Positions 1 through 35,998 of a stretch of 35,998 nt of DNA are shown piece by piece. Position 1 is the stretch's first letter. Every line of letters begins with the position of its first letter. Location of the stretch: positions 1 to 35,998 of the forward strand of contig WOVA01000023.1 in the NCBI GenBank assembly GCA_009773155.1, in the 5' to 3' direction. The translations under genes were made by a program, and so were the position numbers. The stretch comes from Elusimicrobiota bacterium. Lineage in GTDB: Bacteria; Elusimicrobiota; Elusimicrobia; Elusimicrobiales; UBA9959. The notes under the pieces are model-generated. The model saw only the letters and a program-made list of their open reading frames with translations. It had not been told where the DNA came from and did not search any database.

Positions 1-96
1 GAGGGCCCAGCGCTATGCGCGCCCGGCCCGACGAGGTGTATACCTCCCGAAGGGCGCCCGCTATGCGGGCGGAAAGTTGCAACTGCAACTTTCAGG
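1..96. repeat. Hairpin-rich intergenic segment at window edge
   Basis: Several inverted repeats are packed into this gene-free edge: GCGC-TAT-GCGC near 11-21, GAGGT-GTAT-ACCTC near 34-47, CGCCCGC-TAT-GCGGGCG at 55-71, and GAAAGTTGC-AACT-GCAACTTTC at 72-93. Two of them share a GCTATGCG core. The last begins only a few bases beyond the RND stop codon and could end that minus-strand transcript, but there is no clear T-tract. The cluster could be a REP-type repeat. No coding sequence is visible. Confidence 0.5.
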
Positions 97-3000
97 TTAG
101 GCGGGCTCGCGCAATTCCTTTTCTTTGCCTTTGAACGCCATGTGGTAGAGCACCGGCACGGCCACGCGGCTGAGCAGCGTGGCGGCGATCTGGCCGGCTA
201 TCAGCGAGATGGCCAGGCCCTGGAAGATCGGGTCGAAGAGTATGACTCCCGCGCCGACTATGACGGCCAGGGCGGTCAGCAGCATCGGGCGGAACCGGAC
301 CACGCCGGCGTCTATGACGGCTTTCTCCAGCGGCGCGCCTTCCTTTATCTTGAGCTTGATGAAGTCCACCAGTATGATGGAGTTGCGCACCACTATGCCC
401 GCCGAGGCGATGAAGCCGATGGCCGAGGTGGCGGTGAAGAAGGCGCCCATGCCCCAGTGCGCGGGGATGATGCCGATGAGCGCCATCGGTATGGCGGCCA
501 TGATGATGAGCGGCGTGAGGAAGTCCTCGAACCAGGCCACGACCAGTATGTAGATGAGTATCAGCACCAGCGCGAAGGCCAGGCCCAGGTCGCGGAACAC
601 TTCGTAGGTGATATGCCACTCGCCGTCCCACTTGACGGCGGTCTCCGCCGACGAGACCGGCTGGCGGGTGAAGTACTGCTTTATCTCCCCGCCGCGCGCC
701 TTGGCCAGCGCGTCTATCTCCTTGCGCAGGTCCAGCACGGCGTAGACGGGGCTCTCGGTGCCGCCGGCTATCTCGGCGGTCACATAGGCCACGCGCTGCA
801 GGTTCTTGTGGTATATCGGCTTGTTCTCCAGCCCCGTCTCGGCGCGCACGAAGCTGGCCATGGGTATGGCCGTGCCGTTGGGCGAGAAGAACTTGATCTC
901 TTTGAGGGTGGCCAGCTCGCGGCGTTTGGCCGGGGGCAGGCGCAGGCGTATGTCCACCACCTCGCTCTCGTCCTCGACGTGCGCCGAGTCTATGTCGGCG
1001 CCGTAGAGCGACAGCGCGGCGGTCTGGGCTATGTCGGCGGCCGCCACGCCGTTGAGCGTGGCCTTCTGCCGGTCCACCACCAGCCGGGTTATCGGCTGCG
1101 GTCCCGGGATATACGAGCCCACGTCCACTATGCCCGGGGTCTTTTCGAGCAGCTCCATTATGTCGCCGGCCAGCGCCAGCTGGTTCTTCGGGTCGGGGTC
1201 GAAGACCTCTGCCACTATGGTCGAGAGCACCGGCGGGCCGGGGGGGACTTCGGCGACCTGTATGCGCGCGCCGTACTTGTCGGCTATCGCCTTGAGCGGC
1301 GCGCGCACGGCCAGCGCTATGGCGTGGCTCTGGCGCCGGCGGTCGCTCTTGTCGGCCAGGTTGACCTGTATGTCGGCCTGATGCGACTGGGTCCTCATGA
1401 AGTAATGCCGCACGAGGCCGTTGAAGTTGTAGGGCGCCGAGGTGCCGGCGTAGAGCTGCAGATCGCGCACCTCGGGCACGCCGGCCAGGTACTCCGCCAT
1501 CTCGCGCGCGGCTTTCTCCGTGCGTTCCAGCGACGAGTCCTCAGGCATGTTGATGACCACCTGGAACTCGTTCTTGTTGTCGAACGGCAGCGTCTTGAAG
1601 ACGACCAGCCTGGCGCCGACCATGGCCAGCGCGCCGGCCAGCAGCAGGGCGGTAAATCCTATGAAGGCCTTGCCGGCCGCCGGCTTGTAGATCAGTTTCT
1701 CCATCAGGCGGCGGTAGAGCCGGTCCAGCAGGCCCTCCCTGTCGTGCGAGGAATGCCTGAGCGGCCAGCGCTTGACTATCACGGCGTAGAGCCAGGGCGC
1801 GAAGGCGAAGGCCGCGCCGAGGGAGAACAGCATGGCGACGGAGGCCCCTATCGGTATGGGGCGCATATACGGACCCATAAGGCCGCTGACGAAGGCCATC
1901 GGCAGTATCGAGGCGATGACGGTCCAGGTGGCCAGGATGGTCGGGTTGCCCACCTCGTCGACGGCGTCTATGATGTTGCGGAAGAGGGACTTGTCCCTGT
2001 TCATCGCGCAGTGGCGGTTTATGTTCTCCACCACCACGATGGCGTCGTCGACCAGGATGCCGATGGAGAAGATCAGCGCGAAGAGCGTGATGCGGTTGAG
2101 CGTGTAGCCGTAGAGGAAATAGACCAGCATGGTCAGCGCCAGCGTGACCGGTATGACCACCAGCACGACCAGCGCCTCGCGCAGGCCCAGCGTGAAAGCG
2201 ATGAGCAGCGTGACCGAGACCGTGGCCAGCAGCATGTGGAAGATGAGCTCGTCCGACTTGGCCTTGGCCGTCTCGCCGTAATTGCGCGTGACGGTGACAT
2301 TGACGCCGCCGGGGATCTCGCGGCCCTTCATCCCTTCGACCTTGGCCAGGACCTCGCGCGCCACGGCGGTGGCGTTGGCGCCGCGGCGTTTGGCCACGCT
2401 CAGCGTGACCGCGTTGCGCAGCTGTCCGTCCTTCACGGGCGAAGCGGGGCCCTGCTTTATGGAGACCGAGCGCTCGTCCTCGTCGGGGCCGTCGACTATC
2501 CTGGCGACCTGTGAGAGCTTGACGGGCTTGCCGTCATAGACGCCGATGACGATGCCGCCCAGGTCCTCCGCCGAGCGTATAAAGGCGTCGGTCTCGGCCA
2601 GCAGCTTCTTCCCGCCGATATTATAGTGCCCGGCGGGGAGCTTTGCGTTGGACATTTTTATGATGCCGGCCAGCTGCGGGGGGGTGAGGCGGTGGCGGGC
2701 CAGGGCCGCCGGGTCGAAATGGACTATGAACTGGCGCTTGTGGCCGCCGATGATGCGGGTCTCGGAGACAGCGTTGACCGCGTTTATCTCGGTCTGTATC
2801 CTGGCCGCCGTCCGGCGCAGCGCGTAGCCGTCGAGCCCCTCACCCCAGAGCGTCAGCGCCACCACGGGTACGTCGTCTATGCTGCGGTACTTGATCAGCG
2901 GCTGGGCGGCGCCCCGCGGCACCAGGTCGCTGTTGTCGAAGGTCTTGGAATAGATCAGGCTCGAGGCCTTTTCCGGGTCGGTGCCCACCTCGAAGCGCAC

Positions 3001-3303
3001 GGTGAACATGGCGAAGTTGGGGAAGGCGGTGGAGTAGACGTATTCGACGCCGGGGATCTCCCAGAGCTTGCGCTCGCCGGTCTCGACCAGCTGCTTCTCT
3101 ATCTCGGCCGGCGTGGCGCCGTGAAAGGGCACCATGACGTCGAACATGGGCACGTTTATCTGCGGTTCCTCCTCGCGCGGCAGTTTGAGCGTGGAGAAGA
3201 CGCCCAGCAGCATGAAGGTTATTATCAGTATGGGCGTCAGCCGCGAGTTTATGAAAGCGAGGGCCGTATTGCCGGCCAGGCCGTATCTGATGTCTTTCTG
3301 CAT
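97..3303 (-). CDS. RND-family efflux pump, inner-membrane subunit (AcrB-like)
   Basis: The 1068-residue product has normal length for an RND proton-driven exporter. The N-terminal segment with EEEPQI just after TM1 is typical of AcrB/MdtB-type proteins. TM4 carries GILVDDAIVVVENI with the paired aspartates D419/D420 of the proton relay. Two large periplasmic loops and a second TM block (about 920-1050) follow, as expected for the internal duplication. The start has a good ribosome site (AGGGGA before ATG). It lies 16 bp downstream of a TolC-like gene in the same direction, so the two are probably co-transcribed and form the inner and outer parts of one envelope-spanning pump. No periplasmic adaptor gene is present in the window. 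Substrate cannot be told: drug, organic and other RND classes remain possible, though the DD pair argues against some metal-type variants. Confidence 0.93.
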   Translation of the reverse strand: MQKDIRYGLAGNTALAFINSRLTPILIITFMLLGVFSTLKLPREEEPQINVPMFDVMVPFHGATPAEIEKQLVETGERKLWEIPGVEYVYSTAFPNFAMFTVRFEVGTDPEKASSLIYSKTFDNSDLVPRGAAQPLIKYRSIDDVPVVALTLWGEGLDGYALRRTAARIQTEINAVNAVSETRIIGGHKRQFIVHFDPAALARHRLTPPQLAGIIKMSNAKLPAGHYNIGGKKLLAETDAFIRSAEDLGGIVIGVYDGKPVKLSQVARIVDGPDEDERSVSIKQGPASPVKDGQLRNAVTLSVAKRRGANATAVAREVLAKVEGMKGREIPGGVNVTVTRNYGETAKAKSDELIFHMLLATVSVTLLIAFTLGLREALVVLVVIPVTLALTMLVYFLYGYTLNRITLFALIFSIGILVDDAIVVVENINRHCAMNRDKSLFRNIIDAVDEVGNPTILATWTVIASILPMAFVSGLMGPYMRPIPIGASVAMLFSLGAAFAFAPWLYAVIVKRWPLRHSSHDREGLLDRLYRRLMEKLIYKPAAGKAFIGFTALLLAGALAMVGARLVVFKTLPFDNKNEFQVVINMPEDSSLERTEKAAREMAEYLAGVPEVRDLQLYAGTSAPYNFNGLVRHYFMRTQSHQADIQVNLADKSDRRRQSHAIALAVRAPLKAIADKYGARIQVAEVPPGPPVLSTIVAEVFDPDPKNQLALAGDIMELLEKTPGIVDVGSYIPGPQPITRLVVDRQKATLNGVAAADIAQTAALSLYGADIDSAHVEDESEVVDIRLRLPPAKRRELATLKEIKFFSPNGTAIPMASFVRAETGLENKPIYHKNLQRVAYVTAEIAGGTESPVYAVLDLRKEIDALAKARGGEIKQYFTRQPVSSAETAVKWDGEWHITYEVFRDLGLAFALVLILIYILVVAWFEDFLTPLIIMAAIPMALIGIIPAHWGMGAFFTATSAIGFIASAGIVVRNSIILVDFIKLKIKEGAPLEKAVIDAGVVRFRPMLLTALAVIVGAGVILFDPIFQGLAISLIAGQIAATLLSRVAVPVLYHMAFKGKEKELREPA

Positions 3304-3319
3304 GGTGTTCCCCTTTGCG

Positions 3320-4669
3320 TCAGTCCGCGGCCGTGGCGGAGGCTATCTCGCCCACGGCGGAGGTGTCGAGAGTTTCGGAAGCCAGCCGGAGCTGGGCGTA
3401 GAAAAGGTTTATCTTGAAAAGGTTCTCGTACCAGGCGGCCTTGGCCTCCAGCACGGCCCGCTCGGCGCGCAGCACTTCCATCACGCTCTGGCGGCCCTGG
3501 CGGTAGAGAGGCCGGAAGAGGTCCAGCGACTTGCGGGCCTTCTCGTGGGTCAGCGCCGCGTCGCGGGCCGATTCCACCGCGCCCATGTAGTTCTGCCAGG
3601 CGGAGGCCACTTCGCCGGCGGTCTGCCTGCGCAGGCCGGCGGTCCCGGCCCGCTGCTGGTCCAGCCTGGCGGAGGCCGCCCTGGAACGGGCGGAATATCC
3701 CGGGTCGCCCAGCGGCAGGGTAAGCCGCACGCCGTATAGGTTGGAGGAGGAGAAAGCCGACAGCCGTTCGGAATTGGTCTCCAGGACGCCGAAGGCCTCG
3801 ACGACCGGCAGGATGGAGTTCTTCTGCAGCGAGGCCCAGGCCGCGGCCGCCTTCTCGGCCTCGCCGGCGGCCTTAAGGTCCGCCCGCCGGGCCAGCGCCC
3901 CGGAGAGATAGTCGTTCTGCGGTCCCACCTTGAAGTCCGCTTCCTCCAGCCGGCCGGCCGGCTCGAAAGGCGTGTCTTTTGGGCGGCCCAGCATGATGTT
4001 GAGCCGCTCGCGCTCCAGGGCGTAAGCGCGCCGCCACTGGCTGCGGTAGGCCTTGAGGCCGGCCAGTATGGCCTCGGCCGCGTAATAGTCGGAGCCCAGC
4101 ACCATGCCTTTCTCGCGCAGGCTGTCGGCTGCTTCCAGCTCCTTCTCGGAGTCGGCCACGGCCTCCTCCACGGTGTCCAGCAGATGCCGCCGCAGCAGGG
4201 CGGTAAGCCACTGATGCACCACCGAAAAACGCACGCCCGCCTCGGCCCGGGCCGAGGCGGCGTCCAGCGCCCGCGCGCCCGCCTCCCTCATTTCTATGCC
4301 CCTGGAGATCGCGAACCCCGTGAAAAGGGGTATGCCGGCTTCCAGCGAGGCCTGGTAATTGGACGCCGGTTCCGGGTCGTTTATCGCGGCCATAGAGGCC
4401 ATGCTGAAGGTGCCCTGCTTCATGGCCGAGGCGAAGGCGTATACCGGCTCGTCTCCGCGGGTATAAGCCGATTTTACGGCCAGGCGCGGCAGGCGGTTGT
4501 TCTTCGCCTCTCCCAGCAGGGCCCCGGCCTCCTCTTTTTTTGCCCGCATAAGTTCCAGGTCGCTGCTCGCCCGCAGACCCTCCCCGACGGCCTCTTCAAG
4601 GCCCAGCGCCGACGCCTGCAGGGGCAGGGCCGCGGCCAGCACGTACGAAAAAATCGCGATCTTGATCAT
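3320..4669 (-). CDS. TolC-like outer-membrane efflux protein
   Basis: This is a 449-residue outer-membrane efflux protein (OEP family). The open frame extends upstream to 4807, but the start is placed at 4669. There CGGAGGGAAAT gives a strong ribosome site, and the product then opens with a proper signal peptide (MIKIAIFSYVLAAALPLQASA). The upstream extension would run through the MITE-like repeat and is not plausible as protein. Two long alpha-helical halves rich in Ala, Glu, Leu and Arg alternate with short beta segments, the usual OEP pattern. The gene precedes the RND pump and probably supplies its exit duct. Family assignment is firm; the pairing is inferred from position. Confidence 0.88.
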   Translation of the reverse strand: MIKIAIFSYVLAAALPLQASALGLEEAVGEGLRASSDLELMRAKKEEAGALLGEAKNNRLPRLAVKSAYTRGDEPVYAFASAMKQGTFSMASMAAINDPEPASNYQASLEAGIPLFTGFAISRGIEMREAGARALDAASARAEAGVRFSVVHQWLTALLRRHLLDTVEEAVADSEKELEAADSLREKGMVLGSDYYAAEAILAGLKAYRSQWRRAYALERERLNIMLGRPKDTPFEPAGRLEEADFKVGPQNDYLSGALARRADLKAAGEAEKAAAAWASLQKNSILPVVEAFGVLETNSERLSAFSSSNLYGVRLTLPLGDPGYSARSRAASARLDQQRAGTAGLRRQTAGEVASAWQNYMGAVESARDAALTHEKARKSLDLFRPLYRQGRQSVMEVLRAERAVLEAKAAWYENLFKINLFYAQLRLASETLDTSAVGEIASATAAD

Positions 4670-4741
4670 ATTTCCCTCCGGCGGCCTTATCTCCGCCTCC
4701 TTTGAGATGCCGTAGTCGCCTAAAAGTTTCAGGTGCTGGCC

Positions 4742-4846
4742 GGGGACGTTGTTTAGTTCTTTAGTGGTTATTAATAATTTCACGGTTCCATCCCGGTTTT
4801 TGAGCACTCTGGGCGAAAAGAAACTAAAGAACTAAACAACGTCCCC
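4742..4846. mobile_element. MITE-like element with perfect 24-bp terminal inverted repeats
   Basis: Positions 4742-4765 (starting GGGGACGTTG) are the exact reverse complement of 4823-4846 (ending CAACGTCCCC). The 57-bp centre is AT-richer and contains no gene. The whole unit is about 105 bp. Perfect arms of this length around a short non-coding core fit a miniature inverted-repeat element, possibly mobilised by a Y1/REP-type transposase encoded elsewhere; that enzyme link is inference. It sits between the divergent tolC-like and clostripain genes. An obvious short target-site duplication is not seen at its ends. Confidence 0.72.
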
Positions 4847-4850
4847 TGTC

Positions 4851-4878
4851 TTGACACCGACTTTATCTCTGCTATACT
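4851..4878 (+). promoter_or_regulatory. Sigma-70-type promoter for the clostripain operon
   Basis: TTGACA at 4851-4856 and TATACT at 4873-4878 are separated by 16 bp, a near-consensus housekeeping promoter. Transcription would start near 4885, giving a leader of about 113 nt before the ATG at 4998. The -35 box begins only 4 bp past the end of the MITE-like element, so that insertion borders directly on the promoter. Confidence 0.7.
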
Positions 4879-4884
4879 TTATAG

Positions 4885-4997
4885 GGCCAGTGGGTCTTAA
4901 GTCCTATTTTCAGCCGGGACTAAAGGGCCGGCGCCGGTTGGGACCAAAGACCTTTGATTAAAGTCAAGCAGCGCGCCACAATATACCAGAGGATACT
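4885..4997 (+). promoter_or_regulatory. Long leader with repeated GGGAC(T/C)AAAG motifs
   Basis: The predicted 5' untranslated region contains GGGACTAAAG (4916-4925) and GGGACCAAAG (4940-4949) exactly 24 bp apart. It also has an AGTCC/GGACT pairing (4900-4904 with 4917-4921), a CCGGCGCCGG palindrome, and a CTTT-GATT-AAAG hairpin (4952-4963). GAGG at about 4990 serves as the ribosome site. It may be a structured cis-regulatory RNA, but I match it to no known riboswitch class. Confidence 0.35.
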
Positions 4998-6323
4998 ATG
5001 AAAAGGCCGTTGACCATCTCATTCCTTATCACGCTGCTGGCGGCGTCGTTCGCCGCGGCGGGATCCTTGAACGACCTCTACAGGAGCGCCGCCGGGGCGA
5101 ATGGCGCGCCGGTCCCTTCCGCCGTCCCGGTCGCCGGGGCCGTGGCGGCCGCGCCCGCCGAAGCTCCCGCCGCCGCCGAAGAACGCGAGTGGCTGGTGCT
5201 GGTCTTCATCAGCGGCGTCAACGACCTGGGCATACTTAATTTCGCCAACGACGACGTCAATGAGATGGAACAGGTCGGCTCCACGGACAAGGTCGCCGTG
5301 GTGGTGGAGTACAATATCCTCTCCGTGGACGCCGCCGCCCGCGCCCTGCAGTTTCAGCGGAGCGCCAAAACACTGCACATACAGCGCGACGCCGACCCCG
5401 CCATCACCTCCCCGGTCATCGAAGAGAGCCCGGACCGGGACATGGGCAGCTGGAAGCACCTGGCCAGGTTCGCCCGCCGCAATATCCTGCGCTACCCCGC
5501 CAAAAAGGTCATGCTGGTGGTCTGGAACCACGGCTCCGGCACGCTGGGCATCGCCAATGACGACGTCACCGGCAATAAGATCTCCGTCCGCGACCTGGGC
5601 CGCGCGCTGGGCCAGATAAAGGCGGCCAAGGGCGGCAAGCTGGACGTTCTCGCCACCGACGCCTGCCTGATGCAGATGGCCGGCGTCGCCTACGAACTCA
5701 AGGACCACGCGGACGTCATAGTGGGCTCCGAGGAGATAATCGCGGGCCCCGGCTATCCCTATCACACCATGCTGACGGCCATAAACGCCGACCCCGGCAT
5801 GGACGCCGCGGGCATGGGTCGCGCCGTGGTCACCGCCTACGACAGCGTTTATTCCTCGTCCCGGGCCACGCTGTCGGCCCTGCGCACCGACCGCCTGGCC
5901 GGCTTCGTGCGGCGCCTCGACGCCTGGACCTCCGACATAATGGCCGATCCGGCCGCGATGAGGGCCGCCGCTTCCGACGGCGTCATCAACGGGACCTTCT
6001 ACTTCAGGGTCTTTGAGTCCAAGGACCTCTGCGACTATATCGACGTCGTCTCCGATTCGCTGCCCGCCGATTCCCCGGCCGTGGCTTCCGGCGCGGCTTT
6101 AAAAAGGTATATCAAGAACGACCTCATTATAGCCGCCAAGGCCGGCACGGCCGAACATAAGACAGAGGGGGCCGGCTGGTCCTATGACGTCAGGACGCAC
6201 GGCCTGGCCATCTATGTCCCTTTCAGGATCTACGATTCCGCCACCTATGAATCGCTGGCCTTCGCCGCGGACTCCAGGTGGGATGATTTCCTCCGGGCCC
6301 TGATGGCCGAGAGACTGAAGTAA
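4998..6323 (+). CDS. Clostripain-family (C11) cysteine peptidase, exported
   Basis: The 441-residue protein starts with a signal peptide (residues 1-21), followed by an Ala/Pro-rich linker (about 34-62) and a Peptidase C11 domain from about 64. The catalytic dyad is visible: His178 in VVWNHGSGT and Cys223 in TDACLMQMAG. C11 enzymes cut after basic residues and often self-activate. It acts outside the cytoplasm, either in the periplasm or as a secreted or surface enzyme. It is the first gene of a three-gene run in which all products are exported, and the two downstream genes follow at 10 bp and with a 4-bp overlap. Substrate is unknown. Confidence 0.9.
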   Translation: MKRPLTISFLITLLAASFAAAGSLNDLYRSAAGANGAPVPSAVPVAGAVAAAPAEAPAAAEEREWLVLVFISGVNDLGILNFANDDVNEMEQVGSTDKVAVVVEYNILSVDAAARALQFQRSAKTLHIQRDADPAITSPVIEESPDRDMGSWKHLARFARRNILRYPAKKVMLVVWNHGSGTLGIANDDVTGNKISVRDLGRALGQIKAAKGGKLDVLATDACLMQMAGVAYELKDHADVIVGSEEIIAGPGYPYHTMLTAINADPGMDAAGMGRAVVTAYDSVYSSSRATLSALRTDRLAGFVRRLDAWTSDIMADPAAMRAAASDGVINGTFYFRVFESKDLCDYIDVVSDSLPADSPAVASGAALKRYIKNDLIIAAKAGTAEHKTEGAGWSYDVRTHGLAIYVPFRIYDSATYESLAFAADSRWDDFLRALMAERLK

Positions 6324-6333
6324 GGTGACCGTT

Positions 6334-8112
6334 ATGACCGCGCTTAAGACCATACGGACCGTCCTGACCGCCGCGCTGCTGGCGCCGGTACTGGCCGTGT
6401 CCGTCCGGGCGTATGGCCTGACCGAGGCCCAGGCCGAGAGGATGAACGCTTACGAGGCCGCCATCGCCAGCGCCAACCCCGTCGAGGCCCGCCGCTTCCT
6501 GCGCGAGGGGGCACTGCTGGACAAGATCCGCGCGCTGGACCTGGAGCGCGCCTCGGTCCTGATCTCGCGCGCCGGCGCCGTCAGGGACCTCGACGACATC
6601 TTCCGTCAGACCTGGAGGGCGGCCGACGCCAACAGGCTCAGCGAGACTCTGGAGATCCGCATCGACATCAATAAGCCCCTCTCCGAGGTCGGCGTGGGCC
6701 CCGAGCCCGAGAAACTGCTGACCTGGCTGAAGAACTATCACAGGGCTTTCACCCCGGAACTGGAGGGTACGGTCGAAAAGGCCATCCGCAGATGGGAGGT
6801 GGTCTTCGGCACCACCACCACTTCGATGAGGATGAACTGGGGACAGGCGGAAGACAGACCCGCCCGCGGTACCTACAACGCCGTCAGCGTCAACAGGGAG
6901 GACTGGCAGACCTGGACGCTGCGCGAGCGCAACACGGTCATGGCCCGGCTTTCCCGCGACTCGGCTTTCGAAGGCTTCAGCGATACGGCGGCGGTCGGCC
7001 GCCGCGACGTGCAGGAACTGCAGAACGCGGTGGACGCCGCGCGGGATTCCGGGGCCCTCACCCCAGAGCAGTTGTCCGCGCTGGACGGCAAGAGCCTGCA
7101 GGAGCAGGCCTATCTGCTGGGCAGTTTCTTCGACGGAGGCGCGGCCGTGCCGGCCAATTTACAGGCCAGGATAAATTCCGCCCGCGCTTCGCTGCCCTCC
7201 GAGGTCCTCACCAGCGAGCAGCGCGCCCTGTTGGGAGATATGCTGAAAACCTCCGTACTGCGCGAGGTGAAGGGCACGGTCGCCGGCGACCGGGTCGTCG
7301 AATTCTACTCCAAAAAGGCCAGGCTTAATATTTCCGTCACCCCCTGCGGCGGCTGCGACGCCCGCTACGACGCCTCCACCGGCTCGATAGTCATGGATTC
7401 CGAGACGGTGCAGCAGTTCCTGCGGCTGCGCGGCTACAGCGCCGAGTCGCTGATGCGCGATCCCGCCCAGCTGGCCGAGCTGACCCGCTATCTCTCTCCC
7501 GTCATCGTACGCGAGTCCTCACACCAGATGCAGGCCCGCTGGGCCGCGCAGCAGGGGCTCTATCTGCCCAATACCCAGGAGGCCGAGATCGAGGCTTCCA
7601 CGCTGGAAGCGACCTATACGCTGGAGAAACTGGGCAGAGACGCTGCTTTCAAGACCCTGTTCACGGACCTGCGCGCCGCTTCCCCCTACGCGCAGAAGAG
7701 GCTCGACATCTCCACCACTTTCGACGAGAACGGCTCTCATAAGTTCGCCAGCGTCATGAGGCAGATGTACTACGCCGAAACCCCTTCGCTGGTAGCGGCC
7801 TCCTCACAGGTGCTTTCCGCCGTCAACACCGAGCTGACCCGTCGCGCCGGCCTCTCCGCGGCCGAACGCGCCGAGCTGGACGCGCTGGGCCTGCCGCTGG
7901 CCGACGCGCTGCAGATGCAGTCCGACGAGCTGGCCGGTTCGGTGCGCGGTATAAAGACCGCAGCGCTGATAGAAATACGCTCCGACCTGGGCGACCTCGG
8001 CCTCTACACGGCGCATTACAGGGCCGAGACGGAATGGGGGCAGTCGGTTAAAAAGAAATCCAAAGAAAAGGCGAAAGGCGCAACTGTGCCGATGCCGGGG
8101 GAGAGATCATGA
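6334..8112 (+). CDS. Exported protein of unknown function with degenerate HExxH-like motif (RESSH)
   Basis: I do not recognise this family. The frame could open at GTG 6325, but ATG 6334 is preferred: AAGG just after the upstream stop gives better spacing. The product (592 aa) opens with a signal peptide (MTALKTIRTVLTAALLAPVLAVSVRA). The middle is helical and charged. Near residue 344 there is a Cys-rich CGGCDARYD patch. Residues 390-397 read VIVRESSH, which looks like a zincin HExxH helix whose first histidine is Arg; it is followed by QMQ and, further on, by NTQEAEIEAS, where a Glu ligand might sit. It could be an inactive metallopeptidase relative or an unrelated fold. The tail is Lys-rich. 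It lies between clostripain and a small secreted protein and is probably co-transcribed with both. Confidence 0.75.
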   Translation: MTALKTIRTVLTAALLAPVLAVSVRAYGLTEAQAERMNAYEAAIASANPVEARRFLREGALLDKIRALDLERASVLISRAGAVRDLDDIFRQTWRAADANRLSETLEIRIDINKPLSEVGVGPEPEKLLTWLKNYHRAFTPELEGTVEKAIRRWEVVFGTTTTSMRMNWGQAEDRPARGTYNAVSVNREDWQTWTLRERNTVMARLSRDSAFEGFSDTAAVGRRDVQELQNAVDAARDSGALTPEQLSALDGKSLQEQAYLLGSFFDGGAAVPANLQARINSARASLPSEVLTSEQRALLGDMLKTSVLREVKGTVAGDRVVEFYSKKARLNISVTPCGGCDARYDASTGSIVMDSETVQQFLRLRGYSAESLMRDPAQLAELTRYLSPVIVRESSHQMQARWAAQQGLYLPNTQEAEIEASTLEATYTLEKLGRDAAFKTLFTDLRAASPYAQKRLDISTTFDENGSHKFASVMRQMYYAETPSLVAASSQVLSAVNTELTRRAGLSAAERAELDALGLPLADALQMQSDELAGSVRGIKTAALIEIRSDLGDLGLYTAHYRAETEWGQSVKKKSKEKAKGATVPMPGERS

Positions 8113-8696
8113 TCCGTCTGGCCGCCGCCCTGATATTCTGCCTGTCCCCGGTCCTGACGGCCAAGGACGTCGTGAAGCCCCCGAAATATAAGGTCTATTC
8201 CATGGATAAGGACTATTTCTCCTGCGTCATACCGGCCGATTGGCAGTTCGCCCGCGATACGAGCTATGAAGAAGCGGATGGCTTTTACGGCATAGAGCTG
8301 TCCGCGCCCTCGTCCAGTAAAGCCCCGGTCTCCATTTCCGTCACCTATTACACCCCGGAGAGCGTCGATTTCGACGGGCATGACGACTTTATCCGGCGCA
8401 ATTCCAGGAACGTTCTGGGCGAGACCAAAAGCCCGACGGAGACCTACGGCCCGGTCAAGAAAGCGACTGTCGGCAAGGCGGGAGCCAAAGCTTTCTCTCT
8501 GGACCGGGAACGCAAGCGCTTCCTGCATCTGGAGAGCAAGTCGGAAGAGAGCGTCGTTCTGCGTGAGACTATCTACGTGGTGCCGGCCGCCAAAAAGGGC
8601 GGCTTCCACGTGCTGCATTTTTCGGCTTCCAAAGCCGATCACGGGAAGTATCTGCCGGTGTTCAGGCGGCTTGTGGATTCATTCAAGGGCGTGTAA
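8109..8696 (+). CDS. Small exported protein, unknown function
   Basis: The 195-residue product starts with a signal peptide (MIRLAAALIFCLSPVLTA). The mature part has alternating beta strands and the pattern YFSCVIPADWQF, then ISVTYYTPES, then HDDFI near the middle. This recalls the PsbP/Mog1-like fold found in small bacterial exported proteins, but I assign no family. The ATG overlaps the previous stop (ATGA), which indicates translational coupling. A strong terminator follows 23 bp after its stop codon, closing the operon. Role is unknown. Confidence 0.75.
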   Translation: MIRLAAALIFCLSPVLTAKDVVKPPKYKVYSMDKDYFSCVIPADWQFARDTSYEEADGFYGIELSAPSSSKAPVSISVTYYTPESVDFDGHDDFIRRNSRNVLGETKSPTETYGPVKKATVGKAGAKAFSLDRERKRFLHLESKSEESVVLRETIYVVPAAKKGGFHVLHFSASKADHGKYLPVFRRLVDSFKGV

Positions 8697-8719
8697 GCGC
8701 CCTCACCGGGGACTTGCGG

Positions 8720-8755
8720 GAAGCTGCGCTGGAGTCAGCGCAGCTTCCTCTTTTT
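8720..8755 (+). terminator. Rho-independent terminator of the clostripain operon
   Basis: A perfect 12-bp stem (8720-8731 with 8736-8747, loop GAGT) is followed by CTCTTTTT on the plus strand. Most of its right arm and the T-tract lie inside the 3' end of the convergent glpQ gene, encoding its last residues in antisense. Confidence 0.85.
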
Positions 8756-9619
8756 CAGGTGGTCGATGAGCTTTGCGGGATAGTCGGTGATGATCCCGTC
8801 CACGCCGTAAGACACGGCCCGGTCCCATTCCTCTTCGGAATTGAGCGTCCAGGGGACCACCGTTATGCCGGACTTCTGCGCTTTTTTCACGACGTCGCCG
8901 TTTATCCACTTGAAGTAAGGGCTCCAGATGTCGGCCCCGGATCCCCGCATCACGGAATCGGGGTCCAACAGGTTTTCGGCTGTAAGCTGCGCGGTCTTAA
9001 CGGAAGGGGAGATCTTCTTAATCTCGAGCAGGGGGCGGTAGTCGAAAGACTGCACCACGGTCCTCTTCTCCATCCCGTGTTTCCTGAGGACGGTGGCGAC
9101 CAGGCGGGCGAATTCGTCCGGCGGCGGGGACGCCAGGGGCTCGCCCGGGAATATCTTTGTCTCGATGTTGAACCGGACCCTGGCCGCGGCCGGCTGGGTC
9201 GAGTTCTTAACGTAGGCGAAAACCTCGTCGAGCGTGGGGGTCCGCGTGCCGGGCACCTGGGCCTGTTCGGGGAAGCGCGGGTTCTTCAGCGAACCGCAGT
9301 CGTATTCCTTGAGCTCTTTGAGCGTCAGCGAGCGCAGCGGTACGGGCTTTTCCAGCCTGGCGCCGCCGGGCCCCAGGCAGATGAGGGGATTGACCTGCGG
9401 ATCGTGCGAGACCACGACTATGTTATCCTTCGTCACGCCCATGTCCAGCTCCAGCACTTCTACGCCGGCCCGCAGTGCCTCGTCGAAAGCGGGAAGCGTG
9501 TTCTCCGGGTGGGTGCCGCGCGAACCGCGGTGGCCCTCCACCCAGACCCTGCGTACCCCTTCCGCGGAGGCCGAAGCCGCCAGGATGAGCGCGATGAGCG
9601 CCAGAGCCGTCTTTTTCAT
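8735..9619 (-). CDS. glpQ: Periplasmic glycerophosphodiester phosphodiesterase
   Basis: The 294-residue GDPD-family enzyme hydrolyses glycerophosphodiesters (phospholipid head-group remnants) to glycerol-3-phosphate and an alcohol. A signal peptide (1-19) places it in the periplasm. The catalytic region has GHRGSRGTHPENT with His30 and Glu39, then ELDMGVTKDN (Glu57 and Asp59, metal ligands), then VSHDP with His72. The C-terminal YGVDGIITDYPAKL is the usual end of the TIM barrel. It lies 11 bp downstream of the glpT-like transporter, the same arrangement as the E. coli glpTQ operon, so its product is probably imported by that carrier. The last codons overlap a terminator serving the opposite strand. 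Confidence 0.9.
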   Translation of the reverse strand: MKKTALALIALILAASASAEGVRRVWVEGHRGSRGTHPENTLPAFDEALRAGVEVLELDMGVTKDNIVVVSHDPQVNPLICLGPGGARLEKPVPLRSLTLKELKEYDCGSLKNPRFPEQAQVPGTRTPTLDEVFAYVKNSTQPAAARVRFNIETKIFPGEPLASPPPDEFARLVATVLRKHGMEKRTVVQSFDYRPLLEIKKISPSVKTAQLTAENLLDPDSVMRGSGADIWSPYFKWINGDVVKKAQKSGITVVPWTLNSEEEWDRAVSYGVDGIITDYPAKLIDHLKKRKLR

Positions 9620-9630
9620 AATGAGTCCCC

Positions 9631-11010
9631 TTACCTTAGTTTACAGTCCTGGTGATGCGTCCGCCAGGTGAAAGCCAGCAGTATTATGGCCAGCGCGCAC
9701 GAGGCCAGCAGCATCCAGAAGCCGCCGTCCCAGCCCCATTTATCCACGATCTTGCCCATGCCGAGCTCGGCGATGACCGCGCCGCCCATATACCCGAAAA
9801 GACCCGTAAAGCCCGCGGCGGTGCCGGCCGCTTTCTTGGGCACCAGGTCGACGGCGCCGACGCCGATGAGCATGACCGGGCCGTATATCAGGAAGCCTAT
9901 GACGAAAAGCGCGGCCGAATCCACCATGAAATTCCCCGCCGGGTTCTTCCAGTACACCCAGACCGCCGCGGTGACCAGCACCATGTAGATGACGGAGATG
10001 GGGCCCCTGCGGCCGCCGAACAGGCGGTCCGAGGCCCAGCCGGCCAGAAGCGTGCCCGGTATGCCGGCGTATTCGTAGATGAAGAACTGCCACCTGGCTA
10101 TGTCTGGCGGGCAATCCTTCACCTCGGTGAGGTAGGTCGGGGCCCAGTCCAGCACGCCGTAGCGTATGACGTAGACGAAGACATTGGCCACGGCCAGCAG
10201 CCATAGCATTTTATTTTTAAAAACGAAGCGGGTGAAAATCTCCCTGGCCCCCAGCTCGCGCTCCGGGTCGTCCACGCAGGTGTCGGGCCGGTCGCCGCTG
10301 TGGTCCTCTATCGACGGCAGGCCGCAGCTCTGCGGCGTGTCGCGCAGGAAGACGGCTATCAGCAGGCCCATGGCTATGGACATCAGGGCCGGCACGTAGA
10401 AGATGAGGTAGAAGGGCAGCTTGTCGCCCAGCAGAGCTCCCAGCGACAGCGCCGCCGCTATCGCCATCGCCCAGTTGATGATGGGCCCGACTATGCCGCC
10501 GCCCACGTTGTGCGACAGGTTCCAGATGGCGAACTTGGTGCCGCGCTCGCCGTCGGAGAACCAGTGCGTCAGCGTGCGCGCGCAGGGCGGCCAGCCCATG
10601 CCCTGCACCCAGCCGTTGACGAACCACAGCGCCGTCAGCGCCCAGAGCGCCGAGGTGAGCGAGGGGAAGATGAGGTTGATGACGCCGGAAAGTATCAGCC
10701 CGGTGGCCATGAAATAGCGCGGGTTGGAGCGGTCCGAGACGTTCCCCATCACGAATTTGCTGAGGCCGTAGGCCACCGACAGCGCCGCCGCTATCAGGCC
10801 GACGTCGCCCTTGGAGAAGCCGAACTCGCTTATCAGGTACGGCTTGGCAAGCGAGAAATTCTTGCGCACCAGGTAGAAGCCGGCGTAGCCGAAGAAGATG
10901 GTCAGCATCACCTGCCAGCGGAGTTTTTTATATTCGGGGTCTATCTTTTCTTTCGGCAGCGGGGCCGTGAACTTGGCGGGCTTGTATATCGAGAGGAATT
11001 TGTCCAGCAT
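9631..11010 (-). CDS. glpT: Glycerol-3-phosphate:phosphate antiporter (OPA/MFS family)
   Basis: The 459-residue, 12-TM carrier belongs to the organophosphate:phosphate antiporter family. Key GlpT residues are present: Arg49 in GFYLVRKNFSLAKPYL, His149 in WPPCARTLTHWFS, and Arg283 in IRYGVLDWAPTYL, matching E. coli GlpT Arg45, His165 and Arg269. It takes up sn-glycerol-3-phosphate in exchange for inorganic phosphate. UhpC/UhpT-type hexose-phosphate carriers share the fold, but the motifs and the neighbouring glycerophosphodiesterase favour GlpT. The start has AAAGGA as ribosome site. It lies 27 bp downstream of a small lipoprotein gene on the same strand. Confidence 0.9.
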   Translation of the reverse strand: MLDKFLSIYKPAKFTAPLPKEKIDPEYKKLRWQVMLTIFFGYAGFYLVRKNFSLAKPYLISEFGFSKGDVGLIAAALSVAYGLSKFVMGNVSDRSNPRYFMATGLILSGVINLIFPSLTSALWALTALWFVNGWVQGMGWPPCARTLTHWFSDGERGTKFAIWNLSHNVGGGIVGPIINWAMAIAAALSLGALLGDKLPFYLIFYVPALMSIAMGLLIAVFLRDTPQSCGLPSIEDHSGDRPDTCVDDPERELGAREIFTRFVFKNKMLWLLAVANVFVYVIRYGVLDWAPTYLTEVKDCPPDIARWQFFIYEYAGIPGTLLAGWASDRLFGGRRGPISVIYMVLVTAAVWVYWKNPAGNFMVDSAALFVIGFLIYGPVMLIGVGAVDLVPKKAAGTAAGFTGLFGYMGGAVIAELGMGKIVDKWGWDGGFWMLLASCALAIILLAFTWRTHHQDCKLR

Positions 11011-11037
11011 GTCGTTCCTTTGACGGTCGATTTCTTG

Positions 11038-11382
11038 TTACTGGCCGCGGTCGCAGACGACACGGGGGGTGATGCCGACTATTCCTTTCAGCTCTTCGGA
11101 ATATCCGCCCGCCGTGCAGCGTCCGCCGGCCACCTGGTCCGCGTAGCACGCTTCCCGCGCGGATATATCGCACCAGAGGCTTTCAGAGCCGTCGCACTCC
11201 TTTATCGTTCTTGTTTTTCCGCCGGCCGCAGCGCATTCGTCCAAAGGTCCCTTCGCCGCTGGTTCAGCGGCCGCCGGGAGCCACCCGGCCGCTCCGTGCG
11301 GAACGGCGGGCTTTTCAGAACAGGCGCAAAGGAGCAACAGGACCGGAACGCAGGCGAGAAGAGAATGGCGCTTGTCCTCCAT
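11038..11382 (-). CDS. Small Cys-rich lipoprotein, DUF333-like
   Basis: The frame is open to 11469, but the start is placed at 11382, where the product begins MEDKRHSLLACVPVLLLLCAC, a lipoprotein signal with lipobox LCAC. The mature 95 residues or so contain six further cysteines, in an arrangement (ECAAAGGK, then DGSESLWC, then ACYADQ, then GGRC) that resembles the small DUF333 domain (Cys-GG-DG-Cys-Cys-G.C). It would be anchored in the inner or outer membrane, facing the periplasm. It is the first gene of a minus-strand run with glpT and glpQ; a functional link is not shown. The ribosome site is weak. Confidence 0.6.
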   Translation of the reverse strand: MEDKRHSLLACVPVLLLLCACSEKPAVPHGAAGWLPAAAEPAAKGPLDECAAAGGKTRTIKECDGSESLWCDISAREACYADQVAGGRCTAGGYSEELKGIVGITPRVVCDRGQ

Positions 11383-11541
11383 GTATAATGAAAATAGCAA
11401 ATTGGACGGTGGGGGGAAAGCGGCGGGGCCTATGGACCCGTGCCAACAGGGTCCGCCCGCTGAGCCCAATGGCCCTTACGCCGCCGCCGGCTTCCTGTTA
11501 ATATATTAATACGAGGCCGGGGGTCCGGCCGCGGGAGGAAC
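11383..11541. promoter_or_regulatory. Divergent intergenic region
   Basis: This 159-bp stretch separates the minus-strand lipoprotein/glpTQ run from the plus-strand gene at 11542. It holds a GGACCC/GGGTCC hairpin (11434-11454, 9-nt loop) and an AT-rich palindrome TTAATATATTAA just upstream of the 11542 gene, which is a plausible -10 area. No clear -35 boxes are seen on either strand. Confidence 0.35.
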
Positions 11542-12540
11542 ATGAAACTTAAAGCCCTTTTCGCCGCGATAATATTCTCAGCCGCGCCCGCCTGGTCTTC
11601 CGAGGCCGACCATTACACGGTCCCCGACTCGGAGATAACCGACATAACGGAGGAGCTCAACGCCCACGCCGTCAGGCTCACCACCGGCGCCCTGGAAAGG
11701 CTCAACGCCGCGGGCGGCTGCGGCGGCGCGCCGGACCTGTTCGGCCGCTCCGACGAGGAACGGCTTTACGACGGGCTCAAGGGCGTTTTCAATATCCACG
11801 GCAGAAGCTCGCTGGTGGACGACGTTCTCGACGGGCGGATGGCGCGCACGGTCATCCCGCTCAAGGACTCCGTTTACCGCGACTGGGACATCACCAGCGG
11901 CATCTTCCTGGCCAGGAGCCAGCTTACCCTTGCCCCCAATATCAAGGTCGGCGGGCTGGTCATAGGCGTGGACAAGCTGGAGCACATGTTCGGCTACGGG
12001 CGCCGCTACTTCACCCGGCATTACCTCAAGGGGATGGAGATGGAGAAGGTCCTGGCGCTGGGCGCCGCGGCCGAGAAGATATACCTCGGCGGCAATGTCA
12101 TGGCCACCGGCGTGTTCTCCTATTCGGATCTTTCGGCTAATTTCAACGGGATGCGCTTCTGGAACCATTTGCTTCAGAAGCGCGACGACATACTCGGCAA
12201 GGAGTACAACCGCGGCCCCTATATCGTCTGCGACGCCGGCCTCTGGAAGCTCAACCCGGAGAAGCCGATGGACCTCTCCGTCTACCTGGACCGGACCGTG
12301 CAGGAAAATTACAACTGCTCCAAGTTCGCCACGGAGTCCGGCCTGGCCAAGTTCACGAGCCGGCTGGGGGAATACGGCCTTAGGGCCGGAGACCCGGCCG
12401 CGTTCTCCTGCCCGGTGTCGCGGGCCGCGCTGGAGCGGGACGCCGCCAAGTACGAGGTGCCGATAGGGAAGACCACGATCGGGCACTGGACCATAAACAG
12501 GGACGGCAGCGCGACGGTCTCCTACACGGACGAGTTCTGA
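11542..12540 (+). CDS. Exported protein of unknown function (DKLEH motif)
   Basis: The 332-residue product has a signal peptide (1-19) and a good ribosome site (GGGAGGAAC before ATG). I do not recognise the family with certainty. Residues 142-153 read GVDKLEHMFGYG, a DKxxH-type motif seen in several bacterial membrane-associated or periplasmic families. The region around 210-270 contains well-ordered aromatic and charged motifs (RFWNHLL, YIVCDAGLWKLNP, NYNCSKFA). Three or four cysteines could form disulfides. The C-terminal 40 residues look like a beta hairpin (TIGHWTINRDGSATVSYTDEF). It is a single-gene unit ended by a bidirectional terminator. Confidence 0.75.
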   Translation: MKLKALFAAIIFSAAPAWSSEADHYTVPDSEITDITEELNAHAVRLTTGALERLNAAGGCGGAPDLFGRSDEERLYDGLKGVFNIHGRSSLVDDVLDGRMARTVIPLKDSVYRDWDITSGIFLARSQLTLAPNIKVGGLVIGVDKLEHMFGYGRRYFTRHYLKGMEMEKVLALGAAAEKIYLGGNVMATGVFSYSDLSANFNGMRFWNHLLQKRDDILGKEYNRGPYIVCDAGLWKLNPEKPMDLSVYLDRTVQENYNCSKFATESGLAKFTSRLGEYGLRAGDPAAFSCPVSRAALERDAAKYEVPIGKTTIGHWTINRDGSATVSYTDEF

Positions 12541-12563
12541 GCGACCGGCCGGGCCGGTAAAAG

Positions 12564-12600
12564 AAAAGGGCGGGAAGCCTTCGGGCCCCCGCCCTTCTTC
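12564..12600. terminator. Bidirectional terminator with UUCG tetraloop
   Basis: The stem AAGGGCGGG (12566-12574) pairs with CCCGCCCTT (12588-12596). An inner GCC-TTCG-GGC stem (12577-12586) carries a stabilising UUCG-type loop. The plus strand continues with CTTC. The minus strand continues into TTTTCTTTT, so it can end both the 11542 gene and the convergent 12679-13917 gene. Confidence 0.75.
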
Positions 12601-12624
12601 ATGCCCGGAAGCCCGGGAAAGCGG

Positions 12625-12649
12625 CGGCCCGGGCTCGGGGCCCGGGCCG
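12625..12649. terminator. Strong GC hairpin between convergent genes
   Basis: CGGCCCGGGC (12625-12634) and GCCCGGGCCG (12640-12649) form a perfect 10-bp stem with a 5-nt loop. There is no T-tract on either side. It lies just after the stop of the minus-strand gene and may help stop transcription or protect the mRNA end. Confidence 0.4.
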
Positions 12650-12678
12650 TCCGCTCGCGAGTCTTATCGGGGAAGGTC

Positions 12679-13917
12679 CTATTCCGCCGCGGTAAGGCCT
12701 TCGAGGTAGGCGGAGTAATTGTCCCTGGTGATGTCCGGCAGCGCCTCGCCAGAGAGGCCGCGCTTTACCATCAGGCGGGCCATAGTGTCGGGCAGGGTGG
12801 CCTGGGTGCGGTAGACCAGCTCCGGCAGCCGCCCTTCCTTTATCTTGCGGTCCTCGTCGACGGCGCTGTTTATGAGCGAAAGGGCCGAGTTGGCGCAGCT
12901 GTTGTAGAAAAGGGAGTACATCTCGCCCTTGTTGTTGTCCGTGGCCTTGGTTATGGCGTTCTCCAGGAGGCGCTCGAGCTCGGCGCGGTCCAGGTTCAGG
13001 CGGTAGGGCACCAGCACCAGGTCATTGGGCATGCCGAATTCGTTGTAGTTGAACTTGAGCTCGCTGTAGCGATCGGCGGTCTGAATGCTGTAATAGACCT
13101 GGTACCTGCCGCGCAGGGCGTCCAGGGGCGAATAGATCATCCTCTCCGGATCGTTGTAATAGGCGTCGAGCGAGACCACCAGGGCGTTGGTCTCCGAGCC
13201 TTCGGGCGTGACGGCGCCGCCGGGGGCGAAGGTGAACATCAGCATGCCGTGGTCGCCGTAGCGCACGGGCTTGAGGGCCGTCTTCTTTACGAAATAGGCG
13301 TTCAGCAGTTTAGAGGCGTCCACGCGCACGCCGCTGTGCCAGACGCTTATTAAATTCCCTTCCGCGTCGCGGGCGATGGCGCCGTCGCCGTCATGCTCCA
13401 TCGCCCAGCCGATATTGTCCAGGGCGAAGGTCCCGCCCTCGCGCGAGGCCAGCCGGGGATCGCGCTGCAGGCCGCGTATCTTGTCCGAAGGCTCCAGGTT
13501 TTCGAGGGCGTCGGGCGGCAGCATCTTCTCTATCGCCAGCTCGGCGGTGTCGTCGCGCTGCCTGGCGTAGGCCTCGACGCATATAGTCCTGCCCTGCGCC
13601 AGCCGCAGCCAGAAAGGATATTTCGTGACATTAAAGACCTTTCCCGTCTCCGCCGTAAGCGTCGGGGGGGAGGTCCTGAAATCTATGCGGCCTTTGACTA
13701 TATACCGGATGCGGTAATCGGAGAAGAGTTCCTTGTTCTGCGGCGGGAGGAAAGCCGTTTCGGGGGCCGTCTGGGCCGATATGAGCGAGAAGGCCGCGGG
13801 CGACAGCCCGGACCCGGACCTGAGCGCCTCCAGGCCGCCGGCGCGGGCGGGAAAAGCCGACAGCGACAGCAGGGCCGCCGCCATGGTTCCGTTAATAAGA
13901 GGTTTTACCGGGCACAT
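12679..13917 (-). CDS. Exported Lnb_N/DUF4105-like protein
   Basis: The 412-residue product has a signal peptide ending near ARAGG (1-27). The first ATG (13917) is kept because the next one (residue 12) would lose the positively charged n-region. The C-terminal half resembles the DUF4105/Lnb N-terminal periplasmic domain, a thiol-enzyme-like fold. There is a histidine segment YGDHGMLMFTF (His223), then LVVSLDAYYNDPERM, an adjacent PLDALRGRYQVYYS, and YSLFYNSCANSALSLIN with Cys341 in the position of the family's conserved Cys. His223 and Cys341 would be the expected catalytic pair. Members have been linked to lipoprotein N-acylation in some bacteria; whether this one acts so is unknown. No adjacent gene supports a pathway. 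Family call is moderate. Confidence 0.6.
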   Translation of the reverse strand: MCPVKPLINGTMAAALLSLSAFPARAGGLEALRSGSGLSPAAFSLISAQTAPETAFLPPQNKELFSDYRIRYIVKGRIDFRTSPPTLTAETGKVFNVTKYPFWLRLAQGRTICVEAYARQRDDTAELAIEKMLPPDALENLEPSDKIRGLQRDPRLASREGGTFALDNIGWAMEHDGDGAIARDAEGNLISVWHSGVRVDASKLLNAYFVKKTALKPVRYGDHGMLMFTFAPGGAVTPEGSETNALVVSLDAYYNDPERMIYSPLDALRGRYQVYYSIQTADRYSELKFNYNEFGMPNDLVLVPYRLNLDRAELERLLENAITKATDNNKGEMYSLFYNSCANSALSLINSAVDEDRKIKEGRLPELVYRTQATLPDTMARLMVKRGLSGEALPDITRDNYSAYLEGLTAAE

Positions 13918-14018
13918 CTATATACATATCTTACAGCGCGGCGCGGCGCCGCACAAAGGTCCGCGGGCCCCCGCGGGCCCGGTAAATGGACCTACGGGAA
14001 AAGGGGTCCGACGGGCAA

Positions 14019-14042
14019 TAAAAAACCCGGCCGGGGCCGGGT
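14019..14042 (-). terminator. Rho-independent terminator of the kelch/PorV-like operon
   Basis: Read on the minus strand, ACCCGGCC-CC-GGCCGGGT is followed at once by a run of T (14020-14024 on this strand are A). The 8-bp GC stem and T-tract lie 20 bp downstream of the PorV-like gene. Confidence 0.85.
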
Positions 14043-14062
14043 ATCGTGGAAGCGCGGAGGTG

Positions 14063-15022
14063 TCAGAACATGAGGGCCATGGTGAGGCGCTTGGAGGAAC
14101 CGAAGCCGGCGAAGGGGGTGAAGGAGTAGTCCAGGCGCAGGCCGGATAGCTTTATGCCGAGCCCGCCGGAGAAGCCGCCCAGCGCGTCCGCGCCGCCCAG
14201 CTGGGCCGCGTAGCCGCCGCGCATCGTCATGGCGCCGCCGAGCATATATTCCGTGCCCACGCTGACGGTGGTCTCCCGGTCGTAGACCAGGCGCTTGACG
14301 TCGGCCGCCAGGGCCATGCCCGGCAGGACATTGACCGCCGCGCCCAGGCTGACAGACAGGGGCAGCCGGTTATTCCCGTAGCCGTAGTCCAGTCCGCCGC
14401 CGAGATTGCGCACCGCCAGGCCCACCCTGACCGGCGCCGAGGGCAGCCTGGCCGTCACGCCCGCGTCGGCCGAGAGGGCCGAGGCCGCGCGGCCGGCGAT
14501 GTGGGAGGAGAAATGCCTGGCGGTCACGCCGAAGCCTAAGCCTCCGCCCACCGGCCCGGCAGCCGAGAGCGCGAAAGACTTATCCGAGGCCTCGAAGGAG
14601 CCGGTGAGCGCCCTGTTCTCGTCGCGGCCCTGGAAGCCGCCGTAGTCGAGCCGCGCGAAGGAGAAAGCGCCCGTCCAGCCGCCGCTTATGGGAGCGGCGA
14701 AAGAGGCCGCGCTGTAGGCGCCGTCCTCGGGCCAGTCGGCCTTCATGAAAGCCAGTTCGCGGCCGCGCAGGCCCGGCAGGCCGGCCGGGTTTGACCAGGC
14801 CGACTCCGCGCCCAGGGCCATGGCCGACTGGGCATTGCCCATGGCGGCCGAGCGCGCCGAGGGGTCTATGTTGAGGAATTCCGCGCCGGTCTCCAGCGCG
14901 TTGAGCAGCGTGCAGGAGGGGGTGAGCAGGAAGGCCAGTCCCAGGAACAGGGCATAGGGCCTCGACAGCCACCAGATCAGGCTGTTGAGGGCGTCCGTTT
15001 TTTTCGCCTCTCCCCTGTTCAT
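14063..15022 (-). CDS. PorV/PorQ-like outer-membrane beta-barrel protein
   Basis: The 319-residue product has the family's entry motif FLNIDPSARSAAMGNAQSAM followed by AESAWSNPAGL near residues 50-82. Amphipathic strands follow through to the C-terminal Phe, as expected for an outer-membrane barrel. The N-terminus (about 17-38) is hydrophobic and acts as signal, with a Cys that might be a lipobox (LLTPSC). PorV of the type IX system carries cargo from translocon to attachment complex; PorQ/PorV-like proteins of other phyla are less understood. It lies 4 bp downstream of the kelch protein gene, with its ribosome site (AAGG) inside the end of that gene, so the two are tightly coupled. Confidence 0.82.
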   Translation of the reverse strand: MNRGEAKKTDALNSLIWWLSRPYALFLGLAFLLTPSCTLLNALETGAEFLNIDPSARSAAMGNAQSAMALGAESAWSNPAGLPGLRGRELAFMKADWPEDGAYSAASFAAPISGGWTGAFSFARLDYGGFQGRDENRALTGSFEASDKSFALSAAGPVGGGLGFGVTARHFSSHIAGRAASALSADAGVTARLPSAPVRVGLAVRNLGGGLDYGYGNNRLPLSVSLGAAVNVLPGMALAADVKRLVYDRETTVSVGTEYMLGGAMTMRGGYAAQLGGADALGGFSGGLGIKLSGLRLDYSFTPFAGFGSSKRLTMALMF

Positions 15023-15026
15023 AACT

Positions 15027-17207
15027 TTACCTTAGCACCGCGAACTTGCCCGTTTTCGTTATCTTCTGCGAACCTTTCGAAACCTCCACCGTGAAATAAT
15101 AGACGCCGGCCTGAAGCTTCTCCCGCACCTCGTACTCGTAAGCGCTTTCAGGACCGGCGCCGTCGTCCACCTGGCCGGGAGCCCCGCTTACCCTGCCTGT
15201 GTCCGCTATCCTGCCGGACGCGGTATAAACCCTGACCGTCATGCCGTCGCCCGACGGCACCTTGGCGTGTATGACGGGCTTCCTGCCGGCCGCCGGGTTG
15301 GGGAAAGCGTAGACCTCGCCGAAGGCGAGGGCGGAGTCGGGGACGGGCACGGCGGCCGGTTCGGCCGCCATGACCTGGTAGACGGAGAAGTGGGAGGTTT
15401 CCGCGGAGACCAGGCCATTCTCCTCGTCGACGACGGAGGACAGGAGTTCCCATTCGCCCTTGCCGGCGTTCCAGTAGCCGACGGCCAGCGCCCTGCCGGG
15501 TACCGCGGCGGCTTTGTCGTAAGGCAGCGAGATGGTCACGGGCACGTTGAACTTCATCCCGCGCGGACCGAACTCGAAAGCCCGGCCGGCGGCGGCCAGG
15601 CCGCGCGCTTTCATGGCGTCGCCGCGCTTTTCTTTTTCGGTCTTCGTGACGGCGGCCTCCTCTTCGGGCGCGGCCGTCAGCAGCAGATCCGGATTACCCT
15701 TGAACGAGCCCTTTGGCAGGCGTACCTTTACTCCGCCGGGGCCGACGCGCTCGCCCTCGCGCTCCTGCAGTTCATAGGCGAAGCGGTCCTTGCTGGTCAG
15801 CGCCCGGTTCATGCTCTCGCCGGAGAATTCGCGGCCGTCGGAGAGCCGCCCTTCTATCCTGGCGGAGAATTCGCCCTCGGGGATGACCGCCGCCACGGCC
15901 TGCCGGTCGAACTTGACCATGGCGTAGGTCACGCCCTCCATGCCTTCCATGTCCCCGGTATGGATCTTCGTGGTGAATTTGGGGTCCGGCTCTATCGGGG
16001 TTATGGCTTCCCCGTTGACGGCCGTTATGCGCACCGTCCCCGGCCGCAGCAGGTTTATATCCGCCTCGGGCAGACCGAAGTAAGCCGTTACCCACTTTCC
16101 CCTGGCGCTCTTATTGATGGTCTGCGGGTCGAGTTTTACAAAAGCTTTTGGTTCGGCCTTTATCTTCGCGTAGAAGATGTCGGCCTGGGGCTGGTCTATG
16201 TAGGCGAGGCCGCCGCCCAGCGTGTAAACATAGTCCTCGGTGGCCAGCGCGGCCAGCGACAGCAGGTTCCTGGGCAGCGCGTGCAGCGCCTGCCAGGCGC
16301 CGAGCGTGCCGTCGGCGAGGAAAGGGGCGAAATAGACCGCGTTGCTGACGCCGCCGTTGAAGCCGCCGAAGACGTATACGCTGTTGGAGGTGGCGGCCGC
16401 CGCGTGCAGCATCATGGGCACGGGCAGCGGGGCCAGTTCCTGCCAGGCGCCGAGCGCGCCGTCGGGGTTGATGGCGGCGGAGAGGACTTTGGCGGAAATC
16501 GCGCCGGCGGGCTGACCGGAGGGATAGAGTGTGTGATCCGCCGATCCGCCGAAAATCATCAGGCGGCCGTTGCGGACCATGGACCGATGGCTGAACAGCC
16601 TGGCCGGCAGCGAGGTCTCGGCCCTCCAGGCGCCGAGCGTGCCGTCGGCGTTGAAAGGCGCGGAATAAACAGCGGCGTGCGAGCCGATGTTCCTCACGAT
16701 ACCGCCGGTCACATAGATCCTTTTGCCGTCCGAAGCGGCGGAATGCCCCATCAGTTTTGCCGGCATCGGCGTCGTAGGGATCCAGGGGGAGAGGGAGCCG
16801 TCGCCATTGGCCGTCGAATAATAGGCGACGTCCCTGGGTCCGAAAAGATTGGTGCCGCCGAGCACGTAGAGTTTGCCGTTGTGGGCGAGCGAGGCGTGCA
16901 GCCCCAGCCCCAGCATCTCCGGCATGGGGCTGGCTACCTGCCAGGCGCCCAGCGTGCCGTCCGGGTTCATTTGCGCCGAGTAATAGACATTATTAAGGTA
17001 TCCGCCCCTGCCGTATATGCCTCCCGAGTTTGAGATGCCTCCGGCGACATATATTCTGCCGGCCATGGTCACGACGGTATGGGACAGCAGGGCCTGGGGC
17101 AGCGGGGTGGTGGGGAGGAACTGGGCGTTGAGAGAGCCCACGCAAAGGAGTAGGGCGGCCGCGTAAAGCGCCGCTCCTTTGCCCGCCCTGGCCGGTTCAA
17201 GTTTCAT
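15027..17207 (-). CDS. Secreted kelch-propeller protein with FlgD/type IX-like C-terminal domain
   Basis: The 726-residue protein has a signal peptide (about 1-28). Six kelch blades follow (about 30-345), each with a hydrophobic-GG strand (RIYVAGG, KLYVLGG, RIYVTGG, RLMIFGG, SVYVFGG, YVYTLGG). Five of the blade linkers repeat a DGTLGAW-type motif. Residues 350-470 form a beta domain of a type common in such surface proteins. About 500-615 looks ZU5-like (GGVKVRLPKGSF). The last 94 residues (633-726) start YAFPNPAAG and end TKTGKFAVLR, like type IX sorting or FlgD Ig-like domains. It is probably displayed at or released from the cell surface. It is followed by a PorV-like barrel and faces a second such pair across 213 bp. 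Confidence 0.85.
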   Translation of the reverse strand: MKLEPARAGKGAALYAAALLLCVGSLNAQFLPTTPLPQALLSHTVVTMAGRIYVAGGISNSGGIYGRGGYLNNVYYSAQMNPDGTLGAWQVASPMPEMLGLGLHASLAHNGKLYVLGGTNLFGPRDVAYYSTANGDGSLSPWIPTTPMPAKLMGHSAASDGKRIYVTGGIVRNIGSHAAVYSAPFNADGTLGAWRAETSLPARLFSHRSMVRNGRLMIFGGSADHTLYPSGQPAGAISAKVLSAAINPDGALGAWQELAPLPVPMMLHAAAATSNSVYVFGGFNGGVSNAVYFAPFLADGTLGAWQALHALPRNLLSLAALATEDYVYTLGGGLAYIDQPQADIFYAKIKAEPKAFVKLDPQTINKSARGKWVTAYFGLPEADINLLRPGTVRITAVNGEAITPIEPDPKFTTKIHTGDMEGMEGVTYAMVKFDRQAVAAVIPEGEFSARIEGRLSDGREFSGESMNRALTSKDRFAYELQEREGERVGPGGVKVRLPKGSFKGNPDLLLTAAPEEEAAVTKTEKEKRGDAMKARGLAAAGRAFEFGPRGMKFNVPVTISLPYDKAAAVPGRALAVGYWNAGKGEWELLSSVVDEENGLVSAETSHFSVYQVMAAEPAAVPVPDSALAFGEVYAFPNPAAGRKPVIHAKVPSGDGMTVRVYTASGRIADTGRVSGAPGQVDDGAGPESAYEYEVREKLQAGVYYFTVEVSKGSQKITKTGKFAVLR

Positions 17208-17420
17208 ATTGTCCCCGCCTTCTTCCCGGTTTCGGCAGCCCGTCCGGCATCGAGACCCGGTCTCATTAGCCCCGCAGCTTTGCGTTCCCGGCCTTTCGGC
17301 GAACGGGAGTGCTATTATCGTACAACGATAGCATAGCAGGCGTAGCCCTTTCCGGCAAGGCCCAGGGCCGTCAAATTTTAGTCAAATGTTTGTCAAATTA
17401 ATGTGATATATTAGTCCTTA
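17208..17420. promoter_or_regulatory. Divergent control region with phased GTCAAAT repeats
   Basis: This region separates the two surface-protein transcripts. GTCAAAT occurs three times at 17370, 17381 and 17392, exactly 11 bp apart (one helical turn), just upstream of the rightward gene. An inverted repeat TATCGT-ACA-ACGATA lies at 17316-17330. A -10-like TATATT at 17407-17412 ends only 8 bp before the ATG at 17421, where no ribosome site is visible, so the mRNA may be leaderless. Phased repeats suggest binding of a regulator on one face of the DNA. Confidence 0.5.
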
Positions 17421-19256
17421 ATGCCCGGATTCCGGCCTTTTGCAATAGCCGCGGCGCTGTTTGCCGCCTTCGCCCCGCCAGCCGGCGCCTCACAGGATGC
17501 CGGCCTGCCCGGATCTTTCCTGCTTCAGCCCGCCGGCGGCCGAGGGGCGGCCCTTGGAGGGGTCTACCCGGCCCTTGTCTCGGGGCCCGACTCCGCTTTC
17601 TGGAACCCGGCAGGCCTGGGCGCGGTCAAAAAGCCGGAACTGGCACTGGCCCAATCCTGGCTGCTTGAGGATACCGGCCATTCGTTCATGGGTTTCGCTT
17701 ATCCCGGCTGGAGGGGAATAGGCCTGGCCGGGGCCTATATAAGGCAGGCCGGCGACGGCTATGAACGCCGCACCGGGCCTTTCGACGCTCCCAGGAGCTT
17801 TTCCGTGGGTAGCGAGGCTTTCATGGCCTCGGCCGGCCGCAAGCTCACCCTTGCCGGCCTGAGCGCCGCCGCCGGACTGACCTTCAAAGCCGTGCGGCAG
17901 TTCGTTGACGACAGTTCCGGCGGCGGCTGGGGCGCCGACGCCGGCGTGCTGGCTGGCCCCTGGCGGGGATTGACCTTCGCCATAACGCTCAAGAATCTGG
18001 CCCGGCCTTCGTTCGCGGTGCTTTCAAGGGAGATAACCTACCCTTCCGGCATAAACTACGCGGCGGCCTGGTCCGGCCGCCTTTCGGCCGACCTCGATTA
18101 TTCCGCTGGATTTGGACTGGAGAAATACGAGCGCGGCGGGGCCGATCTCTCGGCGGGCGCCGAGCTGGCCTATAAAGGCGCGGCTTTCCTGCGGGTTTCA
18201 GCCGGCCCCGACGGCCTGGCCAGCGGCGCGGGTCTGAAAGCCGGCAATTATTCGCTCGATTACGCTGTCTTCCTCAACGACTTCGCCCCCGTCCACACTA
18301 TAAATCTCGGCGTCCGTTTCGGCATAACCATGGACGAGCTGGAGAATTACATCAAGCGGGGGATAAGCCGCTTCGACCGGCAGGACGCGGCCAGGCTGGC
18401 GGGGGCCTATCTGCAGCAGGCCGAGATGCAGCATAAGGCCGGCGACGTGACCAGGGCCGTCAAAACGCTGGAAACCGCCCTGCTCTGGGACCCGGCCGAC
18501 GAGGCCATCTCCTCCCGTCTGGAAAAATACCGGGCGGAGCTGGACGATAAGATCAGCGGCCAGGTCATAGAAAGGACCCGGGCGCTGGCCGGGCAGTATT
18601 ACGCCAGGGGCGACTTCATCGCGAGCCGCGAGTACTGGGCCGGCGTGCTGTCGCTGGACCCCGGCAACGCCGAGGCGTCCGGCTATATCGCCGGGATAGA
18701 CGAACGGCTGGACCGCGGCCAGAAAGACCTGCTGCTGCGCGAGAAGGCGGAAGAGGCGAAGCGCAAGGCTTACGCCCTCATAGAGGAGGCCTCGGCCCTG
18801 CTCAGGGCGGAAAAATACGCGCAGGCCGCCGCGCGGGCGAAAAAAGCTTTACAGGTCCTGCCGGGCGACGCGCAGGCGAAAAGCGTGGTGGCTATAGCCG
18901 AACGCGGCCTGGCGCTGTCGCTCGAGAAGCGGCTGGGCCGCGCGGCCGAGCTGTGCGACGCCGGCGCCTACGCCAAGGCCCTCGAAGTCATAGAGTCCGT
19001 GCTCGGCGACGATCCCGGCAATAAAGAAGCCGCCGAGCGCAAGCGTATCTGCCGCGCCGCGCTGGCCCCGTCCATAACCGAAGCGCAGCGCAAAGCGCTG
19101 GAGAAAACCTACTACATGGCCGTCGATTCCTATCTTAAGGGCGACTATACCGCCGCGCGGGGCCGCGTCGGAGAGATACTGGACGCGGACCCGCTCAATG
19201 ACAGCGCCCTCAAGCTTAGCGAGAAGATAGACGCGGCCGGGAGAGGGAGAAGATGA
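17421..19256 (+). CDS. PorV/PorQ-like barrel fused to periplasmic TPR region
   Basis: The 611-residue protein has a signal peptide (1-24). A PorV/PorQ-like barrel (about 25-300) follows, with the family marker ARG-type glycine turn and DSAFWNPAGLGAVKKPEL near 54-72. After the last strand (INLGVRFGITMDE, about 294-306) come several TPR-like helical hairpins to the C-terminus (for example DVTRAVKTLETALLWDPAD, IASREYWAGVLSLDPGN, AKALEVIESVLGDDPGN, TAARGRVGEILDADPLN). The barrel would sit in the outer membrane and the TPRs in the periplasm, as a docking platform. It overlaps the next gene by 4 bp (ATGA). The start lacks a ribosome site and lies next to a -10 box. Confidence 0.82.
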   Translation: MPGFRPFAIAAALFAAFAPPAGASQDAGLPGSFLLQPAGGRGAALGGVYPALVSGPDSAFWNPAGLGAVKKPELALAQSWLLEDTGHSFMGFAYPGWRGIGLAGAYIRQAGDGYERRTGPFDAPRSFSVGSEAFMASAGRKLTLAGLSAAAGLTFKAVRQFVDDSSGGGWGADAGVLAGPWRGLTFAITLKNLARPSFAVLSREITYPSGINYAAAWSGRLSADLDYSAGFGLEKYERGGADLSAGAELAYKGAAFLRVSAGPDGLASGAGLKAGNYSLDYAVFLNDFAPVHTINLGVRFGITMDELENYIKRGISRFDRQDAARLAGAYLQQAEMQHKAGDVTRAVKTLETALLWDPADEAISSRLEKYRAELDDKISGQVIERTRALAGQYYARGDFIASREYWAGVLSLDPGNAEASGYIAGIDERLDRGQKDLLLREKAEEAKRKAYALIEEASALLRAEKYAQAAARAKKALQVLPGDAQAKSVVAIAERGLALSLEKRLGRAAELCDAGAYAKALEVIESVLGDDPGNKEAAERKRICRAALAPSITEAQRKALEKTYYMAVDSYLKGDYTAARGRVGEILDADPLNDSALKLSEKIDAAGRGRR

Positions 19257-21721
19257 ATCGGACCATTTTACTGACCGCCGCCCTTCTGCTGTCTCCCTCG
19301 CCAGCCGCGGCTTTCGACTTAGGAGGGGCCGATCTGACCCCGGGTAATTACGATACCCTGAGCGGAACCTACACCAGCGTGGGCAACTTCATCATCCCCG
19401 CCGGAACGACCGTCTTCGTGGGACAGGGGACCGGGCTTTTCATCTACGCTTCAACCGTGACGATACACGGCCATCTCAATGCCAATGGCAGGGGTCATCC
19501 GGGCGGCGCCTCGGGCGAGCCGGGTTTCGCCGGCGGTCAGGGATTCGGTCCGGGCAAAGGCGGCGCCGGCGCCGCCTGGATGGGCGGCGGAGGCGGCGGT
19601 TACGGCGACGCCGACCTGGACGGGATTTCCGGCGGCAAAGGTTATGGCGCCGACGGCGGAAGCAGCGGTCTTCCATATGGCGCCACTTCCCAGATCACCG
19701 CGCCTTTTTCCGCGGATGATGTTTTCCCCGGCTCCGGCGGCGGGGGAGGGGGCGGCGGCGGAGCGAATACGACGAGCGGGGCCGGCGGTTCAGGCGGCGG
19801 ATTCGTATACATCGAGGCCGATTATGTCGTTATAACCGGCACGGTCTCGGCCAATGGTCTGGCCGGCGGTACGGGCATAGATGCGTCGGCCAGTTCTCCC
19901 GGCGGCGGCGGCGGCGGCGGTTCCGGCGGGGGTATGGCGATAATTTCCCGCGGCATGCTTTCCATGCCCTCGGGCGGTTTTTTCGCGACCGGCGGAAGCG
20001 GGGGATCCTCCTTATCTCTCAGCACCGGCAATCCGGGCGGCGGCGGGGCCGCCGGCAGGATAAACGTCCTTTATAAAACGTTCTCGGCCGGGACCATCTC
20101 TTTGTCGACATCCGCCGGAGCCGGCGGGCAGATAGGTTTCGGTGGCGGTTACGCCCAGGCCGGCTCCAGCGGCACGGTCTCCAGGGGCGTGCTGCCGTCC
20201 TCCCCGGCCGGTTTCGGCTTCACCGGCGTCTTTCTGACCTCGGCCGCTTATTCCTGGAGCGGCATGGCCGAGGCGGCCTTCGGCGGGCCGCTGTCCATGC
20301 TGCCCGCGCTCACCACCAGGCAGTTCCGGCTCTTCGCCGGCACACAGGACCTGCCTTTCACCGCCGCTTTCACCGGCGTTTCGGCGTCCAGCGCCGCCGT
20401 AACCGGCCAGGAGACTGGGCTTATGCCGGATACCACCATATACCGCTTCCTCACGGCCTATACCGACCTGGGCTACAGCGCGGCTTCGCTTACTATATCC
20501 ACTTGGACCCGGGCGGCGCCGCCGGCGCTGGCCCAGAACTCGGCCTTCGTGGGCGTGTCGAGCTACGCGCTGTCGGTCGTCTGGTCGTCGGGCGCCGCCG
20601 CCACCGGCTTCAACCCGGCCTATACTTCTTACGAGCTGAGCTTCTCCAGCTCCGGGGCTTTCGGCGCGCCGGTTTCGATGGGGTTCCTGACCGGCGTATC
20701 CTCGGCGCCTGCCGGACTGCTGTCCAATTCCACTTACTATCTGCGGGTGCGGGCGCGGGGCCTCAACGGCGCGTATACGTCTTTCGCGCAGACGGTTTCG
20801 ACGCCGACCATGGCCGCGCCGCCGTACGCGCCCGCTTTCTCCAAGGTGTACGTCTCCAGCGCCGTTCTGGTCTGGAACGGCGCTGGCAATCCGGACGGCA
20901 CCGTTTTCGAGGCGCAGCTCTCCGTCGATAATTTCGTGACGGTCAGCTCCGCGCCGCTGACGACGGACACCACCGCCTATTTCGGCAGCCTCAGTCCCGG
21001 CGTGGTCTACACCGCGCGGGTCCGCGCCCTCAATCACGCCCTGGTCCCCACCGGTTTCTCCATATCGGTCTCCACTACCCCGGGCTCTTTCGGCAACCTG
21101 GAGGCGCCGGGCAAGCCGGAACCGCCTCAACCCGCCTCGCCCTATTCCTATGACGGGGCGGCGACTTTCGCCTGGTCCCCTCCCGCGGGGGCCGTTTCGA
21201 TACACGAATACCTGCTGGATATAGGGACTTTCCCCGGCGGGAACGATTTCGTTTCCGGCAGCACCGCGCCCGCCTCCGGCGCCTTGTCTTATTCGACCAA
21301 CACGTTCGTTTCCGGAAAAACTTACTATGCCAGAGTGCGCGCCAGGAGCACGGCCGGCGTCCTGGGCGAATTCTCCGAGCCCGGTGCCGGTGTGCAGGTC
21401 TGGAGAACCGCCGACGAGGCGGCCATCGCGAAACCCTATAACTGGCCCAACCCTTTCGACCCCGCCGCCGGCGCCACCAATATCGGCTTCCATCTCTCCG
21501 GCCCGGCCGCGGTGACGCTGCGGATATTCACGCTGCAGGGCCGCGAGGTCTGGTCCCGCTCGGCCTATGAGCCGGCCGCCGGCAACAAGGTCTGGACCTG
21601 GAACGGCCGCAACGGCGCAGGGGCCACCGTCGAGCCCGGCGGCTACGCCGTCATGGTGACCAGTGACTACGCGGGCGGCGGCAGCCGGACCCGGAAATTC
21701 AAGCTGGCGGTGCTCTACTGA
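19253..21721 (+). CDS. Secreted Gly-rich, fibronectin-type repeat protein with FlgD/type IX-like C-terminal domain
   Basis: The 822-residue protein has a signal peptide (1-21). A glycine-rich part (about 75-285) is dominated by GGxGGG runs between short beta segments (FIIPAGTTVFVG, FVYIEADYVVITGTVSANG), resembling surface or adhesin-like solenoids. Several fibronectin type III-like repeats follow (about 320-710; VSSYALSVVWSSG, VYVSSAVLVWNGAG, YDGAATFAWSPP). The last 94 residues (729-822) start YNWPNPFDPAAG and include VTLRIFTLQGREVW and a KFKLAVLY end, typical of FlgD Ig-like or type IX sorting domains. The same length and ends are seen in the kelch protein. It is coupled by overlap to the PorV-TPR gene upstream and to the cyclase downstream. 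Confidence 0.83.
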   Translation: MNRTILLTAALLLSPSPAAAFDLGGADLTPGNYDTLSGTYTSVGNFIIPAGTTVFVGQGTGLFIYASTVTIHGHLNANGRGHPGGASGEPGFAGGQGFGPGKGGAGAAWMGGGGGGYGDADLDGISGGKGYGADGGSSGLPYGATSQITAPFSADDVFPGSGGGGGGGGGANTTSGAGGSGGGFVYIEADYVVITGTVSANGLAGGTGIDASASSPGGGGGGGSGGGMAIISRGMLSMPSGGFFATGGSGGSSLSLSTGNPGGGGAAGRINVLYKTFSAGTISLSTSAGAGGQIGFGGGYAQAGSSGTVSRGVLPSSPAGFGFTGVFLTSAAYSWSGMAEAAFGGPLSMLPALTTRQFRLFAGTQDLPFTAAFTGVSASSAAVTGQETGLMPDTTIYRFLTAYTDLGYSAASLTISTWTRAAPPALAQNSAFVGVSSYALSVVWSSGAAATGFNPAYTSYELSFSSSGAFGAPVSMGFLTGVSSAPAGLLSNSTYYLRVRARGLNGAYTSFAQTVSTPTMAAPPYAPAFSKVYVSSAVLVWNGAGNPDGTVFEAQLSVDNFVTVSSAPLTTDTTAYFGSLSPGVVYTARVRALNHALVPTGFSISVSTTPGSFGNLEAPGKPEPPQPASPYSYDGAATFAWSPPAGAVSIHEYLLDIGTFPGGNDFVSGSTAPASGALSYSTNTFVSGKTYYARVRARSTAGVLGEFSEPGAGVQVWRTADEAAIAKPYNWPNPFDPAAGATNIGFHLSGPAAVTLRIFTLQGREVWSRSAYEPAAGNKVWTWNGRNGAGATVEPGGYAVMVTSDYAGGGSRTRKFKLAVLY

Positions 21722-23112
21722 TGAAGAATTTCAGCAGGATGGCGCTCAAGATCTGCGTCTTCTCGTCGGCGCTCATCCTGGCCGTGATGGCCGCGATGGC
21801 GCATATACTGCTGGAAGCCTCCCGCTCGGCGCTGCTGGGCGAGATGAGCCTGCGGGCCGAGGCCTTCTCCCGCTCGGCGCGCGAGGCCTTCATCCCGTCG
21901 CTGGACGTCTTCAGCCTGCATCTCGCCGTCAACGCCATGACGCGCGAGCGGGCCATAGCCGGGGCCGTCGTCACCGACACCGCCGGCCGCGTGCTCTCTC
22001 ACTCGCTGGCCGACATGGTCGGCGAGCAGGACCCTTCCCCCGAGGGCGCCGCCGCCCGCGCGGCGGAGGGGATGACCGTCACGCCTTCCGCCGCCGGCGG
22101 CTGGTATATAGCCGCGCCCGTTTCGACGGGCGCCGGCCGGGCCGCCACGGCGGCGATAGTCCTCACGCCGGAGAGCCTGGCCGAAGCCCTGGCGCCGATG
22201 CGCCGGAAAGTCCTCTACGTCACGCTGGCCGCCCTGGCGGCCGCGCTGGCGGGCACCATCGCCATAGTCAGCTGGCTGATGCGGCCCATCCCCATGCTGG
22301 CCCGCGCGGCACGCGAAGTCGGCGAGGGTAAGCTCGACACGGAAGTGGTATGGAAGAGTTCCGACGAGATAGGCGTGCTGGCCGGGGCCTTCAACGACAT
22401 GGTCAAGGGCCTGCGCGAGCGCGACCATATCCGCAGCGTTTTCGGACGCTACGTTTCGGGCGAGATAGCCGACGCGGTGCTGGGCGGCAAGCTGCCGCTG
22501 GGCGGCGAGCGCCGCCATATCGCCGTCATCTTCGCCGATATCCGGGATTTCAGCGCCATGGGCCAGCGCGACCAGCCCGAAGCGGTGGTGAAGCTGCTCA
22601 ACGATTATTTCACGCTGATGACCCGCGTCATCCGCGCCCGCGGCGGCATAGTGGACAAGTTCCTGGGCGACGGTCTGCTGGCCATGTTCGGCGCCCCGCT
22701 CGCTTCCGCCAATCCCGAGGAACGCGCCGTCCACGCGGCGCTGGAGATGCGCTGGACGCTGTCGGCTTTCAATGCCCACCGGGTGCGGGAAGGCCTGGCC
22801 CCGGTCGCCATGGGGCTCTGCGTGACCAGCGGTCCGGCCCTGGTCGGGAATATCGGCAGCGAAGAGAAGATGGAGTACACGGCCATAGGCGAGCCGGTCA
22901 ACCTGGCCTCCCGGCTGGAGGGTATCAACAAGCGGCTGGGGACCTCGGCCATAGTTTCCAGGGCCGTGCGGGAGGCCACCGCCGCGGCTTTCCAGTATAA
23001 GGAACTGGGCGCCCACGCCGTACGCGGCTGGAAGGACCCGCTGGACCTTTTCGAGCTCCTGGACCCCGGCTCGGCCCCCCGGCAGCCCGTTCCGTTGAAA
23101 AAGGGCACTTAA
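21721..23112 (+). CDS. Membrane-bound class III adenylate/guanylate cyclase with HAMP domain
   Basis: The 463-residue protein has TM1 (about 11-30), a periplasmic sensor region (about 31-162), TM2 (about 163-186), a HAMP linker (about 187-240) and a class III cyclase domain (about 262-455). Catalytic features are complete: metal aspartates Asp273 (FADIRDFS) and Asp317 (DKFLGDG), Lys313, Thr387 in EYTAIG and the transition-state pair Asn394/Arg398 (VNLASRL). The Thr position suits ATP rather than GTP, but specificity is uncertain. The start overlaps the stop of the surface-protein gene by one base (TGATG), so the cyclase is made with it. A signalling role tied to the surface proteins is inference. 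Confidence 0.9.
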   Translation: MKNFSRMALKICVFSSALILAVMAAMAHILLEASRSALLGEMSLRAEAFSRSAREAFIPSLDVFSLHLAVNAMTRERAIAGAVVTDTAGRVLSHSLADMVGEQDPSPEGAAARAAEGMTVTPSAAGGWYIAAPVSTGAGRAATAAIVLTPESLAEALAPMRRKVLYVTLAALAAALAGTIAIVSWLMRPIPMLARAAREVGEGKLDTEVVWKSSDEIGVLAGAFNDMVKGLRERDHIRSVFGRYVSGEIADAVLGGKLPLGGERRHIAVIFADIRDFSAMGQRDQPEAVVKLLNDYFTLMTRVIRARGGIVDKFLGDGLLAMFGAPLASANPEERAVHAALEMRWTLSAFNAHRVREGLAPVAMGLCVTSGPALVGNIGSEEKMEYTAIGEPVNLASRLEGINKRLGTSAIVSRAVREATAAAFQYKELGAHAVRGWKDPLDLFELLDPGSAPRQPVPLKKGT

Positions 23113-23133
23113 ATTTGGTATCCTTGACTTACT

Positions 23134-23445
23134 ATGAACACGTACGAACTCATATTGGTCATTAACCCCCAGGCCTCCGAAGCCGAAGTTAATGAATTTG
23201 TAGACAAGGCCAAGAAGATCCTGACCGACGAAAAGGCCGAGATCCTCAACGAAGACCGCCTCGGCCGCAAGAAGTTCACCCACAACATGGGTAAACACCG
23301 CGACGGCTTCTACATCTTCATGAAAGTGAAGGCGGACCCGGCCTCCGTGAAGTCTATAACTCATGGCTTCAAGCTGCAGGAGTCCATACTCCGGTCCGTG
23401 ATCTTCAAGGCCTCGGTTGAGAAAACCGTCGTCAAGAAGGCCTGA
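23134..23445 (+). CDS. rpsF: 30S ribosomal protein S6
   Basis: The 103-residue protein starts MNTYELILVINPQASEAEV and contains the usual RLGRKKFTHNMGKHRDGFYIFMKVKADP core of S6. S6 binds S18 and 16S rRNA in the platform of the small subunit. It opens the classic rpsF-ssb-rpsR-rplI-dnaB group. No strong ribosome site is seen before the ATG. The gap after the cyclase is 21 bp and contains TTGACT, which is too close to the start to act as its -35 box. The known S6:S18 leader-binding motif is not evident. Confidence 0.96.
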   Translation: MNTYELILVINPQASEAEVNEFVDKAKKILTDEKAEILNEDRLGRKKFTHNMGKHRDGFYIFMKVKADPASVKSITHGFKLQESILRSVIFKASVEKTVVKKA

Positions 23446-23467
23446 CCCGGCTCCTTAGCCGTTCTTT

Positions 23468-23905
23468 ATGAACATAAAGATCCCCGAACAGAACTACGTC
23501 CTGCTGGCGGGCCGGCTTACCCGCGACCCCGAGCTGAGGACCACCACCAAAGGCACGCCCGTCTGCTCTTTCGATATAGCGGTCAACCGCCGTTATAAGG
23601 ACAACAACTCCGGCGAGTGGCGGGAGGACGTTACCTATGTGCCGATAACAGCCTGGGGCCCCATGGGCGAGCGTTGCAAAGAGAGGCTCAAGAAGGGCAG
23701 CCCCGTTCACGTCGAGGGACGCCTTCGCGGAGAAGAGTACACCGATAAGACCGGCCAGAAGCGCAAGGTGATGCGCGTCGTGGCCAACCGCGTGCAGTTC
23801 CTGGCCATGGCCGACAAGCCCGGCGAAAGCGACCAGGGCGAAGCTCCCGCCTCCCCCGAGGCGGGCGGTTCCAAGGCGGAAGGTTTGGACGAAGTGCCGT
23901 TTTGA
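23468..23905 (+). CDS. ssb: Single-stranded DNA-binding protein
   Basis: The 145-residue protein has an N-terminal OB fold (about 5-112: YVLLAGRLTRDPELRTT, then VCSFDIAVNRRYKD, then VHVEGRLRGEEYTDKTGQKRK). A short acidic/Gly linker leads to the C-terminal tip EGLDEVPF, matching the conserved acidic-aromatic tail that recruits replication and repair partners. It is shorter than E. coli SSB because the linker is short. Its place between rpsF and rpsR is the standard bacterial order. Confidence 0.96.
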   Translation: MNIKIPEQNYVLLAGRLTRDPELRTTTKGTPVCSFDIAVNRRYKDNNSGEWREDVTYVPITAWGPMGERCKERLKKGSPVHVEGRLRGEEYTDKTGQKRKVMRVVANRVQFLAMADKPGESDQGEAPASPEAGGSKAEGLDEVPF

Positions 23906-23927
23906 CGGCCATTTACGAGAGGCAAAT

Positions 23928-24281
23928 ATGAACAACGAAAATCCCAATCCCAGCACATCAGCGAGGGACACCATGCCGCATGGTGTCCCGGTACAATCCG
24001 CCCCCGCGCCGGCCGGCGGCCCCGCGCGCGGCCCCGCCGCCGGTCCCCGCAGGCCCTTCGGCAGGCGTCATTTCGCCCCGCGCCGCAAGGTCTGCCGCCT
24101 CTGCGCGGAGAAGATCCACACGATAGACTTCAAGCAGTCCCAGCTGCTCAAGACCTTCTGCACCGATACCGGCAAGATCCTGTCCCGCCGCATCACCGGC
24201 GCCTGCGCCAAGCATCAGCGCCAGATAACCAGGGCCATAAAGGTCAATCGCAACCTGGCCATCATGCCCTACAAGGGCTGA
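23928..24281 (+). CDS. rpsR: 30S ribosomal protein S18 with unusual N-terminal extension
   Basis: The 117-residue protein is longer than most S18 (about 70-90). The conserved part begins near residue 44 (FGRRHFAPRRKVCRLCAEKIHTIDFKQ) and ends AIMPYKG. Four cysteines (two in CRLC, then TFCTD and GACAKH) suggest a zinc-binding form. Residues 1-43 are a low-complexity extension. Within it, residues 13-21 (RDTMPHGVP) are encoded by a 25-bp palindrome (23965-23989) that also occurs in cysS. The ribosome site GAGG before 23928 supports this start. The tail probably protrudes from the ribosome and tolerates insertion. Confidence 0.95.
   Translation: MNNENPNPSTSARDTMPHGVPVQSAPAPAGGPARGPAAGPRRPFGRRHFAPRRKVCRLCAEKIHTIDFKQSQLLKTFCTDTGKILSRRITGACAKHQRQITRAIKVNRNLAIMPYKG
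23965..23989. repeat. REP-like palindrome inside rpsR
   Basis: GGGACACCATGC (23965-23976) and GCATGGTGTCCC (23978-23989) form a perfect 12-bp inverted repeat around one central base. It is read in frame as DTMPHGVP in the S18 extension. A related, longer copy lies in cysS at 35213-35290 and gives the same DTMP and PHGVP peptides. Confidence 0.8.
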
Positions 24282-24302
24282 GCCGCCCGCACGGAGAAAG
24301 CC

Positions 24303-24752
24303 ATGAAAGTCATACTCAAGAAAAATATCGAGAAACTCGGCCGGATGGGCGAGGTCAAGCAGGTCCGCGACGGCTACGCCCGCAACTACCTGGTCCCCCG
24401 CGGCATGGCCGAAAAGGCCACCGAGACGGTGATCAAGTCCTGGAAGGCCGGCGAGGTCAGGCGCGCAAAGCGCGTCTCCCAGGAGAACGAGGCCCTCACG
24501 GCCCTCGCTACCCGCATCTCGGCGGTGACGCTGTCCTTTTCCAGGCCCGTCTCCGAGGACGGGACCATGTACGGTTCCGTCGCCAAGAGCGATATAGTGA
24601 AGAGCCTCAAGGGCGCCGACATCGAGATCCATAAGGATCAGGTCCGCCTGCCGGCCTCCATAAAGGCCGTCGGCGAGACCGAGGTTGAGATAGCTCTCAA
24701 GCCCGGCATCACCGCCAAGGTCAAGATCACCGTCACGGCTCAGAATAAATAA
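24303..24752 (+). CDS. rplI: 50S ribosomal protein L9
   Basis: The 149-residue protein starts MKVILKKNIEKLGRMGEVKQV, followed by DGYARNYLVPRGMA, the diagnostic L9 N-terminal domain. A long connecting helix (about 45-75) and a C-terminal domain (about 78-149; MYGSVAKSDIVKSL) complete the normal dumbbell. Its length is the standard for the family. GGAG gives a good ribosome site. It binds 23S rRNA near the L1 stalk and limits frameshifting. Position between rpsR and dnaB is conserved. Confidence 0.96.
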   Translation: MKVILKKNIEKLGRMGEVKQVRDGYARNYLVPRGMAEKATETVIKSWKAGEVRRAKRVSQENEALTALATRISAVTLSFSRPVSEDGTMYGSVAKSDIVKSLKGADIEIHKDQVRLPASIKAVGETEVEIALKPGITAKVKITVTAQNK

Positions 24753-24764
24753 TCGGGGGCTTCT

Positions 24765-26141
24765 ATGTCCTTTAACAAGGTTTCTCCTCATTCCAATGAG
24801 GCGGAGATGGCCGTTTTGGGCGCCATGCTCATCGAGAAGGACTCGATCGAGACCGTCGCCGAGATAATCCAGGACAAGCATTTTTACTCCGACGCCAACC
24901 GCAGGATCTTCCAGGCGGTCACGGAGCTCTACGGCCGCAGCCAGCCGGCCGACATGGTCACGGTCATGGAGGAGCTCAAGCGGCAGGGGCGCCTCGAAGA
25001 GGTCGGCGGCCAGAAGTACCTCTCCGACCTGATGGAGAAGGTCTCCACCCCGGCCCACACCGCCGCCTACGCGCAGATAATAAAAAAGAAAGCCATACTG
25101 CGCGACCTGATACGCATCTCCACTTCCGTCATCGAGAAGTCCTACGCCGGCGAGGAGGAGGTCTCCGACATCCTCGACTTCGCGCAGGAGCGCGTCATCG
25201 ACGTCTCGCAGAAGAGCACCGACCACGGCTTCATCAAGGCCGACGCGCTGGTGCCCGAAGTGCAGGAGCGCATCGAGCGCTTCTACAGCGAGCATAAGTC
25301 CGTGACCGGCGTGCCGACCGGGCTGGCCAAGCTCGACGAGATGACCGGCGGGTTCCAGAAAGGCGACCTGATCATCCTGGGCGCCCGCCCCAGCCAGGGC
25401 AAGACCGCGCTGGCGCTCAATATCGTCTATAACGCCGCCGTGGAGCACAAGGTCCCCACGGCCGTCTTCTCGCTCGAAATGGGGCGCCACTCCATCATGG
25501 AGCGCATGGTCTGCGCCAGCGCCCGCGCCAACCTGAGCGGCGTGCGCAAGGGCTTCTTCAAGCGCGAGGTCTGGACCGACCTGACCCGCGCTCTCTCCAC
25601 CATCTCCGCCGCGCCCGTCTGGATAGACGACACGCCCGGCATGGACATCATGGACCTGCGCACGCGCACGCGCAAGCTGCAGTCGCAGCTGATGGCCCGG
25701 AACCAGGAACTGGGGCTGGTCGTCATAGACTACCTGCAGCTCCTGCGCGGCCGCGGCCGCCAGGAGAGCCGCCAGCAGGAGGTCTCCGAGATCTCCCGCA
25801 TGCTCAAGGACCTGGCGCGCAGCCTGAACGTGCCCGTGCTGGCGCTCTCCCAGCTCAACCGCCGCAACGAGGCCAGCGGCCGCACCGACAACAGGCCGCA
25901 GCTCTCCGACCTGCGCGAATCCGGCTCGCTGGAGCAGGACGCCGACGTAGTAGGGCTGATACACCGCGAGTTTTACTATACGCAGGACGAGGCCGTGCGC
26001 AATAAGGCCCTGCTGATACTGGCCAAGCAGCGCAACGGCCCCGTCGGCGAGATAGAGCTTAACTATTTCCCGGAATACGTGCGCTTCGACAATCCCGCCC
26101 TGCCCGGGACCGAGCCCATAGCCGAGGAAGTCGCCCTCTGA
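24765..26141 (+). CDS. dnaB: Replicative DNA helicase DnaB
   Basis: The 458-residue protein has the DnaB N-terminal domain (about 7-108; PHSNEAEMAVLGAMLI), a linker and the RecA-like ATPase domain (about 180-445). Walker A is GARPSQGKT (206-214), where most DnaB proteins have GRPSMGKT. Walker B is LVVIDYLQLL, and the C-terminal motif is QRNGPVGEIELNYFPEYVRF. It unwinds DNA at the replication fork as a hexamer. No intein is present. The gene is followed after 11 bp by alr, a frequent neighbour in bacteria. Confidence 0.97.
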   Translation: MSFNKVSPHSNEAEMAVLGAMLIEKDSIETVAEIIQDKHFYSDANRRIFQAVTELYGRSQPADMVTVMEELKRQGRLEEVGGQKYLSDLMEKVSTPAHTAAYAQIIKKKAILRDLIRISTSVIEKSYAGEEEVSDILDFAQERVIDVSQKSTDHGFIKADALVPEVQERIERFYSEHKSVTGVPTGLAKLDEMTGGFQKGDLIILGARPSQGKTALALNIVYNAAVEHKVPTAVFSLEMGRHSIMERMVCASARANLSGVRKGFFKREVWTDLTRALSTISAAPVWIDDTPGMDIMDLRTRTRKLQSQLMARNQELGLVVIDYLQLLRGRGRQESRQQEVSEISRMLKDLARSLNVPVLALSQLNRRNEASGRTDNRPQLSDLRESGSLEQDADVVGLIHREFYYTQDEAVRNKALLILAKQRNGPVGEIELNYFPEYVRFDNPALPGTEPIAEEVAL

Positions 26142-26152
26142 GTCCCGCGCGT

Positions 26153-27248
<1,096 letters not shown>

Positions 27249-27256
<8 letters not shown>

Positions 27257-28046
27257 CGTGAAATACCCGGTCTGCTCAAGGGTCGGGGGGTATGTGCTGG
27301 GGATCGCCGGCGAGCTGGGCGCGGCCGCGCTGATGCTCAAATCCACGGTCTTCTGGGCCTTCAAATCCCGGCTCGAAGTCCGCGAGACCATGAAGCAGTC
27401 GGTCAAGATCGGAGTGGACTCCGTCGGCGTGACCGCCCTGACCAGCTTCTTTACCGGCATGGTCCTGGCGCTGCAGACCGGGGCCACGTCCAAGAACCTT
27501 TTCAACGAGCCGCTCTATATCGGCACGCTGGTCTCTTTCTCCATGGTCAAGGAGCTGGGCCCCGTGCTGACCTCGATAGTTGTCGCCGGCCGCGCCGGGG
27601 CCGTGGTGACCGCCGAAATAGGCACCATGCGCGTCACCGAGCAGATAGACGCGCTCTATACGCTGGGCACCCACCCGGCCCGCTACCTGCTGGTCCCGCG
27701 GTATATCGCCTTCCTGGTCACCCTGCCGCTGCTGGTGGTGCTGGCCAACTTCATCGGCACCATCGGCGGCTTCATAATCGCCACCACCCGCCTGCAGGTC
27801 CCCAGCACGGTGTACTGGAACGACATCTTCACGTTCATGGACATCAACGACTTCATGCACGGCTTCCTCAAGACCTTCGCCTTCGCCTTCATGATAGCCA
27901 CCGTCTCCTGCCACAAGGGCATGACGACGCGCGGCGGGGCCGAGGGCGTGGGCAAGTCCACCACCGAGGCCGTCGTGACCAGCATGGTGCTGGTGATGGG
28001 CATAGACTATTTCATAAGCGCGGTCCTGGTTGCGGTGGGGATATGA
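27249..28046 (+). CDS. mlaE: MlaE-family ABC permease of an MCE lipid transporter
   Basis: The 265-residue permease has the MlaE signature stretch FFTGMVLALQTG, then VKELGPVLTSIVVAGRAGAVVTAEIGTMRVTEQIDAL, then PRYIAFLVTLPLL, with about five hydrophobic segments. In Mla-type systems the MlaE dimer moves phospholipid between the inner membrane and the periplasmic MCE ring. The start has GAGGG upstream and lies inside the alr end. The ATPase follows with an ATGA overlap, then the MCE protein. No mlaB or mlaC gene is present here, so the system is a minimal E-F-D set. Confidence 0.94.
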
Positions 28047-28843
28047 TAGAGATAAAGAACCTCGCCAAGAACTTCCCCGGCCGCGAGGTGCTGCGCGACC
28101 TCTCCTGCCGCATAGAGGACGGCGACACCTTCAGCGTCATCGGGCCTTCCGGCACCGGCAAGAGCACGTTCATCAAGTGCATCATGCGCCTGCTCAAGCC
28201 CGACTCCGGGCGGATCCTGGTGGACGGCGAGGATATAGCCGCTCTGGACGACGAGTTCGAGATAGCGCGCATCAGGCGCAATTTCGGCTACCTGTTCCAG
28301 GAGGGGGCCCTGTTCGACTCGCTGACCGTATTCGAGAACATCAGTTTCGGCCTGCGCTACCTGACCGACATCCCGCGGTCCGATTACCCGCGCATAGTCG
28401 CCGACAAGCTGGCCCTGGTAGGGCTGGAGAAAGTGGAGCATCTCAAGCCGGCCGAGCTGTCGGTCGGCATGAAGAAGCGCGTCGCGCTGGCCCGCGCGGT
28501 GGCCGCCGGCCCGAAGTGCATACTTTACGACGAGCCGACCACGGGACTGGACCCCGTCACGACCGAGATGGTCACCGATCTTATCGTTTCCGCCAGCGAA
28601 AAGCTCAAGGTCACCTCCATTCTGGTGACTCACGACGTCAACCTGGCGCTGCGCCTCTCCTCGCAGGTGGCCATGCTGGATAAGGGCGTTTTCGCGGCGG
28701 TGGAGCCGCCGGACCGATTCGTCAAGTCCGAGAACCCCGCCATAAAGGAGTTCCTGGAGATCTCCGGAGGGGCCAACGGCTGCGGCGGGCACGGCGGGCG
28801 TCCGGGCCACGCCGGGCATACCGGGACCGGCGGGCGGCACTGA
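28043..28843 (+). CDS. mlaF: MlaF-family ABC ATPase with variant signature motif and Gly/His tail
   Basis: The 266-residue ATPase has Walker A GPSGTGKST (34-42), Q-loop FQEGALFDSLTVFENI, Walker B CILYDEP (159-165), D-loop GLDP and H-loop His197. The signature reads LSVGM (139-143), where MlaF relatives have LSGGM; the Ser and second Gly that touch ATP are kept. The last 25 residues (242-266) form a Gly/His-rich tail (NGCGGHGGRPGHAGH). Such a tail is not part of the common MlaF core and could bind metal. It powers the MlaE permease encoded immediately upstream. Confidence 0.93.
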   Translation: MIEIKNLAKNFPGREVLRDLSCRIEDGDTFSVIGPSGTGKSTFIKCIMRLLKPDSGRILVDGEDIAALDDEFEIARIRRNFGYLFQEGALFDSLTVFENISFGLRYLTDIPRSDYPRIVADKLALVGLEKVEHLKPAELSVGMKKRVALARAVAAGPKCILYDEPTTGLDPVTTEMVTDLIVSASEKLKVTSILVTHDVNLALRLSSQVAMLDKGVFAAVEPPDRFVKSENPAIKEFLEISGGANGCGGHGGRPGHAGHTGTGGRH

Positions 28844-28875
28844 GGCCCCCAAATATATTAAAATAAAAGATTAGT
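28844..28875 (+). promoter_or_regulatory. AT-rich gap inside the mla cluster
   Basis: This 32-bp spacer (AAATATATTAAAATAAAAGATTAG) is markedly AT-rich in a GC-rich operon and gives no clear ribosome site before the mlaD-like ATG. It may hold an internal promoter or an AU-rich translation enhancer. Evidence is base composition only. Confidence 0.25.
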
Positions 28876-30180
28876 ATGAACGACGAGAGCAAAGTAGGGA
28901 TGTTCGTCCTGGCCGGCCTGGCGCTGCTGGGCACGGCTATTTTCCTGTTGGGCGACTATTCGTTCAGGATCTATTATCCCGTCTACGCCGAATTCGCGGA
29001 CGTCTCCGGCCTGCCGGACAAGTCCGTGGTCAAACTCTCCGGCGTCGAGATCGGCCGCGTCAAGGAGATAGGGATAAAGGGCGACAAGGTGATCGTCCGG
29101 CTTTCCGTGAGCGAAGGCGTCAAAATATACAGGGACGCCAGGTTCAAGGTGGGTTCCACCAGCGTCATCGGCAGCAAGTACATGCAGATAGACCAGGGCA
29201 CTCCCTCCGCCGGGGTCATCGGGTCCGGCGATACGGTGCGGGGCGACGACGCGCTGCCGCTGGACCGCGCCCTGTCGGCCGCCATCTCGGACCTGCAGAG
29301 CCTCATAAAAGAGCTGCGCGGCGACGGCTCGCTCCCCAATAACCTCAGCCAGACGGTGGCCAACCTGCGCGACCTGACCGCCAACCTTAATTCGCTCGTC
29401 GCCAATACCAGGCCCGACGCCGAGAAGTTCATGGGCAACCTCGACAGCGTCAGCGCCCGGCTGGACAGGCTCCTCTCCCAGGGCGAGGAACTGCTGGGCA
29501 GCGTCAACAGGGGCGAGGGCACCGTGGGCGCGCTGATGAAGGACGAGGGGATGAAGAAGGACGTGAGCGACGCGGTCGTCAACCTGCGCGACGCCACGGC
29601 CTCGGTCAAGGACGTGCTCGGCCGCATCACCGGATTTAAAATGTACTGGCACTGGAAATGGAAGTACGATCCGGTCTTCGAGGGCTCGCATAACGACGTG
29701 GGTCTGCGGGTCTATCCCCGCGAGGGCCGCTATTACCACATAGGCGCCGCTAACGTCATAAACACAAAGGACCAGGACCGGGGCGGCGCGGACTACGAAA
29801 AGATCAACACCGTCGACGCGCTGCTGGGCTGGGAACTGGGCCGTTCCGATCTCTACGTCGGCGCGCTGCGCGGCTCCGCCGGCGCGGGCGCGCGCTACAA
29901 GGCCCTGAGCCTCGGTAAGTCCGGCGGGGTAGAGGCCTACGCCGAAGCCTCCGAATTCTCCCGCAACCGCGTCATCAAAGGCCGGTTCTTCGATAAACCT
30001 CGCCTCGACGCGGGCGTGGACCTGCGGCTCAATAAGAATTTCTCGGCCGGCGTGGCCGTGACCGATATCGCCGAGGTCAGCCGCGTCAATTACCATACCC
30101 GCATCCTTTTCGAGGACGAGGATATCTCCTATCTCTTCGGCCTCATCTCCGTGGGCGGCACCGGCGTCAAAGGCCGTTAA
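28876..30180 (+). CDS. mlaD: MlaD-like MCE protein with barrel-like C-terminal region
   Basis: The 434-residue protein has one N-terminal TM helix (about 8-26), a single MCE domain (about 35-123; VYAEFADVSGLPDKSVVKL, then GSTSVIGSKYMQIDQG), a helical stretch (about 130-250) and a C-terminal region (254-430) of alternating amphipathic strands with many Tyr, Gly and Arg residues (VGLRVYPREGRYYHIGAANV, SDLYVGALRGSAGAG, ISYLFGLISVGG). E. coli MlaD is only about 180 residues. The last region looks like an outer-membrane or barrel-like sheet domain, so one protein could reach from the inner to the outer membrane. It completes the alr-mlaE-mlaF-mlaD run. The function of the extra region is inference. 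Confidence 0.88.
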   Translation: MNDESKVGMFVLAGLALLGTAIFLLGDYSFRIYYPVYAEFADVSGLPDKSVVKLSGVEIGRVKEIGIKGDKVIVRLSVSEGVKIYRDARFKVGSTSVIGSKYMQIDQGTPSAGVIGSGDTVRGDDALPLDRALSAAISDLQSLIKELRGDGSLPNNLSQTVANLRDLTANLNSLVANTRPDAEKFMGNLDSVSARLDRLLSQGEELLGSVNRGEGTVGALMKDEGMKKDVSDAVVNLRDATASVKDVLGRITGFKMYWHWKWKYDPVFEGSHNDVGLRVYPREGRYYHIGAANVINTKDQDRGGADYEKINTVDALLGWELGRSDLYVGALRGSAGAGARYKALSLGKSGGVEAYAEASEFSRNRVIKGRFFDKPRLDAGVDLRLNKNFSAGVAVTDIAEVSRVNYHTRILFEDEDISYLFGLISVGGTGVKGR

Positions 30181-30181
30181 A

Positions 30182-31588
30182 ATGCCTAAGCTCAAGACCG
30201 TCTATGTCTGCCAGCAGTGCGGGGCCGGCAGCCCCAAGTGGATGGGGCAATGCCCGGCCTGCGAAGCCTGGAACTCGCTGGTGGAGGAAGCGCAGGAGAT
30301 AGTCTCCAAAGCCGCCGCCAAGAGCCGCGGCCTCACCGAATTTTCCTCGGAGCCCGTCAGATTGTCGCAGGCGGCCGCCGTGGCCGACAAGCACACGCCG
30401 ACCGGCGTGAGCGAGCTGGACCGCGTGCTGGGCGGGGGCATACTGCCCGGCCAGGTCATACTGCTGGCCGGCCCGCCAGGCATAGGCAAGAGCACGCTGC
30501 TGCTGCAGGCCGCCGCCGCCGCCCGCGCCTCGCTCGGCTCCAAGCCCCTTCTTTATGTTTCCGGCGAGGAATCGCTGGGCCAGGTCAGCGGCCGCGCCGC
30601 GCGCCTGGGCGTGAAGTCCGATTCCATCTACCTGCTCTCCGAGACCAACCTGGCCCGCGTGCTGGAGGCTTTCGCCAAGGTGAAGCCGGCCCTGCTGGTG
30701 ATAGATTCCATCCAGACGGTCTACCATCCGGATTTCGCCGGCTCGGCCGGCTCGGTGGGCCAGATCCGCGAATGCGCCGGCGAGCTGCTGCGCGCGGTCA
30801 AGACGGCCGGCGTGCCGCTGTTCATCCTGGGCCACGTCACCAAGGAAGGCTCGCTGGCCGGCCCCAAGGTGCTCGAGCATATCGTAGACACCGTCCTCTA
30901 CTTCGACTCCGAGCGCGATCATGTCTACCGCATACTGCGCGCTCACAAGAACCGCTTCGGCCCAGTGGAAGAGATAGGCATTTTCGAGATGACCGACAAG
31001 GGCCTCGACGGCGTGCCGGACGCCGGCCGCGCGCTCGCCGGGGAGGAGCGCGAGGCGCCCTGCGCCGGCCGCGCCTTCACCATGGTCTTCGAGGGCTCGC
31101 GCCCGCTGCTGCTGGAAGTGCAGGCCCTGGCGGCCCGCAGCTATTATCCTTACCCGCGCCGCGCGGCCACCGGCATGGACCTCAACCGCGTGCAGATGCT
31201 CATAGCGGCGCTGGAAAAGCGCGCCGGCCTGCGCCTCGACGACCAGGACGTCTTCGCCAGCGTGCAGGGCGGCATCAAGGTGAAGGACCCGGTCATAGAC
31301 CTGGCCTTCTGCGCCGCGCTGATAAGCTCGGCGCTGGACATCCCGCTGCGGCCCGACGAGGCCTTTCTCGGCGAGGTCGGCATTCTGGCCCAGACCTACC
31401 CGGCGCCGCTGCTGGCCCGCCGCCTGACGGAGGCCGCCCGCCTCGGATTCAAGCGCGCCTACGTGCCCCCTTTCAAGGCCGAGAAGCCCAAAGTGCCGAA
31501 CCTCGAGATAATTTCAGTGCCCGACGCCTCCGCCCTCAGGGCGGCGCTGGAAAAGGCGTCGGCCCCATCCAAAGGAGATAAGAAATGA
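30182..31588 (+). CDS. radA: DNA repair protein RadA
   Basis: The 468-residue protein has an N-terminal zinc finger (Cys10, Cys13, Cys24, Cys27), a RecA-like ATPase with Walker A GPPGIGKST (97-105), the RadA motif KNRFG (in AHKNRFGPVEEIGIFEM) and a Lon-like C-terminal domain (about 285-455). RadA helps branch migration and processing of recombination intermediates. The gene starts one base after the mlaD stop and overlaps the PIN/TRAM gene by 4 bp; radA next to the PIN/TRAM gene and ispD is a common bacterial arrangement. Confidence 0.96.
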   Translation: MPKLKTVYVCQQCGAGSPKWMGQCPACEAWNSLVEEAQEIVSKAAAKSRGLTEFSSEPVRLSQAAAVADKHTPTGVSELDRVLGGGILPGQVILLAGPPGIGKSTLLLQAAAAARASLGSKPLLYVSGEESLGQVSGRAARLGVKSDSIYLLSETNLARVLEAFAKVKPALLVIDSIQTVYHPDFAGSAGSVGQIRECAGELLRAVKTAGVPLFILGHVTKEGSLAGPKVLEHIVDTVLYFDSERDHVYRILRAHKNRFGPVEEIGIFEMTDKGLDGVPDAGRALAGEEREAPCAGRAFTMVFEGSRPLLLEVQALAARSYYPYPRRAATGMDLNRVQMLIAALEKRAGLRLDDQDVFASVQGGIKVKDPVIDLAFCAALISSALDIPLRPDEAFLGEVGILAQTYPAPLLARRLTEAARLGFKRAYVPPFKAEKPKVPNLEIISVPDASALRAALEKASAPSKGDKK

Positions 31589-32592
31589 TGATCTGGATAT
31601 TCCGCGCGGTGGCCCTGCTGGGCACGCCGGTGCTTACCTACTTTCAGGTGTCCCGGGACCTCAAGGGGATACTGTTCGGCGTGGCCGCGGGCCTGCTGAT
31701 AATCGGGATCGAGTACGTGCTGGAGAACACCAGCCTGTTCACGCTGATAGTCGGCGTGATCGGCGCCGTCGGCGGCCTCATAATCGCCAAGCTGCTCGAC
31801 TACGCCGTCTTCCAGATGGACAATGACCAGCTCACCGATGTCTGGGTCAAGACCGCCCCCGTGGCCCGCTACGCGCTGGCGCTGCTGGGTATGATCATCA
31901 GTGTGAAGAAGATCCCCGAGCTCGACGAGCTCGATAAGAATATCATCACCGCCGGACGCAAGCAGGGCCGCGGCATGAAGTTGCTCGACATCAGCGCCAT
32001 AGTGGACGGCCGCATCGTGGATATCTGCGAGACGCGGTTCATCACCGGCGCCGTGGTCGCGCCCAGGTTCGTCGTGCAGGAGCTGCACTCGCTCAGCGAG
32101 TCCAAGGACCCGATAAAAAGGGCTAAGGGCCGCCGCGGGCTGGATATACTCGCCCGGCTGCAGGAATCCAAGGACGTGCCGTTCCGCGTCATCGACCGCG
32201 AGGTGCGCGAAGTGACCGACGTGACGATGAAACTGGCTCGCGTGGCCTCGGAACTGGGCGCCAGCATCATAACCACGGACTTCAACGTCAACAAGATCGC
32301 CTCTCTGGAGAACGTGACAGCCCTGAACATAAACGACCTCTCCATGGCGCTCAAGCCCGTGGTCCTGCCCGGCGAGGACATGCAGATCTTCGTCATGAAG
32401 GAAGGCAAGGAAAAAGAGCAGGGCGTCGGCTACCTGGACGACGGCACGATGGTAGTGGTAGAGGACGGCCGTGACACTATCGGCAAGAAGGTCGAGGTCA
32501 TGGTGCAGTCGATACTGCAGACCTCCCAGGGCCGCATAATTTTCACCAGGATGAAGTCGTCCAGGCCGCAGCAGGAACCCCGGGAGGAGTAA
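31585..32592 (+). CDS. Membrane-anchored PIN/TRAM-domain protein (YacL-like)
   Basis: The 335-residue protein has N-terminal membrane segments (about 3-20, 28-45, 51-70, 94-107), a PIN nuclease domain (about 132-252) and a C-terminal TRAM RNA-binding domain (about 262-325; GVGYLDDGTMVVVEDG). PIN acidic residues are present: Asp135 and/or Asp141 (LDISAIVDGRI), Glu166, Asp212 and Asp232 (TTDFNVNK). Two consecutive ATGs occur; AAGGAG at 31572-31577 fits the first. YacL relatives are thought to be membrane-bound ribonucleases. The usual link with radA, ispD/ispF and cysS is kept here. Confidence 0.92.
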   Translation: MMIWIFRAVALLGTPVLTYFQVSRDLKGILFGVAAGLLIIGIEYVLENTSLFTLIVGVIGAVGGLIIAKLLDYAVFQMDNDQLTDVWVKTAPVARYALALLGMIISVKKIPELDELDKNIITAGRKQGRGMKLLDISAIVDGRIVDICETRFITGAVVAPRFVVQELHSLSESKDPIKRAKGRRGLDILARLQESKDVPFRVIDREVREVTDVTMKLARVASELGASIITTDFNVNKIASLENVTALNINDLSMALKPVVLPGEDMQIFVMKEGKEKEQGVGYLDDGTMVVVEDGRDTIGKKVEVMVQSILQTSQGRIIFTRMKSSRPQQEPREE

Positions 32593-32593
32593 C

Positions 32594-33772
32594 TTGCCCC
32601 GCAAGCCCGCCCTGCCTTCACCCAGGGCCGCGGTCATACTGGCCGGCGGCCGCGGCGAGCGCATGGGCGGCGAGAAGCAGTTCCTGGACCTGGCGGGCAA
32701 GCCGCTGCTGCTCTGGAGCGTCGAGACCTTTCTCTCCAGCGGCCTCTTCGGCGAGACGGTCCTGGTCCTCTCCCCCGAAAGGATAAAGAGCGACGGCGGG
32801 CGCTTCCTGGCCATGGGGCTCAAGCTGGCCCCGGCCGGGGCCACGCGCATGGATTCTCTGCGCAGCGGCCTGGCCGCCGTCTCCCCGTCCGCCGCGCTGG
32901 TCGCGGTGCACGACGGGGCCAGGCCGCTGGTAACGGCGGGGCTTATTAAGGCCTGTCTGGCCGCCGCCGCGGAGCACGGCGCCTCGGTGCCGGCCGTGCC
33001 GCTCAAGGACACGGTCAAGCGCCCGGACCCGTCGGGTGATTTCGTCGCGGCCACGCTGCCGCGCGCGGAACTGGCGGCGGCGCAGACCCCCCAGTGCTAC
33101 CGGCGCGACGCGCTGGACGCCCTGCTGGAGGCCGCGGACGGCGGCGACTATACGGACGAGTCGCAGCTGCTGGAGCGGGCCGGTCTGCCGGTCAGGCTGG
33201 TGGAGTCCGACTACTCTAATATCAAGGTCACCACTCCGGAAGACCTGCTTATAGCGGAGGCCCTCATGAAAGGAAAGACTCCCGTGAAGAAAGAGAAAAA
33301 GACACGGTTCGGTTTCGGCTACGATATTCACCGCATGGCGGAAGGGCGCCCCCTTATACTCTGCGGCACCCGCATCCCGCATAATAAGGGCCTGCTGGGC
33401 CACTCCGACGGGGACGTGGTGCTGCACGCGGTCTGCGACGCGGCGCTGGGCTCCATCGCGGCCGGCGAGATAGGCATCTTCTTCCCGCCCACAGATCTTA
33501 CGATCATGGGCATCTCCAGCGTCGCCATAGCGGATAAGACCATGGAAGTGCTCAAGAAACGCGGCGCCAGGATACAGCAGATCGACGCCACGATAGTGGC
33601 CGAGGAACCCAAGCTCAAACCTCATTACGACGAGATGCGCGCGTCCCTGGCGAAAGTGTTCGGCATGTCCCTGGACGACGTCAGCGTGAAGGCCAAGAGC
33701 CGCGAGGGCCTGGGCGACATCGGCAAGGGCGAGGCTATGGCCTGCTACGCCGCGGTCAGCGTGGTGGCCTGA
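32594..33772 (+). CDS. ispDF: Bifunctional IspD-IspF (MEP isoprenoid pathway)
   Basis: The 392-residue protein fuses IspD (1-225; forms CDP-methylerythritol) to IspF (about 237-392; makes the 2,4-cyclodiphosphate). IspD motifs are AAVILAGGRGERMGGEKQ, VHDGARP (105-111) and QTPQ (164-167). IspF metal ligands are Asp244 and His246 in GYDIH and His278 in GHSDGDVVLHA, and the end reads IGKGEAMACYAA. The start is TTG: GGGAGGAG lies just upstream, and the next ATG would cut the nucleotide-binding loop. The two domains are joined by a Lys-rich linker (KTPVKKEKKTRFG). A separate IspE is not in the window. Confidence 0.95.
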   Translation: MPRKPALPSPRAAVILAGGRGERMGGEKQFLDLAGKPLLLWSVETFLSSGLFGETVLVLSPERIKSDGGRFLAMGLKLAPAGATRMDSLRSGLAAVSPSAALVAVHDGARPLVTAGLIKACLAAAAEHGASVPAVPLKDTVKRPDPSGDFVAATLPRAELAAAQTPQCYRRDALDALLEAADGGDYTDESQLLERAGLPVRLVESDYSNIKVTTPEDLLIAEALMKGKTPVKKEKKTRFGFGYDIHRMAEGRPLILCGTRIPHNKGLLGHSDGDVVLHAVCDAALGSIAAGEIGIFFPPTDLTIMGISSVAIADKTMEVLKKRGARIQQIDATIVAEEPKLKPHYDEMRASLAKVFGMSLDDVSVKAKSREGLGDIGKGEAMACYAAVSVVA

Positions 33773-33779
33773 AGTCACG

Positions 33780-34181
33780 ATGAAGACCTTCGCTATGTGC
33801 GGCATGGTTTCCGCCGCGGCGCTGGCCGCCTTGCTGGCGGCCTGCGCCCAGCCGCGCCAGGCCGGCGAGGCCGCTCCTTCATCCGATCTGGCTGTGACCG
33901 TGGAGACGCGGGAGTACGCCGTGACCCCGGCGCACGATCAGGAGCGCGAGGACGCTTTCATGGCCGTGCTGGCCGCCGCGGGCGACCAGGCCTCGCTCGG
34001 CGCCGGCATGGACACCGGCTTCAATTACACGCTCAAGCCCGCCGGGGCGATCTATCCCTTCTCGAAAGTCGAGATAAGCTGCCGCGTGCGCGGACGCTAC
34101 GCCGCCGGGCAGGGGAAGAAGTCCTGCTCGGAATTTTTCTCGGTGCTCGACGCGAAGCTCGGAAAAAAGGGCTTTAGATGA
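33780..34181 (+). CDS. Small lipoprotein, unknown function
   Basis: The 133-residue product has a lipoprotein signal with lipobox LLAAC (about residues 18-22), so it is lipid-anchored. The mature part (about 111 residues) has two more cysteines (ISCRVRGRY and KKSCSEFFSVLD), which may pair, and a beta-rich look. I recognise no family. It lies 7 bp after ispDF and overlaps cysS by 4 bp, so it is translated with housekeeping genes, but nothing links it to their function. Confidence 0.75.
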   Translation: MKTFAMCGMVSAAALAALLAACAQPRQAGEAAPSSDLAVTVETREYAVTPAHDQEREDAFMAVLAAAGDQASLGAGMDTGFNYTLKPAGAIYPFSKVEISCRVRGRYAAGQGKKSCSEFFSVLDAKLGKKGFR

Positions 34182-35647
34182 AGATATACAACACGCTCAC
34201 CCGCCGGAAAGAGGAATTCAGGCCGATAAAAGAGGGAGAGGCCGGCATCTACACCTGCGGCCCCACCGTCTACAATTACGCCCATATCGGCAATATGCGC
34301 ACTTTCATCACCGAAGACCTGCAGGTGCGCGCCCTGCGCTTCCTGGGCTGGAAGGTCAGGCGCGTAATGAATATCACCGACGTCGGCCACCTGGTCTCCG
34401 ACGCCGACACCGGCGAGGACAAGATGGAGCAGGGCGCCCGCCGCGAGGGCAAGAGCGCCTGGGATATCGCCAGGTTCTACACCGACGCTTTCTTCAAAGA
34501 TTTTAAAGCCCTGAACTGCGCGGACCCCGACGTGGTCTGTAAGGCCACGGACTACATAAAAGAGATGATCGACCTCGGCCTGACGCTGGAGAAGAAAGGC
34601 TACACCTACGTCATCCCCGGCGACGGCGTCTATTTCGATACCGCCAGATTCCCCGATTACGGCAAGCTGGCGGGCAAACGCCACATCGAGGGCATACAGG
34701 AAGGCGCGCGCATAGAGGCCAACGAGGGCAAGCGCAATCCCACCGATTTCGCCGTCTGGAAATTCTCCGCCCCGGGCGGGAAACGCCAGATGGAATGGGA
34801 CTCCCCGTGGGGGAAAGGCTTCCCGGGCTGGCACATGGAGTGCTCGGCCATGGCGATGAAGCACCTCGGCGAGACCATAGACATGCACTGGGGCGGCGAG
34901 GACCATGTCGCCATCCACCATACCAACGAGATAGCCCAGAGCGAGGCCGCCACCGGCAAGCCCTTCGCCAATTACTGGCTGCACGCCAGGTTCCTGGTCA
35001 CCGGCGACACCGGCAAGATGTCCAAGTCGTCCGGCGAGTTCCTCACCACCGGCCTGCTGATCAAAAAGGGTTACGACCCGTTGGCTTACCGCTATTACTG
35101 CCTGCTCACCCATTACCGCAAGCAGCTCGAGTTCACCTGGGAAGGGCTGGACGCCGCCGCCAGGGGCCTCGAGCGCCTGCGCGAAGCCGCCCGCCGGCTG
35201 GCCGCGGGAGAAGGGGACACCATGCCGGAACAGGGCGGCATTGTCCGCAGTCGGTGCCGGGAGCTCTGCGACCGGCCGCATGGCGTCCCCTCGTCCCCCG
35301 CCGCCAAATATCTGGCCGATTTCAAAGCCGCGCTGGAAGACGATCTCAATATCCCGCAGGCCCTGGCCTGCGCCTGGGAGGCCGCCCGCAACGAGGCCTT
35401 GCCCGCCGGCGAGCGGCTAGCCTTCCTCAAGGAAGCCGACAAAGTCCTGGGCCTGGACCTCTTCGCCGCGCCCAAAGCCGAGGCGGACCTGGAGCCTGAA
35501 CTGATGGCGCTGGTGGAAGCGCGCGCCGCCGCCCGCAAGGCGAAGGACTTTAAACGCTCGGACGAGCTCCGGGCCGAGCTGGCGGCCAAAGGCGTGCTCG
35601 TGGAAGACACCTCCGGCGGCCAGAAGTGGAAGCGCAAGGCCGGTTGA
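34178..35647 (+). CDS. cysS: Cysteinyl-tRNA synthetase with repeat-derived insertion
   Basis: The 489-residue class I enzyme charges tRNA-Cys. It has the HIGH-type motif HIGN (36-39), KMSKS (280-284) and the zinc ligands Cys27, Cys222, His247 and Glu251 that select cysteine. The C-terminal helical domain begins near 315. Residues 346-371 (GDTMPEQGGIVRSR onward, ending PHGVP) are encoded by a 78-bp repeat (35213-35290), an exact 26 codons. It falls in the linker between two helices, where other CysRS have a short variable loop, so activity is probably kept. The gene overlaps the lipoprotein gene by ATGA and ends 43 bp before tRNA-Gly. Confidence 0.95.
   Translation: MKIYNTLTRRKEEFRPIKEGEAGIYTCGPTVYNYAHIGNMRTFITEDLQVRALRFLGWKVRRVMNITDVGHLVSDADTGEDKMEQGARREGKSAWDIARFYTDAFFKDFKALNCADPDVVCKATDYIKEMIDLGLTLEKKGYTYVIPGDGVYFDTARFPDYGKLAGKRHIEGIQEGARIEANEGKRNPTDFAVWKFSAPGGKRQMEWDSPWGKGFPGWHMECSAMAMKHLGETIDMHWGGEDHVAIHHTNEIAQSEAATGKPFANYWLHARFLVTGDTGKMSKSSGEFLTTGLLIKKGYDPLAYRYYCLLTHYRKQLEFTWEGLDAAARGLERLREAARRLAAGEGDTMPEQGGIVRSRCRELCDRPHGVPSSPAAKYLADFKAALEDDLNIPQALACAWEAARNEALPAGERLAFLKEADKVLGLDLFAAPKAEADLEPELMALVEARAAARKAKDFKRSDELRAELAAKGVLVEDTSGGQKWKRKAG
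35213..35290. repeat. REP-like inverted-repeat element inside cysS
   Basis: GGGGACACCATGC (35213-35225) pairs with GCATGGCGTCCCC (35278-35290) with one mismatch. The 52-bp centre includes an inner CGGCA/TGCCG pair. The whole is 78 bp, a multiple of three, and is read through without a stop. The ends match the rpsR palindrome. Confidence 0.75.
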
Positions 35648-35690
35648 AAAGGGTTTCCCGGCTTTGCTAGAATAGCAATACAGTTCTGAC

Positions 35691-35764
35691 GCGGGCGTGG
35701 TTCAATGGTAGAACGGGACCTTGCCAAGGTTCAGACGAGGGTTCGATTCCCTTCGCCCGCTCCA
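35691..35764 (+). tRNA. tRNA-Gly (anticodon GCC)
   Basis: A complete cloverleaf is visible. The acceptor GCGGGCG/CGCCCGC is followed by a D arm GTTC/GAAC, an anticodon stem GGACC/GGTTC with loop TTGCCAA (anticodon GCC, reads GGC/GGT), and a T arm GAGGG/CCCTT with loop TTCGATT. The discriminator base is T and CCA is encoded (35762-35764). It starts 43 bp after cysS. Confidence 0.96.
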
Positions 35765-35771
35765 AAAATCT

Positions 35772-35798
35772 AACGGCTGTCTTTGGACAGCCGTTTTT
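35772..35798 (+). terminator. Terminator after tRNA-Gly
   Basis: AACGGCTGTC (35772-35781), loop TTTG, then GACAGCCGTT (35786-35795) form a perfect 10-bp stem running directly into a T-tract. Confidence 0.88.
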
Positions 35799-35803
35799 AA
35801 TTA

Positions 35804-35865
35804 CGGGCGAAGGGAATCATCTTATGAAAGAGGCTCGCTGACGCTCACATGTCGCCCGCTCCAAA
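35804..35865 (+). repeat. Inverted and direct partial copies of the tRNA-Gly 3' end
   Basis: CGGGCGAAGGGAATC (35804-35818) is the reverse complement of 15 bases of the tRNA T-arm/acceptor (35745-35759). TCGCCCGCTCCAAA (35852-35865) repeats its last 14 bases (35753-35766) directly, CCA included. The two copies can pair with each other (CGGGCGA with TCGCCCG) like an acceptor stem around a 41-nt loop. This is either a decayed tRNA-derived element or an attachment-site remnant. No gene is present. Confidence 0.65.
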
Positions 35866-35870
35866 TTTGG

Positions 35871-35898
35871 AAAAACCGGCTTATTCAGGCCGGTTTTT
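35871..35898 (+). terminator. Second terminator, just before the group II intron
   Basis: AAAAACCGGC (35871-35880), loop TTATTCAG, then GCCGGTTTTT (35889-35898) make a perfect stem with built-in A/T tracts, so it can work on both strands. It ends 7 bp before the intron boundary. Confidence 0.85.
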
Positions 35899-35905
35899 CT
35901 ATTTG

Positions 35906-35998
35906 GTGCGCGCGGCACGCGCGCACACTCGGGGGTGAAAGTCCCCTACGGGGGTTGATAGAACCTACCGTTAGCCAAAGGCAAGGGTGTCCGCCGCG
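35906..35998 (+). mobile_element. 5' end of a group II intron, truncated by the window
   Basis: The segment starts GTGCG, the canonical intron 5' end, folded in a GTGCGCGCG-GCA-CGCGCGCAC hairpin. It continues with GGGGGTGAAAGTCCCC, a GGTT-GATAG-AACC hairpin, TTAGCC and GGCAAGGGTGTCC, all typical of domain I of bacterial group II introns. The rest, including any reverse transcriptase/maturase gene, lies beyond the window. Confidence 0.82.

Follow-up and report, generated by a model that had tools for sequence, protein, structure and literature searches.

Palindromic repeats that reside within coding sequence are best known from Rickettsia and Wolbachia. REPINs are extragenic pairs of GTAG-type REPs. 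The Rickettsia palindromic elements (RPEs) and their Wolbachia counterparts form families that lie in frame in unrelated, often essential genes and also in intergenic DNA, and that are tolerated at permissive places (PMC10969869, PMC3767692). RPEs, found in Rickettsiales, are about 100-150 bp long, with RPE-4, RPE-6 and RPE-7 covering roughly 84-192 bp (PMC3767692). A further group, the TIR repeats of TIRYTs (Di Nocera et al. 2013), shares the start GGGGWSAS (PMC3733652). The intragenic repeats described in the TIRYT paper are of the GTAG and CGTC types; such tagged intragenic REPs occur, for example, in Opitutus terrae and in R. conorii uvrB, and in uvrA and tRNA synthetase genes (PMC3733652).

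The window analysed here is a stretch of 35,998 nucleotides from an Elusimicrobiota draft assembly of 2.76 Mb in 93 contigs, and two of its essential genes, those for cysteinyl-tRNA synthetase (cysS) and ribosomal protein S18 (rpsR), carry copies of a small palindrome that we call family A. The core, GGGGACACCATGC-N-GCATGGTGTCCCC, is 27 bp or nine codons long and as RNA corresponds to a hairpin of -22 kcal/mol. The first-pass annotation had suspected a dispersed repeat, and a genome-wide search with the arm bore this out: allowing at most one mismatch, GGGGACACCATGC is found at 134 forward and 138 reverse places, 272 in all, as against one place for a reversed control pattern. Full palindromes number about 107 in this genome at the same threshold. 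When the distribution was scored over 295 Elusimicrobiota genomes, again with at most one mismatch, three congeners had 6-10 palindromes each, a member of another genus of the same family (G031) had one, and the 290 other genomes searched had none. Family A is, judging from these counts, a recent and largely species-specific expansion, since there are 107 copies here but only 6-10 per congener and a single one in G031. Whether they lie in unrelated genes or between genes, copies are nearly identical at the DNA level. In 39 copies the palindrome has an extended form of about 45 bp, with flank GCATCAGCG on one side and GTACCGTC(T) on the other, giving the layout GCATCAGCG-core-GTACCGTCT; the remaining copies are bare, and some copies stand in tandem with a 30-bp period. 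One tandem pair lies at the 3' end of a gene on contig C18 of this genome (locus L050:2449-2511), where the second copy is in the TGA-bearing orientation; the pair supplies a new C-terminus and stop and is absent from the orthologue in the congener G002. The G031 copy (contig C37, L331:664-690, TSAGDTIRHGVPVPLP) is a single extended one, in a gene and in the same reading frame as most copies here (f0, below), and may be a trace of transfer.

The closest comparison, and the one drawn in the first-pass annotation, is with the RPEs, of which family A was called a bacterial counterpart. As an analogy this is apt: like an RPE, the family A palindrome is found in frame in many unrelated genes. The likeness does not extend to length or motif, as family A is only 27 bp (45 bp when extended) and starts with GGGGACAC; moreover, it belongs to Elusimicrobiota, and most copies are specific to the species rather than shared between orthologues. 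We do not count family A among the RPEs, from which it is set apart by its length and its host range (one genus plus the one G031 copy). It comes nearer to the TIR repeats of TIRYTs, with which it shares self-complementarity, a start that fits GGGGWSAS and the presence in the same genome of Y1/HUH transposases with GGGGAC terminal repeats. However, no Y1 transposase with family A ends (GGGGACACCATGC / GGGGACACCATG) was found at any of the 36 loci inspected, which were drawn from this genome, its congeners and part of the family's loci, and two thirds of the examined family A copies are intragenic. We place family A near these repeats because of its start, with a putative link to a transposase.

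Intragenic GTAG- and CGTC-tagged REPs are also small palindromes in genes, and uvrA and cysS carry family A here too, but family A differs from them in its near-exclusive use of a single frame and in forming a nested composite with a second family. Neither tag adjoins the stem in the consensus of the 39 extended copies (GCATCAGCG / GTACCGTCT). REPINs and other REPs mobilised by RAYTs occur in high copy number as hairpins that a Y1 transposase moves in trans, which is the mechanism we propose for family A, whereas family A is a single full palindrome that is often in genes. REPs are also predominantly extragenic, while 58 of the 88 family A copies examined are genic. What is most unusual about family A is that the majority of the examined copies are intragenic, that these keep almost entirely to one reading frame, and that two in-frame families are nested in one essential gene.

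The cysS element was initially described as 78 bp with palindromic ends and one mismatch between the arms, and both arms are indeed where they had been placed (Table 1). It had also been read as an insert of exactly 26 codons in a linker between helices. The length, the frame and the setting hold: in an AlphaFold2 model the segment is a loop with pLDDT <50 between helices 321-343 and 374-387. It is not, however, one insertion, but two nested units. Aligned with its congeners, the gene presents a series of steps, with an ordinary linker in G001, a bare 27-bp palindrome in G002 and the 78-bp element in the present genome, which is exactly 51 bp longer than the G002 form; the difference is one family B unit at the centre of the palindrome. 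The gain in CysRS is thus 17 codons relative to G002, the nearest carrier, and 24 codons net relative to G001. In an alignment of 31 CysRS sequences no other protein has the long segment, and the short form is found only in G002. With the palindrome beginning at a codon boundary, the protein reads GDTMP...PHGVP. A plasmid search with cysS gained nothing further.

Table 1. Coordinates in the window of the two host genes and of the repeat units that they carry
Feature	Positions	Strand	Details
rpsR	23928..24281	+	host gene, ribosomal protein S18
Extended form of the rpsR copy	23955..23999	+	5' flank (A)CATCAGCG, 3' flank GTACAATCC; flanks common to 38 other copies
Family A palindrome in rpsR	23964..23990	+	in frame, RDTMPHGVP
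cysS	34178..35647	+	host gene, cysteinyl-tRNA synthetase
Composite in cysS	35213..35290	+	78 bp, family A arms around a 51-bp family B unit; 26 codons, GDTMPEQGGIVRSRCRELCDRPHGVP
Left arm of family A palindrome	35213..35225	+	GGGGACACCATGC
Composite interior, family B unit	35226..35277	-	CGGCCGGTCGCAGAGCTCCCGGCACCGACTGCGGACAATGCCGCCCTG...
Right arm of family A palindrome	35278..35290	-	one mismatch, GGGGACGCCATGC

The composite, with an identical left junction, is found at four places in this genome and is absent from the congeners; among the four, one copy contains a second B unit (129 bp) and another has a degenerate far end (135 bp). Because the same left junction recurs at four places here and nowhere in the congeners, the composite was probably moved or copied as a unit, and may have entered cysS either by insertion or by exchange through its arms. 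The suggestion that the same palindrome lies in rpsR in the same phase, so that both proteins carry DTMP and PHGVP, proved right. The core match covers positions 23965-23989, is joined by the family flanks CATCAGCG / GTACAATC and belongs to a palindrome that begins on a codon boundary, in the N-terminal tail of S18, ahead of the S18 domain (residues 63-113). Orthologue alignment shows the rpsR element to be absent in both G001 and G002, and the comparison of orthologues that had been advised for the two proteins can be put briefly: G001 has neither segment, and G002 lacks the one in rpsR but has the short form in cysS. The nest of two families in cysS, and the near-exclusive use of one frame though all three are open, go beyond what had been noticed before.

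Copies were examined one by one in 823 kb of this genome chosen for holding them, so that the 88 copies there do not give densities that can be extrapolated. Gene calling, with a model trained on the long ORFs of this genome, predicted 718 genes covering 93.7% of this sequence. Some two thirds of the copies (58/88) are inside called genes, and the extragenic ones are about fivefold over-represented relative to the non-coding share. Of the 30 copies scored outside genes, a few, the rpsR copy among them, are there because a gene start was miscalled. A local codon score over 90 bp beside each copy was dropped, as codon use in linkers is atypical and the in-register antisense frame scores high; coding status was taken instead from whole-gene calls and orthologue alignment. 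Most copies are absent at the orthologous sites of G001 and G002, and some are shared with G002. The earlier claim of a mobile, REP-type family able to enter genes without breaking the frame is supported, in that the family is restricted to the genus, is mostly genic, leaves most orthologous sites empty and has 24 copies flanked on either side by protein sequence that aligns, in one frame, with the G002 orthologue. Neither of the outcomes that had been named as speaking against it came about, since the genome has more copies and orthologues are without the segments.

The genic copies keep very largely to one frame, which we call f0 and in which the peptide is GDTM[PR]HGVP. It is read by 50 of the 58, the counts over the three frames being 50 : 3 : 5 (p = 1e-16 against one third). 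At the 24 sites with an orthologue aligned on both sides, 22 copies are in f0, one in f1 and one in f2 (p = 4e-9). The bare genic copies agree, with 16 of 18 in f0 (p = 1.7e-6), and because the core is free of stops in all three reading frames, avoidance of stops cannot cause the bias of these copies. Flanked genic copies are in sense f0 in 32 of 40 cases, and of their six frames antisense f0 alone contains a stop. For congeners the frame counts rest on few loci: G002's own copies fall five in f0 and three in f1 by the gene caller, the f1 cases being in doubtful ORFs and the numbers small.

The hosts are diverse and include DnaX, an MgsA-type AAA ATPase, UvrA, FtsK, an Omp85/BamA-like protein, a MetH-like methionine synthase, a KsgA-like dimethylase, a MiaB-like radical SAM protein, a sigma factor, a MotB-like protein and a polyketide synthase. 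Within these proteins most copies are in interdomain linkers or at termini. Only 5 of 35 elements are inside Pfam domains, as against 64% of residues that are domain-covered (coverage tallied by hand), and at 22 sites the 30 residues around the element are 64% identical to G002, compared with 86% for the rest of the protein (p = 1e-6). Pro and Ala are over-represented in the flanks of the elements (Pro 12% vs 6%, Ala 21% vs 14%). Because the host linkers diverge fast, junctions with G002 are mostly not clean, and there are few clean empty sites at which a target-site duplication, the mark of DDE-type MITEs, can be checked.

We regard selection against the Cys/Trp/His peptides that the other frames would encode as the best explanation for the single frame. 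The same outcome could be reached without selection if the transposase preferred a sequence at codon boundaries in the Ala/Pro-rich linkers of this GC-rich genome, and GC-rich Ala and Pro codons do usually precede extended copies, in keeping with the Pro and Ala enrichment of the flanks. Such targeting seems unlikely to us, however: inspection revealed no evident common motif beside the flankless copies, and yet their bias is equally strong (16/18). Eight genic copies are in other frames and five elements are inside domains, and a weak dinucleotide preference could not yield about 86% in one phase. Less probable again is that GGGGACACCATG resembles a Shine-Dalgarno sequence with a start codon, in frame with the host only in f0, so that copies in other frames have been purged as internal translation starts. 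Although the sequence does read GGGG 5 nt ahead of an ATG that is in frame in f0, this ATG is intact in 7 of 8 copies in other frames as against 41 of 48 in f0, small numbers in which it is not preferentially destroyed, and the start codon is buried in the -22 kcal/mol hairpin.

The recurrence of a single peptide across many housekeeping proteins might be taken to mean that the peptides serve as modules with a function of their own, such as linkers or binding tags, and are under positive selection at the protein level. We consider this very improbable, as substitutions in f0 copies are distributed 13/13/19 over the codon positions with no clear silent excess, the G002 orthologues do without most copies, and about one third of the copies are extragenic. 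The encoded peptides are, as far as the sequences tell, probably tolerated ballast and not functional parts. Misassembly, or chance low-complexity similarity between Ala/Pro linkers, deserves a thought in a draft of 93 contigs with compositionally biased linkers, but 27-bp repeats are far shorter than reads and the copies in unrelated genes and in intergenic DNA are near-perfect matches as DNA; the sites shared with G002 and the extragenic copies refute it.

We return to selection acting on a mobile palindrome, and consider it likely that family A is a non-autonomous, GGGGWSAS-ended palindrome of TIRYT/RAYT type that has recently spread, with selection retaining mainly the insertions that lie in tolerant linkers and in one harmless frame. 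The genome encodes three Y1 transposases, each bounded by its own GGGGAC repeats, and several Y1 transposases in its relatives are likewise so bounded. We infer that family A is moved by a single-strand transposase of the HUH/Y1 (TIRYT/RAYT) type, like those that this genome encodes, and a GGGGAC-ended enzyme would then act on the hairpin in trans. Y1 transposases of the IS200/IS605 group do not duplicate the target on insertion. By this route a 27-bp insertion would be frame-neutral, which is consistent with the data, and units of 45, 78 or 129 bp would equally keep the frame; since the palindrome is free of stops in any frame, insertions into genes would not be automatically lethal. Selection would retain insertions in interdomain linkers and tails, and among these would keep the frame of the hydrophilic Gly/Pro peptide (A-S-A)-G-D-T-M-[PR]-H-G-V-P-(V-P-S) over the Cys/Trp/His frames. 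In cysS, the bare palindrome was probably present before the split from G002, and the 51-bp family B unit would have been gained at its centre in this species.

Other repeats of the genome differ in how open their frames are. Family B (CGGCCGGTCGCAGAGCTCCCGGCACCGACTGCGGACAATGCCGCCCTGATC) is about 51 bp long and is found at 57 places with at most three mismatches; its tandem copies are 51 bp, or 17 codons, apart, several frames are used, and 24 of 28 examined copies are in genes. Matches by tblastn were also seen in G007, a member of another genus, and these suggest that family B is older or wider than family A. Among the other GGGGAC palindromes of the genome, those of families D (GGGGACGTTGTTTAG) and E (GGGGACGCTGATTAC) are closed by stops in each of the six frames, and their lengths are not divisible by three; in one count only 2 of 21 D copies and none of 9 E copies were genic, compared with 52 of 79 for family A. 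The ends of family E are those of the terminal repeat of a G002 Y1 transposase (contig C41), so miniature forms of such transposons do exist here. Family C, the hairpin of the C45 transposase (GGGGACACAATACC), is open in four of six frames and yet is genic in 1 of 11 cases; openness therefore permits an intragenic habit but does not by itself cause it. In the window, positions 4742-4846 hold a family D element, a perfect inverted repeat of 24 bp (GGGGACGTTGTTTAGTTCTTTAGT) whose arms are 57 nt apart and which directly precedes the likely true start of the 3320-4807 gene; the family has about 20 places in the examined part of the genome, almost all extragenic.

An outcome familiar from Rickettsiales is now seen in another phylum, as a recent burst with near relatives that are without most copies and with sister families of differing frame-openness that have the opposite location. 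This makes testable several points left open for Rickettsia, namely whether the frame is set by insertion or by selection, how large a peptide is tolerated by an essential protein such as S18 or CysRS, and whether proteins regularly acquire linkers from mobile DNA. It is tempting, but at present somewhat speculative, to think of coding palindromes as a class of their own, free of stops in every frame, a multiple of three in length and with genes as their main habitat, in which families such as A and B nest and build the linkers of housekeeping proteins outside Rickettsiales; their freedom from stops may itself have been selected for, as a trait that allows them to reside in genes.

Two further features of the window were seen. 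On the minus strand, positions 17231-17323 hold a c-di-GMP-I riboswitch upstream of the 15027-17207 gene. At 35691-35870, a tRNA-Gly(GCC) precedes a copy of its own 3' part in inverted orientation (GGGCGAAGGGAATC near 35803) and a further CGCCCGCTCC near 35856, an arrangement that resembles a partial tRNA duplication.
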